From positions 558,001-622,000 of the forward strand of contig NZ_JADBEE010000002.1 in assembly GCF_014874065.1 (NCBI RefSeq): a stretch of 64,000 nt of DNA, written 5' to 3'. The position numbers were made by a program, and so were the translations under genes. This document shows, piece after piece, positions 1-64,000 of this stretch; positions within the stretch are counted from its first letter, which is position 1; the number at the start of each line of letters is the position of its first letter. This DNA is from Nesterenkonia halotolerans (GTDB lineage Bacteria > Actinomycetota > Actinomycetes > Actinomycetales > Micrococcaceae). The notes under the pieces are model-generated. The model was not told where the DNA came from. It ran no database searches and saw only the letters and a program-made list of their open reading frames with translations.

Positions 1-638
1 GCGCCGAGAAGGCAGTCCTCGCCGAGGCAGCCTCCGACGGCGCCACGGTCGAGTTCCTGGTCCAGGGCACCCTGTACCCGGATGTCGTCGAATCCGGCGG
101 CGGCGAGGGTGCGGCGAACATCAAGTCCCACCACAACGTCGGCGGCCTGCCCGAGGATATGGTCTTCAAGCTGGTCGAGCCGCTGCGCGCGCTGTTCAAG
201 GACGAGGTCCGCGCCGTCGGCGCCGAGCTCGGCCTGCCCGCCGAGATCGTCCAGCGCCAGCCGTTCCCCGGCCCCGGCCTGGGCATCCGGATCATCGGCT
301 CGATCTCCGAGGACCGGCTGCGGATCCTGCGCAAGGCCGACGCGATCGCCCGCGAGGAGCTCACCGCCTCGGGTCTGGACCAGGAAGTCTGGCAGATGCC
401 GGTCGTGCTGCTCGCCGACGTCCGCTCCGTGGGCGTCCAGGGCGACGGCCGCACCTACGGCCACCCGATCGTGCTGCGCCCGGTCTCCTCCGAGGACGCC
501 ATGACCGCTGACTGGTCACGGCTGCCCTATGACCTGCTCGCGAAGATCTCCAACCGCATCACCAACGAGGTCGAAGAAGTCAACCGGGTCACCCTGGACG
601 TCACCTCGAAGCCGCCAGGCACCATCGAATGGGAGTGA
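1..638 (+). CDS. guaA: GMP synthase (glutamine-hydrolysing), C-terminal part
   Basis: GMP synthase makes GMP from XMP, ATP and glutamine, the last step of guanine nucleotide synthesis in the cytosol. The window opens inside the gene: the reading frame starts at base 3 and gives 211 residues to the TGA at 636-638. What is visible is the end of the ATP-pyrophosphatase domain ([23 protein letters not shown]) followed by the dimerisation domain with [24 protein letters not shown] and the family's usual end, KPPGTIEWE. The glutaminase domain and PP-loop lie upstream, outside the window. The truncation is the window edge, not a mutation. The next gene starts 13 bases downstream on the same strand. 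Confidence 0.97.
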
Positions 639-650
639 GTCGGAAGACTC

Positions 651-1163
651 ATGCTCGATTCCACCGCCGCTGAGGCGATCACCACCGTCATCGCCGGACT
701 GCTGCTGGTGGTCGGCGCGCTCGGCGTCGTGCTGCCGGTGCTCCCCGGGTCCCTGCTGATCATCCTGACCCTGCCGGTCTGGGCGTTCCTGCTGGGCGGG
801 GCGGTGCCGTGGATCGCCGCGGTGATCGGCATCATCCTGGCCATCGCCGGATGGAGCGGCTCCACCGTGCTCACCGGTCGGTCACTGCACCAACAACAGA
901 TCCCACGCAGGCCGATCCTGATCGGGATCGCCGCCGCCGTCGTCGGCCTGTTCCTGCTCCCGCCGCTGGGGCTGTTCATCGGCTTCGCCGCGGGGCTCTT
1001 CGGCGCCGAGTACTTCCGCCGCGGCCGCGATTGGCGCGCCGCGGGGACAGCGAGTCTGCGCGCGATGCGGGCGATGGGCCTGGGGATCCTGCTGGAATTC
1101 CTGCTCGCCGGCCTGGCGATCTCCGCGTTCGTCATCGGCGCGCTGGTCTACTTCGTCTTCTGA
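651..1163 (+). CDS. DUF456 family membrane protein
   Basis: A 170-residue hydrophobic protein of the DUF456 family. It shows Gly/Pro-containing membrane segments at about residues 10-35, 37-60, 82-110 and 140-168. The central GLFIGFAAGLFGAEYFRRGRDWRAA matches the family's recognisable re-entrant-like stretch followed by a charged cytoplasmic loop. No biochemical function is established for the family and none is inferred. It starts 13 bases after guaA, so the two may be co-transcribed. The ATG at 651 is preceded by a weak GGAAG. The opposite-strand open frame over this gene is a shadow. Confidence 0.85.
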   Translation: MLDSTAAEAITTVIAGLLLVVGALGVVLPVLPGSLLIILTLPVWAFLLGGAVPWIAAVIGIILAIAGWSGSTVLTGRSLHQQQIPRRPILIGIAAAVVGLFLLPPLGLFIGFAAGLFGAEYFRRGRDWRAAGTASLRAMRAMGLGILLEFLLAGLAISAFVIGALVYFVF

Positions 1164-1219
1164 GCAGGGTTCTCATCGATGCGCCACGGCAGTAGCCTGA
1201 GGCACACGGAAGACCGTAT

Positions 1220-1239
1220 GGGCACCTGCAGAGGTGCCC
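1220..1239 (+). promoter_or_regulatory. Perfect 8-bp palindrome in the leader of the Csp3-like gene
   Basis: GGGCACCT (1220-1227) and AGGTGCCC (1232-1239) are perfect inverted repeats around GCAG, ending 27 bases before the csp3 start. It could be an RNA hairpin or a DNA operator for a metal-responsive repressor. There is no T-run, so a terminator is unlikely. Confidence 0.45.
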
Positions 1240-1266
1240 GGCACGCACCGCGACGAGAGGAAGATC

Positions 1267-1674
1267 ATGTCTCACGTGAAGTCCATGCTCGAGGTTCACC
1301 CTAAGAAGGATCTGGGGGTCGATCAGGAGAAGCTTGCGGCTTGTATCGCCGCGTGCTTCGAGTGCTCGCAGACCTGCACGGCCTGTGCGGATGCCTGTCT
1401 CAGCGAGCCCATGGTGGGCGAGATGGCGACCTGCATCAGCACGGACCAGAACTGCGCGGATATCTGCCTCACCACCGGACGCATCCTCACCCGCATCACC
1501 GGACAGAACAAGGATGTGCTCCGAGCCGTGGTGCAGGCCTGCCGCGAAGCCTGCCGCGCCTGCGCCCAGGAGTGCGAGGGCCACGCAGAGATGCATGAAC
1601 ACTGCCGGCTGTGTGCGGAAGCCTGCCGGCGCTGCGAGGCCGCTTGCGACGAGCTGCTCAACGTTCTCGGATAA
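1267..1674 (+). CDS. csp3: Four-helix-bundle copper storage protein, cytosolic Csp3-like (DUF326)
   Basis: A 135-residue Cys-rich protein of the DUF326/Csp family. These four-helix bundles store many Cu(I) ions on Cys side chains pointing into the core. I count 18 Cys, mostly spaced as CxxxC or CxxC (AACIAACFECSQTC, CREACRACAQEC, CRLCAEACRRCEAAC), plus a HAEMHEHC segment near the bundle mouth. There is no signal peptide, so it resembles the cytosolic Csp3 group rather than exported Csp1. The ATG at 1267 is chosen over an in-frame GTG at 1234 because GAGAGGAA (1255-1262) is correctly spaced. It sits beside other copper-type genes (DUF305, a CopRS-like two-component system), which supports the role. 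Metal identity is inferred from the family. Confidence 0.88.
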   Translation: MSHVKSMLEVHPKKDLGVDQEKLAACIAACFECSQTCTACADACLSEPMVGEMATCISTDQNCADICLTTGRILTRITGQNKDVLRAVVQACREACRACAQECEGHAEMHEHCRLCAEACRRCEAACDELLNVLG

Positions 1675-1710
1675 GCCGCCAGGAAGCGGACGGTGACGGG
1701 GCCCTTGACG

Positions 1711-1730
1711 GAACCTTCATCGAATCTTCA
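1711..1730. promoter_or_regulatory. CopR-like box 1, upstream of the propeller lipoprotein
   Basis: GAA-cc-TTC-atc-GAA-tc-TTC in 11-bp register. On the minus strand it reads TGAAGATTCgaTGAAGGTTC, close to the C. glutamicum CopR box as I recall it (TGAAGATTTnnTGAAGATTT). A possible -10 element, TAGGGT, follows at 1765-1770, which places the box at about -50, as expected for an OmpR-type activator. The same pattern recurs at 3460-3479 and 4722-4735. Confidence 0.6.
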
Positions 1731-1822
1731 GCCCAGCTGAGCCGATCTTCGGCAGGCCGAAGACTAGGGTGGAATGCCGACCTGGAAAAGGTCGGTATCC
1801 CGTAGCCCATCCGAAGGACTGT

Positions 1823-2701
1823 ATGACGACGTTCCCCCGCAGGCTTCTGCTCACCGGCGGATTGGGGCTTCTCGGTGCAGGCGCTGTCACAGCCTGCGCT
1901 GGAGCTGAACCTTCAGCAGGATCAGGGTCCGGACCTGATCCCCAGGGTGCGGAATCTTCAGCGAACACCGATGCCCTGGGCCATGTCCACGGCATCGTGC
2001 GTGATCCCTCCGACGGTGTGGTGCTGCTGGCGACGCATTACGGGCTGTTCCGCATTGCGGATCACGTCTTGAGCCCAGTGGGTCCCACCATCGATCTGAT
2101 GGGATTCACGCTCGCGCCCGAGGGCCGCTACCTCGCCTCTGGGCACCCGGGAGCTGGGGTCGATCTGCCCGAGCCCGTGGGCCTGATCGAGTCCACGGAC
2201 CAGGGGGAGAGCTGGACCGTGGTCTCACGTGGCGGGGAATCGGACTTTCACGCGCTGACCGCCGATGCTGAGCGCGTCCTCGGCTTCGATGGGGAGCTGC
2301 GCATGAGCACAGATGCCCAGAACTGGGAGACTCTCGCCATTCCGGCCCCTCCCGCGGCTCTGGCCATGGCGCCGGGGACGGGGAGGATCGCCGCGGCCAC
2401 CGAGGCCGGGCTGCTGCTCTCCGCCGACGGGTCCAGCTGGGAGACTCTTCCCACACCACAGCTGGTCTCCCGCGTGGCCTGGGCCGATGACTCGACCCTT
2501 CTGGGCTCGGGGATCGACGGGCGGCTGCTGACCAGCCGCGATTCCGGACAGACCTGGGCCGCCAGCGAGGAGCCGGTCGGGGAGGTCGTCGCCCTCGGGG
2601 CCGGCCTCACGGGGGACGGGTCAGTCGAAGCTCTGCTGGTGGTCGGGACCACAGTCCTGCGAGCCACGGAGGGCGGGAACACGGTCGAACAACTCGTCTG
2701 A
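1823..2701 (+). CDS. F510_1955-type beta-propeller (BNR/glycosylhydrolase-like) lipoprotein
   Basis: A 292-residue predicted lipoprotein. The twin-Arg-containing start (MTTFPRRLLLTGGLGLLG) leads to a lipobox-like VTAC with Cys25. The mature part opens with LGHVHGIVRDP, the signature I associate with the F510_1955 group, and continues with BNR-type repeats (STDQGESW, SADGSSWE, SRDSGQTWA) typical of a sialidase or sortilin-like beta-propeller. No catalytic assignment is possible; the glycosylhydrolase name comes from fold similarity. The ATG at 1823 is preferred over an in-frame ATG at 1769 because of GAAGGA at 1813-1818 and because it exposes the signal peptide. Genes of this type often lie near DUF305 genes, as here, and a CopR-like box precedes it. 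Confidence 0.75.
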   Translation: MTTFPRRLLLTGGLGLLGAGAVTACAGAEPSAGSGSGPDPQGAESSANTDALGHVHGIVRDPSDGVVLLATHYGLFRIADHVLSPVGPTIDLMGFTLAPEGRYLASGHPGAGVDLPEPVGLIESTDQGESWTVVSRGGESDFHALTADAERVLGFDGELRMSTDAQNWETLAIPAPPAALAMAPGTGRIAAATEAGLLLSADGSSWETLPTPQLVSRVAWADDSTLLGSGIDGRLLTSRDSGQTWAASEEPVGEVVALGAGLTGDGSVEALLVVGTTVLRATEGGNTVEQLV

Positions 2702-2756
2702 CCGAAGGGCCGGTCCGGTCCCGCACCTCGGCCTGCCCGGTGCCGCGCCCCATGGA

Positions 2757-3377
2757 TCAGAGGTCTTCGAGCAGGGTCTCCATCTCCTCGATCTCGGCCT
2801 GCTGGTCGGCGATGATGGTGTCGGAAAGCTCCAGTGCCTCAGGGTTCTGCCCTGTGTCCAGGTGATCCTGGGCGGAGGACACCGCGCCCTCGTGGTGGGC
2901 GATCATCTGCTCCAGGAAGAGTCGTGAGGCCTCGGTGCCGGTCGAGTCCTGCAGCTGGCTGAGCTCGTCCTCGCTCATCATTCCGTCCATACCGGACATG
3001 CCTTCCATCGAGTCCATGCCTTCCATGTCCTCGTGGTCGGCGTGCTCGGTCTCGCCCCAGGCTTCCAGCCACGCGTCCATCTGTTCCATCTCCGGGCCCT
3101 GAGCCGCTCGGATGTCCTCGGCCAGGGTGGAGACTTCAGGATCGATCCCGTCCTTCTCGAGCAGGATCTCCGACATCTCCACCGCCTGCTGGTGGTGCAT
3201 CGCCATGCCGGAGACGTAGCCCACGTCTGCCTCGTTGTACTCCTCCGAGACCGCCTCGGCGCTCTGCGTGGTCTCAGCTGCAGACTCGCTGGCCGGCTCC
3301 TCGGAGCTTCCGCAGCTGGCCAGGGCGGCGGCGACGGCAAAGGCTCCGATGCTTGCGGACAATGACTTCGTGTTCAC
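2757..3377 (-). CDS. DUF305 lipoprotein, Met/His-rich
   Basis: A 206-residue lipoprotein of the DUF305 (ferritin-like bundle) family with lipobox ALASC (Cys22). Both family signatures are present: MAMHHQQAV around His61-His62 and MIAHHEGAV around His161-His162. Between them, residues 113-134 form an insert rich in His and Met (HADHEDMEGMDSMEGM and more) that resembles extracytoplasmic copper-binding segments. It probably binds copper outside the membrane; the family has no settled biochemical function. The GTG start at 3377 has a strong AGGAGGAACTC before it. A CopR-like box lies about 85 bases upstream (3460-3479). It is convergent with the propeller lipoprotein, with 55 bases between them. 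Confidence 0.85.
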   Translation of the reverse strand: MNTKSLSASIGAFAVAAALASCGSSEEPASESAAETTQSAEAVSEEYNEADVGYVSGMAMHHQQAVEMSEILLEKDGIDPEVSTLAEDIRAAQGPEMEQMDAWLEAWGETEHADHEDMEGMDSMEGMSGMDGMMSEDELSQLQDSTGTEASRLFLEQMIAHHEGAVSSAQDHLDTGQNPEALELSDTIIADQQAEIEEMETLLEDL

Positions 3378-3459
3378 GAGTTCCTCCTGTGTCGGGCAGT
3401 TCTTCCGTCCACAGGAGTCAACCGGGCGGTGTTCTCTCTGATGCCTGGAAAAACCCTTC

Positions 3460-3479
3460 TTCAGGGAATCTTCACGGAA
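3460..3479. promoter_or_regulatory. CopR-like box 2, upstream of DUF305
   Basis: TTC-agg-GAA-tc-TTC-acg-GAA is a complete TTCNNNGAANNTTCNNNGAA with 11-bp period. In the orientation of the DUF305 gene it reads TGAAGATTCccTGAAG. It lies between the 3' end of the DUF418 gene and the start of DUF305. Confidence 0.6.
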
Positions 3480-3522
3480 CTCTGACCCCTCCTTGACGGG
3501 TCGCGCGGAGCGCCTGCCCAGA

Positions 3523-4614
3523 TCAGGGCGTGGAGCGGCGGAACTTCGGCAGCCGCAGCAGCACTTCGAACGGTCCCCGGCTGAAGCGTCGTCGCCAGAG
3601 CCAGGTGAACGCCATCAGCGCCGCGACCGTGGCACCGGTGGCGAGCGCGCCCTGGGCCATCGTCTCCGGCCCAGGGCGGATTACGAACGCAAGGACCAGC
3701 AGGTGTCCGATGTACGCCGTCAGGGCCATCTGCCCGAGCGTGATGAGAGGTCCTGCCCAGGGCCGTGTCCAGGCGTGGATCTTCAGGCAGACGCCCAGCA
3801 CGAACACCGCCGAGCCCGTGCCGCTGATCAGCCATAGGGGCATCTGTGAATGCGCCACCGCACTGACGAGCCGCTGCCATTCCACATGACTGGTGGGTTC
3901 ACCGAAGAGCTGGACGAGGGCGCCGGAGAGCAGGCGCGCCCCGATGGCTGCCACGGCTCCCCAGAGGATCAGACGGGTGCTGAGCCTGGTCAGCCCAAGC
4001 TGCTGGCGTCCGAGCCAGAGGCCCAGAACGAAGGGGGCCGCCCAGATGATCATCGGGTACGGGCCGGTGATCACGATGTCGGTGAAGATCTCCCAGATCG
4101 GCTCAGTCGCCGAGACGGGGTCCCGGTCGAACTGCCCGTCGGTCTGTGCCTGGACGAGGAGCCACAGAGGCGGGCCGACGACGGCGCTCAGCCCGGCGAC
4201 CGCGAGGAGACTGCGGCCCGAGGCGCGGAGCAGCGGGAGCGAGCAGAGGATCAGCAGCGCGTAGATCTGCAGGATCACGGAGACCCCATGATCGAGTGAT
4301 TGCAGCGCCAGGCCGCCGAGCATCAGCAGCGCGCAGCGCCATATCAGCGCGGCCCAGGGCAGCGGCCCCTGATCGGTTCGGGAGCGGCGAGTCATGAGCG
4401 AGAGCCCGATGCCCCCGAGCAGCACGAACAGCAAGGACGCGCGGCCGTAGGGCACACGGTAGAGCAGGTCCAGGAGCTCGTCGTCGCCGCGAGGTCCGGT
4501 GTTGATGGCGATCATGCCGATCACGGCGAGACCGCGGGCCGCGTCCAGGGCGAGCATTCGGCGTGGAGCCAGGTGGGAGGCTGAGCGAGCAGCGGCAGTT
4601 CCCTCAGTCGACAC
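3523..4614 (-). CDS. DUF418/heparan N-acetyltransferase-like multi-pass membrane protein
   Basis: A 363-residue membrane protein with about ten hydrophobic segments. Near the start it has the MLALDAARGLAVIGMIAINTGP motif shared by DUF418/DUF1624 (YeiB-like, heparan-alpha-glucosaminide N-acetyltransferase-like) proteins. Further on, YRVPYGRASLLFVLLGGIG and the late LGQMALTAYIGHLL are also typical. These families are thought to move acyl groups across membranes; the substrate here is unknown. I choose the GTG at 4614 because GGAGG precedes it on the minus strand; an in-frame start at 4674 would add 20 hydrophilic residues. A good -10 box, TAGTAT (minus strand, 4679-4684), lies about 38 bases downstream of CopR-like box 3, so the gene is a likely member of the copper regulon. 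Confidence 0.78.
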   Translation of the reverse strand: MSTEGTAAARSASHLAPRRMLALDAARGLAVIGMIAINTGPRGDDELLDLLYRVPYGRASLLFVLLGGIGLSLMTRRSRTDQGPLPWAALIWRCALLMLGGLALQSLDHGVSVILQIYALLILCSLPLLRASGRSLLAVAGLSAVVGPPLWLLVQAQTDGQFDRDPVSATEPIWEIFTDIVITGPYPMIIWAAPFVLGLWLGRQQLGLTRLSTRLILWGAVAAIGARLLSGALVQLFGEPTSHVEWQRLVSAVAHSQMPLWLISGTGSAVFVLGVCLKIHAWTRPWAGPLITLGQMALTAYIGHLLVLAFVIRPGPETMAQGALATGATVAALMAFTWLWRRRFSRGPFEVLLRLPKFRRSTP

Positions 4615-4721
4615 TCTGGTCCTCCACCGGGTTCGGTTGATTCGAGCCGCGTGTGCTGGTTCGCACGCAACCATTCATACTAGCCAGCGGCACTTCTGGG
4701 GGTGCGCCACAGACATCCTCC

Positions 4722-4735
4722 TTCACTGAACCTTC
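4722..4735. promoter_or_regulatory. CopR-like box 3, upstream of DUF418
   Basis: TTC-act-GAA-cc-TTC, with a degenerate final half-site. On the minus strand it reads TGAAGGTTCagTGAAG. It overlaps the stop codon of the sensor kinase gene and lies 38 bases upstream of TAGTAT, the -10-like element of the DUF418 gene. Confidence 0.58.
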
Positions 4736-5862
4736 ATAGTGTCGGTCGTGTGTCGGGGGAGCTTGACGGTGAAGACCGCCCCTGTGTCGGGGCCGTCACT
4801 GTGAGCGCTCACGGTGCCGGCATGTGCCGTCACGATGGACCGCACGATCGCCAGGCCGATCCCCGAACCGCCGTGGCTGCGGTCCCGGGCGGTGTCCACC
4901 CGGTAGAAGCGTTCGAACAGGTGCGGCAGATGTTCGGCTGCGATCCCGTGGCCCGAGTCTTGGACGTCCAAGGTCACCGACGTGTCCGTCGCCTCTGCGC
5001 GGAGTGTCACGGTGTCGCCCGGGTCAGTGTGCTGAAGGGCGTTGTCGAGGAGGTTGGTCAGCACCTGTCCCATGCGGTCGGCATCGAGGCTGAGCTCGGC
5101 GCGGCGGGAATCTTCGTCGGCGCTCACACGCAGTTCCACGCCGTGGTCCTGATAACGGCTGCGGGTCTGCGCCTCCGCCGTGGCGAGGAGGTCGCCGATC
5201 CGTGTCGGCGTGGGATGCATGCTCAGCCGGCGCTCCTCGGCCGCGCTCACGAGTGAGATGTCTTCCGCCAGACGGGTGAGACGTTCGGTCTGTTCGCGAA
5301 GCATGACCAGCGTCTCGCCGTCAGCCCGGGCCACGCCGTCCTGCATCGCTTCGAGGTAACCGTCGAGCGTGGCGACGGGGGTGCGCATCTCATGCGCCAG
5401 ATCAGAGAGCATCCGGACGCGGGTGCGTTCGGTCTGGTCCAGGTCGCCAGCCATGGCATTGAATGCGCTCATCAACTCCGCAAATTCGACCCCTATGCCG
5501 CCTTCGGGGACCCGTGCGGTGAAATCTCCCTGGGCCACTCGTGTGACGGCCGCCTGCACCTCACCGATGGGGTGGACCAGCCTGCGGACCAGGAAGAACG
5601 TGACGATCACCGAAGCTGCCAGAGCCACCGCCAGCGCGAGAGCCAGTGTGGTGGTCCAGGCCGTGTCGAAGGCCTGCTCCGCATGAGTTACCACGTCGGA
5701 GTCGGGGGCGACGGGGCTGACCATGAGCATATGGTCATGGAAGAGCGTCGGCCCGATGATCAACGCGACGATCCACGCCGTCACCGCTGCGACGCAGAGC
5801 ACCGCGAGCAGTGCTGCAAGGATCCGGGTTCCGAGACCGAACCTGCGTAGTCGGCGGATCAC
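4723..5862 (-). CDS. Sensor histidine kinase, CopS-like
   Basis: A 379-residue membrane-bound sensor kinase. Membrane helices lie at about residues 14-37 and 70-93, with a short external loop (38-69) containing HDHMLM (His42, His44, Met45, Met47), a plausible Cu ligand set. HAMP follows at about 94-147, then HisKA with LAHEMRTPVA (phospho-accepting His157), then HATPase with the N box (NLLDNALQHT), the G1 box (DSGHGIA) and the G2 box (GGSGIGLAIV). The GTG start overlaps the response regulator stop by four bases (GTGA), so the pair is translationally coupled. The loop and the neighbouring copper genes suggest it senses copper; this is inference. Confidence 0.88.
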   Translation of the reverse strand: MIRRLRRFGLGTRILAALLAVLCVAAVTAWIVALIIGPTLFHDHMLMVSPVAPDSDVVTHAEQAFDTAWTTTLALALAVALAASVIVTFFLVRRLVHPIGEVQAAVTRVAQGDFTARVPEGGIGVEFAELMSAFNAMAGDLDQTERTRVRMLSDLAHEMRTPVATLDGYLEAMQDGVARADGETLVMLREQTERLTRLAEDISLVSAAEERRLSMHPTPTRIGDLLATAEAQTRSRYQDHGVELRVSADEDSRRAELSLDADRMGQVLTNLLDNALQHTDPGDTVTLRAEATDTSVTLDVQDSGHGIAAEHLPHLFERFYRVDTARDRSHGGSGIGLAIVRSIVTAHAGTVSAHSDGPDTGAVFTVKLPRHTTDTMKVQ

Positions 5863-6569
5863 CGGGCAGCCCCCATCTTGTAGCCGACTCCGCGAACGGT
5901 ATGGATGAATTCCGGCGAGGCGGGGTCCTCGCCGAGTTTTCGTCGAAGGTGCCCGACGTGGACATCGACGAGGTGCGGGTCACCGAACCACTGATCGCCC
6001 CATACCTTGTTGATCAGGTCTCGGCGGGAGAGCGCCACACCCGGTTCTGAGAGCAGCGCGGTCAGCACATCAAATTCCGTGCGCGTCAGGTCCACCGGGT
6101 CGCCGCGGAGGTGGACCTCGCGACCGGCCACGTCGACACGGAGATCCCCTGACTCGAGAAGCTGCGTCTCCCCGCTGTTCGTGCGTGGCCGCCGGAGCAT
6201 GGCGCGGACCCGCAGCATCAGCTCTCTCGGGCTGAACGGCTTGGACACGTAGTCATCGGCGCCGACGGAGAGGCCGATCAACCGGTCGACCTCTTCCACG
6301 CGCGCCGTGAGCATGATGATGTAGCAGTCGGAGAACGTGCGGATCTGGCGGCACACCTCGACGCCGTCCATGCCAGGCAGGCCCAGGTCGAGAATCACGA
6401 CGGTCGGGTCCTGCTCACGCACCATCGCCACAGCCCGCGCCCCATCCCCGGTGGAATCGACGATGAGCCCCTCACGGAGGAGATACTGTCCCACGAGTCG
6501 CACGAGGGGTTCCTCGTCGTCGACCACCAGGACGTTGATCTTGGCGCTCTCGCGTTCTGCAGCTCTCAT
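5859..6569 (-). CDS. OmpR/PhoB-family response regulator, CopR-like
   Basis: A 236-residue response regulator. The receiver domain has VVDDEE (acidic pocket), phospho-accepting Asp61 in VVILDLGLPGMDG, and a conserved Lys in DDYVSKPFSPREL. The C-terminal winged helix ends with FIHTVRGVGYKMG, the OmpR-family signature. I choose the ATG at 6569 over a TTG at 6590 because a TACGAT box lies exactly six bases upstream of it, predicting a leaderless mRNA. It is encoded with the downstream sensor kinase. Three boxes resembling CopR sites stand within 5 kb upstream of copper-type genes, and this protein is their most likely reader. Confidence 0.9.
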   Translation of the reverse strand: MRAAERESAKINVLVVDDEEPLVRLVGQYLLREGLIVDSTGDGARAVAMVREQDPTVVILDLGLPGMDGVEVCRQIRTFSDCYIIMLTARVEEVDRLIGLSVGADDYVSKPFSPRELMLRVRAMLRRPRTNSGETQLLESGDLRVDVAGREVHLRGDPVDLTRTEFDVLTALLSEPGVALSRRDLINKVWGDQWFGDPHLVDVHVGHLRRKLGEDPASPEFIHTVRGVGYKMGAAR

Positions 6570-6575
6570 TCTCTG

Positions 6576-6581
6576 ATCGTA
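6576..6581 (-). promoter_or_regulatory. Leaderless -10 box (TACGAT) of the response regulator
   Basis: TACGAT on the minus strand, six bases before the ATG at 6569, so transcription would begin at or next to the start codon. No Shine-Dalgarno sequence is visible. Confidence 0.5.
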
Positions 6582-6639
6582 GATCAGCAAAACCCGGTGC
6601 TGCCGGGTCGTAGAGGGTTCGGCTAAAGGTCCTCGGTCA

Positions 6640-6869
6640 TCAGCGGAGGTCAGTCAGCTCGGTTCGCTCCCACTGCTCATCCTCTTCCCGCGCACCGTCG
6701 GGAAGGTCAGTGGTCGCAATAGTGTGCTTCAACTGATCCAAGCGCAGCCTTCGATCTTCGGAGGCCGCGAGATTCGCCAGGTGCGCCCCCGAGAGTGAGC
6801 CATGATCGCGCGGCCTGTTCCTTTCAAGCGATCACGCAGTTCACCCGAGTCCTTGATCATCGTAGTCAT
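6640..6869 (-). pseudogene. Possible small gene broken by a frameshift
   Basis: The 475-base gap 6591-7065 has no intact convincing gene, but the minus strand holds two abutting frames that look like one small protein. The first runs from ATG 6869 (MTTMIKDSGELRDRLK). A frame shifted by one base continues from about 6826 to the TGA at 6640-6642 with ERNRPRDHGSLSGAHLANLA, then SEDRRLRLDQLKH and an acidic end, WERTELTDLR. Codon use in the second part is typical of the genome, and it has no start codon of its own. I do not recognise the protein. Either it is a decayed gene, or a base is missing or extra near 6822-6831. The first frame alone could run as a 78-residue ORF from a GTG at 6965, but its last 30 residues look non-coding. 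Confidence 0.35.
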
Positions 6870-6881
6870 ACTCAAAGTATG
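6867..6881. promoter_or_regulatory. Palindrome CATACT-N3-AGTATG over a putative start
   Basis: A perfect 6-bp inverted repeat with 3-bp spacer, reading CATACTTTGAGTATG on the minus strand. It overlaps the ATG of the putative small gene. Its form suits a dimeric repressor's operator, for example autoregulation. AT-rich palindromes of this quality are rare in this GC-rich window. Confidence 0.4.
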
Positions 6882-7065
6882 CCCACGTTGAACTCCGTGC
6901 GACACGGCTTCAAGGTCAGGCTGAAACCCTTCGCTCCTTGCGCGCCCACGCTCATTAGACTTCACTGCATGTAATTATCGGCGACCCTCGAGCCTCCCGA
7001 TGGAGGCGAGGGGCCGGGCCCGAGCGTGAGTTCGTCCCGGAGTGGGGATTGTTGGAAGGTCGTCT

Positions 7066-10000
7066 GTGAGCAAAGAACCAGCCGCTGAGGAGTCGGGCCG
7101 CCCGCCCGAGAATGAGGCCGCGGACCCCGTGGTCGAGCAGCAGCGCCCAGACACCCCCGACGACGACGCCCGCCCCGGTTCCGCAGAGCCTGCGGTGACG
7201 CAGGGTTCCAGTGAGGTCAATGGTGCGGCCCCGCGGGGTGGTGCTTCAGGTTCGGCCGATGCGGCTGGCTCATCCGGCTCTGCTGGCTCGCCGGGTTCAC
7301 CTGATTCGCCCAGCTCGCCGGATTCTCCCGATTCGCCAAGCTCTCCTGGGTCACCTTCCTCGGCAAACTCGGCCGATTCCGCCGGGTCAGCGCCGTCGGC
7401 TGACTCCGCCGGCTCTCCGGACGCCTCCCAGCCGGAAGCCGAGGACACCGACGTCGCCGATGACGCGGAGACTGATGACACGGAGACCGCCGCCACCTCC
7501 GATGGCCGCGACCCGGTCGCCGCCTGGCTGGAATCCGTGGGCTCGGGCACCGAGAACGACACCATGCTGCGCTTCGCCCCCAGCCAGCACAACGCGATCG
7601 ATCTCACCGACGCCAACTCCTCCGGCATGATGCAGCTCATGGCAGGCCGCAAGACCCGGCTCTCCACACTGCTCAATGACCCCGCAGCCTTCACCGTGGG
7701 CAAACAGGCCGCCCAGGGCATCCGCTCCAAGACCCGCGAGATGTCCGAGGAACGCGGGATCGACGTTGGTTTCCTCGCGGCCGGCATCGCGAGCTGGACC
7801 GAGGACGCCGGCAGCGGCCCCTCGGGGGAGCAGTTCACCGAAGACTTCACCGCGCCGGTGATGCTGGTCCCGATCACGCTGCGCCCCCGTGAGGAGGGCA
7901 GCGGCGACTTCGAGATCCAGTTCAGCGCCCCCGCGAGGCTCAACCCTGCGCTCATCCGGCACCTCGCCGCCCGGCACAGCACCCACCTGGACCCGGTCGA
8001 GTTCCACAACACCGGCTACGTCACCGCCCGCTTCGATCCCAACCGTCCCGCGGACATGCTCGCGCGCATCGCGGGGGAGGTTCCGTCGCTGGGCTCGGTG
8101 CAGGTGTGGCGCCAGCTCTACGTCTCCACCTTCGCTGACCTGACCTTCCTGGGTGACCCCACCGGGCTGGAGCTCGATCACCCGGTCATCCACGCCATGG
8201 CCTCGGGCAAGCAGCTGGGCCAGACCCGCGCCGTGCGCGCCCTGATGGACCTGCCGCCGGTGGACGAGCGCGAACCGCGCGACGAACGCCTCGTGGCCGA
8301 CGCCGACCCGCACCAGCAGGCTGCCCTGGACGCGATCCTCGCCGGGCAGTCCACCGTCGTCTCCGCTCCTGCCGGGACGGGTCAGACCCAGACCGCCATC
8401 AACGCGGCCGCTGGCCTCGCCTGGCAGGGCAAGCGGGTGCTGGTGCTGGCAGAGCGCACCGCCACTCTCGAGCAGTTCAAGGACCGGCTCTCCGAGGTCC
8501 ACCTGGGCACCCTGGCCGGAAACATCTCCGCCGCCGCCACCCCGGAGGAGATCCGCGACCAGCTCATCCGCGCGATCCGCCGCGCCGAGCGCGCGGAGCC
8601 CCCGCGACTGACCGCGCTGCACACCCGGCTCAAGACCAGCCGCCACCAGCTGGTGGATCACGTGAAGTCGCTGCACAACGTGCGCCGCCGCTGGGACTGC
8701 TCGCCCTACCAGGCCATGCAGGCCCTTGCCGCGCTGACCAGCCTGAACCCCGCGCCGTCGACCTCTGTCCGGCTCAAGCGCTCGGTGTTGGACAACACCG
8801 TGGACCGCAGCCAGATCACCGTGAAGCTCAAGCGCGCCGCCGAGCTCGGCGCCTTCTCCGCCGAGACCCGGGACAGCCCCTGGTACAACGCCCGGCTGTC
8901 CAACCGGCAGGAGACCCGGGACGCGATGGCCCTGGTCAAGGAGCTGCGCGATGACCTGCCGCAGCTGCGTCGGATGATGGTCTCGGCCTGCCAGGCCGCC
9001 GGCATCACCCCCGGAGACACCTTCAACGACTGGAACCGCCAGGTGGTGCTCTTCCAGCGCGTGCAGGAATCGCTGGGCAAGTTCACCCACGACGTCTACG
9101 CCCGCGCGGTTGATGACCTGATCGCCGCCACGGCTCCGGGCTGGTGGCGCCGACAGAACAACGTGGAGATGACCTCGGTGACCCGCTCGCGACTGCGCCG
9201 GGTGGCCAAGGAGTACGTGCGGCCTTCCGTGGCCATCGGGGACCTGCATTCCTCGCTGATCGAGGTGCAGAGCGAGCGCGAGGAGTGGTCCGAGTGGTCC
9301 ATCTCCGGCTCCGCGCCCAAGGTGCCCCACCGGGTGGACCGGCTCACCAACACCTTCGGTGAGGTGCAGGGTCGGCTGCAGCGCCTCGATGAGGTGCTGG
9401 AGACCGGATCCCTGGCGGACATGCCGATCGAGAAGCTGCTCGAGACCGTGGAGACCCTCGCCGGGGATGAGAAGCCGCTCGAGACGCTGCCCGAGCGCAC
9501 GCTGCTGGGCGAGCAGCTGCGCGAACAGGGCTTCCGCGACCTCATGGAGGACTTCTCCGCGCGGGAGATCAGCGCGAATGTGGTCGCCGACGAGCTCGAG
9601 CTCTCCTGGTGGCAGTCCGCGCTGGAGGCGATGATCTCCGGGGACGACTATCTGGCGATGACCACCGGGGAGAACCTGCGCAGCATCGAGGAGACCTTCC
9701 GCGAGGCCGACGCCGGGCATCTTGAGACCAGCGCGCACCGGTTGGGCCACGCCCTGTCCGTGCGCTGGAAGTCCGCCGTAGAGGCGCATCCGCAGGCCGC
9801 GAGCCGGCTGCGTGAGCTGCTGCGCAACGCGGCGCCCACCATCGAGGGCCTGGAAGCGATCAACCCCAAGCTGACCCAGCCGCTGGTGCCGATCTGGACG
9901 ACCTCCCCGCTCGGCCTGGGGGAGCAGTTCCCGTCGGACTACAAGGCCGACGCCGTGATCCTGCTCGACGCCGAGTCCCTCGCCGTGCCCACGGCGCTGA

Positions 10001-11343
10001 ACGCGATCACCCGCGCAGGCCAGGTGGTGGCCTTCGGTGACCCGGTGGCCGGCTCGCCGACTCCGTTCCACGTCTCTGCCGATCCGGTCGCGCGTGAGAC
10101 CGAACAGCACCGCCCGGCGTCGATCTACGCCGAGCTGGCAGCCGTGCTGCCGCTCTACGCGCTGCGCCAGGTCCACCGCGGGGTGGATCAGGAGCTCACC
10201 GGGCTGCTCTCCACCGCGCTCTACGACGGCGAGCTCACCCGCCTGCCCGACGCCGCGCAGCTGACCGGGCAGAACCGCCGGTTCACCGTGGAGCACGTGG
10301 CCGGGGTGCCGGCCGGATACCGCGACGCCGTGGAATCACCCACCGGCGAGGTCAACCGGGTGGTGGACATGGTCTTCGAGCACGTCAGGTCCCGGCGCAG
10401 CTCCTCGCTGGCCGTGATCACCGGCTCGGAGTGGCATGCTCGACGGGTCGCCGACGCGATCCGGCTGAACCTGGCGAACCACGCTTGGGCCAAGCCCTTC
10501 TTCGCCGACGGCGCTCACGGCGAGAGCTTCGTGGTGGCGCCGGTGGAGCGCGCCGCCGGGCTGGTCCGCGACGACGTGATCTTCAGCCTCGGCTTCGGCC
10601 GCTCCGTCAAGGGCGAGGCGGCGACGCACTTCGGGGAGCTCTCGGAGCCGCGGGGCCGCGAGCACTTCGCTGTGGCGGTGACCCGGGCACGGGAGCATCT
10701 GCGCGTGGTGACCTCGCTGAGCAGCGCCGATATGGACCGCCCGGCGCTCACCGAGGGCGCGCGCGAGATCTATGACCTGATCAGGCTGGGCCTGGAGGGT
10801 GCGGGGAACCCGACGGCCTCGGCGCAGCTGACCGATCCGCTGGTGCTGGACCTGGTGGACCGGATCCGCGCTCGCGGTGGACGGGTGGAGGACGGGTTCC
10901 GCGGAACCCTGGACCTCGCTGCGTGCTCGCGCAAGGCCGCGCCGGACACCCCGATGGTCCCGGTGGCGATGGTCTCCGACGGCACCAAGCGCTACGGGGC
11001 AATGTCGGTGCGCGAGCGCTCGCGGCAGCGTCCTAAGGGCTTCGAGGAGCTGGGCTGGAGCTACATGGCGCTCTGGACCATCGAGGTCTTCTCCAACCCG
11101 GTCCGCTGCACCGAAGCGGTGGCCGAGCAGGTCGGCCTGGCCTCCGGTCCGGAGTTCGCCGAATCCGGTCGCATCACCGTGCACACCGCCGGGATCACCC
11201 CACGCGGGCGGCGCTCACGGGAGACCGAGTCCCGCAGCGACGGCATCCGCTTCGGCGGGGCGGCCGATATCCAGGACGAGGATTCGCACCGCAAGTCCAA
11301 GAAGTGGCTCTCGCCGCGGGAGCGCGGGGCATGGAAGGAATAG
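7066..11343 (+). CDS. Large SF1 helicase-like protein with degenerate ATPase motifs and Vsr-like C-terminus
   Basis: A 1425-residue protein. Residues ~1-150 are a low-complexity Ser/Pro/Asp/Gly/Ala tail, with runs such as SPDSPSSPDSPDSPSSPGSP. An SF1-type ATPase core follows. Motif I is SAPAGTGQTQT, with Gln440 where the Walker A Lys should be. The motif II region reads ILLDAESL (968-971) instead of a DEAS/DEAH form. Gly991-Asp992 keep part of motif III, and motif VI is well preserved (AVAVTRAREH, Arg1207/Arg1209). Residues ~1265-1350 (VSDGTKRYGAMSVRERSRQRP, LGWSYMALWTIEVF) resemble the Vsr/MTES_1575-type nuclease domain found at the end of DUF4011-type helicases. The GTG at 7066 is chosen for GGAAGG at 7054-7059. 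A DNA-processing role is likely, but ATP hydrolysis is doubtful. Confidence 0.75.
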   Translation: MSKEPAAEESGRPPENEAADPVVEQQRPDTPDDDARPGSAEPAVTQGSSEVNGAAPRGGASGSADAAGSSGSAGSPGSPDSPSSPDSPDSPSSPGSPSSANSADSAGSAPSADSAGSPDASQPEAEDTDVADDAETDDTETAATSDGRDPVAAWLESVGSGTENDTMLRFAPSQHNAIDLTDANSSGMMQLMAGRKTRLSTLLNDPAAFTVGKQAAQGIRSKTREMSEERGIDVGFLAAGIASWTEDAGSGPSGEQFTEDFTAPVMLVPITLRPREEGSGDFEIQFSAPARLNPALIRHLAARHSTHLDPVEFHNTGYVTARFDPNRPADMLARIAGEVPSLGSVQVWRQLYVSTFADLTFLGDPTGLELDHPVIHAMASGKQLGQTRAVRALMDLPPVDEREPRDERLVADADPHQQAALDAILAGQSTVVSAPAGTGQTQTAINAAAGLAWQGKRVLVLAERTATLEQFKDRLSEVHLGTLAGNISAAATPEEIRDQLIRAIRRAERAEPPRLTALHTRLKTSRHQLVDHVKSLHNVRRRWDCSPYQAMQALAALTSLNPAPSTSVRLKRSVLDNTVDRSQITVKLKRAAELGAFSAETRDSPWYNARLSNRQETRDAMALVKELRDDLPQLRRMMVSACQAAGITPGDTFNDWNRQVVLFQRVQESLGKFTHDVYARAVDDLIAATAPGWWRRQNNVEMTSVTRSRLRRVAKEYVRPSVAIGDLHSSLIEVQSEREEWSEWSISGSAPKVPHRVDRLTNTFGEVQGRLQRLDEVLETGSLADMPIEKLLETVETLAGDEKPLETLPERTLLGEQLREQGFRDLMEDFSAREISANVVADELELSWWQSALEAMISGDDYLAMTTGENLRSIEETFREADAGHLETSAHRLGHALSVRWKSAVEAHPQAASRLRELLRNAAPTIEGLEAINPKLTQPLVPIWTTSPLGLGEQFPSDYKADAVILLDAESLAVPTALNAITRAGQVVAFGDPVAGSPTPFHVSADPVARETEQHRPASIYAELAAVLPLYALRQVHRGVDQELTGLLSTALYDGELTRLPDAAQLTGQNRRFTVEHVAGVPAGYRDAVESPTGEVNRVVDMVFEHVRSRRSSSLAVITGSEWHARRVADAIRLNLANHAWAKPFFADGAHGESFVVAPVERAAGLVRDDVIFSLGFGRSVKGEAATHFGELSEPRGREHFAVAVTRAREHLRVVTSLSSADMDRPALTEGAREIYDLIRLGLEGAGNPTASAQLTDPLVLDLVDRIRARGGRVEDGFRGTLDLAACSRKAAPDTPMVPVAMVSDGTKRYGAMSVRERSRQRPKGFEELGWSYMALWTIEVFSNPVRCTEAVAEQVGLASGPEFAESGRITVHTAGITPRGRRSRETESRSDGIRFGGAADIQDEDSHRKSKKWLSPRERGAWKE
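7255..7425 (+). repeat. Degenerate Ser-Pro/Ser-Ala codon repeats
   Basis: Imperfect 6-9 bp repeats of the type TCNCCNGAT/TCGCC encode the Ser/Pro/Asp/Gly/Ala-rich tail of the helicase-like protein. Such tracts vary in length between strains by slippage and encode disordered protein. Confidence 0.6.
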
Positions 11344-11744
11344 CCGAGGGCGAGGGCTCTGGCGGTTCTGGGCCTATGCGGGGCACTGCGGACTCCGGCG
11401 ATTCTGAAGCTGCCGGGACTTCCGCTGGTCCGGGTGCTTCCGGGGTGAGGCGCAAGGGACGACGCCGCGTGGTCGCCCCGCCCACCTCAGGTCAGTCTCA
11501 CGAGGTCGAGTCCAACTTCTCCGATCCTTTCAGCGTTCAGGACAGCGATGCTGGTTCCGCGGGATCGGCCTCGGGATCGACGCCGGGGTCCGCGCGGGGT
11601 GCTTCGAGGATTGCTTCGCAGGCTGGGAAGACCGGGAAGACGGCGACGTCGGCGACGGCGGATGCTGAGAACTCGGACGCGCAGAAGCGTGCGTTGAGTC
11701 CGCACGAGCAGTGGATCCTCAGCCAGCGCCCGCCGCACTGGTGA
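11331..11744 (+). CDS. Small Gly/Ser-rich protein overlapping the helicase-like gene
   Basis: A 137-residue hydrophilic, probably disordered protein of unknown function. The ATG at 11331 lies inside the last codons of the helicase-like gene (13-base overlap), so translation is probably coupled. Residues 1-40 are Gly/Ser/Glu-rich, 41-55 are basic (VRRKGRRRVVAPP), and the rest is Ser/Ala/Gly-rich. Only the last 17 residues look constrained: ALSPHEQWILSQRPPHW, which I associate with small proteins following this helicase-like gene in Micrococcaceae. The tail may be a docking peptide. No signal peptide or membrane helix is seen. Confidence 0.55.
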   Translation: MEGIAEGEGSGGSGPMRGTADSGDSEAAGTSAGPGASGVRRKGRRRVVAPPTSGQSHEVESNFSDPFSVQDSDAGSAGSASGSTPGSARGASRIASQAGKTGKTATSATADAENSDAQKRALSPHEQWILSQRPPHW

Positions 11745-11930
11745 CAGCGCGCAGGCCCGCTAGGGCTAGGTCCCGGTGCTCTGCGCGCGCGGCGGCCCAT
11801 TGGTGCCCGACTCGCCGATCCTAGGTGTCCAGTTTTCCTCAGGGGCTTGTCACCCAGCGGGGAAGCGGGACTTCTGCACAGTCTCGGGGAGTAGAGGCTG
11901 GCCTGTCTGGGGTGCGGGCATCCTGATCTC

Positions 11931-12911
11931 ATGCCGACGCGTCCAATCCTCGAGGAGTCCTCCGGGCCGTTCCTCCCGCAACGCCCTCGCCGGTCGCGGC
12001 GAACTCCGCAGTCACCCATCGTTGGTCGAGGTACCCCGGCGGGGTCTACGAGGACCGCTCCTCGGGAGCCCAGGCACCAGATACCGCCGCAACGACGTGA
12101 GCTGCGACGCCCAGCCCAGGGCACGTCACCTCCGGGCACGCCGTCTCGGAGCACCCACCCCAGGGGGACGGCGCGTCGAAGCCGCAACAGACCCCCGCGA
12201 GTCAGCCGAAGACTGCACGGCTCTGCGCTTCCCCGATTGCTGCAGCGGTTCCGCATACCGCTTGCAGTGATTCTCGGCCTGGGCGCGGCGGCGGCCGCCC
12301 TGCTCACCAGCGAGGAGGGTCAGCTGGAGACGGCTCTTGCGCTGCGCGTCAACACCGACGTCGCTGCGGGAGAGCGGCTGAGCGCCGGGGTGGTGGAAGA
12401 GGTCTCCGTAGATGAAGCGGCCGTCCCGCGGGGATACAGCGCAGATATCGACCAGGTGCTCGGGCAGCAGGTGGCCGTGCCGCTGCCGGCCGGGGCGCTG
12501 ATTCATCCGAACCAGCTGGTCGGGCCGGGGCTGCTGGCCGGTCAGGACCCGGGCACGGTGGCGGTCCCCGTGCGACCAGCAGATCCCGCGATGATCGGGC
12601 TGCTCACTCCGGGTCAGCGTGTGGACGTCCTCGTCTCTTCCGACACCCCGGAGCGCGGGTCCTCCTCTGAGCCGGTGGCCACCGCGGCACCGGTGCTGTG
12701 GACTCCGAAGGATGAGTCCGAGAACTGGCTGCCGGCCGGCGGAGAGGCGGGGAGCGTGGTGATTCTGGCGGTGGATCTAGCCACCGCAGAGTCGATCGCG
12801 CAGGCTACCCAGGAAGGTCGGCTGCACCTGAGTCTGCGCAGTGCGCGGGTGAGCGGTGCAGAGGCAGGTCCCGCAGACTCGCGTGATTCCTCAGCTGGAG
12901 GAACTCGATGA
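11931..12911 (+). CDS. SAF-domain protein, CpaB/RcpC-like
   Basis: A 326-residue protein. Residues 1-100 are a very Arg/Pro-rich tail, followed by one membrane helix (~103-122, IPLAVILGLGAAAAALL) and an external SAF domain (~125-200: LRVNTDVAAGERLSAGVVEEVSV, AVPLPAGALIHPNQLVG). A C-terminal part resembles CpaB/RcpC proteins of Flp-pilus assembly (VPVRPADPAMIGLLTPGQRVDVLVS, VVILAVDLATAESIAQATQEGRLHLSL). No pilus genes are nearby, so a pilus role is not supported; lone SAF proteins of this kind are common in Micrococcaceae. No Shine-Dalgarno is visible before ATG 11931 and the long basic tail makes the start uncertain. The gene's end overlaps the oppositely oriented fmdB-like gene by 21 bases. 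Confidence 0.7.
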   Translation: MPTRPILEESSGPFLPQRPRRSRRTPQSPIVGRGTPAGSTRTAPREPRHQIPPQRRELRRPAQGTSPPGTPSRSTHPRGTARRSRNRPPRVSRRLHGSALPRLLQRFRIPLAVILGLGAAAAALLTSEEGQLETALALRVNTDVAAGERLSAGVVEEVSVDEAAVPRGYSADIDQVLGQQVAVPLPAGALIHPNQLVGPGLLAGQDPGTVAVPVRPADPAMIGLLTPGQRVDVLVSSDTPERGSSSEPVATAAPVLWTPKDESENWLPAGGEAGSVVILAVDLATAESIAQATQEGRLHLSLRSARVSGAEAGPADSRDSSAGGTR

Positions 12912-13265
12912 GCTGGAGGAACCTGACCCCGAAGCTCCCGAGCTCGAGGAGCCCGCGCCGGAAGTGGCCTTGCTCGGCGCCGAAGATCCCGAAGATCCTG
13001 ATGATCCCGACGAATTCGAGGACCCGCCGGAGGACGAGGAGCCCTCCGAGCTGGAGGTCTTGCTGGACTCCGAACCGGCGCCGGCTGCCGCGCGGGAGTC
13101 GGTGCGGTAGAAGCCGGAGCCCTTGAAGGAGACGCCGACGGAACCGAACTTCTTGCGCAGAGTGCCCTCGCACTCGGGGCACACGGTCAGCGAATCCTCG
13201 CTGAACTTCTGCACGATGTCGAAGGCGTGGCCGCAGTCCTTGCAGGCGTAGGCATAAGTGGGCAT
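12891..13265 (-). CDS. FmdB-family zinc-ribbon protein with long Ser-rich tail
   Basis: A 124-residue protein. Residues 1-55 form the FmdB regulatory zinc ribbon: MPTYAYACKDCGHAFDIVQ and VCPECEGTLRKKFGSVGVSFKGSGFYRTD, giving a CxxC...CxxC site for one zinc. Residues 56-124 are almost pure Ser/Gly/Ala and end in a run of Ser. FmdB proteins are thought to be regulators, but the function in actinobacteria is unsettled. The start ATG 13265 is preceded by GAGGAACTCG. The Ser-rich end overlaps, on the other strand, the last 21 bases of the SAF-domain gene; the tail's opposite strand is a long Glu/Asp/Pro-coding open frame caused by composition only. Confidence 0.85.
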   Translation of the reverse strand: MPTYAYACKDCGHAFDIVQKFSEDSLTVCPECEGTLRKKFGSVGVSFKGSGFYRTDSRAAAGAGSESSKTSSSEGSSSSGGSSNSSGSSGSSGSSAPSKATSGAGSSSSGASGSGSSSSSSSSS

Positions 13266-13291
13266 CGAGTTCCTCAGAGGTAAAAGGTGTC

Positions 13292-13315
13292 GCCCGGCTG
13301 GATAGATCGCCGGGC
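13292..13315 (-). terminator. Weak terminator-like hairpin after the cyclo-ligase gene
   Basis: GCCCGGC and GCCGGGC form a perfect 7-bp stem with a 10-base loop. On the minus strand it is followed six bases later by TTTT. It lies between the cyclo-ligase stop and the fmdB-like start, so it could attenuate read-through into fmdB. Confidence 0.35.
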
Positions 13316-13340
13316 ACCAGGCGTCATTGCTGACAGTCGA

Positions 13341-14012
13341 TTATAAGGGCCCGATCGTGATGGCCCCGCGTTCGGTGACGATGGCGTCCACGCGGAGGTC
13401 GTGCGCCTCGACGGGAAATGAACCGGCGTCGAAGACTTCTTCGGCGTGGACCACCGAGATGAAACGAATAGATGGGAGATCAGCGTGTACTTCTCTGCGG
13501 GCCGAACCGGTCGTCCCAGGCCCAAAGGTCGAGTCATAGAAGCCGCCGCCCTGACCCAGCCGTGCGCCGTCGTGGTCCACGGCGAGTCCCGGAACCAGCA
13601 CCGTGAGCCCGTGAGGATGAAGACCTCGCAGCTCTGCGGTGCTGATCCGCTCCCCGAGGGGCTCCTCCATCGGCAGAACCGCGTGTCGGCGCAGTTCGCT
13701 CTCTGCGGTCCAATGGACCCACTGGAGCTCGCGGAGCCGAGGGTCCTGCTGCTGCGCCGGATCGACCACTGGCAGGAACACCGAACCTCCGCGGAGCAGA
13801 TGCTGGCCGAGGAACGGCCGCACGTCGGGTTCACCCGGAATCGGCAGGTAGCCCGCGACAGCCGAATCTGCCGGAATCTCGCCCACCAGCACCCGCGCCA
13901 CCTCTTCGCCGCGGGCGGCGAGCTCCTGCGCGCTCAGCTGCCGACGGCGGGCGCGCAGCCTCCGCCGCACCGCTGCCTTGGCGTCCTGGGAGGGTGTGGG
14001 GGACGGGGTCAT
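13341..14012 (-). CDS. 5-formyltetrahydrofolate cyclo-ligase
   Basis: A 223-residue enzyme that converts 5-formyl-THF to 5,10-methenyl-THF with ATP, returning the storage folate to one-carbon metabolism. The N-terminal basic helix (AKAAVRRRLRARRRQL) is present. So are VAGYLPIPGEPDVRPFLGQHL, the substrate loop (LVPGLAVDHDGARLGQGGGFYDSTF, the family signature G-x-G-G-G-[FY]-Y-D) and the end FDAGSFPVEAHDLRVDAIVTE. The ATG at 14012 is preferred to an upstream TTG that would overlap the previous gene; it lies 10 bases after that gene's stop. No clear Shine-Dalgarno is seen, so translation may be coupled. It appears to be in a run with the phosphotransferase-fold and mannosyltransferase genes. Confidence 0.93.
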   Translation of the reverse strand: MTPSPTPSQDAKAAVRRRLRARRRQLSAQELAARGEEVARVLVGEIPADSAVAGYLPIPGEPDVRPFLGQHLLRGGSVFLPVVDPAQQQDPRLRELQWVHWTAESELRRHAVLPMEEPLGERISTAELRGLHPHGLTVLVPGLAVDHDGARLGQGGGFYDSTFGPGTTGSARREVHADLPSIRFISVVHAEEVFDAGSFPVEAHDLRVDAIVTERGAITIGPL

Positions 14013-14022
14013 GGAGAGAGTC

Positions 14023-15237
14023 TCAGTGCGGCTGCCGAGCCTGGACAAGATCGGCGCGCAGATGTTCTGCTGCGTCGGCCAGGCTGGGGGAGAAGGTGTA
14101 CTGGCAGCTCAGCCGCAGCAGGGCGCTGTGCTCATAGCTGGCCAGCGCCTGGGCGGAGACGCCATTCCGATAGGCCGTGTCGTTGATCAACTGGGACACC
14201 ACCGAGCGCTGCTGCGCGTCCCACAGCCCACGGATCTCGTTCCATCGTGCGCAGGCGCGCAGCGACCCGAGATCCAGCGCAGGATCGGCCCATCCGGCGG
14301 AGGAGACCTTCAACAGAGCGGGGCCGAGGTCTGCGGACCAGAGCAGATCCTCATCGCGAAGGTGTCGATGAGCGGGAATCAGGCGGCCCTTGGGAAGCTT
14401 CGCCAGTGACTCGCAGGCGGCGTGCACGGCCTCCTGGAAGAGCTCAGCCCCCATGATGTAGGGCCGGGTCTTCTCCTCCCAGCGCTGGAGTCGATCAACC
14501 TCCGCGGCGGCGTCGTGCACTGGGGTGCTCGCGGGAAGTTCGCCTGGGTGCTGGATCGCGGTGGACCAGGCATCGAGTGCCTGGTCCCAGGCCTCTTCCC
14601 ATTGGCTCGGTCCGAAGCGTTCCGGACGGTGCAAAGAGACTCCCGGCAGCGCCTGGAACGTCACCGTGGAGTCGTCTTCGGCGACCATGCGTGGAAGCCG
14701 GAAGGGGCCGGCAAAGGCCTGCGCGTGCCGCATCCCGGCACGCAGCGTCTGCGCCTGGCCGGGAGGGAGGACCACCGTGTAGGTCTCATCTGCGCTGTCG
14801 GAGCGACCCTTGCGACTCCGTGTGCTGTGCCGCACCACCGCGCGCTGGCCTGGTTCGTGGGCGATCACGGTTCCTCCCCGGGCGGCGTCCTGCAGGGCTG
14901 GCAGCTCAGGGTCGGTGCCGTCGGGGAACAGCTCCACGTGTTCGGTCGGTCGGGCTAGATCGGCGCGCTCTTCGATCCAGAACCTGCCCGCACGTCGCGC
15001 GCGGCGGGGCAGATGAGTCCCGGCGGAGGTTTCACTGGTCCGCGAGTCGGTGCCAGCGGCCATACCGGGATCCTCAGAGTCGGCATCGGCGGTCTTCGCG
15101 TACTCATCGGGCACAGAGGCCACTTCGACGACGAGCATCTCGGCCCGGCCCGCGACGGGCCAGGCGCGCTCGACCGACCAGTGGCGGCCCTCCGCGGCGA
15201 GGGTCCGTGACGGCAGCGCAGAGACAGAGAGGGCCAT
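14023..15237 (-). CDS. Phosphotransferase-fold protein with degenerate catalytic loop
   Basis: A 404-residue cytosolic protein with the outline of an aminoglycoside-phosphotransferase/kinase-like fold in its second half: HDAAAEVDRLQRWEEKT, then GRLIPAHRHLRDEDLLW, then KVSSAGWADPALDLGSLRACARW. In active members these places read H-G-D-x-x-x-x-N and D-x-x, with GDPxxDLA after. Here the catalytic Asp and Asn are missing or displaced, so activity is doubtful. The N-terminal half (PSRTLAAEGRHWSVERAWPV, DPELPALQDAARGGTVIAHE) is not recognised. ATG 15237 is preceded by AAGGA. The intact relative at 61124-62419 has all these residues. The two together may reflect an old duplication in this lineage; that is inference. 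Confidence 0.6.
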   Translation of the reverse strand: MALSVSALPSRTLAAEGRHWSVERAWPVAGRAEMLVVEVASVPDEYAKTADADSEDPGMAAGTDSRTSETSAGTHLPRRARRAGRFWIEERADLARPTEHVELFPDGTDPELPALQDAARGGTVIAHEPGQRAVVRHSTRSRKGRSDSADETYTVVLPPGQAQTLRAGMRHAQAFAGPFRLPRMVAEDDSTVTFQALPGVSLHRPERFGPSQWEEAWDQALDAWSTAIQHPGELPASTPVHDAAAEVDRLQRWEEKTRPYIMGAELFQEAVHAACESLAKLPKGRLIPAHRHLRDEDLLWSADLGPALLKVSSAGWADPALDLGSLRACARWNEIRGLWDAQQRSVVSQLINDTAYRNGVSAQALASYEHSALLRLSCQYTFSPSLADAAEHLRADLVQARQPH

Positions 15238-15328
15238 GTTCGAAACATTCCTTGTCGACCGGTTCGGATGAGCCCAGCTTATGCTCCGCCCTCCTCCTCG
15301 TCCCGCCGAACGGCCGGTCAGCCGGAGA

Positions 15329-17059
15329 TCAGAGCCAAGATTCGATCCAGATGCGCATTCGCCACTGCTCGTAGGGGATCATCTCACCCGTCCAGAGCGG
15401 CAGAAAGAACACGGAGGCCGCCACGCACAGCAGCACGAAGCACAGCAGGATCACCGTGTTGCGCTGCCGGGCTGCCACGATCACCCCGGTGCCACGCCGG
15501 GAGCCGTCGGCACGCTGCGCCCCCGTGCCGATGCGCAGCACCAGGGCCGCCACAGCCGTGATCGCCAGGATCAGGAAGGGGTGATAGCTGATCGTGTAGA
15601 AGAAGAACATCGTGCGGTCCGGGAACAGCAGCCACACCAGGAATCCCGCCACGAACCCGGAGAGAATCGCACCGTAGCGCCAGTCCCGCCGGCCCAGCCA
15701 CAGGGCCAGCACGATCACCACGGCGATCAGCCCGGCCCACCAGATCAGCGGGTTGGCAAGGTCCAGCACGGCTGAGGAGCACGCAGACGCGTGGCAGGTC
15801 TCTCCGGTCTGCGCATAGACCTCGCCTTCCGCGATCCCGTCGTAGTGCATCGATACCGGACGGCCCATGAACGGCCAGGTCCAGGGCGATGAGGCGTACT
15901 CGTGCCCATTGCTGAGGCCCTGATGAAAGTCGGTGGCCGAGACGTGGTAATTCCACAGCGAGCGGATCGGTCCGGGGACCAACCCGGCGAGCCCTTCGGC
16001 GGGGTGGCTCAGGTGCCACATCCGCCCCCAGCCCTCCCGCGAGAACAGCCAGCCCGACCAGCTGGCCAGATAGACGGCGGCCGCCACCGGCAGCACGGTG
16101 AGAACCGCCGGGACCGCATCACGAAGCAGCCCCACCCGGAACCACCGGTCGACGCCCGCGGCACGCCGAGCCTGCAGGTCCCACAGGATCACCATGACGC
16201 CGAAGACCGCGAAGAACGCCAGTGCGGAGAGCTTCACTGCGACGGCGGCGCCGAGCAGCACGGCCGCGAGCAGCCGCCACGGGCGCAGCGCCAACCGTGG
16301 CCCTGGGCCGCTGGGCGCCACCGCCCACTCGGCCAGCCGCCGTCGTCCGCTGTATCTATCAGCCACCAGGGCGCCGAAGGCGGCCAGCACGAAGAACATC
16401 ATGAAGATGTCCAGCAGCGCGACCCGGCTCATCACCAGGTGATGACCCTCGATGGCCGTCAGCATCCCGGCGAAGGCGCCCAGGAACACCGAGCGGAACA
16501 TCCGCTGCGCGATCACCGCGATCAGCAGCACCGCCAGCGTGCCTGCCACGGCCGCAGAGATCCGCCAGCCGAAGGCGGAGTCGTATCCGAAGACTCGCAG
16601 CCCGAGCGCGATCAGCCACTTGCCCAGCGGCGGGTGCACCACGTAGGCGGCCTCATCGGAGGGTTGGGCGTTCCCGCTGAGCCACGCCTCATCGGCGTCT
16701 TCGGCCCATTCCAGCTCGTAGCCCGCGGTCAGCAGCGCGAACGCATCCTTGGCGTAATAGGTCTCATCGAACATCAGCAGGTGCGGGGTGGCGAGATCGC
16801 GCAGCCGCAGGATGCCGGCGAAGACGGCGACCAGCGCCGGGAGGATCCAACCCCAGATCCCGGGGCGGTAGGGTTCGGCGCCCAGCCGGCGCTGCATCCG
16901 GCTCAGCGCGGACGCCCCCGCGTCTGTCGTGCCGGAGGTGCGCCTGCCCAGTCCAGATCTGCCCAGCCCAGATCTGCCCAGTCCAGACCCGCCTGCGCCG
17001 GGCTCGGCGGTCTCACCGGCGGGGGCCGGGATGCGGCGGGCAGGCTCGGCGGAGGTCAC
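15329..17059 (-). CDS. pmt: Dolichyl/polyprenyl-phosphate-mannose protein mannosyltransferase (PMT family)
   Basis: A 576-residue polytopic membrane enzyme that moves mannose from polyprenyl-phosphate-mannose to Ser/Thr of exported proteins. About eleven membrane helices follow a 65-residue cytoplasmic tail. The first external loop has the catalytic acidic motif FDETYYAKDA, followed by HPPLGKWLIALG and WRISAAVAGTLAVL. Conserved MSRVALLDIFMMFFVLAAF and the late FYTISYHPFLILAITAVAAL are also present. The GTG at 17059 is chosen because TAGCAT lies seven bases upstream (leaderless) and because it is divergent from rsmI, as is usual in actinobacteria. The tail contains three SGLGR repeats encoded by a 15-bp tandem repeat. 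The gene is followed on the same strand by the degenerate phosphotransferase-fold gene, with 91 bases between. Confidence 0.92.
   Translation of the reverse strand: MTSAEPARRIPAPAGETAEPGAGGSGLGRSGLGRSGLGRRTSGTTDAGASALSRMQRRLGAEPYRPGIWGWILPALVAVFAGILRLRDLATPHLLMFDETYYAKDAFALLTAGYELEWAEDADEAWLSGNAQPSDEAAYVVHPPLGKWLIALGLRVFGYDSAFGWRISAAVAGTLAVLLIAVIAQRMFRSVFLGAFAGMLTAIEGHHLVMSRVALLDIFMMFFVLAAFGALVADRYSGRRRLAEWAVAPSGPGPRLALRPWRLLAAVLLGAAVAVKLSALAFFAVFGVMVILWDLQARRAAGVDRWFRVGLLRDAVPAVLTVLPVAAAVYLASWSGWLFSREGWGRMWHLSHPAEGLAGLVPGPIRSLWNYHVSATDFHQGLSNGHEYASSPWTWPFMGRPVSMHYDGIAEGEVYAQTGETCHASACSSAVLDLANPLIWWAGLIAVVIVLALWLGRRDWRYGAILSGFVAGFLVWLLFPDRTMFFFYTISYHPFLILAITAVAALVLRIGTGAQRADGSRRGTGVIVAARQRNTVILLCFVLLCVAASVFFLPLWTGEMIPYEQWRMRIWIESWL
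16951..16995. repeat. Three tandem 15-bp repeats in the mannosyltransferase tail
   Basis: Units at 16951-16965, 16966-16980 and 16981-16995 differ by one to four bases. They keep frame and encode SGLGR-type pentapeptides in the N-terminal cytoplasmic tail. Confidence 0.8.
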
Positions 17060-17066
17060 TATGGGT

Positions 17067-17072
17067 ATGCTA
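17067..17072 (-). promoter_or_regulatory. Leaderless -10 box (TAGCAT) of the mannosyltransferase gene
   Basis: TAGCAT on the minus strand, seven bases before GTG 17059. No Shine-Dalgarno is present. Confidence 0.5.
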
Positions 17073-17111
17073 CTTGGCGCAAGCCGATCACCAATCAGAG
17101 GCAGGCGTGTC

Positions 17112-18038
17112 ATGGACTCAGACGCAGCAGATGGATCCGATGACAGTCTCGAGGCAACAGCCGCCTCCACCCTGTGGGACACCCCGATCGTGCTGGCGGC
17201 GACGCCTATCGGCAACCTCGGAGACGCCACCGACCGGCTCAAGCGCCTGCTGGCCAGCGCGGAGATCATCGCCGCAGAGGACACCCGGACGGCCCGCCAT
17301 CTGGCGCGCGCGCTGCAGGTGAGCACCCACGCCCGGCTCGTCAGCCTGCATGAACATAATGAAGCCTCGCGAGCCGAAGAGCTCGTGGCGCAGGCCGCGG
17401 AGGGCGCGCGGATCCTCGTGGTCTCCGATGCCGGCATGCCCTCGGTCTCCGACCCCGGGTTCCGTCTCGTGGAGACCGCCATCGCCGCAGGCGTGGGAGT
17501 CACGGTCGCTCCGGGCGCCTCCGCGGTGACCACAGCCCTGGCCCTGTCCGGGCTGCCCACCGACCGCTTCACCTTCGCCGGGTTCGTGCCGCGCAAGGCG
17601 GGGGAGCGCAAGAAGCTGCTCGCCCGTCTGATCGGTGAGGAATGGACCACGGTGCTCTTCGAGTCCCCACATCGGGTCGCGGCGACGCTCACCGAGTTCG
17701 CCGCCGCTCTGGGTGAGGACCGGCCGGCGGCGCTGGCTCGGGAGCTCACCAAACGCTACGAAGAGGTGCTGCGCGGCGGCCTCGGCGAACTCGCCGCGGC
17801 GGCCTCCGAACGCCACCTGCGCGGTGAGATGGTCCTGGTCATCGCCGGCGCTGCCGCCGGTGGGGCGGGGTCTGAAACGCCGAGCCTTCCGGAACTGGCC
17901 GACGTCGTTCTGCAGAAGGTGGACGAGGGCACCAAGCTCAAGACCGCGGCCAAGGAAGTCGGTGCCGCGCATTCAGTTCCGGCCAGCGATATCTATGACG
18001 CCGCCCTGGCCCGGAGGCGCGCGGAAAAGCCCCGTTGA
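17112..18038 (+). CDS. rsmI: 16S rRNA 2'-O-ribose C1402 methyltransferase
   Basis: A 308-residue SAM-dependent enzyme of the tetrapyrrole-methylase fold. It methylates the ribose of C1402 in 16S rRNA, next to the P-site. Family motifs appear in order: LAATPIGNLGDATDRL, AEDTRTARHLARAL, SLHEHNE, VVSDAGMPSVSDPG, PGASAVTTALALSGLPTDRF, FAGFVPRKAGERKKLL, and the C-terminal RELTKRYEEVLRGGL. The first 30 residues are acidic and variable. ATG 17112 is chosen with GAGGCAGG before it; an in-frame ATG at 17061 would add 17 residues. The divergent mannosyltransferase gene starts 52 bases away, a pairing widespread in actinobacteria. Confidence 0.95.
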   Translation: MDSDAADGSDDSLEATAASTLWDTPIVLAATPIGNLGDATDRLKRLLASAEIIAAEDTRTARHLARALQVSTHARLVSLHEHNEASRAEELVAQAAEGARILVVSDAGMPSVSDPGFRLVETAIAAGVGVTVAPGASAVTTALALSGLPTDRFTFAGFVPRKAGERKKLLARLIGEEWTTVLFESPHRVAATLTEFAAALGEDRPAALARELTKRYEEVLRGGLGELAAAASERHLRGEMVLVIAGAAAGGAGSETPSLPELADVVLQKVDEGTKLKTAAKEVGAAHSVPASDIYDAALARRRAEKPR

Positions 18039-18042
18039 ACAG

Positions 18043-18048
18043 TAGAAT
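18043..18048 (+). promoter_or_regulatory. Possible -10 box (TAGAAT) of the acyl-CoA ligase gene
   Basis: TAGAAT lies 57 bases before ATG 18106 in a gap between rsmI and the ligase gene. No good -35 is visible. Confidence 0.35.
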
Positions 18049-18105
18049 GATCGACACAGCGGATGAGGGACTCCACCGCAGGGGAATCGATGAGCAGGCG
18101 GGGCC

Positions 18106-19983
18106 ATGAGCGAGGACAGCACGGGCGGCGAACAGCCGGCCCGAACCAGCACCACCAATCAGATTCGCGAGGCCGCGACCCAGCAGGTGGCGCAGCTGGA
18201 TCCGCACTCGAACTCGACTGATGGGGTGCTTGAACTCCTGGCCGTGCGCCCCCAGCAGCCCGTCTACGCTGTGCCCAACGGCACCGGTGGCTGGGTGGAC
18301 GTCTCGCTCACCAGCTTCGTGGACCAGGTCCGCGGCGTCGCCAAGGGCCTGATCGCACTCGGGATCGAACCTGGGGACCGCGTGGCCGTGATGGCCCCGA
18401 CCAGCTACAGCTGGGCCGTGGCGGATCAGGCCATCTGGTTCGCCGGCGCGATCTCCGTGCCGATCTACGAGACCAGCTCTCCGCACCAGGTCGGTGCCCT
18501 TCTCAAGGACGCCGAGACGAAGCTGGCGCTCGCGGGAAGTGCTGAGCTGCACGATCGCCTGCGCGCCGCCGGTGCCAAGCTCAACGGAGCCCGACCCTCG
18601 GTGCTGCCCATCGGAGAGCTGCGCCAGCTCGATGACCTCGCCGCCGCAGGGGAACACATCAGCGATGAGCAGCTCGAGGCCGCGCGCTCACACGCAACCC
18701 TCGACGACGTCGCCACCCTGGTCTACACCTCCGGCACCACCGGGCAGCCCAAGGGCGCTCAGATCACCCACCGCAACCTCGCCGAGGGTGCGGCCAACAT
18801 CCTGCCCTTCGCCGAGCAGATCCTGGGCGAGAACGAATCTCGCACCCTGCTGTTCCTGCCGCTGGCTCACGTCCTGGCCCGCGCGGTGCAGCTGATTTGC
18901 CTGCACCGCGGAGTGCAGGTCGCGCACTCCGCCGATACCACCACGCTGCTCGATGATCTCGCCAGCTTCCGGCCCACCTGGCTGCTGGCAGTGCCCCGCG
19001 TGTTCGAGAAGGTCTACGCCGGGGCTGCTGCCAAGGCGCGCGCCGAGGGCAAGAGCAAGATCTTCGAGACCGCCCGGGTCACGGCCATCGCCTATTCGCA
19101 GGCCCTGCAGGACGCGGAAGCCGGCATCGGTCCGGGCCCCTCCATGCGGCTGCGCGCGCGGCGGGCGATGTTCGCCAAGCTGGTCTACTCCAAGCTGCAT
19201 GCCCGGCTGGGCGGCAGCGTGCGCTACATGATCTCCGGGGCCTCCACGCTGAACCCCGAGATCGCCCACTTCTTCACCGGCATAGGCGTGCCGGTCCAGG
19301 AGGGGTATGGGCTCACCGAGTCCACCGCCCCGATCACGCTGAACATTCCGGGTGCAACCCGGATCGGCACGGTCGGCATCCCGGTGCCGGGCAGCACCGT
19401 GCGCATCGCCGAGGACGGGGAGGTGCTGCTGAAGGGCCCGGTGATCTTTGCCGGCTATCACGGCAACCCCGACGCCACCGCGGAGGCCTTCGACGCGGAG
19501 GGCTTCTTCCGCACGGGCGATCTCGGTGCATTGGACGACGACGGCTTCCTCACGCTCACCGGTCGGAAGAAGGACCTGATCGTGACCGCCGGGGGCAAGA
19601 ACGTCTACCCCATGCCGATGGAAGAGGTCATCCGCGCCCATCCGCTGGTGGCCCAGGTCATCGTGGTCGGGGACAACCGGCCCTATGTGGCGGCGCTGAT
19701 CACCCTCGACGCCGATGCCGTCTCCGACTGGTGCCGGACCAACGGGTTCCGCCAGCTCTCGCTGATCGACGCCGCGAAGCATCCCAAGGTCCGCCAGGAG
19801 ATCGGGCTCTCCGTGGAGGCAGCCAACCGCCGGGTCTCCCGCGCCGAATCGATCCGGAAGTTCGAGCTGCTCGACGTCGAACTCTCCGAGCACTCGGGAC
19901 ACATGACCGCCTCGATGAAGCTGCAGCGGCACCGGGTGCTCGCCGACTTCGAAGGCGTGATCAACTCGGTCTACTCGACCTGA
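18106..19983 (+). CDS. Long-chain fatty acid-CoA ligase (AMP-forming, FadD15-like)
   Basis: A 625-residue adenylate-forming enzyme that activates fatty acids to acyl-CoA with ATP. The AMP-binding signature LVYTSGTTGQPKGAQITHRNL is at about residues 205-225. GYGLTESTAPITLN, the hinge-proximal FFRTGDLGALDDDGFLTLTGRKKDLIVTAGGKNVYPMPME, and the C-terminal LSEHSGHMTASMKLQRHRVLADF are intact. The length and the N-terminal VPNGTGGWVDVSLTSFVDQVRGVAKGLIALG fit the long-chain (FadD15/FAA1-like) group rather than acetyl-CoA synthetases. It stands alone between rsmI and the DUF559 gene. The exact substrate cannot be read from the sequence. Confidence 0.9.
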   Translation: MSEDSTGGEQPARTSTTNQIREAATQQVAQLDPHSNSTDGVLELLAVRPQQPVYAVPNGTGGWVDVSLTSFVDQVRGVAKGLIALGIEPGDRVAVMAPTSYSWAVADQAIWFAGAISVPIYETSSPHQVGALLKDAETKLALAGSAELHDRLRAAGAKLNGARPSVLPIGELRQLDDLAAAGEHISDEQLEAARSHATLDDVATLVYTSGTTGQPKGAQITHRNLAEGAANILPFAEQILGENESRTLLFLPLAHVLARAVQLICLHRGVQVAHSADTTTLLDDLASFRPTWLLAVPRVFEKVYAGAAAKARAEGKSKIFETARVTAIAYSQALQDAEAGIGPGPSMRLRARRAMFAKLVYSKLHARLGGSVRYMISGASTLNPEIAHFFTGIGVPVQEGYGLTESTAPITLNIPGATRIGTVGIPVPGSTVRIAEDGEVLLKGPVIFAGYHGNPDATAEAFDAEGFFRTGDLGALDDDGFLTLTGRKKDLIVTAGGKNVYPMPMEEVIRAHPLVAQVIVVGDNRPYVAALITLDADAVSDWCRTNGFRQLSLIDAAKHPKVRQEIGLSVEAANRRVSRAESIRKFELLDVELSEHSGHMTASMKLQRHRVLADFEGVINSVYST

Positions 19984-20062
19984 CCGGGCCCGGAAGGGGC
20001 GGCTGAGCTCAGTCCCGCGGGCCCGGGGCACCCGCGCGCCTCCTGGGGGGCCTCCGCGCCTA

Positions 20063-20123
20063 TTGGGCAGAAATCGTCGGTATCCGTCGCTCCGCCGCCT
20101 TCATTCCGACGATTTCTGCCCAA
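20063..20123. repeat. Inverted repeat family A, copy 1 (3' side of DUF559 gene)
   Basis: A perfect 18-bp inverted repeat: TTGGGCAGAAATCGTCGG (20063-20080) and its complement (20106-20123), with a 25-base loop. It is followed by CGGATGAGCG. A related copy with near-identical arms lies at 21194-21255 on the other side of the DUF559 gene. There is no T-run. Confidence 0.85.
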
Positions 20124-20142
20124 CGGATGAGCGCGGGTCCCT

Positions 20143-21087
20143 TCACAGGCGCTTGAGCCGAGAGATAGCCTCCTCCACCTGCTTGACTGCCGACGTGAAG
20201 CCTTCGGCGTTGTCGTCTGCGTTGAAGTGAAGCACCGTCCACCCGGCACTGACGAACGTGTTGTTGCGCCTCTGGTCGAACCGGGCCTGTTGGGCCGTGA
20301 AATGAGTGCCGCCGTCGTACTCCATGGCGAGCTTCAGCTCCGGATAGCCCATATCGGCACAAGGCGAGTTCCGCGAGTCAGGTCGGGCGGGAACCTGCAG
20401 CGACGGCTCGGGCAGACCGGCGCGGAGGAGCGCGAGTCTCAACTTCGTCTCCCTCGCTGAGTCCGCGCCCACCCGCACCAGCGACGCTGCGGCCAGGGCC
20501 TGCTTTCTTCCGGGGGACCCGGACATGGATTCCACGACCTCGTTGAGCTGATCCCGGGTGGCGTAAGGCTCACGCCTGCCGTCGTAGAAGGGATAGGGCC
20601 GTCGCACCAAGTGGTCGCCGATGATCACCAGCTCGTCGAGACTGAGCAGCCCGGCCATGTCGAACCAGGTCCGCACCGGTGTTGTGATGGTGGCGCCGTT
20701 CCAGTCGGTGAGGTCGCCCGTGCGGATGCGGACCCGATGATGAGTGACCGCCGGTCGCCTGATGCGGCGGGTCGTACCTGCGGGTTGCGACAGGTGAACC
20801 ACTCCTCCCTGCTTGAGCTCCGGGGGAAGGGGCCAGCCATAAAGCTGAGCTGCCGTCGTGTGCGACAGCCAGCACTCGGGCAGGGCGCGAGCGAGGATCA
20901 ACGCGCGCTGAAGGATCTGTGTCTCGGGCGTGTCCGGCACTGCACGTTGGTGAACGTGAATGCCCCATGACAACTGGCTGATGTCCCTCCGCCGAACCCG
21001 TTCCTGGGAGAACCCCACGCCGAGCAGATCGCCATAGAGAAAGGGTCCTCTGGCGAGACCCGTGGGAAGCTCGCGTGGGCGTCGCAT
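20143..21087 (-). CDS. DUF559 (Vsr-like endonuclease fold) protein with N-terminal AbiEi-like region
   Basis: A 314-residue protein. The C-terminal part (~225-310) has the DUF559/Vsr-like PD-(D/E)xK pattern: MGYPELKLAMEYDGGTHF, then RFDQRRNNTFVSAGWTVLHF. Its acidic residues (Glu in PELK and AMEYDG) fit metal-dependent nuclease ligands. The N-terminal ~200 residues include SHTTAAQLYGWPLP, THHRVRIRTGDL and ITTPVRTWFDMAG, the arrangement common to the many actinobacterial DUF559 proteins that resemble type IV antitoxin AbiEi-like proteins. Function is unknown; a nuclease or defence-related role is only inferred. The gene stands alone and is bracketed by two copies of one inverted repeat (20063-20123 and 21194-21255), which hints that it moved as a unit. 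Confidence 0.8.
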   Translation of the reverse strand: MRRPRELPTGLARGPFLYGDLLGVGFSQERVRRRDISQLSWGIHVHQRAVPDTPETQILQRALILARALPECWLSHTTAAQLYGWPLPPELKQGGVVHLSQPAGTTRRIRRPAVTHHRVRIRTGDLTDWNGATITTPVRTWFDMAGLLSLDELVIIGDHLVRRPYPFYDGRREPYATRDQLNEVVESMSGSPGRKQALAAASLVRVGADSARETKLRLALLRAGLPEPSLQVPARPDSRNSPCADMGYPELKLAMEYDGGTHFTAQQARFDQRRNNTFVSAGWTVLHFNADDNAEGFTSAVKQVEEAISRLKRL

Positions 21088-21193
21088 GCGCCAATTCTCG
21101 AGGAAGAAACCCGGGTTCCTCGGTTATCCACAGGCCTAAGTATGGCCCTGGGGGTGGGTCTGTCGGCGCCCCGGCAGCGCGGTACTCGATCTG

Positions 21194-21255
21194 TTGGGCG
21201 CAAATCGTCGTTATGAGGTACTCAGCACGCACTCATCCCGACGATTTCTGCCCAA
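21194..21255. repeat. Inverted repeat family A, copy 2 (5' side of DUF559 gene)
   Basis: TTGGGCGCAAATCGTCG (21194-21210) pairs with CGACGATTTCTGCCCAA (21239-21255) with two mismatches and a 28-base loop. It is followed by AGGATGAG. The right arm is identical to that of copy 1 over 17 bases; loop sequences differ. Confidence 0.85.
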
Positions 21256-21334
21256 AGGATGAGGGGAGGGGCGTGAAGGGGGTGTGAAGGGGGCGTGAGT
21301 CGGGTGGGAGAGGGGTGCGGAGGGGGTGGGGCGA

Positions 21335-21340
21335 TACAGT
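21335..21340 (+). promoter_or_regulatory. Leaderless -10 box (TACAGT) of tatD
   Basis: TACAGT lies eight bases upstream of GTG 21349. No Shine-Dalgarno is present. Confidence 0.45.
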
Positions 21341-21348
21341 GGATCACC

Positions 21349-22401
21349 GTGAGTGAAGAGCAGCGAAACCGTGCAGGTGCCGAGACGAGCCCATCCGTGA
21401 CGGCGGGGGAGGTCCCGCGCGCCTACCGTCCCGCGCCCGCAAAGAACGACGACGCCGCCGGCTCTGCTCCCAGCGACGGCTCAACCCCCCGCGACGGCAC
21501 AGCTCCCAGCGACACGTCCGCCGGGCCCGCCCGGGAACAGGCGGAGGAGAAGTCGGGCAAGAAGCGGCGGCTGCAATACCCGCCCGCGCCGGAGCCGCTG
21601 CCCGTGCCGGTCATCGACAATCACGCACACCTCGACTTCCGTGACGGCGAGGTCAGCGTCACCGTGCGCGAGGCGCTCGACGCTGCCCAGGCCGTCGGCG
21701 TGGTGGGCGCGCTCTGCGTCGGCTACGACGTGGCCTCCTCTGAGTTCTCGGTGGACACCGCCAGCAAGGACCCGAGGTTGAAGGCCGCCGTCGCCCTGCA
21801 CCCCAATGACGCGCCCGAGCTCGCCGCCGAGGGCAGGTATGAGACTGCCTTCGCGCGGATCACCGAGCTGGCCCGGCATGATCAGGTGGTCGCCATCGGG
21901 GAGACCGGCCTGGACTTCTACCGCACCGGCCAGGACGGGATCGCCGCACAGAGGCGCAGCTTCGAGGATCACATCGCGCTCGCCGTGGAGACCGGGCTGG
22001 CGATGCAGATCCACGATCGTGAGGCCCACTCCGAGGTGGTCGAGGTGCTCCAGGACGCCCCCACGCTGCCCAGCTCCGTCGTCTTCCACTGCTTCTCCGG
22101 GGATGCTGAGCTGGCCCGGATCTGCAACGCGAACGGCTGGTACATGTCCTTCGCCGGCACCGTCACCTTCAAGAACGCCCGCGGCCTCCGCGAGGCGCTC
22201 GCGATCGCGGACCCGCAGCTGATCCTGGTCGAGACCGACACACCCTTCTTGACGCCACATCCTTACCGCGGGCAGCCCAATGCGCCCTATCTGATCCCGC
22301 AGACCATGCGGCTCATGGCCGAGGTGCGCGAGGCGAAGCTGGACTCGCTGTGCCAGCAGGTCATGTTCAACACCACCCAGGCCTATGGGAGCTGGACATG
22401 A
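21349..22401 (+). CDS. tatD: TatD-family metal-dependent deoxyribonuclease
   Basis: A 350-residue TatD-type TIM-barrel hydrolase. These are metal-dependent DNases/exonucleases in the cytosol. The metal ligands are visible: NHAHLD (HxH) near residue 90, GETGLDFYR (Glu), [10 protein letters not shown] (His), VFHCFSGD (His) and the late [14 protein letters not shown] (Asp). The first ~85 residues are an extra Ala/Pro/Asp-rich, disordered extension absent from most TatD proteins. GTG 21349 is chosen because of TACAGT upstream. The stop overlaps the rsmA start (ATGA), so tatD, rsmA and ispE form a coupled operon, the usual actinobacterial order. Confidence 0.93.
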
Positions 22402-23429
22402 GCGATCACCCCGCCACCCAGCCGCTGCTCTCCGCGACCCACGTTCGCGCGCTCGCCGAGCAGCTCGGAGTGCGCCCCACCAAGCAGTGGGGGCAGAACT
22501 TCGTGATCGACCCCAACACGATCCGTCGCATCGTCAGCCTTGCGGACCTCGACGGCAGCGAACACGTGCTGGAGGTGGGCCCGGGGCTGGGCTCCCTCAC
22601 CTTGGGTCTGCTGGACGAGTCCGCCCTGGTGAGCGCGGTTGAGATCGACCCGAAGCTCGCCGGGCAGCTCCCCGAGACCGTGACACAGTTCCGCCCTGAC
22701 CTCGCCGCGAACCTGCACGTGATGCAGCAGGACGCGCTGAAGCTCACCCCGGAATCCTTCGCCGAGATCGGCACAGGTCAGGCCGAGGGTGCCGGACCTG
22801 AGGTGCTGGTCGCGAACCTGCCCTATAACGTCGCCGTCCCCGTGGTGCTGCACCTGCTGCAGATTCTGCCCTCCCTGCGCAAAGGCCTGGTCATGGTCCA
22901 GGACGAGGTCGCGGACCGCCTCGTGGCGGGGCCCGGCTCCAAGATCTACGGTGTTCCCAGTGTGAAGGCCGCCTGGGACACGCAGATGCGCAAGGCCGGA
23001 GTGGTCGGCAAGCGCGTGTTCTGGCCCGAGCCGCGGATCTCCTCCGGGCTGGTGCGCTTCGACCGTCGCGCGGTGGCTTCGGAGGAGATCACCCGCGAGG
23101 AGGTCTTCGCCGTCATCGACGCCGCCTTCGCTCAGCGACGCAAGACCCTCCGCGCCTGTCTCGCGGGGATCGCGGGCTCCGCGAGCCACGCCGAGACCGT
23201 GCTCCGCGCCGCCGGGGTGGATCCCTCGGCCCGCGGAGAGACCCTGGACATCCACGCCTACACGGCGATCGCCGCCGCCCTGCGGGACACCCCGGCCCCG
23301 GAAGCGAACCTCGCCCCTGGACAAGCCGCCACCCAGGGGGACACCTCCACCCAGGGACTAGCCGCCGACGACGGCGCGGCCAGCTCCAGCACAGCCGATG
23401 CAGACCCGCATGTCAGTGGCGAGCAGTAG
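22398..23429 (+). CDS. rsmA: 16S rRNA adenine(1518)-N6/adenine(1519)-N6 dimethyltransferase
   Basis: A 343-residue Rossmann-fold methyltransferase (KsgA) that dimethylates two adjacent adenines near the 3' end of 16S rRNA during small-subunit assembly. Visible motifs are [26 protein letters not shown] (SAM motif I), [14 protein letters not shown] and the catalytic [15 protein letters not shown] (motif IV). The C-terminal RNA-contact region is [14 protein letters not shown]. The last ~40 residues are an Ala/Thr/Asp-rich tail beyond the usual end. ATG 22398 overlaps the tatD stop, with GGGAG in front. An upstream in-frame start at 22350 is rejected because it lies well inside tatD. Confidence 0.96.
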
Positions 23430-23432
23430 GGT
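23427..23432 (+). promoter_or_regulatory. Leaderless -10 box (TAGGGT) of ispE
   Basis: TAGGGT includes the rsmA stop codon and ends six bases before ATG 23439. ispE may therefore have its own leaderless promoter inside the operon. Confidence 0.45.
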
Positions 23433-23438
23433 CGGTGT

Positions 23439-24452
23439 ATGCGGGAGAGTGAATTCTACGGACATGTGACGGCCGCGGCGCCAGGCAAGATCAACGTCAG
23501 CCTGCGCGTGGGCCCACTCCGTGAGGACGGCTATCACGAGGTCGCCACGCTGTACCTCGCCGTCTCGCTCTACGAAGAGGTCACGGCCGCTCCGCGCGAG
23601 GACAATGCCATCACAGTGAGCCTGTCTGAGCGCTCGGCCTTCACCGAGGTGCAGACCCAGGACCCGGAGACCGGTGAGATCGTGGCCGCCGCCATCCCGC
23701 TGGATGAGCGCAACCTCGTGCATCAGGCGGCCTCCAAGCTCCGTGACAGGCTGGGCATCACCAGCGGCGTGGATCTGACCATCACCAAGAACGTCCCCGT
23801 GGCAGGCGGCATGGGCGGAGGCTCCGCCGATGCCGCAGCTGCCCTGGTGGCCTGTTCCGCGCTATGGGAAGCAGGCCTCTCCAAGGAACAGCTGGCCGAG
23901 ATCGGGGCCGAGCTCGGCGCTGACGTCCCCTTCGCCATGCTCGGCGGGGCCGCCGTCGGTCAGGGTGTCGGAGACGAGCTGTCGCCGCTGCTCACTCGCG
24001 GCGAGCTGCACCTGGTCATCGTGCCGGCCAACACCGGACTCTCCACGCCGAGCATCTACGCCAAACTCGACGAGATGCGCGCCCAGGAGAGCATCACCGC
24101 CGATGAGCCGGATCTGGACCCGGACCTCGTGCGGGCGGTCTGCTCCGCCGACGCCGAGCTGGTCGCCTCGCTCATGGCCAACGACCTTCAGGCCCCGGCC
24201 GTGGCGCAGCTGCCCACGCTCGAGGACATGATGGACATCGGCATGATCGAAGGTGCCCTGCAGGGAATGGTCTCCGGCTCCGGGCCCACGGTGGTGTTCC
24301 TCGCCCGGGACGCGGAGTCCGCCCATCAGCTCGCCACCAGCCTCGAAGAGCGCACCGAGGTCTGGGCCATACCGGTCACCGGACCCGCCCACGGAGCACG
24401 ACTGGTCCACGGCCGAGACAATGGCCGGGAGAACGGCCGCGACCAGCACTGA
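23439..24452 (+). CDS. ispE: 4-(cytidine 5'-diphospho)-2-C-methyl-D-erythritol kinase
   Basis: A 337-residue GHMP kinase. It phosphorylates CDP-methylerythritol, the fourth step of the MEP route to isoprenoid precursors. The substrate motif GKINVSLRVGPLREDGYHEV and the ATP-binding glycine loop PVAGGMGGGSADAAAAL are intact, as is the C-terminal GMVSGSGPTVVFLARD. A ~15-residue insert (AFTEVQTQDPETGEIVAA) precedes the ATP loop. The rsmA-ispE order is standard in actinobacteria. It is convergent with the ABC-F gene, leaving 21 bases. Confidence 0.95.
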   Translation: MRESEFYGHVTAAAPGKINVSLRVGPLREDGYHEVATLYLAVSLYEEVTAAPREDNAITVSLSERSAFTEVQTQDPETGEIVAAAIPLDERNLVHQAASKLRDRLGITSGVDLTITKNVPVAGGMGGGSADAAAALVACSALWEAGLSKEQLAEIGAELGADVPFAMLGGAAVGQGVGDELSPLLTRGELHLVIVPANTGLSTPSIYAKLDEMRAQESITADEPDLDPDLVRAVCSADAELVASLMANDLQAPAVAQLPTLEDMMDIGMIEGALQGMVSGSGPTVVFLARDAESAHQLATSLEERTEVWAIPVTGPAHGARLVHGRDNGRENGRDQH

Positions 24453-24473
24453 GGTTCTGACGCCCCAGTAGCG

Positions 24474-26294
24474 TCAGCTCACCTGCTCGTAGAGCTCCAC
24501 CCAGCGCTCCTCGAGCTTCGCGTTGTCTCCCTGGAGCCGCTCGACGTCGGCGCTGAGCTTGCCCAGACCCTCGGAATCCGTGGGGTCGTGATCTGCCATC
24601 TGCCGCTGCTTCTTCTCGATCTGCGTGGTCAGCTTCTGCATCTTGCGCTCCAGCGCGCCGACCTCCTTGCGCAGCTCGCGCTCCTCGGCGCTGGAGAGCC
24701 CCGAGGGAGTCGGGAAGGCCGCTTTGGCTGCCGCGGCGGCTGACTTTCCGGCCTTGCCGTTCTTCCCGCCCTTGCCCTCGGACGCGCCGGAGTCTCCGGC
24801 GGTCAGCCGCAGGTACTCCTCCACGCCGCCGGGCACATGGCGGAACTTCCCGTCGAGGATCGCGTACTGCTGATCGGTGACGCGCTCGAGCAGATACCGG
24901 TCGTGGGAGACCACGATCAGCGTGCCGGGCCAGGAGTCCAGCAGGTCCTCCATGGCGGCGAGCATGTCGATGTCCAGGTCGTTGGTGGGCTCATCGAGGA
25001 TCATCACGTTGGGCTCGGTGAGCAGCACCATCAGCAGCTGCAGGCGGCGACGCTGGCCGCCGGAGAGCTCGCCGACCCGGGCCGAGAGGTGCGCAGTGGA
25101 GAAGCCCAGGCGCTCCAGCAGCTGGGCCGGAGTGTGCTCCTTGCCGTCCACCACGACCTGGGTCTTCTCGCGGGCCAGCACCTCGCGGACGCGATCACCC
25201 TCGATGTCGGCCAGCTGGGAGAACTGCTGGTCCAGGGTGGCCAGGCGCACCGTCTTGCCCTGCTTGACCTGGCCGGCGTCGGGCGTGAGCTTCCCGGCGA
25301 TCAGGTTCAGCAGCGTGGACTTGCCGGCACCGTTGGCGCCGAGGATGCCGGTGCGCTCACCGGGACCGATCCGCCAGGTGACGTCGTCGAGGATCTGCTT
25401 CTCCCCGAAGGCGAGGGAGACGTCCAGGACGTCGACCACATCCTTGCCCAGCCGGGCGGTGGCCATCTTCTTGAGCTCCACAGTGTTGCGCGGGGGAGGG
25501 ACATCGGCGATCAGCTCATTGGCCGCGTCGATGCGGAACTTCGGCTTGGTGCTGCGCGCCGGCGCGCCGCGGCGCAGCCACGCCAGCTCCTTCTTCATCA
25601 GGTTCTGGCGCTTGGCCTCCACGGCGGCTGCCTGACGGTCGCGCTCCACGCGCTGAAGCACATAGGCCGCGTAGCCGCCGTCGAAGGGCTCGACCACCCG
25701 GTCGTGGACCTCCCAGGTGGTGGTGCTGATCTCGTCGAGGAACCAGCGGTCGTGCGTGACCACCAGCAGCCCGCCGGAGGTGCGCGGCCACCGGCGGTTC
25801 AGGTGGTCCGCGAGCCAGGAGATGCCCTGGACGTCCAGGTGGTTCGTCGGCTCATCGAGGGCGATGATGTCCCACTCGCCGACCAGCAGCTTCGCCAGCG
25901 CCACGCGTCGGCGCTGACCGCCGGAGAGGTTCGCGATCGTGGATTCCCAGGGGATGTCGGAGACCAGTCCGGCGATGACGTCGCGGATCTTGGGGTCCGA
26001 GGCCCATTCGTGGTCATCGGCGTCCCCGACGATGGAGAACCCGACAGTATGGTCAAGATCAAGGTCATCGGACTGATCCAGCACGCCGAACTGCACGCCC
26101 TTGCGCCGGGTGACCTTGCCCGAATCGGGCTCCAGGCGCCCGGTCAGCATGCCCAGCAGAGAGGATTTGCCGTCACCGTTGCGCCCGACGACGCCGACGC
26201 GGTCGCCTTCATTGACGCCGATCGTCACGGAATCAAAGACGGTGCGGGTAGGAAATTCGAGGTGTAGGGCTTCGGCCCCCAGAAGATGTGCCAC
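24474..26294 (-). CDS. ABC-F family ATPase (Uup-like, with C-terminal coiled coil)
   Basis: A 606-residue soluble protein with two ABC ATPase domains and no membrane segment, as in ribosome-associated ABC-F factors. Domain 1 has GRNGDGKSSLL, LSGGQRRRVALAKLL and IIALDEPTNHLD. Domain 2 has GANGAGKSTLL, LSGGQRRRLQLLMVLL and MILDEPTNDLD. The linker contains basic KKELAWLRRGAPARSTKPK. After a Gly/Lys/Ala-rich spacer, residues ~535-606 form a heptad coiled coil (SSAEERELRKEVGALERKM), as in Uup. It probably binds ribosomes or branched DNA; which one cannot be told. GTG 26294 is chosen because a TACCCT box lies six bases upstream; an in-frame ATG at 26333 adds 13 unlikely residues. Confidence 0.92.
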   Translation of the reverse strand: MAHLLGAEALHLEFPTRTVFDSVTIGVNEGDRVGVVGRNGDGKSSLLGMLTGRLEPDSGKVTRRKGVQFGVLDQSDDLDLDHTVGFSIVGDADDHEWASDPKIRDVIAGLVSDIPWESTIANLSGGQRRRVALAKLLVGEWDIIALDEPTNHLDVQGISWLADHLNRRWPRTSGGLLVVTHDRWFLDEISTTTWEVHDRVVEPFDGGYAAYVLQRVERDRQAAAVEAKRQNLMKKELAWLRRGAPARSTKPKFRIDAANELIADVPPPRNTVELKKMATARLGKDVVDVLDVSLAFGEKQILDDVTWRIGPGERTGILGANGAGKSTLLNLIAGKLTPDAGQVKQGKTVRLATLDQQFSQLADIEGDRVREVLAREKTQVVVDGKEHTPAQLLERLGFSTAHLSARVGELSGGQRRRLQLLMVLLTEPNVMILDEPTNDLDIDMLAAMEDLLDSWPGTLIVVSHDRYLLERVTDQQYAILDGKFRHVPGGVEEYLRLTAGDSGASEGKGGKNGKAGKSAAAAAKAAFPTPSGLSSAEERELRKEVGALERKMQKLTTQIEKKQRQMADHDPTDSEGLGKLSADVERLQGDNAKLEERWVELYEQVS

Positions 26295-26300
26295 CCATCC

Positions 26301-26306
26301 AGGGTA
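26301..26306 (-). promoter_or_regulatory. Leaderless -10 box (TACCCT) of the ABC-F gene
   Basis: TACCCT on the minus strand, six bases before GTG 26294. Confidence 0.45.
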
Positions 26307-26435
26307 ATGCCACGGTTCAGCCTGCGGATTCACGCGGTTTCATCTCCCGCCGCGCCGCATGCGAAGATGGACCAGCGCGTGGCCGGGAACTGGTGTGCTG
26401 GGAAAGAACGAGCATCCATGCACCCGACGTCGCAC

Positions 26436-26507
26436 TCCGCCTTGGTGTAATGGCAGCACGCCAGCCTTTGGAGCTGTGCAGTCTAGGTTCGAATCCTAGA
26501 GGCGGAA
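26436..26507 (+). tRNA. tRNA-Gln (anticodon UUG)
   Basis: A 72-base cloverleaf. The acceptor stem is TCCGCCT/AGGCGGA with discriminator A. The anticodon loop CTTTGGA gives UUG, which reads CAA/CAG, and the T arm is CTAGG-TTCGAAT-CCTAG. No CCA is encoded. It lies directly upstream of glmU, a conserved actinobacterial arrangement. Confidence 0.95.
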
Positions 26508-26578
26508 CGGCACTGAACTGTACAGCCGGGCCTATCTACACTGGAGGGGTCCAAGAACCGCCTCGAGGAGCAGACTTC

Positions 26579-28114
26579 GTGACCACACCCCAGCCAGCTC
26601 GACCCACCGCCGTGATCGTCCTGGCGGCAGGAGCCGGGACCCGGATGAAGTCAGCCACACCGAAGATCATGCATCCCATCGGTGGAGTCTCGATGATCGG
26701 GCATGCGCTGGCCGCCGCGAAGGGCCTGGATCCGCAGCATCTGGTCGCCGTCGTCCGCCACCAGCGCGAGAAGGTGGCCGCGCACATCACGCAGCTTCAG
26801 CCCCAGGCGGTGATCGCCGATCAGGACGAGGTCCCCGGCACCGGACGCGCCGTGCAGGCCGGCCTGCAAGCGCTCGACGCCGCGGGCGCACCGGCGAGCA
26901 CCGGCACCGTCGTCGTCACCTACGGCGATGTGCCGCTGCTGACCTCGGACATGCTCGCGGAGCTCGTGGCGACCCACGAAGCCAGCGCGAATGCGGTCAC
27001 CGTGCTCTCCGCAGTGCTCGACGACGCCGCCGGCTACGGTCGGATCCTGCGCAGCGACGAGAACCCGCAGGACGTGCTCGGGATCGTGGAGCACAAGGAC
27101 GCCACCGAAGCCCAGCGCAGCATCACCGAGATCAACTCCGGGATCTACGCCTTCGACGCCGCCGTGCTCAATCGCGCGCTGAGCCAGGTCACGACCGAGA
27201 ACGCGCAGGGGGAGATGTACCTGACCGACGTGCTCTCCATCGCCCGAGCCGAGGGCGGCAAGGTCTCCGCCGTGGTCACCGCCGACCGCTGGCAGGTCGA
27301 GGGAGCCAACGACCGCGTGCAGCTGCAGGCGCTCGGCGCCGAGATGAACCGGCGCACCGTGGAACGTGCCATGCGCGCCGGCACCACGGTCATCGACCCC
27401 ACCACCACCTGGATCGACTCCACGGTCACCCTGGAGGAGGACACCACGATCCTCCCCGGCACCCAGCTCCACGGCGCCACCCACATCGGCCGCGACGCGG
27501 TGGTCGGGCCCGACACCACGCTGACCGATGTGATCGTCGGTGAAGCGGCCACCGTCACCCGCGTGCACGGCTCGGGCGCACAGATCGGCGCCGGAGCCAG
27601 CGCCGGACCGTTCACCTACCTGCGCCCGGGCACGGTCCTGGGCGAAGAGGGCAAGATCGGCGCCTTCTACGAGACCAAGAACGTGACGATCGGCCGCGGC
27701 AGCAAGCTCTCCCACCTCGGCTACGCCGGGGACGCGACGATCGGCGAGTTCACCAACATCGGCTGCGGCAACATCACCGCGAACTACGACGGCGAGAACA
27801 AGCACCGCACCGTCATCGGCTCGCATGTGCGCACCAGCTCCAACACCGTCTTCGTCGCCCCGGTGACCGTGGGCGACGGCGCCTACACCGGTGCCGGGGC
27901 AGTGGTGCGCAAGGACGTGCCGGCGGGGGCGCTTGCGCTCTCGGTGGCTCCGCAGCGCAACGCCGAGGGCTGGGTGCAGGCCAAGCGGCCCGGCTCCGCA
28001 GCCGCCGACGCTGCGGATGCCTCTGCAACCGACGACGCCGGCCAGTCCAGCACCGCCGGCGAGTCCAGCGGACAGAACGGTCACGCCCAGCAGAGCACCA
28101 CAAACTCCGAGTAA
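26579..28114 (+). CDS. glmU: Bifunctional UDP-GlcNAc pyrophosphorylase / glucosamine-1-phosphate N-acetyltransferase
   Basis: A 511-residue two-domain enzyme making UDP-GlcNAc for peptidoglycan. The N-terminal uridylyltransferase has VLAAGAGTRMKSATPKIMHPIGG, VVTYGDVPLLT and ITEINSGIYAFD. The C-terminal left-handed beta-helix acetyltransferase has hexapeptide repeats, YLRPGTVLGEEGKIGAFYETKN, SHLGYAGDATIGEFTNIGCG and ITANYDGENKHRT with the catalytic His region. The last ~45 residues are an Ala/Ser/Asp-rich tail. GTG 26579 is chosen with GAGGAG at 26564-26569; the longer frame runs through the tRNA gene and is rejected. prs follows after 52 bases, so they are likely co-transcribed. Confidence 0.97.
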   Translation: MTTPQPARPTAVIVLAAGAGTRMKSATPKIMHPIGGVSMIGHALAAAKGLDPQHLVAVVRHQREKVAAHITQLQPQAVIADQDEVPGTGRAVQAGLQALDAAGAPASTGTVVVTYGDVPLLTSDMLAELVATHEASANAVTVLSAVLDDAAGYGRILRSDENPQDVLGIVEHKDATEAQRSITEINSGIYAFDAAVLNRALSQVTTENAQGEMYLTDVLSIARAEGGKVSAVVTADRWQVEGANDRVQLQALGAEMNRRTVERAMRAGTTVIDPTTTWIDSTVTLEEDTTILPGTQLHGATHIGRDAVVGPDTTLTDVIVGEAATVTRVHGSGAQIGAGASAGPFTYLRPGTVLGEEGKIGAFYETKNVTIGRGSKLSHLGYAGDATIGEFTNIGCGNITANYDGENKHRTVIGSHVRTSSNTVFVAPVTVGDGAYTGAGAVVRKDVPAGALALSVAPQRNAEGWVQAKRPGSAAADAADASATDDAGQSSTAGESSGQNGHAQQSTTNSE

Positions 28115-28166
28115 CGTTTCACCAGGCACAAACCCACAGCAACGCCGGCGAGAGGCAAGAACACCC

Positions 28167-29147
28167 ATGGACGAAATCAGGCTGAGCGGGGAAAAGACCC
28201 TGGTACTGGCATCCGGGCGTGCACACCCGGAGCTGGCAGAGGAGATCGCCAAGGAGCTCGGCACCGAGCTGCTGCCGATGAGTGCCTATGACTTCGCCAA
28301 CGGGGAGCTCTACGTCCGCTCCTCCGAGTCGGTCCGCGGCAAGGACATCTTCCTGCTGCAGTCCCACCCGGCCCCGCTGAACAACTGGCTCATGGAGCAG
28401 CTGATCATGGTGGACTCCATGAAGCGAGCCTCGGCCAAGCGCATCACCGTGGTCTCACCGTTCTACCCCTACGCCCGCCAGGACAAGAAGGGCCGTGGTC
28501 GCGAACCGATCTCCGCCCGCCTGGTGGCCGACCTCTACAAGGCCGCCGGCGCCGACCGGATCATGAGCGTGGACCTGCACACCGCGCAGATCCAGGGCTT
28601 CTTCGACGGACCCGTGGACCACCTCTTCGCCGTCCCGCTGCTGGCCGAGCACATCCGTGGCCGCGTCACCGAGGACGAGGTCACCGTGGTCTCCCCAGAC
28701 ACCGGACGGGTCCGGGTCGCTGAGCAGTGGGCCGACCGCCTGGGCGGCGCACCGCTGGCCTTCGTGCACAAGACTCGCGACGTCACCCAGCCGAACAAGG
28801 CCGAGTCCAAGCAGGTCGTCGGCCAGGTCGAGGGGCGCACCTGTGTGCTCATCGACGACATGATCGACACCGGCGGGACCATCTCCGGGGCCGTGAAGGT
28901 CCTCAAGGATGCCGGCGCCAAGGATGTCATCATCGCCGCCACCCACGCGGTGCTCTCCGAGCCTGCCTCGGAGCGGCTCGCCAACTGTGGCGCCCGTGAG
29001 ATCGTCGTGACGAACACACTGCCGATCCCCGAGGAGAAGCGCTTCGAGACACTCACCGTGCTCTCCATCGCGCCGATCCTCGCCCGGGCGATCAAGGAGG
29101 TCTTCACCGACGGTTCGGTGACCTCCCTGTTCGACGGCGACGCCTGA
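28167..29147 (+). CDS. prs: Ribose-phosphate pyrophosphokinase
   Basis: A 326-residue enzyme making PRPP from ribose-5-phosphate and ATP, the precursor of nucleotides, His and Trp. Conserved parts are FANGELYVRSSESVRGKDIFLLQS, the ATP flexible loop PFYPYARQDKKGRGREPISA, the metal-binding VDLHTAQIQGFFDGPVDHL and the PRPP loop CVLIDDMIDTGGTI. A short actinobacterial N-terminus (MDEIRLSGEKTLVLASGRAHP) is present. ATG 28167 has AGAGG about 11 bases upstream. Its 3' end faces the TetR gene, with repeat family B copy 1 in between. Confidence 0.97.
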   Translation: MDEIRLSGEKTLVLASGRAHPELAEEIAKELGTELLPMSAYDFANGELYVRSSESVRGKDIFLLQSHPAPLNNWLMEQLIMVDSMKRASAKRITVVSPFYPYARQDKKGRGREPISARLVADLYKAAGADRIMSVDLHTAQIQGFFDGPVDHLFAVPLLAEHIRGRVTEDEVTVVSPDTGRVRVAEQWADRLGGAPLAFVHKTRDVTQPNKAESKQVVGQVEGRTCVLIDDMIDTGGTISGAVKVLKDAGAKDVIIAATHAVLSEPASERLANCGAREIVVTNTLPIPEEKRFETLTVLSIAPILARAIKEVFTDGSVTSLFDGDA

Positions 29148-29161
29148 GCTTCACCCCTTCT

Positions 29162-29264
29162 CGTTGAGGGGCGGGGCGGTCCCCACTTCACGTTGAGGGG
29201 CGGAATCTCCGAGTAGTTGAGGCCCCAGAAGGGCCCAGTTACCCGGAGAATCCGCCCCTCAACG
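29162..29264. repeat. Intergenic palindrome family B, copy 1 (with extra half copy)
   Basis: The arms 29191-29210 (CGTTGAGGGGCGGAATCTCC) and 29245-29264 pair at 19 of 20 positions around a 34-base centre. The first 13 bases of the left arm also occur alone at 29162-29174. The element lies between the convergent prs and TetR genes, and its right arm contains the TetR stop codon. There is no T-run. Confidence 0.85.
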
Positions 29265-29909
29265 CGTGGGTGGCGTGGGTGCTGTGGCCCAGGCGACGAC
29301 GACGTCGCCGATGAAGCCCCGCATCCGGTCCTGGCGGGGCTGCGTGGTGAAGTCCGGGTCGAACAGGTAGCTGAAGGTGTACCGGTTGGCGATCTGGAAG
29401 ACGCAGTAGGAGCTGATCAAGAGGTGCAGGTCGAGCGCGTTGACCTCCTCGCGGAAGGCCCCCTGCTTCTTGCCCTGGGCGATGATCCCGTCGAGGATCG
29501 TCACCGCCGGCTGGCCCAGATCGCTGAGTGACTCCAGCTTGCGGATGTACTTGCCGCGGTGGATGTTCTCGATGGAGACCAGCCGGATGAACGCCGAATT
29601 GCGCAGGTGGTGCTCATAGGTCAGCTCGGCCAGCTCGCGCAGCGCGTCGATCGGGTTCATCTCATCGACCTGGAGCGTCTGCTCGGCCTTGCGGATCCCG
29701 CGATAGGCGTTGTCCAGCACCGCCATGTACAGCTGTTCCTTGCCACCGAAGTAGTAGTAGATCATCCGCTTGGTGGTCCGGGTGCGGCGCGCGATCTCAT
29801 CGATGCGCGCACCGGAGTAGCCGTCGTCGGCGAAGACCTCTGTGGCCACTGCGAGCACCTCGGCTCGGGTGCGTACGGCGTCGCGCTGTCGGGGCGGCGT
29901 CTCAGTCAC
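29259..29909 (-). CDS. TetR-family regulator of the catabolic cluster
   Basis: A 216-residue one-component repressor-type regulator. The N-terminal HTH is intact: ATEVFADDGYSGARIDEIARR and TTKRMIYYYFGGKEQLY. The C-terminal ligand domain contains YEHHLRNSAFIRLVSIENIHRGKYIRKL, seen in TetR proteins next to aromatic and hydroaromatic catabolism genes. GTG 29909 has GGAGGAG eight bases upstream. It is the last gene of the same-strand run dctQ-dctM-dehydrogenase-dctP-hydrolase, 63 bases after the hydrolase gene, so it may be autoregulated through that operon. A candidate operator is the 14-bp palindrome at 34777-34790 in front of dctQ. The inducer is unknown; a hydroaromatic acid is inferred. Confidence 0.85.
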   Translation of the reverse strand: MTETPPRQRDAVRTRAEVLAVATEVFADDGYSGARIDEIARRTRTTKRMIYYYFGGKEQLYMAVLDNAYRGIRKAEQTLQVDEMNPIDALRELAELTYEHHLRNSAFIRLVSIENIHRGKYIRKLESLSDLGQPAVTILDGIIAQGKKQGAFREEVNALDLHLLISSYCVFQIANRYTFSYLFDPDFTTQPRQDRMRGFIGDVVVAWATAPTPPTR

Positions 29910-29972
29910 AGTATTCTCCTCCTGGCTTCGCCGCGAGAGTATCAGATCCCCTCACGGCAGGGTCCTGCTGGC

Positions 29973-30944
29973 TTATGCCCCTGTCAGGAGGCGTCGGGGG
30001 TTGTCGACCAGGAGTTTATGCTCGAGGGCGGCGTCGAGCCCCTCGGCGCGCAGCCGCGGCAGGATGCGGCGGTGCAGGTGGTCCATGCTCCACTGCGGCG
30101 CATGTTCGGCGCGCCAGGAGGGTGGGGTGATGCGGCTGAACACCGCGGCGTCGTGGGAGAGCAGCAGCTGACCCTCGAGCCCCAGCTCCAGCAGCTCCAG
30201 CAGCATGCGGATGCGATCTTCGTCGGATCCCGTGTGGCTCATCCCGAAACGGTCGAAGCCCAGGAAAGACCCGGCCTCGGCGAGTTCGCGCAGGTAGTCC
30301 AGATCGGTGGAGTCGCCGCTGTGCCCGATGACCACCCGATCCAGGCTCACGCCGAGGCTGCCCAGCAGGCGCTGCTGCTCGAGGCCCCCGCGGGAGGCGG
30401 GATCTGAATGTGTGGTGATCGGCACGCCGGTCTCCCGGTGGGCCTGGGCGGCGGCGGTGAAGACATGTGCGACGTCGGCGGTGATCCCGGCGCTGTCCGA
30501 GCAGACCTTGAGCATGGCCGCACGCAGGTCGGTTCCCGCGATGCCTTCCTGGATGTCGCGCAGGAACAGATCGATCAGCGGATCGGGGCCCTCCACCAGT
30601 CGGCCCGGCCCGTTGAGTCGGAAGAAGTGCGGCAGCACGTCGCTGGTGTACCAGCCGGTGGCCACCAGGATGCGGACCGAGGTGCGGCGGGCCAGTTCGG
30701 CGACCCGCCGCACGTCTCGTCCGAGACCGGGGACGGTGAGGTCCACGATCGTGTCTACGCCCAGCTCTGCCAGCGCCTGCAGCTGAGCCTCGACTCGTGC
30801 CATGACCGCGGTCTCGTCCCACTCAGGGTGGGGGAGGTCGCGGTCGAGCTGCGGGTCGCTGACGATCAGGTGCTCGTGCACCAGAGTCGTGCCCAGTGAA
30901 TCTCCGGGCACCTCTCCGGTGAGCGTGGGAACCATGCTGGGCAT
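29973..30944 (-). CDS. Phosphotriesterase-family metal-dependent hydrolase (lactonase-like)
   Basis: A 323-residue amidohydrolase-superfamily TIM barrel of the phosphotriesterase/phosphotriesterase-like lactonase group. All binuclear metal ligands are visible: LVHEHL (His23, His25), the Lys expected to be carboxylated in AAMLKVCSDS, ITTHSDPAS (His), IGHSGDSTDLDYL (His) and the late LLSHDAAVF (Asp). The end MDHLHRRILPRLRAEGLDAALEHKLLVDNPRRLL is typical. Natural substrates of such enzymes are mostly lactones or esters. It starts nine bases after dctP in a TRAP/shikimate-dehydrogenase operon, so a quinate- or shikimate-derived lactone or ester is a plausible but untested substrate. Confidence 0.87.
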   Translation of the reverse strand: MPSMVPTLTGEVPGDSLGTTLVHEHLIVSDPQLDRDLPHPEWDETAVMARVEAQLQALAELGVDTIVDLTVPGLGRDVRRVAELARRTSVRILVATGWYTSDVLPHFFRLNGPGRLVEGPDPLIDLFLRDIQEGIAGTDLRAAMLKVCSDSAGITADVAHVFTAAAQAHRETGVPITTHSDPASRGGLEQQRLLGSLGVSLDRVVIGHSGDSTDLDYLRELAEAGSFLGFDRFGMSHTGSDEDRIRMLLELLELGLEGQLLLSHDAAVFSRITPPSWRAEHAPQWSMDHLHRRILPRLRAEGLDAALEHKLLVDNPRRLLTGA

Positions 30945-30953
30945 AGGGTCAGG

Positions 30954-31985
30954 TCACTCGCTCGTGGAGCGGATGGCTTCGAAGGTGGCCAGGGAGTCGC
31001 CCTCGAGGGCCTCTTCGAGGTTCGGGAGGGTCTGCTCCTGGAACGCCTCCACGTCCACATCGTCATTGACCTCCCAGTCGCCGCCGTCGCGCCATTCGGT
31101 CAGCGTCTCTTCCTCGTCCGTGGCGACGCACTCGGTCACCTCGGTGACGGCAGATTCGACTGCGCTGGTCAGCGCCTCCTGCTGCTCCTCGTCGAGGTCG
31201 TTCCACTTGTCCGACATGATCACCAGGTTGGTGTTGAGCTGGTGCGAGCTGAGGTTCAGGTAGTCCTGGACCTCGTTGAGGTTCTCGGACTCGATGTTGG
31301 TGATCGGGTTCTCCTGACCGTCCACTGCGCCCTGCTGCAGCGACAGGTAGAGCTCCTCATAGGCGACCTCCACCGCATCGGCACCCATGGCCTCGGCGTT
31401 CATCAGGAACTGCGGGGATCCGGGGAAGCGGATCTGCATGCCTTCCAGGTCCTCGGGGGAGCTGATGGGCTCGTTGGAGGTGAAGTGGCGGGCGCCTGCC
31501 GACCAGGCGCCCAGGGTCTGGATGCCGGCGGACTCGGCGAAGTCCTCCACGACCTGGGTTCCCTCTTCGCTCTCCATGAAGCGGGCGAGGTGATCGGCGT
31601 CGTCGAAGGCGTAGGCGGCATCGAGCACGCTGATCGGCTCGTAGACGGCACCCAGCGCGGAGGCGCCCTGGATGTCGATGTCCACGTCACCGGAGGCGAC
31701 GGAGGCGATGCGGTCGGCGTCGCCGCCGAGCTGGCTGGAGCCAAAGATCTCGATGGTGAGCCCCACGTCGGCGGCCTCGACCTCTTCCTTGATCACGTCG
31801 GCGCCGCAGCGGGCCTGGGGCTGGTCATCGTTGTAGCTGTGCGCGAGGGTCAGCTCCATCGACTCGCCGCTGCCTCCGCCGTCGCCGCCGGCTTCCTCGT
31901 CGCCTCCGCCGCAGGCAGTGAGACCGAGGATCGGCAGGGCGGCGATGACGGCGGCCTTGCTCAGGGTGTTGTATCGCTTGGACAT
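30954..31985 (-). CDS. dctP: TRAP transporter substrate-binding lipoprotein (DctP family)
   Basis: A 343-residue extracytoplasmic solute receptor. The lipobox is ILGLTAC, followed by a Gly/Glu linker. The DctP fold is visible as LTLAHSYNDDQPQARCGADVIKEEV, EIFGSSQLGGDADRIASVASGDVDI, the specificity region MQIRFPGSPQFLMNAEAMGADAVEVAYEELYLSLQQGAVDGQENPI, and the LDEEQQEALTSAVESA helix. The Arg in MQIRFPGSP normally pairs with a carboxylate of the ligand, so an organic acid is expected. ATG 31985 is used with AAAGGAAC upstream; an in-frame ATG at 32003 overlaps the dehydrogenase gene. It works with the DctQ/DctM membrane subunits and feeds the dehydrogenase encoded beside it. Confidence 0.93.
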   Translation of the reverse strand: MSKRYNTLSKAAVIAALPILGLTACGGGDEEAGGDGGGSGESMELTLAHSYNDDQPQARCGADVIKEEVEAADVGLTIEIFGSSQLGGDADRIASVASGDVDIDIQGASALGAVYEPISVLDAAYAFDDADHLARFMESEEGTQVVEDFAESAGIQTLGAWSAGARHFTSNEPISSPEDLEGMQIRFPGSPQFLMNAEAMGADAVEVAYEELYLSLQQGAVDGQENPITNIESENLNEVQDYLNLSSHQLNTNLVIMSDKWNDLDEEQQEALTSAVESAVTEVTECVATDEEETLTEWRDGGDWEVNDDVDVEAFQEQTLPNLEEALEGDSLATFEAIRSTSE

Positions 31986-31999
31986 GGTGGGTGTTCCTT

Positions 32000-32917
32000 T
32001 CATCGGTGCATCGTTGCACGAGGGTGTGGTGATTCGGCTTCGATCAGGGCATTGAGGTCATCGAGCATGGACACGCGGTCTGCGGTCTCCCCGGTGAAGA
32101 TCTCGAAGGCGTCGGCGGCCTGATGCATGGCCATGCCGAGCCCCGAGACCGTCAGGCAGCCGCGTTCTTCGGCTGCGCGGAGCAGCACGGTGTCCACCGG
32201 TCGGTACACGACGTCGGCCACCCAGTGCCGCGGCTGCAGCAGCTCGGTGTCGAACGGTGATCCCGGGTGGTGGGCCATGCCGAAGGGAGTGGCGTTGACC
32301 ACGCCGTCGGCACGCTGGAGAAGCTGAGGAAGGTGCTCGGGTTGAGCCCGCTCAGCGGTGAAGCCATGCGTGGTGTGCAGGCTGCGAGCCAGGGTGGCGC
32401 TCTTCTCGAGATCCACGTCCACCAGGCTCAGGCTTGTGACTCCGCGCATGACCAGCGCATGCGCCACCGCGGAGCCGGCGCCGCCGGATCCCACCAGCAC
32501 CACGTGGCCGCAGGCGGTCTCGCCCAGGCCGTCGTCGATGCAGGCCTGGAATCCAGTGACGTCGGTGTTGTGGCCGACCGTGGCGCCGTCGTCGGTGAAG
32601 ACCACGGTGTTGACCGCGCCGATCATGGCGGCAGAGGGACCGAGCTCATCGAGCAGCGGCACCACGGACTGCTTCGCGGGGAAGGTGATGTTCAGCCCGT
32701 TGAAGCCCAGCCGCTGGGCCATCTGCAGCAGACCGCCCAGCTCCTCCTGGGAGCCCTCGCCACCGGCGAACTCGATGCTGCGGTAGATGTAGCGCATCCC
32801 GTGGCGCGAGCCCTCGAGCTCATGCATCGTGGGAGTCAGCGAGGGGCCGACGCCGTGGCCGATGAGCCCGGCGAGGATGCTGCGCCCCGTGTCGGTGCTT
32901 CTCAGAGTCTCGATCAC
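32000..32917 (-). CDS. Shikimate/quinate dehydrogenase (catabolic AroE paralogue)
   Basis: A 305-residue NAD(P)-dependent dehydrogenase of the AroE/YdiB/QsuD family. The substrate region reads GHGVGPSLTPTMHELEG, the actinobacterial quinate/shikimate-dehydrogenase variant of the S-x-S-P motif. The catalytic Lys is in GLNITFPAKQSVV and the Asp in GHNTDVTGF. The Rossmann loop is LVGSGGAGSAVAHAL, with DVDLEKSA after strand 2 (an acidic end, favouring NAD over NADP). It lies inside a TRAP operon with four-base overlap to dctM (GTGA), so a catabolic role (shikimate to 3-dehydroshikimate or quinate to 3-dehydroquinate) is more likely than aromatic amino acid synthesis. Confidence 0.9.
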   Translation of the reverse strand: MIETLRSTDTGRSILAGLIGHGVGPSLTPTMHELEGSRHGMRYIYRSIEFAGGEGSQEELGGLLQMAQRLGFNGLNITFPAKQSVVPLLDELGPSAAMIGAVNTVVFTDDGATVGHNTDVTGFQACIDDGLGETACGHVVLVGSGGAGSAVAHALVMRGVTSLSLVDVDLEKSATLARSLHTTHGFTAERAQPEHLPQLLQRADGVVNATPFGMAHHPGSPFDTELLQPRHWVADVVYRPVDTVLLRAAEERGCLTVSGLGMAMHQAADAFEIFTGETADRVSMLDDLNALIEAESPHPRATMHR

Positions 32918-34188
32918 AGGCCGAGCACCTCCGGGAAGAACATCAGCGCGTTGGGGAAGAAGATGACCAGCAGCAGCACGATCACCGCGGGCATCGCGAA
33001 GGGCAGGGCGCCCTTGAAGACCTCACCCACGCGGGTGTCCGAGACCGAGGCGGTCACGAACAGCGCCGTGCCCACCGGGGGAGTCAGCAGCCCGATCATC
33101 AGCGAGATGATCAGCACCACGCCGAGCACGATCGGGTCGATCTGGTACTGCGCGGAGATCGGCAGCAGGATCGGCACGACGAGCACCAGGATCGCGGTGG
33201 CATCGATGACGGTGCCCAGGATGAGCATCAGCAGCGCGACCAGCAGCAGGAACACCAGCGGGCTCTCGGTGATGCCGAGCAGCGTCTCGGTGAGCAGCTG
33301 CGGCAGACGCTCCAGCGCCATGATGTGACCGAGCAGCGCGGCCGAGGCGACGATCAGCATGATCGCACCCGTGGTCAGCGCGGTCTCGCGGATGGCGGCG
33401 ATGAACCCCTTGAAGGAGAGCGAGCGCTGGATCAGCGAGATCAGCAGGACCCAGAAGACGGCGACGGCGGCCGCTTCGGTCGGCGTGAAGAGCCCGCCGA
33501 GGATGCCGCCCAGGATGATCACGGGTGTCACTGCGGGCAGCAGCACGCCCTTGGTGGAGCTGATCAGCTCCTGGCGGTCAAAACGACCGGCCGTGAGGTT
33601 CGGGTTGCGCCGGACCAGGATCCAGACCACCACGCAGAGTCCGACCGCCATGAGCAGTGCGGGGACCACGGAGGCGGCGAAGAGTGCACCGGTGGAGGCG
33701 GCTGCGAGGCCAGCGTAGATGACCGCGGGGATGCTCGGTGGCATGACCGGGGCGATCAGCGAGGAGGCGGCAGAGAGGCCCGTGGCGAAGCGGCGGGTGT
33801 AGCCGTTGCGCAGCATGGCCGGGATCTGCACCTTGCCCAGTGCGGCGGCATCGGCGACGGCCGAGCCGCTCATCCAGGAGAAGCCCACGCTGGCGCCCAC
33901 GGTGACGTAGCCGAGGTTGCCGCGGATCCGGGCAAGCGCGGCCATCGCGAAGCGGAAGAGCCGATCGGCGAGGCCAGCGTGGTTCGCGAGGGTTCCGAGG
34001 AACACGAACAGCGGCACCGCCAGCAGCGGGAAGCTCTGCACGGCGTTGGTCACCTGGCGCAGGCTGGTGCCGGAGGACTGTCCGTCCAGGAGCATGTAGA
34101 CCAGCGAGGGGCCGAGGAACGCGAAGGCGACCGGCACGCGCAGGATGAGCAGAAGGGCGATGGCAACGCCCAGAAGAATGAGTGTCAC
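32914..34188 (-). CDS. dctM: TRAP transporter large permease (DctM family)
   Basis: A 424-residue membrane protein with about twelve helices, the ion-coupled translocation subunit of a TRAP uptake system. Family sequences are plain: GVAIALLLILRVPVAFAFLGPSLVYML, VPLFVFLGTLANHAGLADRLF, GASVGFSWMSGSAVADAAALGKVQIPAM, APVMPPSIPAVIYAGLA, GGLFTPTEAAAVAVFW, and GLLTPPVGTALFVTASVSDTRVGEV near the end. It overlaps dctQ by four bases upstream and the dehydrogenase by four bases downstream, so the operon is tightly coupled. Confidence 0.95.
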   Translation of the reverse strand: MTLILLGVAIALLLILRVPVAFAFLGPSLVYMLLDGQSSGTSLRQVTNAVQSFPLLAVPLFVFLGTLANHAGLADRLFRFAMAALARIRGNLGYVTVGASVGFSWMSGSAVADAAALGKVQIPAMLRNGYTRRFATGLSAASSLIAPVMPPSIPAVIYAGLAAASTGALFAASVVPALLMAVGLCVVVWILVRRNPNLTAGRFDRQELISSTKGVLLPAVTPVIILGGILGGLFTPTEAAAVAVFWVLLISLIQRSLSFKGFIAAIRETALTTGAIMLIVASAALLGHIMALERLPQLLTETLLGITESPLVFLLLVALLMLILGTVIDATAILVLVVPILLPISAQYQIDPIVLGVVLIISLMIGLLTPPVGTALFVTASVSDTRVGEVFKGALPFAMPAVIVLLLVIFFPNALMFFPEVLGL

Positions 34189-34724
34189 GAGTGGTCCTCC
34201 ACGGTTTCGGGCGTCAGATCAGCGGCCGGCAGGATCGGGCCGTGTTTGGCGATCATCCACGCGGCGACCAGCGAACGGATGATGGTGCTGATCATCCCGG
34301 TGAGCACCGGGATATAGACCACGGACATGGGCATGCGCAGCACGGGGGAGCTCAACGCTCCCTGGGTCTGGATCAGACCCCAGGCCTCGTTGCTCAGACC
34401 CAGAGCGATCAGAGCGACCATGAGCAGCGAGCCGACCTGCACCACGCGGATGAGCCGCGGGGCGGGAAGCGTGTCGACCACTTCCAGCGCGATGTGTCCG
34501 CGCAGGGTGATCAGCACGCCGGCCACGGAGAAGGTCATCCAGGCCAGGCCGAAGCGAGAGATCTCGCCGGTCCAGGCCAGGCCCTCGAAGGGGGTGTAGC
34601 GCTGAGCGGCCTGGGTGAAGACGAGGACGAGGATCACAAGAAGCATGACCCCGGCGAAGCCGAGCTCGATGCGCGTGAGCACGTCCACCACTCGGCGGCT
34701 CAGGGGTTTCCTGGTGTCGGTCAC
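34185..34724 (-). CDS. dctQ: TRAP transporter small permease (DctQ family)
   Basis: A 179-residue membrane protein with four helices (about residues 17-37, 52-72, 92-112, 133-153). It is the small subunit that joins DctM. The family motif is LAWTGEISRFGLAWMTFSVAGVLITLRGHIALEV. GTG 34724 has AAAGGAA before it and is the first gene of the operon reading toward 29259. The 206-base divergent region to the flavoprotein gene holds two palindromes (34749-34762, 34777-34790) that may control both directions. Confidence 0.92.
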   Translation of the reverse strand: MTDTRKPLSRRVVDVLTRIELGFAGVMLLVILVLVFTQAAQRYTPFEGLAWTGEISRFGLAWMTFSVAGVLITLRGHIALEVVDTLPAPRLIRVVQVGSLLMVALIALGLSNEAWGLIQTQGALSSPVLRMPMSVVYIPVLTGMISTIIRSLVAAWMIAKHGPILPAADLTPETVEDHS

Positions 34725-34748
34725 GGGGTTCCTTTGATCACGATAAAA

Positions 34749-34762
34749 GTGGCGTGCGCCAC
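34749..34762. promoter_or_regulatory. Palindrome GTGGCG-TG-CGCCAC upstream of dctQ
   Basis: A perfect 6-bp inverted repeat with 2-bp spacer, 25 bases before the dctQ start. In RNA it would be too tight for a hairpin; as DNA it could be a repressor site. Confidence 0.4.
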
Positions 34763-34776
34763 AACGACTGGAACAA

Positions 34777-34790
34777 ACGTACCGGTTCGT
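34777..34790. promoter_or_regulatory. TetR-type operator candidate, ACGnACCGGTnCGT
   Basis: ACGTACCGGTTCGT is symmetric at every position except the matched fourth and eleventh. It has the form of many TetR-family operators. It lies 53 bases before dctQ and 141 before the divergent flavoprotein gene. The TetR gene at 29259-29909 is the natural candidate to bind it. Confidence 0.5.
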
Positions 34791-34930
34791 ACATTAGGTG
34801 TCAAAGATCACCCTCAGCGGTCCTGCGGCGCTTCGTGATCGCTCTGCCTGGCGGCCCGGGAAGCAATTGCGTGGTGGCTCATGTTGTACGAATCAGGTCC
34901 ACGTCTCTCACCTATTCATCAGGAGCAGCA

Positions 34931-36376
34931 ATGGAATCTCAGACACAAGCACCAGCGCAGAGCGCCGAGTTCGATGTCATCGTGATCGGCGGTGGAGCCG
35001 TGGGGGAGAACGCGGCCGACCGCGCGGTCCAGGGCGGGCTCAGCGTCGTCGTCGTCGAGGCCGAACTGGTGGGCGGTGAATGTTCCTACTGGGCCTGCAT
35101 CCCCTCGAAGGTGCTGCTGCGTTCCCCGCAGGCGCTGCGCTCCGCCCAGGCGGTGCCCGGCGCGGCCGAGGCGGTGACCGGGACCCTCGACGTCGAGGCC
35201 ATCCTCGATCGCCGCGACTCCTTCACCAGCGGATGGAAGGACGACGGTCAGGCGAAGTGGCTCGACGGCGCCGGGATCAGCCTGATCCGCGGGCAGGGGC
35301 GGCTCACCGGGCCCAAGCAGGTCACCGTCACGGCCGAGGATGGTTCGCAGACCCAGCTCACGGCGCGTCACGCGGTCACTCTCGCGACCGGGTCCGCCGC
35401 GGCCATCGCTCCCATCGAAGGCTTGGCGGAGGCCCGCCCCTGGACCAGCCGCGAGGCCACCAGCGCGCATGCCATCCCGAAGAGCCTCGCCATCATCGGC
35501 GGCGGGGTGGTCGCGGCCGAGATGGCCAGCGCCTATGCCTCCCTCGGAGCCGAGGTCACGGTGCTCGCACGCAGCGGGCTGCTCGGCGGAATGGAGCCCT
35601 TCGCCGGCGAGCTCGTCGGCAAGGCCCTGGAGGAACAGGGCGTCACCCTGCGGCTGAACACCACCCCCGAGCGGGTTTCCCGCTCGGACGAAGGGGTGCG
35701 GATCGAAGTCTCAGAGGGAGAAGATGTCCTGGCCCAGGAGGTGCTCGCCGCGACCGGACGCTCCCCGCGCACCGGGGATCTGGGCCTGGAGAGCGTCGGG
35801 CTGGAGCCGGGAACCTGGATCGAGACCGATGACACCATGCAGGTGCCCGGCTTCGACTGGCTCTATGCGGTGGGAGATGTGACCCATCGCGCGCTGCTGA
35901 CCCACCAGGGCAAGTACCAGGCTCGTGCGGCGGGAGACGTGATCGTGGCGCGCGCGAAGGGCGCTGCGGTGCAGGATCAGCCCTGGGGAGCCCACGTCGC
36001 CACCGCCGATCATGCGGCCGTCCCGCAGGTCACCTTCACCGAGCCCGAGGTCGCCTCGGTCGGACTCACCGCCGCGGCGGCCCGCGAGGCCGGCTACACC
36101 ATCCGCGTGGTGGACTATGAGCTGGGCGATGTCGCCGGAACGGCGCTGAAGTCCCAGCCCCACCCGGGGACCGCCCGCATGGTAGTCGACGAGGACCGGA
36201 AGGTCATCCTCGGCATGACCTTCGTGGGATCCGAGGTCAGCGAGCTGCTGCAGGCCGCCACGATCGCGGTCACGGCCGAGGTTCCGCTGGACCGGCTCTG
36301 GCACGCGGTCCCGGCGTTCCCCACGGTCAACGAGGTCTGGCTGCGCCTGCTCGAGACCTACGGCCGCCCGGTGTAG
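34931..36376 (+). CDS. FAD-dependent pyridine nucleotide-disulfide oxidoreductase (class I)
   Basis: A 481-residue flavoenzyme of the dihydrolipoamide dehydrogenase/mercuric reductase family. The FAD site is VIVIGGGAVGENAADRA. The redox pair lies in GGECSYWACIPSK (Cys-x4-Cys, with Tyr-Trp where Leu-Asn is usual). The NAD(P) site is LAIIGGGVVAAEMASAYASLGAEVTV, the second FAD site is DWLYAVGDVTHRALLTHQGKYQ, and the C-terminal interface is LWHAVPAFPTVNEVWLRLLE. That interface has His-Ala-Val-Pro-Ala-Phe-Pro in place of the HAHPT of lipoamide dehydrogenases, so lipoamide is probably not the substrate. ATG 34931 is chosen for AGGAG directly upstream; a longer in-frame start at 34754 is rejected. 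It is divergent from the TRAP operon and may share its regulation. Confidence 0.88.
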   Translation: MESQTQAPAQSAEFDVIVIGGGAVGENAADRAVQGGLSVVVVEAELVGGECSYWACIPSKVLLRSPQALRSAQAVPGAAEAVTGTLDVEAILDRRDSFTSGWKDDGQAKWLDGAGISLIRGQGRLTGPKQVTVTAEDGSQTQLTARHAVTLATGSAAAIAPIEGLAEARPWTSREATSAHAIPKSLAIIGGGVVAAEMASAYASLGAEVTVLARSGLLGGMEPFAGELVGKALEEQGVTLRLNTTPERVSRSDEGVRIEVSEGEDVLAQEVLAATGRSPRTGDLGLESVGLEPGTWIETDDTMQVPGFDWLYAVGDVTHRALLTHQGKYQARAAGDVIVARAKGAAVQDQPWGAHVATADHAAVPQVTFTEPEVASVGLTAAAAREAGYTIRVVDYELGDVAGTALKSQPHPGTARMVVDEDRKVILGMTFVGSEVSELLQAATIAVTAEVPLDRLWHAVPAFPTVNEVWLRLLETYGRPV

Positions 36377-36390
36377 GCCGCCCCACCCCG

Positions 36391-36510
36391 CGCTGAGGGG
36401 CTCAGACCCCCCGCTGAGGGGCTCAGACCCCCCCCCGCTGAGGGGCGGAAATTCCGAGCACTTTGGGCCCAGAAGCGCATGAAGTAGTCGGAGAATCCGC
36501 CCCTCAACGC
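36391..36510. repeat. Intergenic palindrome family B, copy 2, preceded by two 21-bp tandem units
   Basis: The palindrome proper is 36436-36510: CGCTGAGGGGCGGAAATTCC at the left and TCGGAGAATCCGCCCCTCAA at the right. The right arm matches copy 1 over GGAGAATCCGCCCCTCAACG. Before it, two identical 21-bp units (36391-36411 and 36412-36432) begin with the same CGCTGAGGGG. It lies between the convergent flavoprotein and GltS-family genes. Confidence 0.85.
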
Positions 36511-36544
36511 GGGGGCTCAACGTGAGGGTGGCGGCGCCCTGCCG

Positions 36545-38020
36545 CTAGGTGACCTCGTCGACCTTCGCGGGAGGGCCGGACCAGCGTCCTGAGCGGACGC
36601 CCTTGTAGTAGATCCTGCCGGCCACCAGCGAGGCGATGAACAGCACCGCCATGGGTATCAGCACGATGTACACGCTGCCGGTGGCGACCATCAGCGGGAT
36701 CGACAGCGCGGTGATCAGTCCGCCGCCGAAGAACGGCTCGAAGAACAGCTGCTTATAGCCGAAGGCCTCCAGGGCCGGGGACTCATCGTCGGGGTCGGCG
36801 ACTCGGAGCAGGGCCAGACCGGTCGCCGTGACCCCCATCGACTGGCCGAAGTCGGCGATGCCGCGCTCGAGCCAGAACTCCGGGATGATCCGCGGGGTGA
36901 AGTACACCAGGATCGTCGCGCAGAAGAGGATCCCGGCGATCGAGAGGATCAGGAAGGTCTCCCAGTAGCTGGCGATGACATCCAGCGAGATCGTCGCCAG
37001 CGCGGCCACGATCAGGATGTCCAGCGAGAGCCCCTGGATCCGCTTCATGGTCTCGTGGTCCAGCAGGCTGGTGTTGCCGGTGCGATCCAGGATCACCTGG
37101 ATGATCACCCCACCGATCATCGCCAGCGGGAAGAGCGGCACGTAGCCCAGCAGCGTCAGGCCCTCCTCGGACCAGACCGACCCGGGCAGGCCCCAGAGCT
37201 GATTCTCGATCCAGATGAGCCCCTCGAGGATGAGCCAGCCGATGATGATCGCGAGACCGACGACGGCGACGTGCAGCGTCAACGGCTCGATCGACCCTGG
37301 GCGTGAGGTCATCCGCCCGGTGGAGACGCGCTCGTCGTCGCTGTAGAGGCCGCGCAGCTCCGACTTCGACTGCTCGGAGACGTTCTTGATGACGCGGGTG
37401 CGCCCGGTGCGCACGCCCCAGTTGATGACCGCGATGCCGATGACGATCCCGGAGACCAGCCCCACAGTGGCGATGGCCAGGGCGAGGTCGGTGGCCTCGG
37501 GGATGCCCATGTCCTCGAAGGCTGGCTGCATGCCGGCTGCCGTGCCGTGTCCGCCCTCGAAGGCGATCTCGATCAGCGCGCCGAAGACGGGATCCACCCC
37601 GAGCAGCGGGGAGAGGACCAGCAGGCCCAGCAGGATGCCCACCACGTACTGGCCCGAGCCGTAGGCCACACCGATCGAGAGCTGCGGGCCGACCAGCTTG
37701 GCGACCCGGACGGGGGAGGGGATCCGCGATCCCAGGAACAGCGTGGCGAAGACGACCGAGATCAGCAGTCCGGGCAGCTCCGCCCAGATGTCTACGATCC
37801 CACTGGTGAGCAGCCCGCCATCTTCCAACCAGGCCCAACCAAGCGGTTCGCCGAGCCGGCCGATCACCTGTGGACCGACGATGAGGCCGATGAACCCGGC
37901 GATGATGGCGCTGGGCAGGAGCAGCTTCTGGACGAACGGCACTTTGACGCGGACGTATTTGCCGAGCAGCATCACCGATGCCAGCAGCACGATCGCGAAC
38001 CCGACTACCTCTGGACTCAT
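36545..38020 (-). CDS. Sodium:glutamate symporter (GltS)-family carrier
   Basis: A 491-residue membrane protein with about eleven helices in two inverted halves. It resembles GltS-type Na+-coupled carriers: VKVPFVQKLLLPSAIIAGFIGLIVG, a Gly-rich first half with YGSGQYVVGILLG and EGGHGTAAGMQPAFEDMG, and a second half with FGQSMGVTATGLALLRVADP and FFGGGLITALSIPLMV. The paired Gly-rich re-entrant loops are the family mark. Substrate is unknown; glutamate is the classic one, but its place in a hydroaromatic/aromatic-acid island leaves other carboxylates possible. ATG 38020 has GGAGGGGGC before it; an in-frame start at 38083 is rejected. Confidence 0.85.
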   Translation of the reverse strand: MSPEVVGFAIVLLASVMLLGKYVRVKVPFVQKLLLPSAIIAGFIGLIVGPQVIGRLGEPLGWAWLEDGGLLTSGIVDIWAELPGLLISVVFATLFLGSRIPSPVRVAKLVGPQLSIGVAYGSGQYVVGILLGLLVLSPLLGVDPVFGALIEIAFEGGHGTAAGMQPAFEDMGIPEATDLALAIATVGLVSGIVIGIAVINWGVRTGRTRVIKNVSEQSKSELRGLYSDDERVSTGRMTSRPGSIEPLTLHVAVVGLAIIIGWLILEGLIWIENQLWGLPGSVWSEEGLTLLGYVPLFPLAMIGGVIIQVILDRTGNTSLLDHETMKRIQGLSLDILIVAALATISLDVIASYWETFLILSIAGILFCATILVYFTPRIIPEFWLERGIADFGQSMGVTATGLALLRVADPDDESPALEAFGYKQLFFEPFFGGGLITALSIPLMVATGSVYIVLIPMAVLFIASLVAGRIYYKGVRSGRWSGPPAKVDEVT

Positions 38021-38105
38021 CGGATGCCCCCTCCGGAGTGGACCGCCCCCCGGCGGCCATTCGTTTGGGGAGAATGAAACCACACTTCAGGCACGGGTCG
38101 CCAGG

Positions 38106-38177
38106 GTTGAGCGGCGGAATCTACGAGTACCTTGAGCCGAAAACCGACTCAACTGGTCGGAGAATCCGCCGCTCAAC
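38106..38177. repeat. Intergenic palindrome family B, copy 3
   Basis: 72 bases. The left arm is GTTGAGCGGCGGAATCTACG and the right arm is CGGAGAATCCGCCGCTCAAC. The fourth stem base pair has changed from G-C to C-G on both arms, a compensated change relative to copies 1 and 2. It lies between the dehydratase stop and the GltS-family start, both on the minus strand. Confidence 0.85.
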
Positions 38178-38191
38178 GCCTGAGGGTCTGC

Positions 38192-39979
38192 TCAGCGCAG
38201 TAGCTGGGGCTGGCGGCGCTGAGCGGCGAGGCGGACCGGTGCGTTGGCCGCCCCGTAGCCGTCGTAGGTTCCCACGCGCTGGACCATCTCCAGGAACAGG
38301 CCGCCGATGCTGGGCGTGTAGAAGTGGATGAACTCGCCCTGCTCGTCCCGGTCGTAGAGCAGGTTCAGCTCCTTGAGCCGGGCAAGGTACTCGGCGTCCA
38401 GCCCGAAGCGTGCCTCGAGGTCGGCGTAGTAGTTGTTCGGGATCTTGAGGAAATGCAGCCCTCGGTCATGCGCGTCCTGAGCCAGTCCGATGATGTCGGT
38501 GCAGGTCACGGCGATATGCCGGGGCGGCAGCGGAGCGGTGGGGGGTGCAAGGTTCAGCGGCAGGCGCACGGTGCCGTCCGCGGTGCGCATGACCTGGCTG
38601 CGCATCAGCCCCTGCGGGCTGGGCACGTTCTCCGGGGCCTGCGCCTCGAGCCCGAGCACGCTGTGGAAGAAGAGCACCGTCTCCTCGAACTCGTGCCAGC
38701 GGTAGGAGAGGTTGATGTGGTCCACGGCGTGCGCGGAGTCCAGCGCTGGCTGTCCGCCGTGGAATTCGCTGACCCAGGTGTCCTCTGCCGGTGCGTCATT
38801 CCAATAGATCACCGTGCCATCCGGGGCTCCCAGTGCCTTGAGTTCGTGGTCCCCGGCGTAGGTGCGTCGGAACACGATCGGCGCGCCCAGGGCGGCCCCG
38901 CGAGCAAGGGCCTGGCCGGCGTCGTCGACCAGCAGTCCGATCGCGGAGAGGTGAGGCTCGGGCTGCTGGCTCTGCTCGTTGAGGATGACCCGGGTGGAGC
39001 CCATGGTCCAGAGTCGGACCTGCTTGGTGCGGTGCTTGCCGCGGAAGGTGAAGCCCAGCTGGTTCAGGGTCTCGTCGGCCTGGCCGAGGTCGCTGCCGGT
39101 GATCTCCACAAAGTCGACGCTGCGCGGGGCCTGAGCGGCGGGGAGGCGATCGGTGCTCCAGCCGTTGGCCTCCGAGGTGCGGTCGGCCAGCCAGGTCAGG
39201 GACCGTCGAGCATGCGCGGCCGTACCGGTGACATCGGTCTGCCGGAAGGTGTCGTTGAAGACCTCCAGTGAAAGCGGTCCGGCGTAGCCGGCCTTGAGCA
39301 CATGGGTCAGAAAGCTGCTCAGGTCGAAGGAGCCTTCGCCGGGGAACAGGCGATGGTGCCGGCTCCAGGAGAGGACGTCCATGTCGAGCTGGGGCGCATC
39401 GGCGAGCTGCAGGAAGAAGATCTTCTCGCCGTCGATGTCCTCGATCGCGGCGGGATCGTGACCGCGCGCCAGGATGTGGAAGCTGTCCAGGCAGGTGCCG
39501 AGGTTCGCGCGGTCGGCCAGCTCGACGAGTCTCCACGCGTGCCGGTAGTCGTTGACATAGCGGCCCCAGGCCAGCGCCTCATAGGCGATGCGGATGCCAT
39601 ATCCGGCGGCGAGGTCCGCGAGGGCGCCGAGCTGGGCGGCGGCCACGTCGTCGTCGTCGATGGTTGCGGTCCCGGCGTTGCTGCAGACCAGGATGGTGTC
39701 GGCACCCAGCCGGTTCATCAGCTGGAACTTGGCCTCGGCGCGACGCAGGTTCTCCGCGAGCAGCTCCTCGGACACTCCTTCGAAGTCTCGGAAGGGCTGG
39801 AAGAGGTCGATGGTCAGCCCCAGGCGCTGGCACAGGGCTCGGATCTCCTCGGGGGATTCATAGGAGACGGTGAGATCCGCGTCCATGATCTCGACTCCGT
39901 CGAAGCCAGCATCGGCGCAGGCGTGGAGTTTGTCGGTGAGACTTCCGGAGAGGCAGACAGTCGCGATAGAGGTGCGCAT
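38192..39979 (-). CDS. qsuB: 3-dehydroshikimate dehydratase fused to an HPPD-like dioxygenase domain (QsuB/QuiC type)
   Basis: A 595-residue two-domain enzyme. Residues ~1-270 are a sugar-phosphate-isomerase-like TIM barrel that dehydrates 3-dehydroshikimate to protocatechuate. Its metal ligands fit Glu in YEALAWGRYVNDY, Asp in GTCLDSFHILARG, Gln in FFLQLADAP and Glu in LSLEVFNDTFR. Residues ~280-595 are a VOC/4-hydroxyphenylpyruvate-dioxygenase-like domain with an intact His-His-Glu iron set (VDHINLSYRW, HIAVTCTDI, GLFLEMVQRVG). ATG 39979 is chosen because TACATT lies six bases upstream; the longer frame from 40135 runs through a repeat. The enzyme joins the dehydrogenase at 32000 to the pcaFIJ genes. 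Confidence 0.92.
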   Translation of the reverse strand: MRTSIATVCLSGSLTDKLHACADAGFDGVEIMDADLTVSYESPEEIRALCQRLGLTIDLFQPFRDFEGVSEELLAENLRRAEAKFQLMNRLGADTILVCSNAGTATIDDDDVAAAQLGALADLAAGYGIRIAYEALAWGRYVNDYRHAWRLVELADRANLGTCLDSFHILARGHDPAAIEDIDGEKIFFLQLADAPQLDMDVLSWSRHHRLFPGEGSFDLSSFLTHVLKAGYAGPLSLEVFNDTFRQTDVTGTAAHARRSLTWLADRTSEANGWSTDRLPAAQAPRSVDFVEITGSDLGQADETLNQLGFTFRGKHRTKQVRLWTMGSTRVILNEQSQQPEPHLSAIGLLVDDAGQALARGAALGAPIVFRRTYAGDHELKALGAPDGTVIYWNDAPAEDTWVSEFHGGQPALDSAHAVDHINLSYRWHEFEETVLFFHSVLGLEAQAPENVPSPQGLMRSQVMRTADGTVRLPLNLAPPTAPLPPRHIAVTCTDIIGLAQDAHDRGLHFLKIPNNYYADLEARFGLDAEYLARLKELNLLYDRDEQGEFIHFYTPSIGGLFLEMVQRVGTYDGYGAANAPVRLAAQRRQPQLLR

Positions 39980-39985
39980 GCTCGC

Positions 39986-40005
39986 AATGTACCAAACATT
40001 ACATT
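39986..40005. promoter_or_regulatory. Palindromic operator AATGTA-N8-TACATT over the qsuB -10 box
   Basis: Perfect 6-bp arms with 8-bp spacer. The left arm, read on the minus strand, is TACATT, the -10 box of a leaderless qsuB mRNA (six bases before ATG 39979). A repressor bound here would block RNA polymerase. The divergent IclR-family protein is the nearest candidate. Confidence 0.5.
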
Positions 40006-40062
40006 CGCGGCCCATGGCTGGTGCGCCCAGACGCGCTTCCGCACCCTCCCAGTCCCAACCCA

Positions 40063-40138
40063 GCGTTGAGCGGCGGAATTTCCGAGCACTTGGCCCCGAA
40101 AACCGCGAGAAATGGTCGGAGAATCCGCCACTCAACGC
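40063..40138. repeat. Intergenic palindrome family B, copy 4
   Basis: 76 bases, with left arm GCGTTGAGCGGCGGAATTTC and right arm GGAGAATCCGCCACTCAACG. The same inner element CCCCGAAAACC as copy 3 is recognisable. It lies in the divergent gap between qsuB and the IclR gene, so it cannot simply be a terminator. Confidence 0.85.
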
Positions 40139-40155
40139 AGGAAGGGGCCACTCGG

Positions 40156-40161
40156 TAGGAT
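40156..40161 (+). promoter_or_regulatory. Leaderless -10 box (TAGGAT) of the IclR gene
   Basis: TAGGAT ends six bases before ATG 40168. Confidence 0.5.
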
Positions 40162-40167
40162 CGGGCC

Positions 40168-41016
40168 ATGGATCAGGACCAGCATCAGGACTCCGGGCAG
40201 CCCACCGCCGCGGTCGCGACGCGCAACGAATTTGTGCGCTCGCTGTCCACCGGGCTCAAGGTGCTGGAATCCTTCTCCGCTGCCGAGCCGAAGCTCACGC
40301 TCTCCGAGGTGGCACGGCGCAGCGGCGTCAGTCGCGCCACGGCGCGGCGCATGCTGCTGACCCTGGTGCACGAGGGGTATGCCTACACCGATGGCCGCGT
40401 CTTCGAGCTGACGCCGAAGGTGCTCGGCCTGGGACAGGGATATTGGTCGGGGAGGGGCTGGCACGAGCTGCTGCAGCCTTCCCTCGGCGAGCTCTCCGAG
40501 CAGCTGGCCGAGTCCTGCTCCGCCGCACTGCTGGTGGGGGATGAGGTGATGTACGTGTGCCGCGTGCACACCCGCCGCATCATGCGCATCGACCTCGCCC
40601 TGGGCACCAAGCTTCCCGCCTTCGTGACCTCCATGGGCCGGGTGCTGCTGGCCGAGCTCGACGACGAGGCCCTGCGCCACAGGCTCCAGGCGATGCCCCG
40701 CACGGCCTTCACCCGACGCACGGTCACCGATCCGGAGCAGCTGCAGGGCATCATCGCCGGTGTCCGCGCGGACGGGTACGCGGTGGTGGACGAGGAGCTC
40801 GAGGAGGGCCTGCGCTCGGTGGCGGTGCCCGTGCGCGACGCCCGCGGATCCATCGTGCTCTCGCTGAACACCTCCATCTCTGCGGGCCGGGAGTCGGCGG
40901 CGGAATCGGTGGAGCGCACACTCCCGCATCTGTTGCGCTGCGCCGCGACGGTCGAGGACCTGATTCGGTCCCTGGGCGACGACGTCGGTCGGCTCACCGT
41001 GCCGCCGAGCCTGTAG
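40168..41016 (+). CDS. pcaR: IclR-family regulator (PcaR/PobR-like)
   Basis: A 282-residue regulator. The N-terminal winged HTH is RSLSTGLKVLESFSAAEPKLTLSEVARRSGVSRATARRMLLTLV. The C-terminal effector domain contains VYVCRVHTRRIMRIDLALGTKLPAFVTSMGRVLLAEL and DEELEEGLRSVAVPVRDARG, the usual IclR ligand-pocket region. The opening FVRSLSTGLKVLESF is typical of the PcaR/PcaU/PobR subgroup that controls protocatechuate and beta-ketoadipate genes. It precedes pcaF-pcaI-pcaJ on the same strand and is divergent from qsuB, so it likely reads sites at 39986-40005 and 41069-41099. The symbol is by context and subfamily; the effector is unknown. Confidence 0.87.
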   Translation: MDQDQHQDSGQPTAAVATRNEFVRSLSTGLKVLESFSAAEPKLTLSEVARRSGVSRATARRMLLTLVHEGYAYTDGRVFELTPKVLGLGQGYWSGRGWHELLQPSLGELSEQLAESCSAALLVGDEVMYVCRVHTRRIMRIDLALGTKLPAFVTSMGRVLLAELDDEALRHRLQAMPRTAFTRRTVTDPEQLQGIIAGVRADGYAVVDEELEEGLRSVAVPVRDARGSIVLSLNTSISAGRESAAESVERTLPHLLRCAATVEDLIRSLGDDVGRLTVPPSL

Positions 41017-41032
41017 CGACCCCCAGCACCCC

Positions 41033-41061
41033 TGGAAAAACTCCACTGAGCGGACTATGCT
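41033..41061 (+). promoter_or_regulatory. Promoter of pcaFIJ
   Basis: TGGAAA (41033-41038) and TATGCT (41056-41061) with a 17-bp spacer fit a housekeeping promoter. Transcription would start near 41068. The -10 lies in the palindrome TGAGC-N7-GCTCA (41047-41063). Confidence 0.5.
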
Positions 41062-41068
41062 CAGTACA

Positions 41069-41099
41069 CATAGCGCACAAGTGTTTGCATAGCGAACAC
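41069..41099. promoter_or_regulatory. IclR-type operator at the pcaFIJ start site
   Basis: CATAGCGcACA (41069-41079) and CATAGCGaACA (41088-41098) are direct repeats 19 bp apart. The second lies within a 19-bp near-palindrome, GTGTTTGCATAGCGAACAC (41081-41099, symmetric at 14 of 18 paired positions). It lies just after the predicted transcription start, as expected for a repressor site. Confidence 0.5.
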
Positions 41100-41184
41100 T
41101 CTGCCCCCGGTGGCAGAGGGTGTGCGCCCCACATCGCAGGCGGCACACATCAGAGCCAACACACATCACAGGCAGGGAGACCAC

Positions 41185-42402
41185 ATGCAGGACGTCTTCG
41201 TCTACAGCGGCGTACGTACACCCTTCGGCAAGGTCGGCGGGGCCCTGGCGGGTCAGCGCCCCGATGACCTGGCCGAGCTGGTCATCTCCACGCTCTTGGA
41301 GCAGGCACCCGGGCTCGATCCCGAGAACGCCGGGCAGATCGTCGGCGAGGTGATCTTCGGCAACGCCAACGGCGCCGGCGAGGAGAACCGCAACGTGGCC
41401 CGAATGGCCTGGCTGCTGGCCAAGCTTCCGGTGAGCGTTCCCGCCACCACCATCAACCGGCTCTGCGGGTCCTCCCTGGACGCCGCCATCTCTGGCGCCC
41501 GGCAGATCGCGCTGGGCGAGGCCGACGTCATCCTGGCCGGGGGCGTGGAGTCCATGTCCCGGGCCCCCTGGGTGCTGCCCAAGACCGAGCGGCCCTTCCC
41601 GATGGCGAATCTCCAGCTCGCCAACACCACGCTGGGCTGGCGGCTGGTCAACGAGCGCATGCCCCCGGAGTGGACCATCTCCCTGGGTGAGGCCACCGAA
41701 CAGCTGCGCGAGAAGTACGGCATCGACCGTGAGCGGCAGGATGCCTTCGCCGCGCGCTCCCACGAGCTGGCCGCCCGGGCCTGGGAGGAAGGCCGCTTCA
41801 CCGACCTCACCGTGAGCGTGCCCGGAGTCGACCTGGACCGCGACGAGACCATCCGCGCCGGAGTCACCGAAGAGAAGCTCGCCGGACTGCGCACCGTGTT
41901 CCGCGCCGAGAACGGCACCGTGACCGCGGGCAACGCTTCCCCGATGAACGACGGCGCCTCCGCGGTCTGGCTCGGCTCCGCCGCCGGAGGTGAGCAGCTC
42001 GGGCTCACCCCGAAGGTGCGCATCGCAGGCTGGGCGGCCGCCGCCAATGAACCGCAGTACTTCGGCTACGCCCCGGTGGAAGCCAGCAATAAGGCGCTCA
42101 AGCGCGCCGGGATCGGCTGGGGCGAGGTCGGCGCGGTGGAGCTCAACGAAGCCTTCGCCGCCCAGTCCCTGGCCTGCCTGGACGCCTGGGACATCGACCC
42201 CGAGATCGTCAACGCCTGGGGCGGCGCGATCGCGATCGGTCACCCCTTGGGCGCCTCCGGGACCCGCGTGCTGGCCACCCTGGCCGAGCGCATGGAAGCC
42301 AGCGGAGAGCGCTGGGGTGTGGCGACGCTGTGCATCGGCGTGGGCCAGGGCCTCGCCGTCGTCCTGGAAAACGCCACCAGCCAGACATCCCCCACTAGCT
42401 GA
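41185..42402 (+). CDS. pcaF: Thiolase, probably beta-ketoadipyl-CoA thiolase
   Basis: A 405-residue degradative thiolase. It would split 3-oxoadipyl-CoA with CoA into succinyl-CoA and acetyl-CoA. The nucleophile Cys lies in NRLCGSSLDAAISGARQI. ILAGGVESMSRAPWVLPKTERPFP is the form usual in PcaF. NEAFAAQSLACL, the catalytic His in GHPLGASGTRVLATL and the second Cys in TLCIGVGQGLAVVLE are intact. ATG 41185 has AGGGAG before it; an in-frame GTG at 41110 is less likely. The neighbouring CoA-transferase genes on the same strand specify the pathway step. Confidence 0.92.
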   Translation: MQDVFVYSGVRTPFGKVGGALAGQRPDDLAELVISTLLEQAPGLDPENAGQIVGEVIFGNANGAGEENRNVARMAWLLAKLPVSVPATTINRLCGSSLDAAISGARQIALGEADVILAGGVESMSRAPWVLPKTERPFPMANLQLANTTLGWRLVNERMPPEWTISLGEATEQLREKYGIDRERQDAFAARSHELAARAWEEGRFTDLTVSVPGVDLDRDETIRAGVTEEKLAGLRTVFRAENGTVTAGNASPMNDGASAVWLGSAAGGEQLGLTPKVRIAGWAAAANEPQYFGYAPVEASNKALKRAGIGWGEVGAVELNEAFAAQSLACLDAWDIDPEIVNAWGGAIAIGHPLGASGTRVLATLAERMEASGERWGVATLCIGVGQGLAVVLENATSQTSPTS

Positions 42403-42420
42403 GAACTGAAGGATGAACCG

Positions 42421-43125
42421 ATGACCGAATTCGTAGACACGGCCGCCGAGGCCGTCGCAAGCGTGAAGGACGGCTCCACCGTGCTGCTCGGCGGCTTCGG
42501 CAACGCCGGGCAGCCCATGGAGCTCATCGACGCGCTCCTGGAGTCCGGGACCACCGGACTCACCGTGGTCAGCAACAACGCAGGACAGGGCGATCGCGGC
42601 CTCGCGCTGCTGATCAAGGAGCGCCGCGTGCGCAAGGTGATCTGCTCCTTCCCACGGCAGTCCGACTCCTGGCACTTCGATGAGGCCTACCGCGCCGGGG
42701 ACATCGAGCTCGAGCTCGTCCCGCAGGGCAACCTCGCCGAACGGCTGCGTGCCGCCGGGGCCGGGATCGGTGCCTTCTTCACGCCGACCGGCTATGGCAC
42801 CAGCCTCGCCGAAGGCAAGGAGACCCGCGAGATCGAGGGACGCCACTACGTGCTCGAGCATCCGATCCGCGGGGACGTGGCGCTGATCAAGGCGCACACC
42901 GCCGACGACGCCGGCAACCTCCTCTACCGCAAGACCGCCAGGAACTTCGGCCCGGTGATGGCCACGGCCGCCGCACACACTGTCGTCCAGGTCCGGCAGC
43001 GTGTCCCCGTGGGGTCGATCGACCCGGAGCACGTGGTCACCCCCGGCATCTATGTCGACACGGTCACCGCCCTCGGCGCGGACGCACAGCCGGAGAATCA
43101 GCCCCAGGAGGCGAAGCACGCATGA
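42421..43125 (+). CDS. pcaI: 3-oxoadipate CoA-transferase subunit A
   Basis: A 234-residue alpha subunit of a succinyl-CoA:3-oxoacid CoA-transferase. It has the N-terminal GSTVLLGGFGNAGQPMELIDAL loop (class I glycine motif), NNAGQGDRGLALLI, ELVPQGNLAERLRAAGAGIGAFFTPTGYGT and ADDAGNLLYRKTARNFGPVMATAA. With subunit B it moves CoA from succinyl-CoA to 3-oxoadipate. It starts 18 bases after pcaF, and its stop overlaps pcaJ by four bases (ATGA). The context (PcaF, IclR) favours 3-oxoadipate over acetoacetate, but sequence alone cannot exclude a ScoA-type enzyme. Confidence 0.92.
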   Translation: MTEFVDTAAEAVASVKDGSTVLLGGFGNAGQPMELIDALLESGTTGLTVVSNNAGQGDRGLALLIKERRVRKVICSFPRQSDSWHFDEAYRAGDIELELVPQGNLAERLRAAGAGIGAFFTPTGYGTSLAEGKETREIEGRHYVLEHPIRGDVALIKAHTADDAGNLLYRKTARNFGPVMATAAAHTVVQVRQRVPVGSIDPEHVVTPGIYVDTVTALGADAQPENQPQEAKHA

Positions 43126-43826
43126 GCACCGAGAACAGCACCAGCACCCTATCCCGCGAGGACCTCGCCCGGCTCGTGGCCGCCGACATCGCCCCCGGCT
43201 CCTATGTGAACCTCGGGATCGGGCAGCCCACCAAGGTCTCGGACTACCTCCGCGCCGATCAGCAGGTCACCCTGCACACGGAGAACGGCATGCTGGGCAT
43301 GGGCCCTGAAGCTCACGGAGAGGACATCGACGAGGAGCTGATCAACGCCGGGAAGATCCCGGTGACCGAGCATCCCGGCGCCAGCTACTTCCACCAGGCC
43401 GACTCCTTCGCCATCATGCGCGGGGGACACCTCGATGTCTGCGTGCTCGGCGCCTTCCAGGTCTCCGCGGCAGGAGACCTCGCCAACTGGTCCACCGGGG
43501 CTCCCGACGCGATCCCCGCCGTGGGCGGCGCCATGGACCTGGCCATCGGCGCCAAGGAGGTCTTCGTGATGATGTCCCTCTTCGCCAAGGACGGAACGCC
43601 GAAGATCGTCGCCGACTGCACCTACCCGCTGACCGGGCTGGCCTGCGTGAGCCGCATCTACACCGACCACGGGGTCTTCCTGATCGAGCAGGGGCAGGAC
43701 GGCCCGTCGGTCACGCTGCGCGAGGCCCATGGAATGAGCCCGCAGGAGCTCGCGGATCGACTCGACTTCCCACTCACCCTGCCTGCGGAGAACAGCTGGA
43801 GACCTGCACCCACGCAACGAGGCTGA
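43122..43826 (+). CDS. pcaJ: 3-oxoadipate CoA-transferase subunit B
   Basis: A 234-residue beta subunit. The catalytic Glu, which forms the enzyme-CoA thioester, is in LHTENGMLGMGP. SYVNLGIGQPTKVSDYL, GGHLDVCVLGAFQVSAAGDLANW, GGAMDLAIGAKEVFVMM and CTYPLTGLACVSRIYTDHGVF are standard for the family. It overlaps pcaI (ATGA), so subunits are made in equal amounts. It is the last gene of the pca operon; bL25 follows after a 194-base leader with its own promoter. Confidence 0.93.
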   Translation: MSTENSTSTLSREDLARLVAADIAPGSYVNLGIGQPTKVSDYLRADQQVTLHTENGMLGMGPEAHGEDIDEELINAGKIPVTEHPGASYFHQADSFAIMRGGHLDVCVLGAFQVSAAGDLANWSTGAPDAIPAVGGAMDLAIGAKEVFVMMSLFAKDGTPKIVADCTYPLTGLACVSRIYTDHGVFLIEQGQDGPSVTLREAHGMSPQELADRLDFPLTLPAENSWRPAPTQRG

Positions 43827-43835
43827 ATCTGCTGG

Positions 43836-43841
43836 TATAGT
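43836..43841 (+). promoter_or_regulatory. -10 box (TATAGT) of rplY, ahead of a long leader
   Basis: TATAGT lies ten bases after the pcaJ stop and would start transcription near 43848. No good -35 is visible. The mRNA leader would be about 170 bases. Confidence 0.5.
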
Positions 43842-43847
43842 TGACAG

Positions 43848-44020
43848 CTGTGCCCAGGCGAGGGGGCGACGTCGGCGGATCAGCTTCCGCAGACTTCAGC
43901 CCCGTGATCGACGAGGCGAACTGCAGGACTTCATATCCGCCGCTCAGCGCGCGGAGAGCCTGGAATTCACTTGTCGTTGGCCTGGATCAATACGAATCCA
44001 ACCAACGAAGGACTAATACC
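43848..44020 (+). other. Long 5' leader of rplY, possible autoregulatory RNA
   Basis: About 170 bases without an ORF of note. A small hairpin, GCGGA-N6-TCCGC (43875-43890), is seen, along with several GC-rich pairing options. A Shine-Dalgarno (GAAGGA) ends the leader. bL25 binds 5S rRNA and has a known mRNA leader in enterobacteria; whether this leader is regulatory is unknown. Confidence 0.35.
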
Positions 44021-44671
44021 ATGGCTGACAAGATCGTCATTCCCGCGACCAAGCGCACCGAATTCGGCAAGGGCGCAGCCCGCAAGGCCCGTCGTGATGA
44101 CCTCATCCCCGCAGTGGTCTACGGCCACGGCGAAGAGCCCATCCACGTGACGCTCCCGGGACACCAGACTCACCTTGCAGTGCGTAACCCCAACGTGCTG
44201 ATCACCCTGGACATCGAGGGCACCGAGCAGCTGGTGATCCCCAAGGCCATCCAGCGCGCGATCATCAAGCGCAACATCGACCACATGGACCTGCTCACCG
44301 TGCGCCGCGGCGAGAAGGTCGTCGTCGACGTCTACGTCGAGGTCACCGGCGAGCCCGCCGTCGGCTTCGAGTGGATCCTCGAGCAGGCCACCGTCTCCGT
44401 CGAGGCCGAGGCGACCCACCTGCCCGAGCACGTCATCGTGGACATCACCGACCGCGACGAGAACGCCCTCCCGGAGCACATCCAGCTGCCCGACGGCGTG
44501 ACCCTGGCGCTCTCCGACATGGAGTCCCCGATCGTCTCCATCCACGAGCCCGCCGAGCAGGACCTGGGCGACGAGGAAGAGACCACCGAGGGTGAGGACG
44601 CCGACGACGAGACCACCGAGGGTGAGTCCGAAGGCGAGTCCGAGGAGAACTCCGAGGGCAACGAGTCCTGA
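44021..44671 (+). CDS. rplY: 50S ribosomal protein bL25 (general stress protein Ctc type)
   Basis: A 216-residue bL25 of the long (TL5/CTC) type. The N-terminal 5S-rRNA-binding domain (~1-95) has TEFGKGAARKARRDDLIPAVVYGHG and IKRNIDHMDLLTVRRGEKV. The C-terminal beta domain (~96-185) has EWILEQATVSVEAEATHLPEHVIVDI. Residues ~186-216 are a very acidic Glu/Asp/Gly/Thr tail (TTEGEDADDETTEGESEGES). ATG 44021 has GAAGGA ten bases upstream; the longer frame from 43841 is leader. pth follows, as in most actinobacteria. Confidence 0.96.
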   Translation: MADKIVIPATKRTEFGKGAARKARRDDLIPAVVYGHGEEPIHVTLPGHQTHLAVRNPNVLITLDIEGTEQLVIPKAIQRAIIKRNIDHMDLLTVRRGEKVVVDVYVEVTGEPAVGFEWILEQATVSVEAEATHLPEHVIVDITDRDENALPEHIQLPDGVTLALSDMESPIVSIHEPAEQDLGDEEETTEGEDADDETTEGESEGESEENSEGNES

Positions 44672-44694
44672 TCGGCTCGACGCACAACCTCCAC

Positions 44695-44700
44695 TAGGCT
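44695..44700 (+). promoter_or_regulatory. Leaderless -10 box (TAGGCT) of pth
   Basis: TAGGCT ends six bases before ATG 44707. No Shine-Dalgarno is present, although the gene may also be read from the rplY promoter. Confidence 0.45.
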
Positions 44701-44706
44701 CGAAGC

Positions 44707-45285
44707 ATGGCTTCGCAGACGTGGATGATAGCGGGACTCGGGAACCCCGGGTCCCGCTATCGTCATACCCGGCACAATATCGGGCACATGGTGCTCGACG
44801 AACTCCTCGACCGCATGGACGCGAAGTACTCGCGCACCAAGCTCGGAGCCAAGGCCGTCGCGGCCCGGCTGGGCCCGGGCGGACCGAAGGTCGTCTTCGC
44901 GATCTCCGAGGGATATATGAACGTCTCGGGCAAACCGGTGCGCGGGCTGATGGACTACTTCTCGGTGCCCACCGAGAACCTGATCGTGGTCCACGACGAG
45001 GTTGACCTCGACTTCGGCCGGGCCAAGCTCAAGCGCGGCGGGTCCGAAGGCGGACACAACGGGCTCAAATCGATCACCACCCACCTGGGCGGGGACCGAG
45101 ACTACCTGCGGGTCCGTGCGGGCGTGGGCCGGCCCCCCGGCCAGATGGACACCGCGGACTACGTGCTGCAGAAGTTCAGCGCCGCCGAGGAGAAGGAGCT
45201 TCCGCTGTTCATCGGACGGCTGGCAGATGCCGTGGAGACCCTGGTCGCCGATGGGCTCACGGCGGCCCAGAACGCGGTGCACTGA
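44707..45285 (+). CDS. pth: Peptidyl-tRNA hydrolase
   Basis: A 192-residue enzyme that frees tRNA from dropped-off peptidyl-tRNA. Catalytic His and neighbours are in GLGNPGSRYRHTRHNIGHMVLDEL. The tRNA-binding Asn/Asp residues appear in SEGYMNVSGKPVRGLMDYF, VVHDEVDLDFGRAKLKRGGSEGGHNGLKSI and RVRAGVGRPPGQMDTADYVLQKF. It follows rplY after 35 bases and is convergent with the DUF2505 gene. Confidence 0.97.
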   Translation: MASQTWMIAGLGNPGSRYRHTRHNIGHMVLDELLDRMDAKYSRTKLGAKAVAARLGPGGPKVVFAISEGYMNVSGKPVRGLMDYFSVPTENLIVVHDEVDLDFGRAKLKRGGSEGGHNGLKSITTHLGGDRDYLRVRAGVGRPPGQMDTADYVLQKFSAAEEKELPLFIGRLADAVETLVADGLTAAQNAVH

Positions 45286-45341
45286 GAGGTGCTGCCGCGC
45301 CCTGGGCCGACGGTGACCAGAAGCGCATCGGCTGGAGGTGA

Positions 45342-45845
45342 TCAGCCCCGGCCGGAGATCCAGGCGCTGACCTCGCGGGCCTGAAGATCCACGAACTTGC
45401 GCATGTACGGCTCGGCGGCGGCCTTGATCTTCTTGCCGATCAGCGGGATGTTCACGTTGACCTCACCGCGGACGGTGGAGAGCGTCTCCTGCTCTCCGCG
45501 GGCATGCAGGTTCTGCGCCGAGCTCGCCGACACCGGAGCCGAGGAGATCTTCACCTCGGTGTCCGCGCGGCGAGAGCCGCTTGCGTCCGGCGCGCCCCAG
45601 GCGTGGGTCACGTGCACGCTGACCTCGCCCTTGATGACCTTCTTCGCGATGTCCGGAAGCTTGTCCGCCGCCATCGACTGCTCGGTGACGATCTCGAAGG
45701 CGCCGTCCAGCGGTCCGTTGACCTCGAAGCTAAGCAGCTTTGCGCCGACCTTCTTGGACAGGTGTTCGTTGAAGTCGCGATCGGCATAGGCCTCGATGAT
45801 GTCCTGCGCGCTGTGCGGGATCACGAGTTCGGTTTCAAGTGCCAC
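45342..45845 (-). CDS. DUF2505 family protein
   Basis: A 167-residue protein of the actinobacterial DUF2505 family, which has a START/polyketide-cyclase-like shape: ETELVIPHSAQDIIEAYADRDFNEHLSKKVGAKLLSFEV at the start and VRGEVNVNIPLIGKKIKAAAEPYMRKFVDLQAREVSAWI at the end. Such folds bind hydrophobic ligands; no function is known here. No signal peptide or membrane helix is seen. GTG 45845 is chosen over TTG 45851 because AGGAG is correctly spaced. It is divergent from the antiporter gene, 89 bases away. Confidence 0.85.
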   Translation of the reverse strand: MALETELVIPHSAQDIIEAYADRDFNEHLSKKVGAKLLSFEVNGPLDGAFEIVTEQSMAADKLPDIAKKVIKGEVSVHVTHAWGAPDASGSRRADTEVKISSAPVSASSAQNLHARGEQETLSTVRGEVNVNIPLIGKKIKAAAEPYMRKFVDLQAREVSAWISGRG

Positions 45846-45921
45846 GGGCAATCTCCTTCAGGTAGGTCAAGAGCTGTCTCGCGGTTGTTACCGCGAGATC
45901 AGCCACGCAACGTTCCCATTG

Positions 45922-45927
45922 TAAAGT
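45922..45927 (+). promoter_or_regulatory. Leaderless -10 box (TAAAGT) of the antiporter gene
   Basis: TAAAGT ends seven bases before GTG 45935. Confidence 0.5.
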
Positions 45928-45934
45928 TGCCCCG

Positions 45935-47251
45935 GTGACCCTCATGACTATTCTTCTGCTCCTGGGCGGGTTCGTCCTGCTCGTCGCCGGCGGCGAGGCG
46001 CTCGTCCGCGGCGCCTCCTCGCTCGGCAAAACCGTGGGGCTCTCCTCGCTGATCATCGGGCTCACCGTAGTCTCCTCGGCGACCTCTGCCCCTGAGCTGG
46101 CAGTCAGCGCCGGTGCCGCGCTGAGCGGCTCCCCAGGGCTTGCGGTCGGCAACGTCGTCGGCAGCAACATCGCCAACATCCTGCTGGTGATGGGCCTGAC
46201 GGCGGTCTTCGGCGCGCTGATGGTCAAGGTTCAGCTGATCAAGGCCGACATCCCGATCATGATCGGGCTCTCGGTCATTGCCCTGCTGATGTCACTGGAC
46301 GGCACCATCAGCACCCTGGAAGGCTCCACGCTGCTGGGCCTGCTGCTGGTCTACCTCGTGGTCACCATCGTCCTGGCCCGCCGGCAGACTCAGCGGGAGA
46401 AGAACGAGCCGACACCCGAGGGCGACGACGCCGCTCCCAGCGCCAGCCGCGCTGCTCCCGGCGCCACCCCTGCTGTCAGCGACGGCGCGAGCCCTGCTCC
46501 CGCCGACGGCGCGAGCGCCGCTCCCGCGGCCAGCGACACACCTGCCGAGAAGCGCTCGGCACGCGCGGGGGATTCCGTGAAGCCGACCCGGCCGGTGCGG
46601 ACCTCGAAGCGCCGCTCCACGCTGATCGATCTGGTGCTGCTCGTCGTCGGCATCGCGCTGCTGGTCGCCGGTGCGCAGATGCTGGTGAGCGCCTCGACCA
46701 CGATCGCGCAGGCGCTGGGCGTCAGCGACCTGATCATCGGACTCACCATCGTGGCCATCGGTACCTCACTGCCGGAACTGGCCACCAGCGTCATCGCCGC
46801 CCTGCGCGGCGAGCGGGACATGGCGGTGGGCAACCTGGTCGGCAGCAACATCTTCAACATCGGAGCCGTGCTCGGGCTGACCGCGGTCATCGCCCCCGGC
46901 GGCATCGACGTGGACCCTGCCGCAGTGAACTTCGACCTGCCGGTGATGATCGCCACGGCGCTGGTGCTGCTGCCGCTGGCCTTCACCGCCGCGGCGATCG
47001 GACGCTGGGAGGGGATTCTGCTCGTGCTGCTCTACGGCGCCTACGTCACCTACCTGGTCCTCGACGCCTCCACCCATGCGGCGCTGGAACCCTTCAGCGC
47101 CGCGATGCTGTGGTTCGTGCTGCCGATCACCGCGCTCTGGATCGCAGCCCTGGTGGGCTACGAGGTCGGAGTGCTGCGGAGTCGCCGGGCGGCCCGAGCC
47201 CAGGGACATGACGCCGCGCCCGCCGGGCAGCACCCACCCGGCCCCTCGTAG
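45935..47251 (+). CDS. Calcium/sodium antiporter (CaCA family, YrbG-like)
   Basis: A 438-residue membrane protein with two inverted alpha-repeats, each of about five helices, as in Na+/Ca2+ exchangers. Repeat 1 reads GLSSLIIGLTVVSSATSAPELAVS and GNVVGSNIANILLVMG. Repeat 2 reads GVSDLIIGLTIVAIGTSLPELATSV and GNLVGSNIFNIGAVLG. The Glu of each S-[AL]-P-E-L loop, which binds the cation, is present. Residues ~155-225 between them form a long Ala/Pro/Ser-rich cytoplasmic linker with a basic end, longer than in YrbG. GTG 45935 is set by TAAAGT upstream. It probably exports Ca2+; the cation is inferred from the family. Confidence 0.92.
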   Translation: MTLMTILLLLGGFVLLVAGGEALVRGASSLGKTVGLSSLIIGLTVVSSATSAPELAVSAGAALSGSPGLAVGNVVGSNIANILLVMGLTAVFGALMVKVQLIKADIPIMIGLSVIALLMSLDGTISTLEGSTLLGLLLVYLVVTIVLARRQTQREKNEPTPEGDDAAPSASRAAPGATPAVSDGASPAPADGASAAPAASDTPAEKRSARAGDSVKPTRPVRTSKRRSTLIDLVLLVVGIALLVAGAQMLVSASTTIAQALGVSDLIIGLTIVAIGTSLPELATSVIAALRGERDMAVGNLVGSNIFNIGAVLGLTAVIAPGGIDVDPAAVNFDLPVMIATALVLLPLAFTAAAIGRWEGILLVLLYGAYVTYLVLDASTHAALEPFSAAMLWFVLPITALWIAALVGYEVGVLRSRRAARAQGHDAAPAGQHPPGPS

Positions 47252-47271
47252 GACACCACCCGCGCCGTCCC

Positions 47272-47301
47272 TTGAACGGAACAACGAGTATCCTGTATGA
47301 G
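47272..47301 (+). promoter_or_regulatory. Possible mfd promoter
   Basis: TTGAAC (47272-47277) and TATGAG (47296-47301) with an 18-bp spacer. Transcription would start about 74 bases before the mfd ATG. Confidence 0.4.
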
Positions 47302-47381
47302 GCCGACTCTGCGGGCCCTCCCACCCCATAAAAAATCTGCTCCTGCATCGATCTGTAGGCGAAACGAGGCGTCACTCTCCC

Positions 47382-50300
47382 ATGGCTCTTTCCGGTCTGC
47401 GCGCGGCCCTGACGGCGAACCCCTCCTATAAACGGGTGGCCTCCGCCGCCGCACACCCTGCCGCGGAGCGCACCGAGGAGCTGCAGATTTCCTCCACCAC
47501 CGGTCTGCGCCCCGCGCTGATCGCCGAGATCTCCGCCAAGCTGCGCGGCACCAGCGCCACCGGCACCCTGCTGGCCGTCACGGCCACCGACCGCGAAGCA
47601 GATGAGCTGGCCACCTCGCTGGAGGCCTACGCCCCTGAGGCCGCCGTGGCGCATTTCCCGTCCTGGGAGACGCTGCCGCATGAACGGCTCTCGCCGCGCT
47701 CGGACACGGTCGGGCGGCGCCTCGGGGTGCTGCGACGGCTCGCGCATCCGGAGCAGACCGGGGGAGCGCTCGACGTCGTCGTCGCTCCGGTCCGTGCCGT
47801 GGTCCAGCCGCTGGTCGCGGGGCTCGGCGAGCTGGCCCCGGTCCGGCTGAAGGTCGGGGAGTTCGCCGACTTCGATCAGACCGTGGCGGAGCTGGCCGAC
47901 GCCGCCTACTCCCGCGTGGACATGGTCACCCGGCGCGGAGAGTTCGCCGTCCGCGGCGGCATCCTCGACGTGTTCGCCCCCACGGACCCACACCCGGTGC
48001 GCATCGAGTTCTTCGGCGACGAGGTCGAGCAGATGCGCTGGTTCGCCGTGGCCGACCAGCGGTCCCTGGACACCGAGTCCACCGAACACCCCGACGTCCT
48101 CGACGCCGCCCCCTGCCGCGAGCTGCTGATCACCGACGCCGTGAAGGCCCGCGCCAAGGAGCTCATCTCGCAGATGCCGCATGCCGCGGACCTGCTCACC
48201 AAGCTTGCCGAGGGCATCGCCGCCGAGGGCATGGAGTCCCTCGCCCCGGTGCTGGTCCCGGAGATGGTCAGCTTCGTCTCCCAGCTGCCCGCCGGCTCGC
48301 TGACCGTGGTGATCGAACCCGAGAAGACCCGTGGCCGCGCCCATGACCTGGCCGCCACCAATGAAGAGTTCCTGGCCGCCGCCTGGTCTGCAGCCCCCGA
48401 CGGCGCCGCCGCCCCGCTGGACGTCAGCGGCGCGCAGATCGGCAGCGAGCAGCAGGGCCTCTCCGCCGGCGCCTTCGCGAGCCTGGCTGAGACCCGCGAA
48501 GCCTCGATCGCCCACGGCGCCGGGTGGTGGTCGATGACCTCGCTGGGCCTGGACGAGGAGCTCGAGCAGGACGCCGACATCGTCTCCATCGACTCCCGCG
48601 AGCCCATCGGCTACCGCGGCAGCGTCGAGGACGTGATGACCTTCCTCGCCGAGCGCGCCAAGGCGAACTGGACCGTGGTGGTCACCACTGCCGCGGCCGG
48701 TTCTGCCCAGCGCGTCTTCGAGCTGCTCACCGAACACGAGGTCCCCTGCGTCCGGGTGGACACCCTCGAGGAGGCCCCGAGCTCGGGCCGGATCACCATC
48801 TCCACGGCCAATGTCTCCGAGGGCTTCGCCGTGGACCCGCTGCAGCTGGCGCTGCTGACCGAGTCCGAGATGCTCGGCCGGTCCATCCGCCAGGACTCCG
48901 GCTCCGCCCGGAAGGTGCCGGCCCGGCGTCGTCGTCATGTGGTGGACCCGCTCGCGCTCAAGCCCGGGGACTATGTGGTCCACGAGCAGCACGGCATCGG
49001 CCAGTTCGTGGAGCTCATCCAGCGCAAGGTCGGCTCCCCGCAGGCGATCAAGGCCGGCACCGCCGGGATCCGCGAGTACCTGGTGCTGGAATACGCGGCC
49101 TCCAAGCGCGGCGGCGCCAAGGACCGGCTGATGGTGCCCACCGACCAGCTCGACCAGGTCTCGCAGTACGTGGGCGGGGAGGCGCCGTCGCTGTCCAAGA
49201 TGGGCGGCAGCGACTGGTCGCAGACCAAGCGCAAGGCCAAGAAGGCCGTCAAGGAGATCGCCGGCGAGCTGATCAGGCTCTACGCGGCACGCATGGCCTC
49301 CCGCGGGCACGCCTTCGGCCCCGACACACCCTGGCAGGGCGAGCTCGAGGACGCCTTCCCCTACGCCGAGACCCCGGACCAGCTCACCGCCAGCGACGAG
49401 GTCAAGGCGGACATGCAGCGCGAGATCCCGATGGACCGGCTGATCTCCGGTGACGTGGGCTACGGCAAGACCGAGATTGCGATCCGCGCCGCGTTCAAGG
49501 CGGTCCAGGACGGCAAGCAGGTCGCCGTGCTCGTGCCCACCACGCTGCTGGTCTCCCAGCACTACGAGACCTTCACGGAGCGCTACGCCGGATTTCCGGT
49601 CCGTGTGGCCCCGCTGTCCCGGTTCCAGACCGCGAAGGAGTCCAAGGAGAACCTCGCCGGACTGCGCGAGGGAAGCATCGACATCGTCATCGGCACCCAC
49701 CGGCTGCTCTCCAAAGAGGTGGACTTCAAGGACCTGGGCCTGGTGATCATCGACGAGGAGCAGCGCTTCGGCGTCGAGCACAAGGAACAGCTCAAGAAGA
49801 TGCGCACCAATGTGGACGTGCTGGCGATGTCCGCCACGCCCATCCCGCGCACCCTGGAGATGTCCATGGCCGGGATCCGGGAGACCTCCACGCTGGCCAC
49901 CCCGCCCGAGGAGCGCCACCCGGTGCTCACCTATGTGGGGCCCTATACCGATAAGCAGGTCTCCGCCGCGATCCGCCGCGAGCTCATGCGCGAGGGCCAG
50001 GTGTTCTTCGTGCACAACCGGGTGTCCTCGATCGACGCCACCGCCGCACGGGTCCGGGAGCTGGTCCCGGAGGCGCGTGTGGAGGTCGCACACGGTCAGA
50101 TGAGCGAGTCCCGGCTGGAGCAGATCATCCAGGACTTCTGGGAGAAGCGCTTCGACGTGCTGGTCTCCACCACGATCATCGAGACCGGCCTGGACATCTC
50201 CAACGCCAACACGCTCATCGTGGACCGCGCCTCCACCTACGGGCTCTCTCAGCTGCACCAGCTGCGCGGACGCGTGGGCCGTTCCCGGGAACGCGCCTAC

Positions 50301-51011
50301 GCCTACTTCCTCTACCCGGCGGAGAAGCCGCTGGGCGAGGTGGCGCTGGAACGGCTGCGCGCCGTGGCCGCGAACAACGAGCTCGGTGCCGGCCTGCAGC
50401 TGGCCATGAAGGACCTCGAGATCCGCGGCGCCGGCAACATGCTCGGCGGCGAGCAGTCGGGGCATATCGCCGGGGTCGGCTTCGACCTCTACCTGCGTCT
50501 GGTCGGTGAGGCGGTCGCGGACTACCGCGGCGACGAGGAGGAGACCTTCACCGAGGTCAAGATCGAGCTGCCCATCAACGCTCACCTGCCGCACGACTAC
50601 GTGCCCGGCGAGCGGCTGCGCCTGGAGGGCTACCGCAAGCTGGCCGCCGCCGACGCGGAGGAGAAGATCGCCGAGGTCGTCACCGAGTGGCAGGACCGCT
50701 ATGGGGATCTGCCGGATCCGGTGACCAACCTGATCGAGGTGGCCAGGTTCCGCAACCGCGCGCGGGCGGCCGGGATCCACGACGTCGGCACCCAGGGCAA
50801 GTTCATCCGCTTCGGCCCCGTGGCGGAGCTCGCCGAGTCCAAGACCATGCGCATGGAACGGATGTATCCGGGCAGCCAGCACAAGGTCTCGATGAAGCAG
50901 GTGCTGATCCCGAAGCCCAAGACCAGCGGGATCACCGGGGCGGAGCTCACCGACGGAGAGCTGCTGGCCTGGTTGAATCAGGTCTTCGAGGCGATCTTCC
51001 CGCCAGTCTGA
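47382..51011 (+). CDS. mfd: Transcription-repair coupling factor
   Basis: A 1209-residue Mfd. It releases RNA polymerase stalled at DNA damage and recruits UvrA. In order: the UvrB-like region (~1-350; SWETLPHERLSPRSDTVGRRLGVL, TRRGEFAVRGGILDVF), the RNA-polymerase-interacting CarD-like domain (LKPGDYVVHEQHGIGQFVEL), the RecG-like translocase with Walker A GDVGYGKTEIAIRAAFKA, the motif II DEEQRFGV, SATPIPRTLEMSM and the motif VI LHQLRGRVGRSRERAYAYF, and the C-terminal TRCF regulatory domain. It is full length. The last 34 bases overlap the end of the acyltransferase gene on the other strand. Confidence 0.97.
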   Translation: MALSGLRAALTANPSYKRVASAAAHPAAERTEELQISSTTGLRPALIAEISAKLRGTSATGTLLAVTATDREADELATSLEAYAPEAAVAHFPSWETLPHERLSPRSDTVGRRLGVLRRLAHPEQTGGALDVVVAPVRAVVQPLVAGLGELAPVRLKVGEFADFDQTVAELADAAYSRVDMVTRRGEFAVRGGILDVFAPTDPHPVRIEFFGDEVEQMRWFAVADQRSLDTESTEHPDVLDAAPCRELLITDAVKARAKELISQMPHAADLLTKLAEGIAAEGMESLAPVLVPEMVSFVSQLPAGSLTVVIEPEKTRGRAHDLAATNEEFLAAAWSAAPDGAAAPLDVSGAQIGSEQQGLSAGAFASLAETREASIAHGAGWWSMTSLGLDEELEQDADIVSIDSREPIGYRGSVEDVMTFLAERAKANWTVVVTTAAAGSAQRVFELLTEHEVPCVRVDTLEEAPSSGRITISTANVSEGFAVDPLQLALLTESEMLGRSIRQDSGSARKVPARRRRHVVDPLALKPGDYVVHEQHGIGQFVELIQRKVGSPQAIKAGTAGIREYLVLEYAASKRGGAKDRLMVPTDQLDQVSQYVGGEAPSLSKMGGSDWSQTKRKAKKAVKEIAGELIRLYAARMASRGHAFGPDTPWQGELEDAFPYAETPDQLTASDEVKADMQREIPMDRLISGDVGYGKTEIAIRAAFKAVQDGKQVAVLVPTTLLVSQHYETFTERYAGFPVRVAPLSRFQTAKESKENLAGLREGSIDIVIGTHRLLSKEVDFKDLGLVIIDEEQRFGVEHKEQLKKMRTNVDVLAMSATPIPRTLEMSMAGIRETSTLATPPEERHPVLTYVGPYTDKQVSAAIRRELMREGQVFFVHNRVSSIDATAARVRELVPEARVEVAHGQMSESRLEQIIQDFWEKRFDVLVSTTIIETGLDISNANTLIVDRASTYGLSQLHQLRGRVGRSRERAYAYFLYPAEKPLGEVALERLRAVAANNELGAGLQLAMKDLEIRGAGNMLGGEQSGHIAGVGFDLYLRLVGEAVADYRGDEEETFTEVKIELPINAHLPHDYVPGERLRLEGYRKLAAADAEEKIAEVVTEWQDRYGDLPDPVTNLIEVARFRNRARAAGIHDVGTQGKFIRFGPVAELAESKTMRMERMYPGSQHKVSMKQVLIPKPKTSGITGAELTDGELLAWLNQVFEAIFPPV

Positions 51012-52066
51012 GGCGCCTTCTGGTGCCGGGGCGCCGCGAGGGCGAGCCCGTTGAGCGGGAGCTTCAGCGGCGTCCGGTTCACCAGCACGCCGATGCCCCA
51101 GCAGATCAGCAGCGCCGTCGCGGTGCGCAGCGGCGGGTTCTCCAGCTCGACCAGGCGCAGCAGCAGGTAGAGCACCAGGGCATGCAGGAAGACCACCAGT
51201 GTGGCCGTGCGCACCAGTTCCGAGATGACGACGCCGACGCCGCGCCCCCAACGGGAGGGTGCGGTGCGCCCCTGGCTCGCGCCGCCGAGCAGGGCATGCA
51301 CGGTGGTGGAGAAGATCAGCACCAGCCCGATGCTGATCAGCAGGGCCAATGCGGGGGAGAGCAGGAAGGTGCCGAAGCCTGACCACTTGAAGTTCATGGT
51401 CTGCGCCCCGGCGACCACACCGCCGAAGCCCACCGCCGCGCAGGCCAGCCCGATCCAGGGCTTCGCAGGGAGGTTATGGCCGCGCGGAGTGCGCATGAAG
51501 CGGCCGAACCAGTGGCCGGCGAGCATGAACGCCATGCAGGCCGGCGCCAGGCCGATGCCCAGCGGGGTGTAGGCCATCGCGGAGTCCGGCAGCTCGACCA
51601 GAGTCAGCCCACCCAGGCCCACCAGCACCCCGACCCACCAGGGCGCCGCCAGCACCACGCGCAGCAGCAGCGCGGCGAAGAAGAGCACCGAGATGAACCA
51701 GAACGCCAGGAACGGCATGTCGGTCTCGGCCCCGCCGATCAGCGCACCGGGGATCGTGCCGGGCTCGAACGGCCACGGGCTGGGCTCCATGGCAAGCACG
51801 GCGACGCTGAGCAGCACCAGCCAGATCGCATAGGGCAGCGCGAGGGAGCGTCCGCGGACGCGGAGCTCAGCGCTGAAGCTGCGCGAGGTGGAGAAGAAGA
51901 ATCCTGCGAGGAAGAAGAACAGCGGCATCCGCACGATCTGCAGGTAGGCCTCGCCCGGCATCCCTGGCCAGGCGTGACCGATGACCACTGCGGCGACCGA
52001 GATCACGCGCAGCAGGTCTATGCCGAGATTCCGGCTGCCGGAGACACGGGGAGCCGGAGAGGTCAT
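50978..52066 (-). CDS. Acyltransferase family 3 membrane protein
   Basis: A 362-residue protein with about ten membrane helices. It belongs to the acyltransferase-3/OafA-like family that acylates surface sugars or lipids. The opening GIDLLRVISVAAVVIGHAWPG carries the family's essential Arg and His. VRMPLFFFLAGFFFSTSRSF and the RGRSLALPYAIWLV loop are also typical. The acceptor is unknown. Its C-terminal ~30 residues are soluble and lie antisense to the end of mfd (34-base overlap). Start ATG 52066 has no strong Shine-Dalgarno. It follows the small membrane protein gene on the same strand, 23 bases apart. Confidence 0.85.
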   Translation of the reverse strand: MTSPAPRVSGSRNLGIDLLRVISVAAVVIGHAWPGMPGEAYLQIVRMPLFFFLAGFFFSTSRSFSAELRVRGRSLALPYAIWLVLLSVAVLAMEPSPWPFEPGTIPGALIGGAETDMPFLAFWFISVLFFAALLLRVVLAAPWWVGVLVGLGGLTLVELPDSAMAYTPLGIGLAPACMAFMLAGHWFGRFMRTPRGHNLPAKPWIGLACAAVGFGGVVAGAQTMNFKWSGFGTFLLSPALALLISIGLVLIFSTTVHALLGGASQGRTAPSRWGRGVGVVISELVRTATLVVFLHALVLYLLLRLVELENPPLRTATALLICWGIGVLVNRTPLKLPLNGLALAAPRHQKAPQTGGKIASKT

Positions 52067-52089
52067 GACAGCAGGTCAGTCCCGCATGC

Positions 52090-52410
52090 TCAGCGGACGT
52101 GCGGCTCCGCAGCCGACTCACGCGAGGAGGTGGCGCGCGATGCCATGGCATCCAGCGGCTCGCCGTGCTCGCCGTGGAGGTCCTGCTGCTCCAGGGAGTC
52201 GGAGCGACCGATGACCTCCTTGGCGACGAAGAATGCACCGCCGTAGAGGCCGATGAAGAACAGGCCGGGGATCCAGACCTGGTCCAGGTCCCAGAAGTTC
52301 AACGCGACGATGGAGCCCACGAGCATCAAGAAGACGATGAGGAATCCTGCGAAGTTCCCTACGAAGTTGCCCTGGCCCGAGTAGGCCTTGACCTTGCCGT
52401 TGCTGATCAT
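52090..52410 (-). CDS. Small two-helix membrane protein, unknown
   Basis: A 106-residue protein that I do not recognise. Two hydrophobic segments (about 20-40, FAGFLIVFLMLVGSIVALNF, and 47-66, IPGLFFIGLYGGAFFVAKEV) are followed by a soluble acidic tail. The N-terminus MISNGKVKAYSGQGNFVG is short and polar. ATG 52410 has AAGGGGAGC upstream, a strong Shine-Dalgarno, so expression is likely. It lies between deoC and the acyltransferase gene on the same strand. Confidence 0.75.
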   Translation of the reverse strand: MISNGKVKAYSGQGNFVGNFAGFLIVFLMLVGSIVALNFWDLDQVWIPGLFFIGLYGGAFFVAKEVIGRSDSLEQQDLHGEHGEPLDAMASRATSSRESAAEPHVR

Positions 52411-52453
52411 GTGCTCCCCTTAGGATGCGATGCGGACTGCGCCAGAGGTCTTC

Positions 52454-53158
52454 TCAGTAACTCTCGGCAGCACCGGATGTGCTGGAATCTCTGTGTCCCA
52501 CGATATCAAGAGAGGAGCTCGCTCCGATCCGTGTGGCGCCGGCGGCGACCATGGCTGCGGCGTCGTCATAGCTGCGCACGCCGCCGGAGGCCTTGATGCC
52601 GAGCCGGCCACCGACGAGGGCATGCATCACCTTGATGTCGGCCAGTGTGGCTCCTCCGCCGGCGAACCCGGTGGAGGTCTTCACGAAATCGGCCCCGGCG
52701 GTCTCCGCGGCCCGGCAGACCAGTTCCTTTGCGGCCTCGGTGAGCAGCGCGGTCTCCAGGATCACCTTGAGGATGGCCCCGCCTGCATGGGCGGCATCGG
52801 CCAGGGCGCGGATCTGCGCCTCGACATACTCCTTGTCCCCGGCATTGGCGGCGGCGATGTCCACGACCATGTCGACCTCTTCGGCGCCGAGCTCCACGGC
52901 CTCCACCGTTTCGGCCAGCTTCGAGGCTGTGGTGGTGGCGCCCAGCGGAAAGCCGACCACCGTGCAGGTCTTCACCGGGCTGCCGGCGAGCTCGGCGGCG
53001 ACCACCGACACCCAGCGTGGGTTGATGCACACGGCCGCGAAGGAGTGTGCCTTGGCCTCGGTGACGATGCGGCGGATGGTGGCCTCGTCGGTGTCCGGCT
53101 TCAGCGCGGTGTGATCGATCAGCGGTGCCATCTCGGCCGGGGACAGGGTCTGGGTCAT
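52454..53158 (-). CDS. deoC: Deoxyribose-phosphate aldolase
   Basis: A 234-residue class I aldolase that splits 2-deoxyribose-5-phosphate into acetaldehyde and glyceraldehyde-3-phosphate at the end of deoxynucleoside breakdown. The Schiff-base Lys is in DFVKTSTGF. LIDHTALKPD, VVGFPLGATTTASKLAE, EVDMVVDIAAANAGD and LKVILETALLTEAAK are typical, the last containing the proton-relay Lys. ATG 53158 has GAGGAAC upstream; an in-frame start at 53173 is rejected. It lies in a same-strand group with a phosphosugar mutase and punA, which supports nucleoside catabolism. Confidence 0.96.
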   Translation of the reverse strand: MTQTLSPAEMAPLIDHTALKPDTDEATIRRIVTEAKAHSFAAVCINPRWVSVVAAELAGSPVKTCTVVGFPLGATTTASKLAETVEAVELGAEEVDMVVDIAAANAGDKEYVEAQIRALADAAHAGGAILKVILETALLTEAAKELVCRAAETAGADFVKTSTGFAGGGATLADIKVMHALVGGRLGIKASGGVRSYDDAAAMVAAGATRIGASSSLDIVGHRDSSTSGAAESY

Positions 53159-53212
53159 GGTGGTGTTCCTCAAAGTCGGGGGTCGGGATCTCGTCGGGGG
53201 ACTGAGAAGCGC

Positions 53213-55093
53213 TCAGCTGAGCATGGTCTCCATGGACTTGCGCAGCTCATCGAGGCGGTGCGCAGCCTTGGCGCGAGCCTCGGTGATGACCTCTGCGGCG
53301 GCGTCGACCCCGGGGGTCTCGGCCACGGCCTCGAGGTAACACTTGACCTTGGGCTCGGTCCCGGAGGGGCGCACGATCACCCGATCGCCGGCTTCGGTGA
53401 GGTAGATCAGCGCGTCGGTCGTGGTGGCCTCGTTCAGCTCGGTGCCGGGCAGCGGGTCCTGTGTGAGGTCCAGCGACTCGACCACCGGGGAGCCTGCGAT
53501 CTCGGTGGGAGCCTCGGCGCGCAGCGCGGCGGTGACCTTGCCGAGTTCGGAGAGGTCACTGACCCGGATGGTGACCTGGCCGGTGACGAAGACCCCGGCC
53601 TCGGCCGCGATCTCATCCAGCGCGTCGATCAGGCTGATGCCGCGGGACTTCAGCGAGGCCGCCATCTCCGCGAAGATCAGCGCCGCGGAGACGCCGTCCT
53701 TGTCCTTCACATGGGCGGGATCCACGTTGAAGCCGATGGCCTCCTCGTAGCCGAAGCTCATGTTCTGCACCCGCGCGAGCCACTTGAACCCGGTCAGCGT
53801 GGCGGCATGTCCGACGCCGCGCACCTGGCACAGGCGTTCCAGCAGCCGGGAGGAGACGATGGAGTTCGCCAACACGGGGGCCGCGTCGGGAGCCTCGGTG
53901 CTCTCCGGGGTGGGGGAGTTCAGCACCTGTGGGCGCAGCGGGCCGCGCTCGAGCAGGTGGCGTCCCAGCAGGGCTCCGATCTCATCGCCGGAGAGCTGAC
54001 GCCAGTTCTCCGTGCGCTCGTCATAGACGGCGGCGGAGAGGCGGTCGGCGTCGGGATCATTGGCCAGGACGATGTCCGCGGCCTCGGACTCGGCGGTCTT
54101 CAGCGCCAGGTCCAGGGCGCCGGGCTCCTCCGGGTTGGGGAAGGCGGCGGTGGGGAAGTCCGGGTCGGGCTTGTGCTGTTCGGTCACCGGGGTCAGCGTG
54201 AAGCCGGCGGCGCGCAGCAGGGAGGCCACCATCTCGCCGCCCACACCATGCATCGCGGTGTAGACCACGTGCAGGTCACGCTGCGGGTAGGTCTCGGTGT
54301 CCAGCAGCTCCAGCGCCTCGGCCTCGTAGCTGCGGCGCGCCTCATCGGTGACCTGGTGCACGGGTGCGGTCTGTCCTGCGGCGCCCCGATCGCTGCCCGC
54401 GGCGCCGTCGGAGGCTTCCGCGGAGGCGTCCTTAGTGGCGTCGGACTCCACCAGCTCGGCGATCCGCGCGGCGATCTCGCGGTCCACCGGGGGGACGATC
54501 TGCGCGCCGACACCGAGACCGTCAGGTTCCAGGAAGCGGGAGAGCTCGCCGCCGAGGTAGACCTTATAGCCGTTGTCCTGCGGGGGATTGTGGCTGGCGG
54601 TGACCATGACGCCGATCTCGGCGTCGAGCACCAGCACCTGGCGGGCGAGCAGCGGGGTCGGGCCGGGGCGATCGAAGAGATGGACCTCCCAGCCGGCGGC
54701 GGAGAAGATCTCGGCCGTGTCGGCCGCGAACTCGTCGGACTGGTGGCGGGCGTCGAAGCCGATCACGATCTTACGAGCGGTCTGCAGCGCGTCCTGCGGG
54801 TTGTCCACGTTCTTGCGCGCCTCGGCGAGCTTCTCCTCGGCGTAGCTGAGCATCCCGGCTGCGGTCTGCCGGACCACGAGTCGGTTCATCCGCAGTGGTC
54901 CTGCCCCGAGCTCGGCGCGGAGTCCGGCGGTGCCGAAGGCCAGGCGGCCCGCGAAGCGACGCTCCAGCTCCTGGTGCGCGTCGGCGTCGGAGTTCTCTGC
55001 GCGCTGCAGCAGGTCCTGCAGCGTGGCGCGGGTGGCGGCGTCGGGGTCGGCGTTGATCCAGCGGCGGACTTCGCCGAACAGCTTCTCGGTCAT
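53213..55093 (-). CDS. Phosphosugar mutase (phosphoglucomutase/phosphomannomutase family), possible phosphopentomutase
   Basis: A 626-residue alpha-D-phosphohexomutase. The catalytic phospho-Ser is in VTASHNPPQDNGYKVY. The Mg-binding Asp cluster is in LANDPDADRLSAAVYD. The sugar loop GYEEAIGFNVDPAHVKDKDGVSAAL and the C-terminal phosphate-binding loop RVIVRPSGTEPKVKCYLE are intact. ATG 55093 is chosen because GGAG lies nine bases upstream. Its place between deoC and punA matches the mycobacterial pmmB-deoD pairing and suggests it interconverts (deoxy)ribose-1- and 5-phosphate; this is inference. Confidence 0.9.
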   Translation of the reverse strand: MTEKLFGEVRRWINADPDAATRATLQDLLQRAENSDADAHQELERRFAGRLAFGTAGLRAELGAGPLRMNRLVVRQTAAGMLSYAEEKLAEARKNVDNPQDALQTARKIVIGFDARHQSDEFAADTAEIFSAAGWEVHLFDRPGPTPLLARQVLVLDAEIGVMVTASHNPPQDNGYKVYLGGELSRFLEPDGLGVGAQIVPPVDREIAARIAELVESDATKDASAEASDGAAGSDRGAAGQTAPVHQVTDEARRSYEAEALELLDTETYPQRDLHVVYTAMHGVGGEMVASLLRAAGFTLTPVTEQHKPDPDFPTAAFPNPEEPGALDLALKTAESEAADIVLANDPDADRLSAAVYDERTENWRQLSGDEIGALLGRHLLERGPLRPQVLNSPTPESTEAPDAAPVLANSIVSSRLLERLCQVRGVGHAATLTGFKWLARVQNMSFGYEEAIGFNVDPAHVKDKDGVSAALIFAEMAASLKSRGISLIDALDEIAAEAGVFVTGQVTIRVSDLSELGKVTAALRAEAPTEIAGSPVVESLDLTQDPLPGTELNEATTTDALIYLTEAGDRVIVRPSGTEPKVKCYLEAVAETPGVDAAAEVITEARAKAAHRLDELRKSMETMLS

Positions 55094-55172
55094 GATGCTC
55101 TGCTCCATCTGAAGAGGTGGACTATGTGCTTGCTGGTGGTGCTGGCGATCAGGGGCTGAGGACGCGCGGCGA

Positions 55173-56069
55173 TCAGGGGCTGAGAACCCGCCCGATGATC
55201 TTGGCGAGCAGGGAGGAGATCCGCGGGGCGGCTTCCCGGCCGGCCTCGAGCACCTCATGGTGGCTCAGCGCCTCGGGGGAGATGCCTGCGGCCTGGTTGG
55301 TCACCAGCGAGATGCCGAAGACCTCCATGCCGGCGGCGCGCGCCGCGATGGCCTCGAGTGCGGTGGACATGCCGACCAGGTCGGCTCCCATGGTGCCTGC
55401 CATCGCGACCTCGGCGGGAGTCTCATAGTGCGGGCCGGGGAACTGTGCGTAGACGCCCTGGGGAAGCTCCGGATCGATCTCCCGTGCGAGTCCGCGCAGG
55501 CGGGAGGAGTAGAGGTCCGTCATGTCCACGAAGTGCGCGCCGCGCAGCGACGAGGTGCCGGTCAGGTTCAGGTGATCGGAGATCAGCACCGGGGTCCCGG
55601 GAGCCCACTGCGGGTTCAGCCCGCCGCAGCCATTGGTGAGCACCATGGTCTTGGCGCCGGCGGCTGCCGCCGTGCGAACACCATGGGCCACGGCGTCGAC
55701 GCCTCGACCCTCGTAGTAGTGGGTGCGTGCTCCGATGACGAGCACATGCGCTCCAGAGTCCGTGCGGATGACCTTGAGCGTGCCGCTGTGTCCCGAGACC
55801 CCCGAGGAGTGGAAGCCGGGGACATCCTGCGCGTCGACTTCGGCGACCAGCTCGCCGAGCTGAGCTGCGGCCTCGCCCCAGCCTGAACCCAGGGTGCAGG
55901 CCAGATCAATGGAATCCACGCCCACCTGATGCAGCAGGGACCGGGCGGCTTCCTCTGCGAGGAGATTCGCTGGCGCCGTCGGATCGTTCGTCGGGGTCAG
56001 TTCCGGGTGGGCGACCATATGCTCACCGGTCTGGGCAATGGGCTGGGTCTGGGATATGTCATCACTCAC
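55173..56069 (-). CDS. punA: Purine nucleoside phosphorylase
   Basis: A 298-residue trimeric-type PNP that splits purine (deoxy)nucleosides with phosphate into base and (deoxy)ribose-1-phosphate. Visible are the phosphate loop LGSGWGEAAAQLGEL, the phosphate-binding HYYEGRGVDAVAHGVR, LTNGCGGLNPQWAPGTPVLISDHLNLTG, the purine site FPGPHYETPAEV and VGMSTALEAIAARAAGMEVFGISLVTNQAAG. Residues 1-30 are a variable tail. GTG 56069 is set by TAGATT seven bases upstream; the longer frame runs through a tandem repeat. It is divergent from the LpdA-type gene. Confidence 0.95.
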   Translation of the reverse strand: MSDDISQTQPIAQTGEHMVAHPELTPTNDPTAPANLLAEEAARSLLHQVGVDSIDLACTLGSGWGEAAAQLGELVAEVDAQDVPGFHSSGVSGHSGTLKVIRTDSGAHVLVIGARTHYYEGRGVDAVAHGVRTAAAAGAKTMVLTNGCGGLNPQWAPGTPVLISDHLNLTGTSSLRGAHFVDMTDLYSSRLRGLAREIDPELPQGVYAQFPGPHYETPAEVAMAGTMGADLVGMSTALEAIAARAAGMEVFGISLVTNQAAGISPEALSHHEVLEAGREAAPRISSLLAKIIGRVLSP

Positions 56070-56076
56070 GGGAGCC

Positions 56077-56082
56077 AATCTA
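56077..56082 (-). promoter_or_regulatory. Leaderless -10 box (TAGATT) of punA
   Basis: TAGATT on the minus strand, seven bases before GTG 56069. Confidence 0.5.
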
Positions 56083-56090
56083 CCGTCTGG

Positions 56091-56163
56091 GCTGGACGGA
56101 TGGGGTGGCTGGGCTGGACAGATGGGGTGGCTGGGCTGGACGGATGGGGTGGCTGGGCTGGAC
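56091..56163. repeat. 22-bp tandem repeat between punA and the LpdA-type gene
   Basis: Three full units (56091-56112, 56113-56134, 56135-56156), differing at one base, are followed by seven bases of a fourth. The unit begins GCTGGAC and ends GGTGGCTGG. It lies just upstream of the punA -10 box. Confidence 0.9.
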
Positions 56164-56260
56164 GGGCGGGGCGTGCGGGTCGGACACGCGGGGCGGCTTG
56201 ACCGGCCGCCGACGCGCGCGGCGTATGACATTGCCGGGGGAACTCGGCAGAATGGGGGCC

Positions 56261-57700
56261 GTGACTCCAACTAACTCGCACAGCCGCTTCGCCCCTGACC
56301 GCATCGCCATTCTGGGCGGGGGGCCAGGCGGCTACGAGGCCGCGATGGTCGCCGCAGACGCCGGTGCTGAGGTCACCATCGTGGAGGAGAAGGGGATGGG
56401 CGGGTCGGCCGTGCTCACCGACGTCGTCCCGTCCAAAACACTGATCGCCACCGCCGATGCGATGCGCCGGGTCAACCTCGCCACCGACTTCGGAGTGCGC
56501 TTCGGCCAGGGCAACGGCGATGAGAACCACGCCTGGGCCGACTTCTCCAAGGTCAACGAGCGACTGTTGAAGCTCGCGCAGAGCCAGTCCCACGACATCC
56601 ACGCCACATTGGAGTCCTACGGGGTGCGTGTGGTGATCGGGCGCGGCAAGGTCATGCCTCCGCACAGCATCGAGGTCACCTCGGGTGCACATGAGGGAGA
56701 GGTCATCGAGGCCGACGCCGTCATCGTCGCCACCGGGGCCCACCCCCGCGAGCTGCCCTCCGCCAAGCCGGACGGCGAACGCATCTTCAACTGGACCCAG
56801 GCGTACAACCTCACCGAGGTCCCGGAGCACATGATCGTGGTCGGTTCAGGAGTCACCGGCGCTGAGTTCGCCTCGGCGTACCGCCGCCTCGGCGCGGAGG
56901 TCACGCTCGTCTCCTCCCGCGAGCAGGTGCTCCCGGGAGAGGATTCCGACGCCTCACAGGTGCTGGAGCACTCCTTCGAGCGCGTCGGCGTGCACGTGGC
57001 CTCGCTGACCCGCGCGGAATCGGTGCAGCGCACCGAGACCGGCGTGGAGGTCACGCTGACCAACGGCGAGGTGCTCAAGGGTTCGCACTGCCTGATGGCG
57101 GTCGGCGGCATCCCCAACACCACCGGCATCGGGCTCGAAGACTGCGGCGTGGAGATCTCCGAGTCAGGACATGTCCAGGTGGACACCGTCTCGCGGACCA
57201 CCGCCAACAACATCTACGCCGCCGGAGACTGCACAGGGGTGATGCCGCTGGCCTCGGTGGCAGCGATGCAGGGACGGGTCGCCGTCGCCCATATGAAGGG
57301 CGAGAGCGTGAAGCCGCTGAAGCTCCACCAGGTCGCCTCGAACGTGTTCACCTCTCCGGAGATCGCCACCGTCGGCGTCACCCAGGACCAGGTGGACTCG
57401 GGCAAGTACCAGGCCGACGTGGTCAAGCTCAACCTCGCCACCAATGCCCGCGCGAAGATGATGAACATCCGCGAAGGCTTCGTGAAGATCTTCTCCCGCA
57501 AGGGCTCGGGCACGGTGATCGGCGCCGTGGTGGTCGCACCACGGGCCTCCGAGCTGATCTTCCCGCTGGCGCTCGCGGTCACCCATAAGCTGCACGTGGA
57601 CGACGTGGCCACCACCTTCACGGTGTACCCCTCGCTGACCGGATCGATCTCCGAGGCAGCTCGCCGCCTCCACCTGCACGTCACCGACCCCGAGGACTGA
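56261..57700 (+). CDS. lpdA: LpdA-type NAD(P)H-quinone dehydrogenase (flavoprotein without redox disulfide)
   Basis: A 479-residue FAD enzyme. It looks like dihydrolipoamide dehydrogenase but has GGSAVLTDVVPSKTL where the redox Cys pair should be. This is the hallmark of the mycobacterial LpdA (Rv3303c) group, which reduces quinones with NAD(P)H. The FAD site is IAILGGGPGGYEAAMVAADAGAEVTIVE, the NAD(P) site is MIVVGSGVTGAEFASAYRRLGAEV, and the second FAD site is NIYAAGDCTGVMPLASVAAMQGRVA. The C-terminal FTVYPSLTGSISEAARRL replaces the HAHPT motif. GTG 56261 is chosen; CAGAAT lies seven bases upstream as a weak leaderless -10. Gene order next to punA and the mutase parallels mycobacteria. Confidence 0.92.
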   Translation: MTPTNSHSRFAPDRIAILGGGPGGYEAAMVAADAGAEVTIVEEKGMGGSAVLTDVVPSKTLIATADAMRRVNLATDFGVRFGQGNGDENHAWADFSKVNERLLKLAQSQSHDIHATLESYGVRVVIGRGKVMPPHSIEVTSGAHEGEVIEADAVIVATGAHPRELPSAKPDGERIFNWTQAYNLTEVPEHMIVVGSGVTGAEFASAYRRLGAEVTLVSSREQVLPGEDSDASQVLEHSFERVGVHVASLTRAESVQRTETGVEVTLTNGEVLKGSHCLMAVGGIPNTTGIGLEDCGVEISESGHVQVDTVSRTTANNIYAAGDCTGVMPLASVAAMQGRVAVAHMKGESVKPLKLHQVASNVFTSPEIATVGVTQDQVDSGKYQADVVKLNLATNARAKMMNIREGFVKIFSRKGSGTVIGAVVVAPRASELIFPLALAVTHKLHVDDVATTFTVYPSLTGSISEAARRLHLHVTDPED

Positions 57701-57707
57701 ACCCCGC

Positions 57708-59423
57708 ATGAGCAGACGCCCACCCGCTGGTCCAGAACGTTCCCCGCGCACCGGCCCGGTGCGCATCCCGACAGCGGTGGACGCCTTCGCCGAGGAGTAC
57801 TACGAGCGGCTGCTGGCGCTGAACCCAGAAGAGGCCACCGTGCTCGGTCGGCCCGGGGTGGAGACGCAGTACGCGGACTACTCTCCGGCCGGCCGCGAGG
57901 CGATGGCCCAGATGCAGCGTGAGGCGCTCGCCCAGCTCAGCGAGCTGACGCCGGTGGATTCGATCGATGAGGTCACGCTGCATGCGATGGCTGAACGGAT
58001 CGGCCTGGACGTCGCTCTGCACGAGACCGGCCGCACCGAGCTGAACAACCTGGCCTCCGCCCCGCAGGGGGTGCGCATGGTGCTGGAGCTCATGCCCGCC
58101 GAGACGGAGGCAGACTTCGGGCACATCGCCGGAAGGCTGAGCAACCTGCCCGCCGCGTTGGACGGCTACTGGGAATCGCTGCAGGAGTCCGCACGCCGCG
58201 GCCACATCCCGGCCCGCCGTCAGGTTCAGGCCGTGGCCCAGCAGTGCAGGAGCTACTCCGAGCACGACGGCGCACTCTCCGGCTATTTGCGAGACGCCCG
58301 GACCGCAGGGGTCAGCGCCGCGAACCAGGCGGCGCTCGCCGCGGGCACCTCGGCCGCCCAGGAGGCCTACCGGCTGCTCGCCGAGCGCCTGGAACGCGAG
58401 CTGCTCCCCGAAGCTCCGGAGACCGACGCCGTGGGCATCGAGCATTATCGACTCGCCAGCCAATACTTCACCGGCACCGAGCTCGATCTCGAAGAGACCT
58501 ATCGCTGGGGTCTGCAGGAGCTGAATCGGCTCGTCGCGGCCCAGCAGGAGGTGGCGGCGGCGATCAAGCCGGGAGCCACCATCGAGGAGGCCAAGGAGAT
58601 CCTGAATGCTGATCCGGCCCGCCAGCTGATCGGGACCCAGGCGCTGCAGGAATGGATGCAGCGCCTCTCGGATGAGGCCGTCGCGGCGCTGAAGGATGTC
58701 CACTTCGACATCCCCGCGCCGATGGACGTCCTCGAGTGCATGATCGCCCCGACCCAGGACGGCGGGGTCTACTACACCGGCCCCAGCGACGACTTCTCCC
58801 GACCCGGACGGATGTGGTGGTCGGTCCCGCCCGAGGACGAGAGCTTCAGCACCTGGACCGAGACCACCACGGTCTACCACGAGGGAGTCCCCGGCCATCA
58901 CCTGCAGATCGCCACGGCCACTCTGGTGAAGGACCGGCTGAACTCCTGGCGCCGCCACGGCAGCTTCGTCTCAGGCTTCGCGGAGGGGTGGGCGCTCTAC
59001 GCCGAGGAGCTCATGGCGGAGCTCGGCTTCCTCACCGACCCCGGTGACCTGATGGGCATGTACGACATGCAGCGCATGCGCGCGGCACGTGTGATCTTCG
59101 ACATCGGCGTCCACTGCGGATTCGACGCCCCGGAGGACTGGGGTGGCGCGGCCTGGACCCCTGAGCTGGGGAAGGAGTTCCTGCGCGCCCACCTGCCGAT
59201 CTCGGCCGCGCAGCTGGACTTCGAGTTCACCCGCTACCTCGGGTGGCCGGGCCAGGCGCCGTCCTATAAGGTCGGTCAGCGCGTCTTCGGGCAGATCCGC
59301 GCGGAACGCGAAGAGGCAGCACGCGCCGCGGGCGAGCACCTCGATCTGCGCGCCTTTCACACGGAACTATTGGAGCTGGGAATGATCGGGTTGGACACAC
59401 TGCGTTTCGCGATGCGGCCATGA
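57708..59423 (+). CDS. DUF885 family protein, metallopeptidase-like
   Basis: A 571-residue soluble protein of the DUF885 family, which has a gluzincin-like shape. The candidate zinc site is TTTVYHEGVPGHHLQIATA, with the downstream acidic helix SGFAEGWALYAEELMAELG. A conserved YYTGPSDDFSRPGRMWW lies just before, and RYLGWPGQAPSYKVGQRVF and the end LLELGMIGLDTLRFAM are family features. It probably cleaves peptides, but activity and substrates are not established for the family. No signal peptide is seen, so it is cytosolic. It starts seven bases after the LpdA-type gene and overlaps the acetyltransferase start (ATGA). Confidence 0.88.
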   Translation: MSRRPPAGPERSPRTGPVRIPTAVDAFAEEYYERLLALNPEEATVLGRPGVETQYADYSPAGREAMAQMQREALAQLSELTPVDSIDEVTLHAMAERIGLDVALHETGRTELNNLASAPQGVRMVLELMPAETEADFGHIAGRLSNLPAALDGYWESLQESARRGHIPARRQVQAVAQQCRSYSEHDGALSGYLRDARTAGVSAANQAALAAGTSAAQEAYRLLAERLERELLPEAPETDAVGIEHYRLASQYFTGTELDLEETYRWGLQELNRLVAAQQEVAAAIKPGATIEEAKEILNADPARQLIGTQALQEWMQRLSDEAVAALKDVHFDIPAPMDVLECMIAPTQDGGVYYTGPSDDFSRPGRMWWSVPPEDESFSTWTETTTVYHEGVPGHHLQIATATLVKDRLNSWRRHGSFVSGFAEGWALYAEELMAELGFLTDPGDLMGMYDMQRMRAARVIFDIGVHCGFDAPEDWGGAAWTPELGKEFLRAHLPISAAQLDFEFTRYLGWPGQAPSYKVGQRVFGQIRAEREEAARAAGEHLDLRAFHTELLELGMIGLDTLRFAMRP

Positions 59424-60076
59424 GACTGTTCGCCGGCCGAAGCCGAGACTTCTCCGCCCGCCCCTCCGTCGAAGTCGAGGGGGGCCGCCTTGAGCTGCGC
59501 CCGCTGCGCATGGCAGACGAGCACCGCTTCATGGCGCTGCGCGTGATCAACACCGACTGGCTCGCCCCCTGGGATGCGACCACCCCGGAGAACCCGGCCC
59601 CACGCAACTCCTCCGCGGGATTCAAAGACATGGCGCGCACGCTCATCCGTGGAGCCCAGGCCGGCACGCACCTGCCCTGGCTCATCTGGTTCACCCCGGT
59701 GGGGGAGCAGCCGCTGCTGATCGGACAGCTCACCGTGGGCCCGATCATCGGCGGCTCGGCCCGCACCACCTCGCTCGGCTATTGGCTGGACGAGCGCTAC
59801 GCCGGACGCGGTCTGATGACCTTCGCCGTGGCGCTCGCGGCGGATCACCTGTTCTTCGAGCGCGGGCTGCACCGGGTGGAGATCACCGTGCGTCCCGAGA
59901 ACGTCGCCAGCCTGCGCGTGGTGGAGAAGCTCGGCTTCCGTGAGGAGGGGATGCGCCCGCGTTTCCTGCACATCGATGGCGACTGGCGCGATCATCGCAG
60001 CTTCGCGCTGACCCAGGAAGAGATAGGCGACGGACTCGTGGCGCGTTGCCGCGGATCACAATCCGGCATCGGATAA
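59420..60076 (+). CDS. GNAT acetyltransferase (RimJ/RimL-like)
   Basis: A 218-residue GNAT enzyme that would acetylate a protein N-terminus or small amine with acetyl-CoA. The RimJ-type opening is LELRPLRMADEHRFMALRVINTDWLAPWDAT. The acetyl-CoA loop region is YWLDERYAGRGLMTFAVALAADHLFF (motif A, R-G-x-x-T form), followed by LHRVEITVRPENVASLRVVEKLGFREEGM. In many actinobacteria this gene is followed by the GlpR-type membrane protein gene, as here. ATGA overlap with the DUF885 gene suggests coupled translation. Confidence 0.92.
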   Translation: MRLFAGRSRDFSARPSVEVEGGRLELRPLRMADEHRFMALRVINTDWLAPWDATTPENPAPRNSSAGFKDMARTLIRGAQAGTHLPWLIWFTPVGEQPLLIGQLTVGPIIGGSARTTSLGYWLDERYAGRGLMTFAVALAADHLFFERGLHRVEITVRPENVASLRVVEKLGFREEGMRPRFLHIDGDWRDHRSFALTQEEIGDGLVARCRGSQSGIG

Positions 60077-60113
60077 GCTCGCCCTGTACTTCACACAGGT
60101 CAGGGGGCTGGAG

Positions 60114-61124
60114 ATGCTGGGCATTGCACACACCGAGAGCGCGTTCCTCGCTGCGGTGGAGAGCCTGCCCATCCCGTCCTCTGCGCTGATCGCGTTGATC
60201 GCCGTGCTCTTCCTCGGCACCCTGGTCCTGCGCGGACAGCGGCAGGACAGCAGCTACGCCGCCGCTGCGCAGGCCTCCTCCGAGGAGGCTCCGAGCACCG
60301 CAGCCCACCCCCACATCCACCGAGGGGCGAACATGTCCGCGAACACCGAATCTTCCCCCAGCGCCGGTCGAACCGAGAGTCGCACCGAGAGCGCCACGAC
60401 CGAGAACCCCGGCCCCGTCACCGCGCAGAGCGCCCCGGCTGATGACGAGTCCAAGGACCGTCCCAGCACCGGATTCCATCTGCACTGGGGCCGGATCACC
60501 GTCGCCCTGATCGGTGTGCTGGCCCTGATCTCCGCCGTCGTCACCGGAATCCTTGCGCCGCTGACCGCTCTGCCCGCGGCAGTGCCGCTCGCAGCCGGCG
60601 GAGTCTTCCTGCTCTCGCTGGTGACCATGCGCACCATGGCCTTGGTGCGCCGACGCAAGAGCCGGCGTCGTCGGGTCCAGGCGGCCATCGACGAAGCCAT
60701 GAATCCACTGCAGGCGCGGCCTTGGGAGTCCACCGCAGACAAGGGTCTCTTTGATGCGCTGAGCGCCGATGAGCGCGGCGCCGGGGGCCCCAACTCCTTG
60801 CAGCAGATCGACGAGGACGGGCTCCCGGTGGGCCTGGAGCGGACCTTCAGTCCGGAACATGCAGATTCCGGTCCCGTGCTGGGCACCGCCGCGGAGCCTG
60901 TCGGCCCCTGGCAGCCGCGCGCCGTACCGCGTCCGAAGTACCTGGATCTGGACAAGGCCGAGCGGCTGGAACCGACGCCGCTGCCGGTCGAGGATCGCAC
61001 ACCCACCAGTGATGCCAAGCTCACCCAGCGTCGATTCGTCGAGACCCCTGCCGCGGCGGAGGAGACGGCTCCGCAGGAGGATTCACTGAACCTGGACGAA
61101 GTGCTCAAGCGCCGGCGCGCCTGA
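60114..61124 (+). CDS. Three-helix membrane protein, possible GlpR-like protein
   Basis: A 336-residue protein with one N-terminal helix (~22-40, SALIALIAVLFLGTLVL), a disordered segment, a second pair of helices (~125-175, ITVALIGVLALISAVVTGILA and VPLAAGGVFLLSLVTMRTMAL) and a basic stop-transfer RRRKSRRRRV. A long soluble tail ends with DSLNLDEVLKRRRA. The layout and position after a RimJ-like GNAT gene match the actinobacterial GlpR (gephyrin-like molybdotransferase receptor), a membrane protein linked to the divisome in corynebacteria. The glp/moeA gene itself is absent here, so the name is tentative. ATG 60114 follows GGGGGCTGGAG. Confidence 0.6.
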   Translation: MLGIAHTESAFLAAVESLPIPSSALIALIAVLFLGTLVLRGQRQDSSYAAAAQASSEEAPSTAAHPHIHRGANMSANTESSPSAGRTESRTESATTENPGPVTAQSAPADDESKDRPSTGFHLHWGRITVALIGVLALISAVVTGILAPLTALPAAVPLAAGGVFLLSLVTMRTMALVRRRKSRRRRVQAAIDEAMNPLQARPWESTADKGLFDALSADERGAGGPNSLQQIDEDGLPVGLERTFSPEHADSGPVLGTAAEPVGPWQPRAVPRPKYLDLDKAERLEPTPLPVEDRTPTSDAKLTQRRFVETPAAAEETAPQEDSLNLDEVLKRRRA

Positions 61125-62419
61125 TGTCCCACGGCATGACCTCAGCGGAGCTGGAAGCCAAGCAGCTGGCCTTCATGGAGTCCTACGACGCCCATTCGCC
61201 GGTGGCCGAGGCCATCCAGCACACCGGGGTCTACGCCACCAGCGTGCACCTGGAATCCCTGCAGCACCGTCCCGGCGCAGGGGTCACGGGCATCTACCGT
61301 GTGGCCACCGGGCGCCCGGTCGTCCCGCGCGGAGGCCCCTCCGGGTCCTATACCGAGACCTCGGACCACGTGGACGAGCTTTACGTTGGCATGACCACGG
61401 AGCCGGTCTCCGCCGAGTCAGACGGGGTGGTCCATTCGCACAGCCCCTACGGGCGGCTCTCCATCTGGCAGCACCCGCTGGACCCGGCGCTGCCCGGGCT
61501 GCGGGTGGCCACCGACCCTGAGTCGGTGCGCCGGGTCTGGGGAGACGGCCGGAAGCTGGTCAGTCTGGAGACCATCAGCTACCGTCCGCTGCGCCGGGCA
61601 GTGATCGCGGCCCAGTTCGACGACGGCGCCCGGCTGTTCCTGAAGGTGCTGCGCGCCAAGCGGGCGGATCAGCTGCATACGCGTCACCGGCTCCTGCTCG
61701 AGGCGGGCGTGCCCACCGCGGTGCCGGTCCGGGAACCCGTGGAGGACGTGGTGGCGCTGCGCGAGGGGCCCGGCGAGTCCCTGGCCGAATACTTCCTCGC
61801 CGATGGTGCCGCCACGACGTCTCCGGCACAGTTCATGGAGCTTCTCGACCAGCTTCCGGACAAGGTGATGACCCTGCCCGCGCGGGATGCCTGGACCGAC
61901 CGGCTCTCGGCCTACGCCACGGCGGCCAGCTCGGCCCTGCCGGGGGAGGCAGACCGGATCCGCGCCCTGGCCTCGCATATCGCCGCGGCGCTGCCGAAGA
62001 CGGACCGGGGTCAGGTGGTCCCCACACACGGCGACTTCTATGAGGCCAATCTGCTCATGCACGACGGCCAGGTCTCCGCGCTGCTCGACGTCGACTCGCT
62101 GGGACCCGGGCACCGGGTGGATGACCTCGCCTGCTTCCTGGGCCACCTCGCGGTGCTGCCCGCCGTGGACGCTCGCTATGTGCACGTTCCTGCGGCGTTC
62201 CAGCGCTTCGCCACCGGGTTCGCCGCCACGGTCGACCCCCGGGCACTGCGAGTGCGCACCGCCTCGGTCGCGTTGTCCCTGGTGGCCGGGGCCCGTGACA
62301 CCCGCGGGCAGTCCTGGCAGAAGCATGCGGAGCACCGGCTTGCCTGTGCCGAGGCCGTGGTGGGACTGCGCGCCCCGACCCCCGACCTCCCGGCCTGGCC
62401 CGAGCTCCAAGCCCCCTGA
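61124..62419 (+). CDS. Aminoglycoside phosphotransferase-fold kinase, substrate unknown
   Basis: A 431-residue protein with an intact APH-type catalytic centre. It has VVPTHGDFYEANLLMHDG (H-G-D-x4-N, catalytic Asp and metal-binding Asn) and SALLDVDSLGPGHRVDDLACFLG (D-x-D metal motif), with an N-lobe containing AVIAAQFDDGARLFLKVLRAK (ATP Lys). The first ~130 residues are an extra domain (PVAEAIQHTGVYATSVHLESLQHRPG, GPSGSYTETSDHVDELYVGM) not found in drug-resistance APHs. It is more likely a metabolic kinase. The start overlaps the preceding stop (TGATG), so the two are translated together; ATG 61136 is an alternative. Confidence 0.8.
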   Translation: MSHGMTSAELEAKQLAFMESYDAHSPVAEAIQHTGVYATSVHLESLQHRPGAGVTGIYRVATGRPVVPRGGPSGSYTETSDHVDELYVGMTTEPVSAESDGVVHSHSPYGRLSIWQHPLDPALPGLRVATDPESVRRVWGDGRKLVSLETISYRPLRRAVIAAQFDDGARLFLKVLRAKRADQLHTRHRLLLEAGVPTAVPVREPVEDVVALREGPGESLAEYFLADGAATTSPAQFMELLDQLPDKVMTLPARDAWTDRLSAYATAASSALPGEADRIRALASHIAAALPKTDRGQVVPTHGDFYEANLLMHDGQVSALLDVDSLGPGHRVDDLACFLGHLAVLPAVDARYVHVPAAFQRFATGFAATVDPRALRVRTASVALSLVAGARDTRGQSWQKHAEHRLACAEAVVGLRAPTPDLPAWPELQAP

Positions 62420-62466
62420 CCAATAAGCGCACTGACCCTAGAGCTCGATCGAGGCAGTCACTCACC

Positions 62467-63156
62467 TCACCCGTGCACCGGTCTGGCACTCTCTGGAGGT
62501 TCTCCGACCTCGTGGATGGTGTGGCCGCTGCAGGCCGCCTTGGTGACGCTGGCCCGCTCGATCCTTTCCACGGCAAACCACCGCATCGCGTCGCGCAGGC
62601 AGCACCACCCGATCAGGTACCACCGGCCGTTTGTGGAGGCGAACAGCACCGGCTCGACATCACGGGTGGTCGTGGTGCCGTCTCGTGACGTGTAGCGGAG
62701 GCGAATCACCCGCTGCTCGGCCATCCCCTCCTCGAGCGCTGATCTGACAGCGCGCGAGGATGAAGGAGGCACGTTGACCCAGACACGGTGGGCCAGCTCG
62801 TCGGCCTGCGCTCGGGTCTTGGGATCGAGGACGTCCATGATCTTCCGGACGCCCGCCGCAGACAGATCCGCGTAGGGAGCATCGGGTGCGGCGGACACAG
62901 CTGCCATGAGCGCCACGGCCTGCGCCGGGGAAAAAGTGACAGGGGGCAGTGACGCACTCTTGGCCAACCCATAGCCACCGCCCGGACCCGGGCGAGACCA
63001 GATCGGCGCGCCGCTGTTCTCCAGCGCGTCGAGGTCTCGATGGACAGTCCGCACCGAGACCTCGAACTCTCTCGCCAACCGCGCAGCGGAGATTCCCCGC
63101 GCGCCGCTGCGACGCAGCGTCTCGGACAGGGCATGAAGACGTTCGGCTCGCTTCAC
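62467..63156 (-). CDS. WYL-domain regulator (YafY-like) with N-terminal HTH
   Basis: A 229-residue regulator. Residues 1-60 are an HTH_11-type winged helix (ARGISAARLAREFEVSVRTVHRDLDALENSGAPIWSRPGPGGGYGL). A linker follows, then the WYL domain (~140-215) with GRWYLIGWCCLRDAMRWFAVERIERA, where the W-Y-L triad is explicit. WYL domains usually bind nucleic acid or small ligands. GTG 63156 is chosen with AAGGG upstream; the longer frame from 63378 is antisense to the hydrolase gene. It is divergent from the hydrolase gene, 73 bases apart, with a direct-repeat operator candidate between them. Confidence 0.9.
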   Translation of the reverse strand: MKRAERLHALSETLRRSGARGISAARLAREFEVSVRTVHRDLDALENSGAPIWSRPGPGGGYGLAKSASLPPVTFSPAQAVALMAAVSAAPDAPYADLSAAGVRKIMDVLDPKTRAQADELAHRVWVNVPPSSSRAVRSALEEGMAEQRVIRLRYTSRDGTTTTRDVEPVLFASTNGRWYLIGWCCLRDAMRWFAVERIERASVTKAACSGHTIHEVGEPPESARPVHG

Positions 63157-63175
63157 CGTTCGGACCCTTGCAAAT

Positions 63176-63195
63176 TCATGACATAAATCATGACA
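63176..63195. promoter_or_regulatory. Direct-repeat operator candidate TCATGACA-N4-TCATGACA
   Basis: Two identical 8-bp units (63176-63183, 63188-63195) at 12-bp period, each containing the palindrome TCATGA. They lie centrally between the divergent WYL regulator and hydrolase genes. Confidence 0.5.
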
Positions 63196-63229
63196 CACCT
63201 TTGTCGATCCGTGGTGGGAGAGTCGGCAC

Positions 63230-63991
63230 ATGACAACTACTACGAGCAGTCCGACCCTCGTCCTCATCGCCGGCCATTGGCTGGGAGCATGGGCATGGAA
63301 CGAAGTCCTGGAACACCTCGACACCGACCACACTCGCGCCGTCGCGATGACCCTGCCTGGTCTCGACGGCGACGACACCGACCGCGCGGAGAAGACTCTC
63401 GACGATCAGGCAGCATCGATCCGGGACGTCATCGCTCAGCAGGATGATCACCCCGTGATTCTCGTCGCGCACAGCGGAGCCAACGCCCCCGTCAGCCTCA
63501 TTCTCGACCGGCACCCAGAGCTTGTCTCCCGCGTCCTGTGGGTCGATTCCGGCCCCGTGGCAGACGGCAGCGTCTTCGCTCCTGATTTTCCGGAGGACCT
63601 CGAAGAACTGCCGTTGCCTGCATTCGATGTTCTCGGGCAGCAGGCAAGCCTCGAAGGCCTGAGTGCCGAGGCCCTCGAGCGATTCCGCGCCAGGGCTGTC
63701 CCGGAGCCTGCCCTGGTGCTCCGTCAGCCCGTCGAGCTCGTGAACGAGTCGCGCCGAGGCGTCCCGACGACGTTGGTGTGCTGCTCCCTCTCGGGTGAGC
63801 AGGTGGTGGAGCTCATCCAGGAGGGTCACCCCATGTTCGCCGAGGTCGCGAATCTCGAAGACGTGGACATCATCGACCTCCCCACGGGCCACTGGCCCAT
63901 GTGGAGCCGTCCCCGCGACCTCGCCGAGGTCATTGGGTCGGCGGCCAAGCCCGCGGTCCAGGTCAGGCTCAGCTGCGCATCCGGCGCTTGA
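63230..63991 (+). CDS. Alpha/beta-fold hydrolase
   Basis: A 253-residue alpha/beta hydrolase. The oxyanion-hole region is LIAGHWLGAWAWNEVLEHL. The nucleophile elbow is VAHSGANAPV (Ser with Gly at +1 and Ala for the usual first Gly). The acid is probably the Asp in VLWVDSGPVADG or in LEDVDIIDL, and the His is in LPTGHWPMWSRPRDLAEVI. No signal peptide is seen. The substrate is unknown. ATG 63230 has GGGAGAG upstream. The divergent WYL regulator probably controls it. The gene ends nine bases before the window's edge. Confidence 0.87.
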   Translation: MTTTTSSPTLVLIAGHWLGAWAWNEVLEHLDTDHTRAVAMTLPGLDGDDTDRAEKTLDDQAASIRDVIAQQDDHPVILVAHSGANAPVSLILDRHPELVSRVLWVDSGPVADGSVFAPDFPEDLEELPLPAFDVLGQQASLEGLSAEALERFRARAVPEPALVLRQPVELVNESRRGVPTTLVCCSLSGEQVVELIQEGHPMFAEVANLEDVDIIDLPTGHWPMWSRPRDLAEVIGSAAKPAVQVRLSCASGA

Positions 63992-64000
63992 GCCGGGTCA

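Follow-up and report, generated by a model that had tools for sequence, protein, structure and literature searches.

Introduction

The closest described counterpart of the locus studied here is the CopRS two-component system of Corynebacterium glutamicum. In the accessible text on that system (PMC3140484), one CopR box, TGAAGATTTgaTGAAGATTT, serves copR and a divergent oxidase/ATPase operon, and five loop residues of the sensor CopS (H39, H41, M42, M44, and H56) are proposed as copper ligands. The same text puts the similarity between the cop regions of plasmid pLEW279b and C. glutamicum at 97%. Copper inside the cell is the province of the repressor CsoR, whose consensus in Streptomyces lividans is ATATACCCCTNAGGGGTATAT in the portion of PMC3902906 drawn on here. 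CopM, a DUF305 protein of Synechocystis, binds Cu(I) and is copper-induced, as far as the available text of PMC4335983 goes. Judged by title and the start of the abstract, publications joining Nesterenkonia, copper, and two-component systems treat other subjects.

Here, we describe a predicted copper regulon with base-level putative binding sites in Nesterenkonia halotolerans, located in a 64,000-base stretch of its DNA (the window). Very probably, this small regulon responds to copper excess and belongs to the actinobacterial CopRS type, with three boxes that activate the DUF418, DUF305, and F510_1955 genes and with the copper pumps left to CsoR. The regulator family is ordinary; the regulon is unusual, pared-down, and clearly bounded. 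An earlier note on this DNA was borne out in its main points, its observation being confirmed and its interpretation supported, with two corrections that concern the symmetry of the box and the copRS genes, which have no box of their own.

Results and discussion

Genes, boxes, and promoters of the locus

The gene order is Csp (DUF326), F510_1955 propeller, DUF305/CopM, DUF418, sensor kinase, and response regulator. The features are as follows.

1267–1674, plus strand: Csp-like four-helix copper storage protein with 18 Cys (PF03860, above cut-off)
1705–1730, minus strand: site 1, CopR-type box of three 11-base units (exact core 1715–1730), 5' of the F510_1955 gene and opposed to it in polarity
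1765–1770, plus strand: -10 hexamer TAGGGT, 34 bases beyond box 1
1823–2701, plus strand: F510_1955 family propeller (NF045728, 211 bits against a cut-off of 175; twin-arginine, lipobox-like signal by eye)
2757–3377, minus strand: DUF305 protein, CopM family metallochaperone (PF03713; NF049983, 103.4 bits against a cut-off of 90)
3416–3421, minus strand: TTGACT, weak -10 candidate, 37 bases beyond box 2
3459–3474, minus strand: site 2, CopR-type box, 5' of the DUF305 gene
3523–4614, minus strand: DUF418 membrane protein, predicted HGSNAT fold (PF04235; structure model and fold match)
4677–4682, minus strand: -10 hexamer TAGTAT, 38 bases beyond box 3
4721–4736, minus strand: site 3, CopR-type box, 5' of the DUF418 gene, its second TGA being the kinase stop codon
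4723–5862, minus strand: CopS-like sensor kinase, short loop FHDHMLM...HAEQAF
5859–6590, minus strand: CopR-like response regulator of the OmpR type (the true start may be further in)

The DUF305 protein, which passes the NCBIfam cut-off for CopM, contains 14 Met, the HH motifs MHHQQ and AHHEG, and, by eye, a lipobox-like signal. For the DUF418 gene, a GTG start at 4614 is favored over an ATG at 4674 because of the position of the -10 hexamer (4677–4682) and a conserved GGAGGA ahead of the GTG. Against TIGR04401, the Csp-like protein scores 38.7 bits, under the cut-off of 100. Csp was considered as a member of the N. halotolerans regulon and rejected, as no box lies upstream of its gene. A palindrome ahead of this gene was not seen in relatives L050, L052, and L078; boxes lie 90–108 bases 5' of the Csp genes of L057, L060, L069, L127, and L135.

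The earlier note had placed boxes at 1711–1730, 3460–3479, and 4722–4735, and all three are present there. Read on the minus strand, as it proposed, each matches TGAAGRTTCnnTGAAG exactly, and its assignment of one downstream gene to each box (F510_1955 propeller, DUF305, and DUF418) holds. The boxes and their uniqueness were computed directly, as were regulator co-occurrence, orthology, promoter spacing, and the gene content of relatives. Rather than recurring at random density, TGAAGRTTCnnTGAAG has only three exact matches in the whole 2,966,101-base genome (2.97 Mb), all at these sites, compared with about 0.006 expected for a genome of this size from the base composition of the window. The sole match with one mismatch is the third repeat unit of site 1, and the other 15, each with two mismatches, are scattered; the reversed pattern, used as a control, gave 8 matches at up to two mismatches in the same genome.

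The note had also called the box symmetric, which is not simply so. Only 3460–3479 fits the symmetric pattern TTCNNNGAANNTTCNNNGAA exactly; at up to three mismatches, this pattern has 14 matches in the window versus 6.5 expected, a count reached in 5 of 100 shuffles. We dropped this reading, which shows hardly any enrichment in the window and conceals polarity. The GR step gives the polarity of the box, and all three sites are oriented like copRS, so that site 1 stands backwards to its present gene.

As reported earlier for two sites, -10 boxes follow the box at 34 bases (site 1) and 38 bases (site 3), and both are conserved in relatives. At site 1, TANNNT lies at exactly 34 bases in 9 of 10 loci despite the opposite direction of the box. 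At site 3, the distance is 37–38 bases in 12 of 15 loci, while in the other three TANNNT is found at 48–49 bases together with one extra 11-base unit. TANNNT is absent at site 2 in 11 of 11 loci, where TTGACT or a near variant lies about 37 bases from the box across loci (by eye). The constant spacing suggests direct activation by the bound regulator. Among box-gene pairs, the box is directed toward DUF418 in 11/11, toward the regulator in 13/17, and away from F510_1955 in 8/9.

These data bear on whether the boxes could simply be chance or coding sequence. The weak enrichment of the symmetric pattern and the inclusion of the kinase stop codon in box 3 would fit such an origin, but its probability appears negligible given the uniqueness of the boxes in the genome and the constant distance to the -10 element. 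The kinase stop falls in the second half-site in 6 of 15 loci (as TAA in two) and at the first box base in L058. In the remaining 8 loci it lies outside a box that is nevertheless kept, and coding constraint therefore fails to explain box 3.

Association of the box with the regulator

We searched 58 genomes, 30 of them from Nesterenkonia (three of these less than 80% complete). OmpR-type relatives are present in all 58. The best regulator matches in Nesterenkonia separate 17 genomes with E ≤1.8e-97 (orthologs) from 13 with E ≥5.8e-60. Of the 17 ortholog-bearing genomes, 13 contain exact TGAAGRTTYNNTGAAG, compared with none of the 13 others (Fisher p 2e-5). Four ortholog-bearing genomes lack an exact box: L182 and L185 have one with a single mismatch, and L066 and L181 carry degenerate T(C/G)AAG arrays at the box position. 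The genus has 34 exact matches, of which 32, as judged by eye, lie within about 10 kb of the ortholog, two of them only if the G020 contig is circular; the remaining two, both in G021, are 11–13 kb from a 60% relative.

This co-occurrence, and a regulator and sensor that fit CopRS, support the earlier proposal that the adjacent OmpR-type pair reads the boxes. The own genome yields 22 matches to OmpR-type relatives, and a different regulator encoded elsewhere might in principle bind them. We consider this highly improbable, because exact boxes within the genus are confined to ortholog-bearing genomes and nearly all lie close to the ortholog.

Outside Nesterenkonia, the link between box and regulator is looser. 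An exact box occurs in 4 of 28 genomes (G031, G032, G036, and G051), in G031 without a close ortholog and in G036 far from the regulator; G040, G046, G050, and G057 have the ortholog and no exact box. The reversed control has no exact match in any of the 58 genomes. In 80 named regulator loci (1.33 Mb), 81 matches at up to one mismatch were found in 41 loci, versus none for the control. Seven of these 41 loci are near copies (Actinomyces, Pauljensenia, and one Propionibacteriaceae bin), and the other 39 of the 80 have no box at this threshold. In Cryobacterium L130, whose regulator is 65% identical, no box was found at up to two mismatches.

Loci L050–L140 contain 88 distinct 38-base box contexts with the consensus TGAAGRTTYnnTGAAG. 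Adjacent genes were named with a chosen reference set (the window plus annotated plasmids), genes outside the set being unnamed; for 16 of the 88 distinct boxes, no reference gene starts within 350 bases. Of 99 box-gene pairs, 22 involve DUF305, more than for any other gene. In 18 of these, the gene runs in the direction of the box, and 9 of the 18 come from outside Nesterenkonia.

Relationship to CopRS

The regulator and kinase are 54% and 45% identical, respectively, to the pLEW279b pair. The recognition helix, VDVH[VI][GA][HN]LRRKLG (VDVHxGHLRRKLG), is near-invariant in the regulator group and differs from that of MtrA-type paralogs. The regulator of L044 (51% identity) also has a CopR-like recognition helix, with no box at up to two mismatches within 1.5 kb. 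All five candidate CopS ligands, whose metal binding is a proposal of PMC3140484, are retained in the window kinase. A loop of the type GPxxF..H[MLIF] is present in 76 of 80 kinases and the distal His in 74 of 80. A stricter His/Met motif, found in 58 of 80, is equally common in box-less (24/32) and box-bearing loci (34/48).

The likeness to the C. glutamicum CopR box drawn in the earlier note is correct: relative to the box published in PMC3140484, sites 1, 2, and 3 agree with TGAAGATTTgaTGAAGATTT at 15, 14, and 12 of 18 non-linker bases (hand count). Each site thus shows the tandem box TGAAGATTTnnTGAAGATTT of C. glutamicum CopRS at 12 to 15 of 18 bases. The two systems share the regulator and sensor family, the loop residues, and the tandem 11-base box. 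In contrast to the single shared box described for C. glutamicum, N. halotolerans has three boxes for three envelope genes. Its copRS genes have no box upstream (best match, 5 mismatches), and none of 14 Nesterenkonia loci has a box before copR at up to one mismatch. Autoregulation through a box before copR is a trait of the studied C. glutamicum system, not of the family. The presence of a copper ATPase and a multicopper oxidase in the regulon is likewise a trait of that system. The copper ATPase of N. halotolerans lies elsewhere, behind a CsoR-type operator, and is not part of its CopR regulon; a single query found no multicopper oxidase in the genome, which is no proof of absence.

Relatives place the regulator among copper genes. 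On annotated plasmids of Rhodococcus and Gordonia, orthologs stand beside multicopper oxidase, DUF305, copper/heavy-metal ATPase, and F510_1955 genes, and on those of Corynebacterium and Rothia beside HMA and ATPase genes. With CopM of Synechocystis, as portrayed in the available part of PMC4335983, the DUF305 target would share the properties of a secreted copper-binding DUF305 protein under copper two-component control; the two-component system and the gene set are different.

We infer copper as the signal, binding by the regulator, and activation. Alternatively, the same regulator could read the boxes in response to another metal or to general envelope stress. All three targets are envelope proteins, the regulon has no copper pump or oxidase, and the best NCBIfam score of the kinase is for the envelope-stress sensor BaeS. 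However, that score is far under the cut-off (236 vs 500), and the CopS-like loop residues, the copper genes beside orthologs, the CopM-type target, and the adjoining Csp gene all point to copper, making a different signal unlikely.

Site 1 and the separation from CsoR

In seven relatives (L051, L052, L054, L055, L056, L078, and L178), the equivalent of the site 1 box has F510_1955 on one side and, on the other, a divergent HMA gene, copper-ATPase gene, or both (the L051 contig stops after HMA). In each, an exact CsoR-type operator starts 39–44 bases from the start of the box, or 101 bases in the case of L056. L053 has an HMA gene that appears decayed and lacks a CsoR-type operator near the box. 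The window and its sister L050 are missing the ATPase side, and Csp is immediately adjacent. Given that these two nest within ATPase-bearing species in a four-protein tree (100/100), a single loss of the ATPase is the simplest account. Site 1 thus looks like what remains of a promoter that once served both directions and has lost its copper-ATPase side, and the reversed polarity of the site fits a lost divergent HMA/copper-ATPase operon.

Elsewhere in the N. halotolerans genome, an exact CsoR operator precedes the gene of a CopB-like ATPase (62%), and a CsoR operator with one mismatch precedes csoR and a second ATPase gene. Since the ATPases are placed in this way, the sensing of outside copper and that of inside copper seem to act on different genes. 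The ATACCCCNNNGGGGTAT operators before the copper ATPase and csoR of N. halotolerans resemble the S. lividans CsoR regulon as set out in the available text of PMC3902906. Whereas relatives keep the operator of this repressor of inside copper beside the CopR-type box, the gene sets are apart in N. halotolerans. In the relatives, where one pump operon has both a CopR-type box and an adjoining CsoR operator in front of it, a joint reading of outside and inside copper would be feasible. N. halotolerans would then represent a regulatory split, in which the two regulons have separated and a leftover box keeps its old polarity.

In the mechanism that we propose for this copper regulon, CopS would probably sense copper outside the membrane through its short His/Met loop and phosphorylate CopR. 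CopR~P would bind head to tail on two or three 11-base repeats (TGAAGRTTCnn) and activate promoters with a -10 element at a fixed 34 or 37–38 bases. The predicted targets are a DUF418 membrane acyltransferase, a DUF305 copper chaperone, and the F510_1955 propeller lipoprotein. CsoR would separately control the copper pumps, and site 1 may retain the polarity of the lost divergent HMA/copper-ATPase operon.

The DUF418 target

A structure model and fold match give the DUF418 protein the fold of HGSNAT, a membrane acetyltransferase; the DUF418 profile had no match among the sequences of solved structures. The model points to a membrane acyltransferase of the HGSNAT type with putative activity. 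Publications that mention both DUF418 and copper were judged by title and the start of the abstract and discarded. The conserved operator ties this uncharacterized membrane family to copper, and its function thereby becomes testable.

One speculative extension, which we regard as doubtful, is that the CopR regulon couples two lipoproteins to a copper-induced DUF418 acyltransferase. This enzyme might cap lipoprotein N-termini or another envelope amine and so block copper binding, which would make it an actinobacterial equivalent of lit2/lgt2. In Listeria and Enterococcus, these copper-induced genes likewise place acyl-transfer membrane enzymes under copper control (PMC8275575); Lit belongs to another family than the DUF418 protein. 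In a comparable position elsewhere, Georgenia and Cellulomonas carry an Lgt-like gene and Kocuria carries HGSNAT/DUF1624 genes.

Probable copper-related promoters in the window and its relatives

On plasmid pLEW279b, whose locus is akin to the C. glutamicum cop region, an exact match to a CsoR-type operator (position 2681) precedes the HMA/copper-ATPase genes, which suggests that this pump receives CsoR input. In C. glutamicum the pump is listed in the CopR regulon.

The promoter region of the Csp-like copper storage protein gene (window 1160-1266) lacks a CopR-type box. It contains the palindrome GGGCACCTGCAGAGGTGCCC, which was not seen in the three relatives compared (L050, L052 and L078), and TAGCCT, which is common to all four sequences.

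Between box 1, the CopR-type box upstream of the F510_1955 gene, and its -10 element sits an inverted repeat, TCTTCGGcaggCCGAAGA (1745-1763); judged by eye, it is not conserved across relatives. Elsewhere, locus L053 (6264-6500) retains a CopR-type box although the neighbouring HMA gene appears decayed, and in L062, L064 and L138 a CopR-type box is followed 99-134 bases on by an Lgt-like gene.

Other genes in the window

7042-11343: 1433-aa protein with DUF4011, a helicase domain and a weak MTES_1575 nuclease match
11931-12911: protein with SAF and RcpC/CpaB domain matches

The second is likely a Flp pilus assembly protein. For the 1433-aa protein, the top PADLOC match was the candidate defence family PDC-S37 (1.6e-93).
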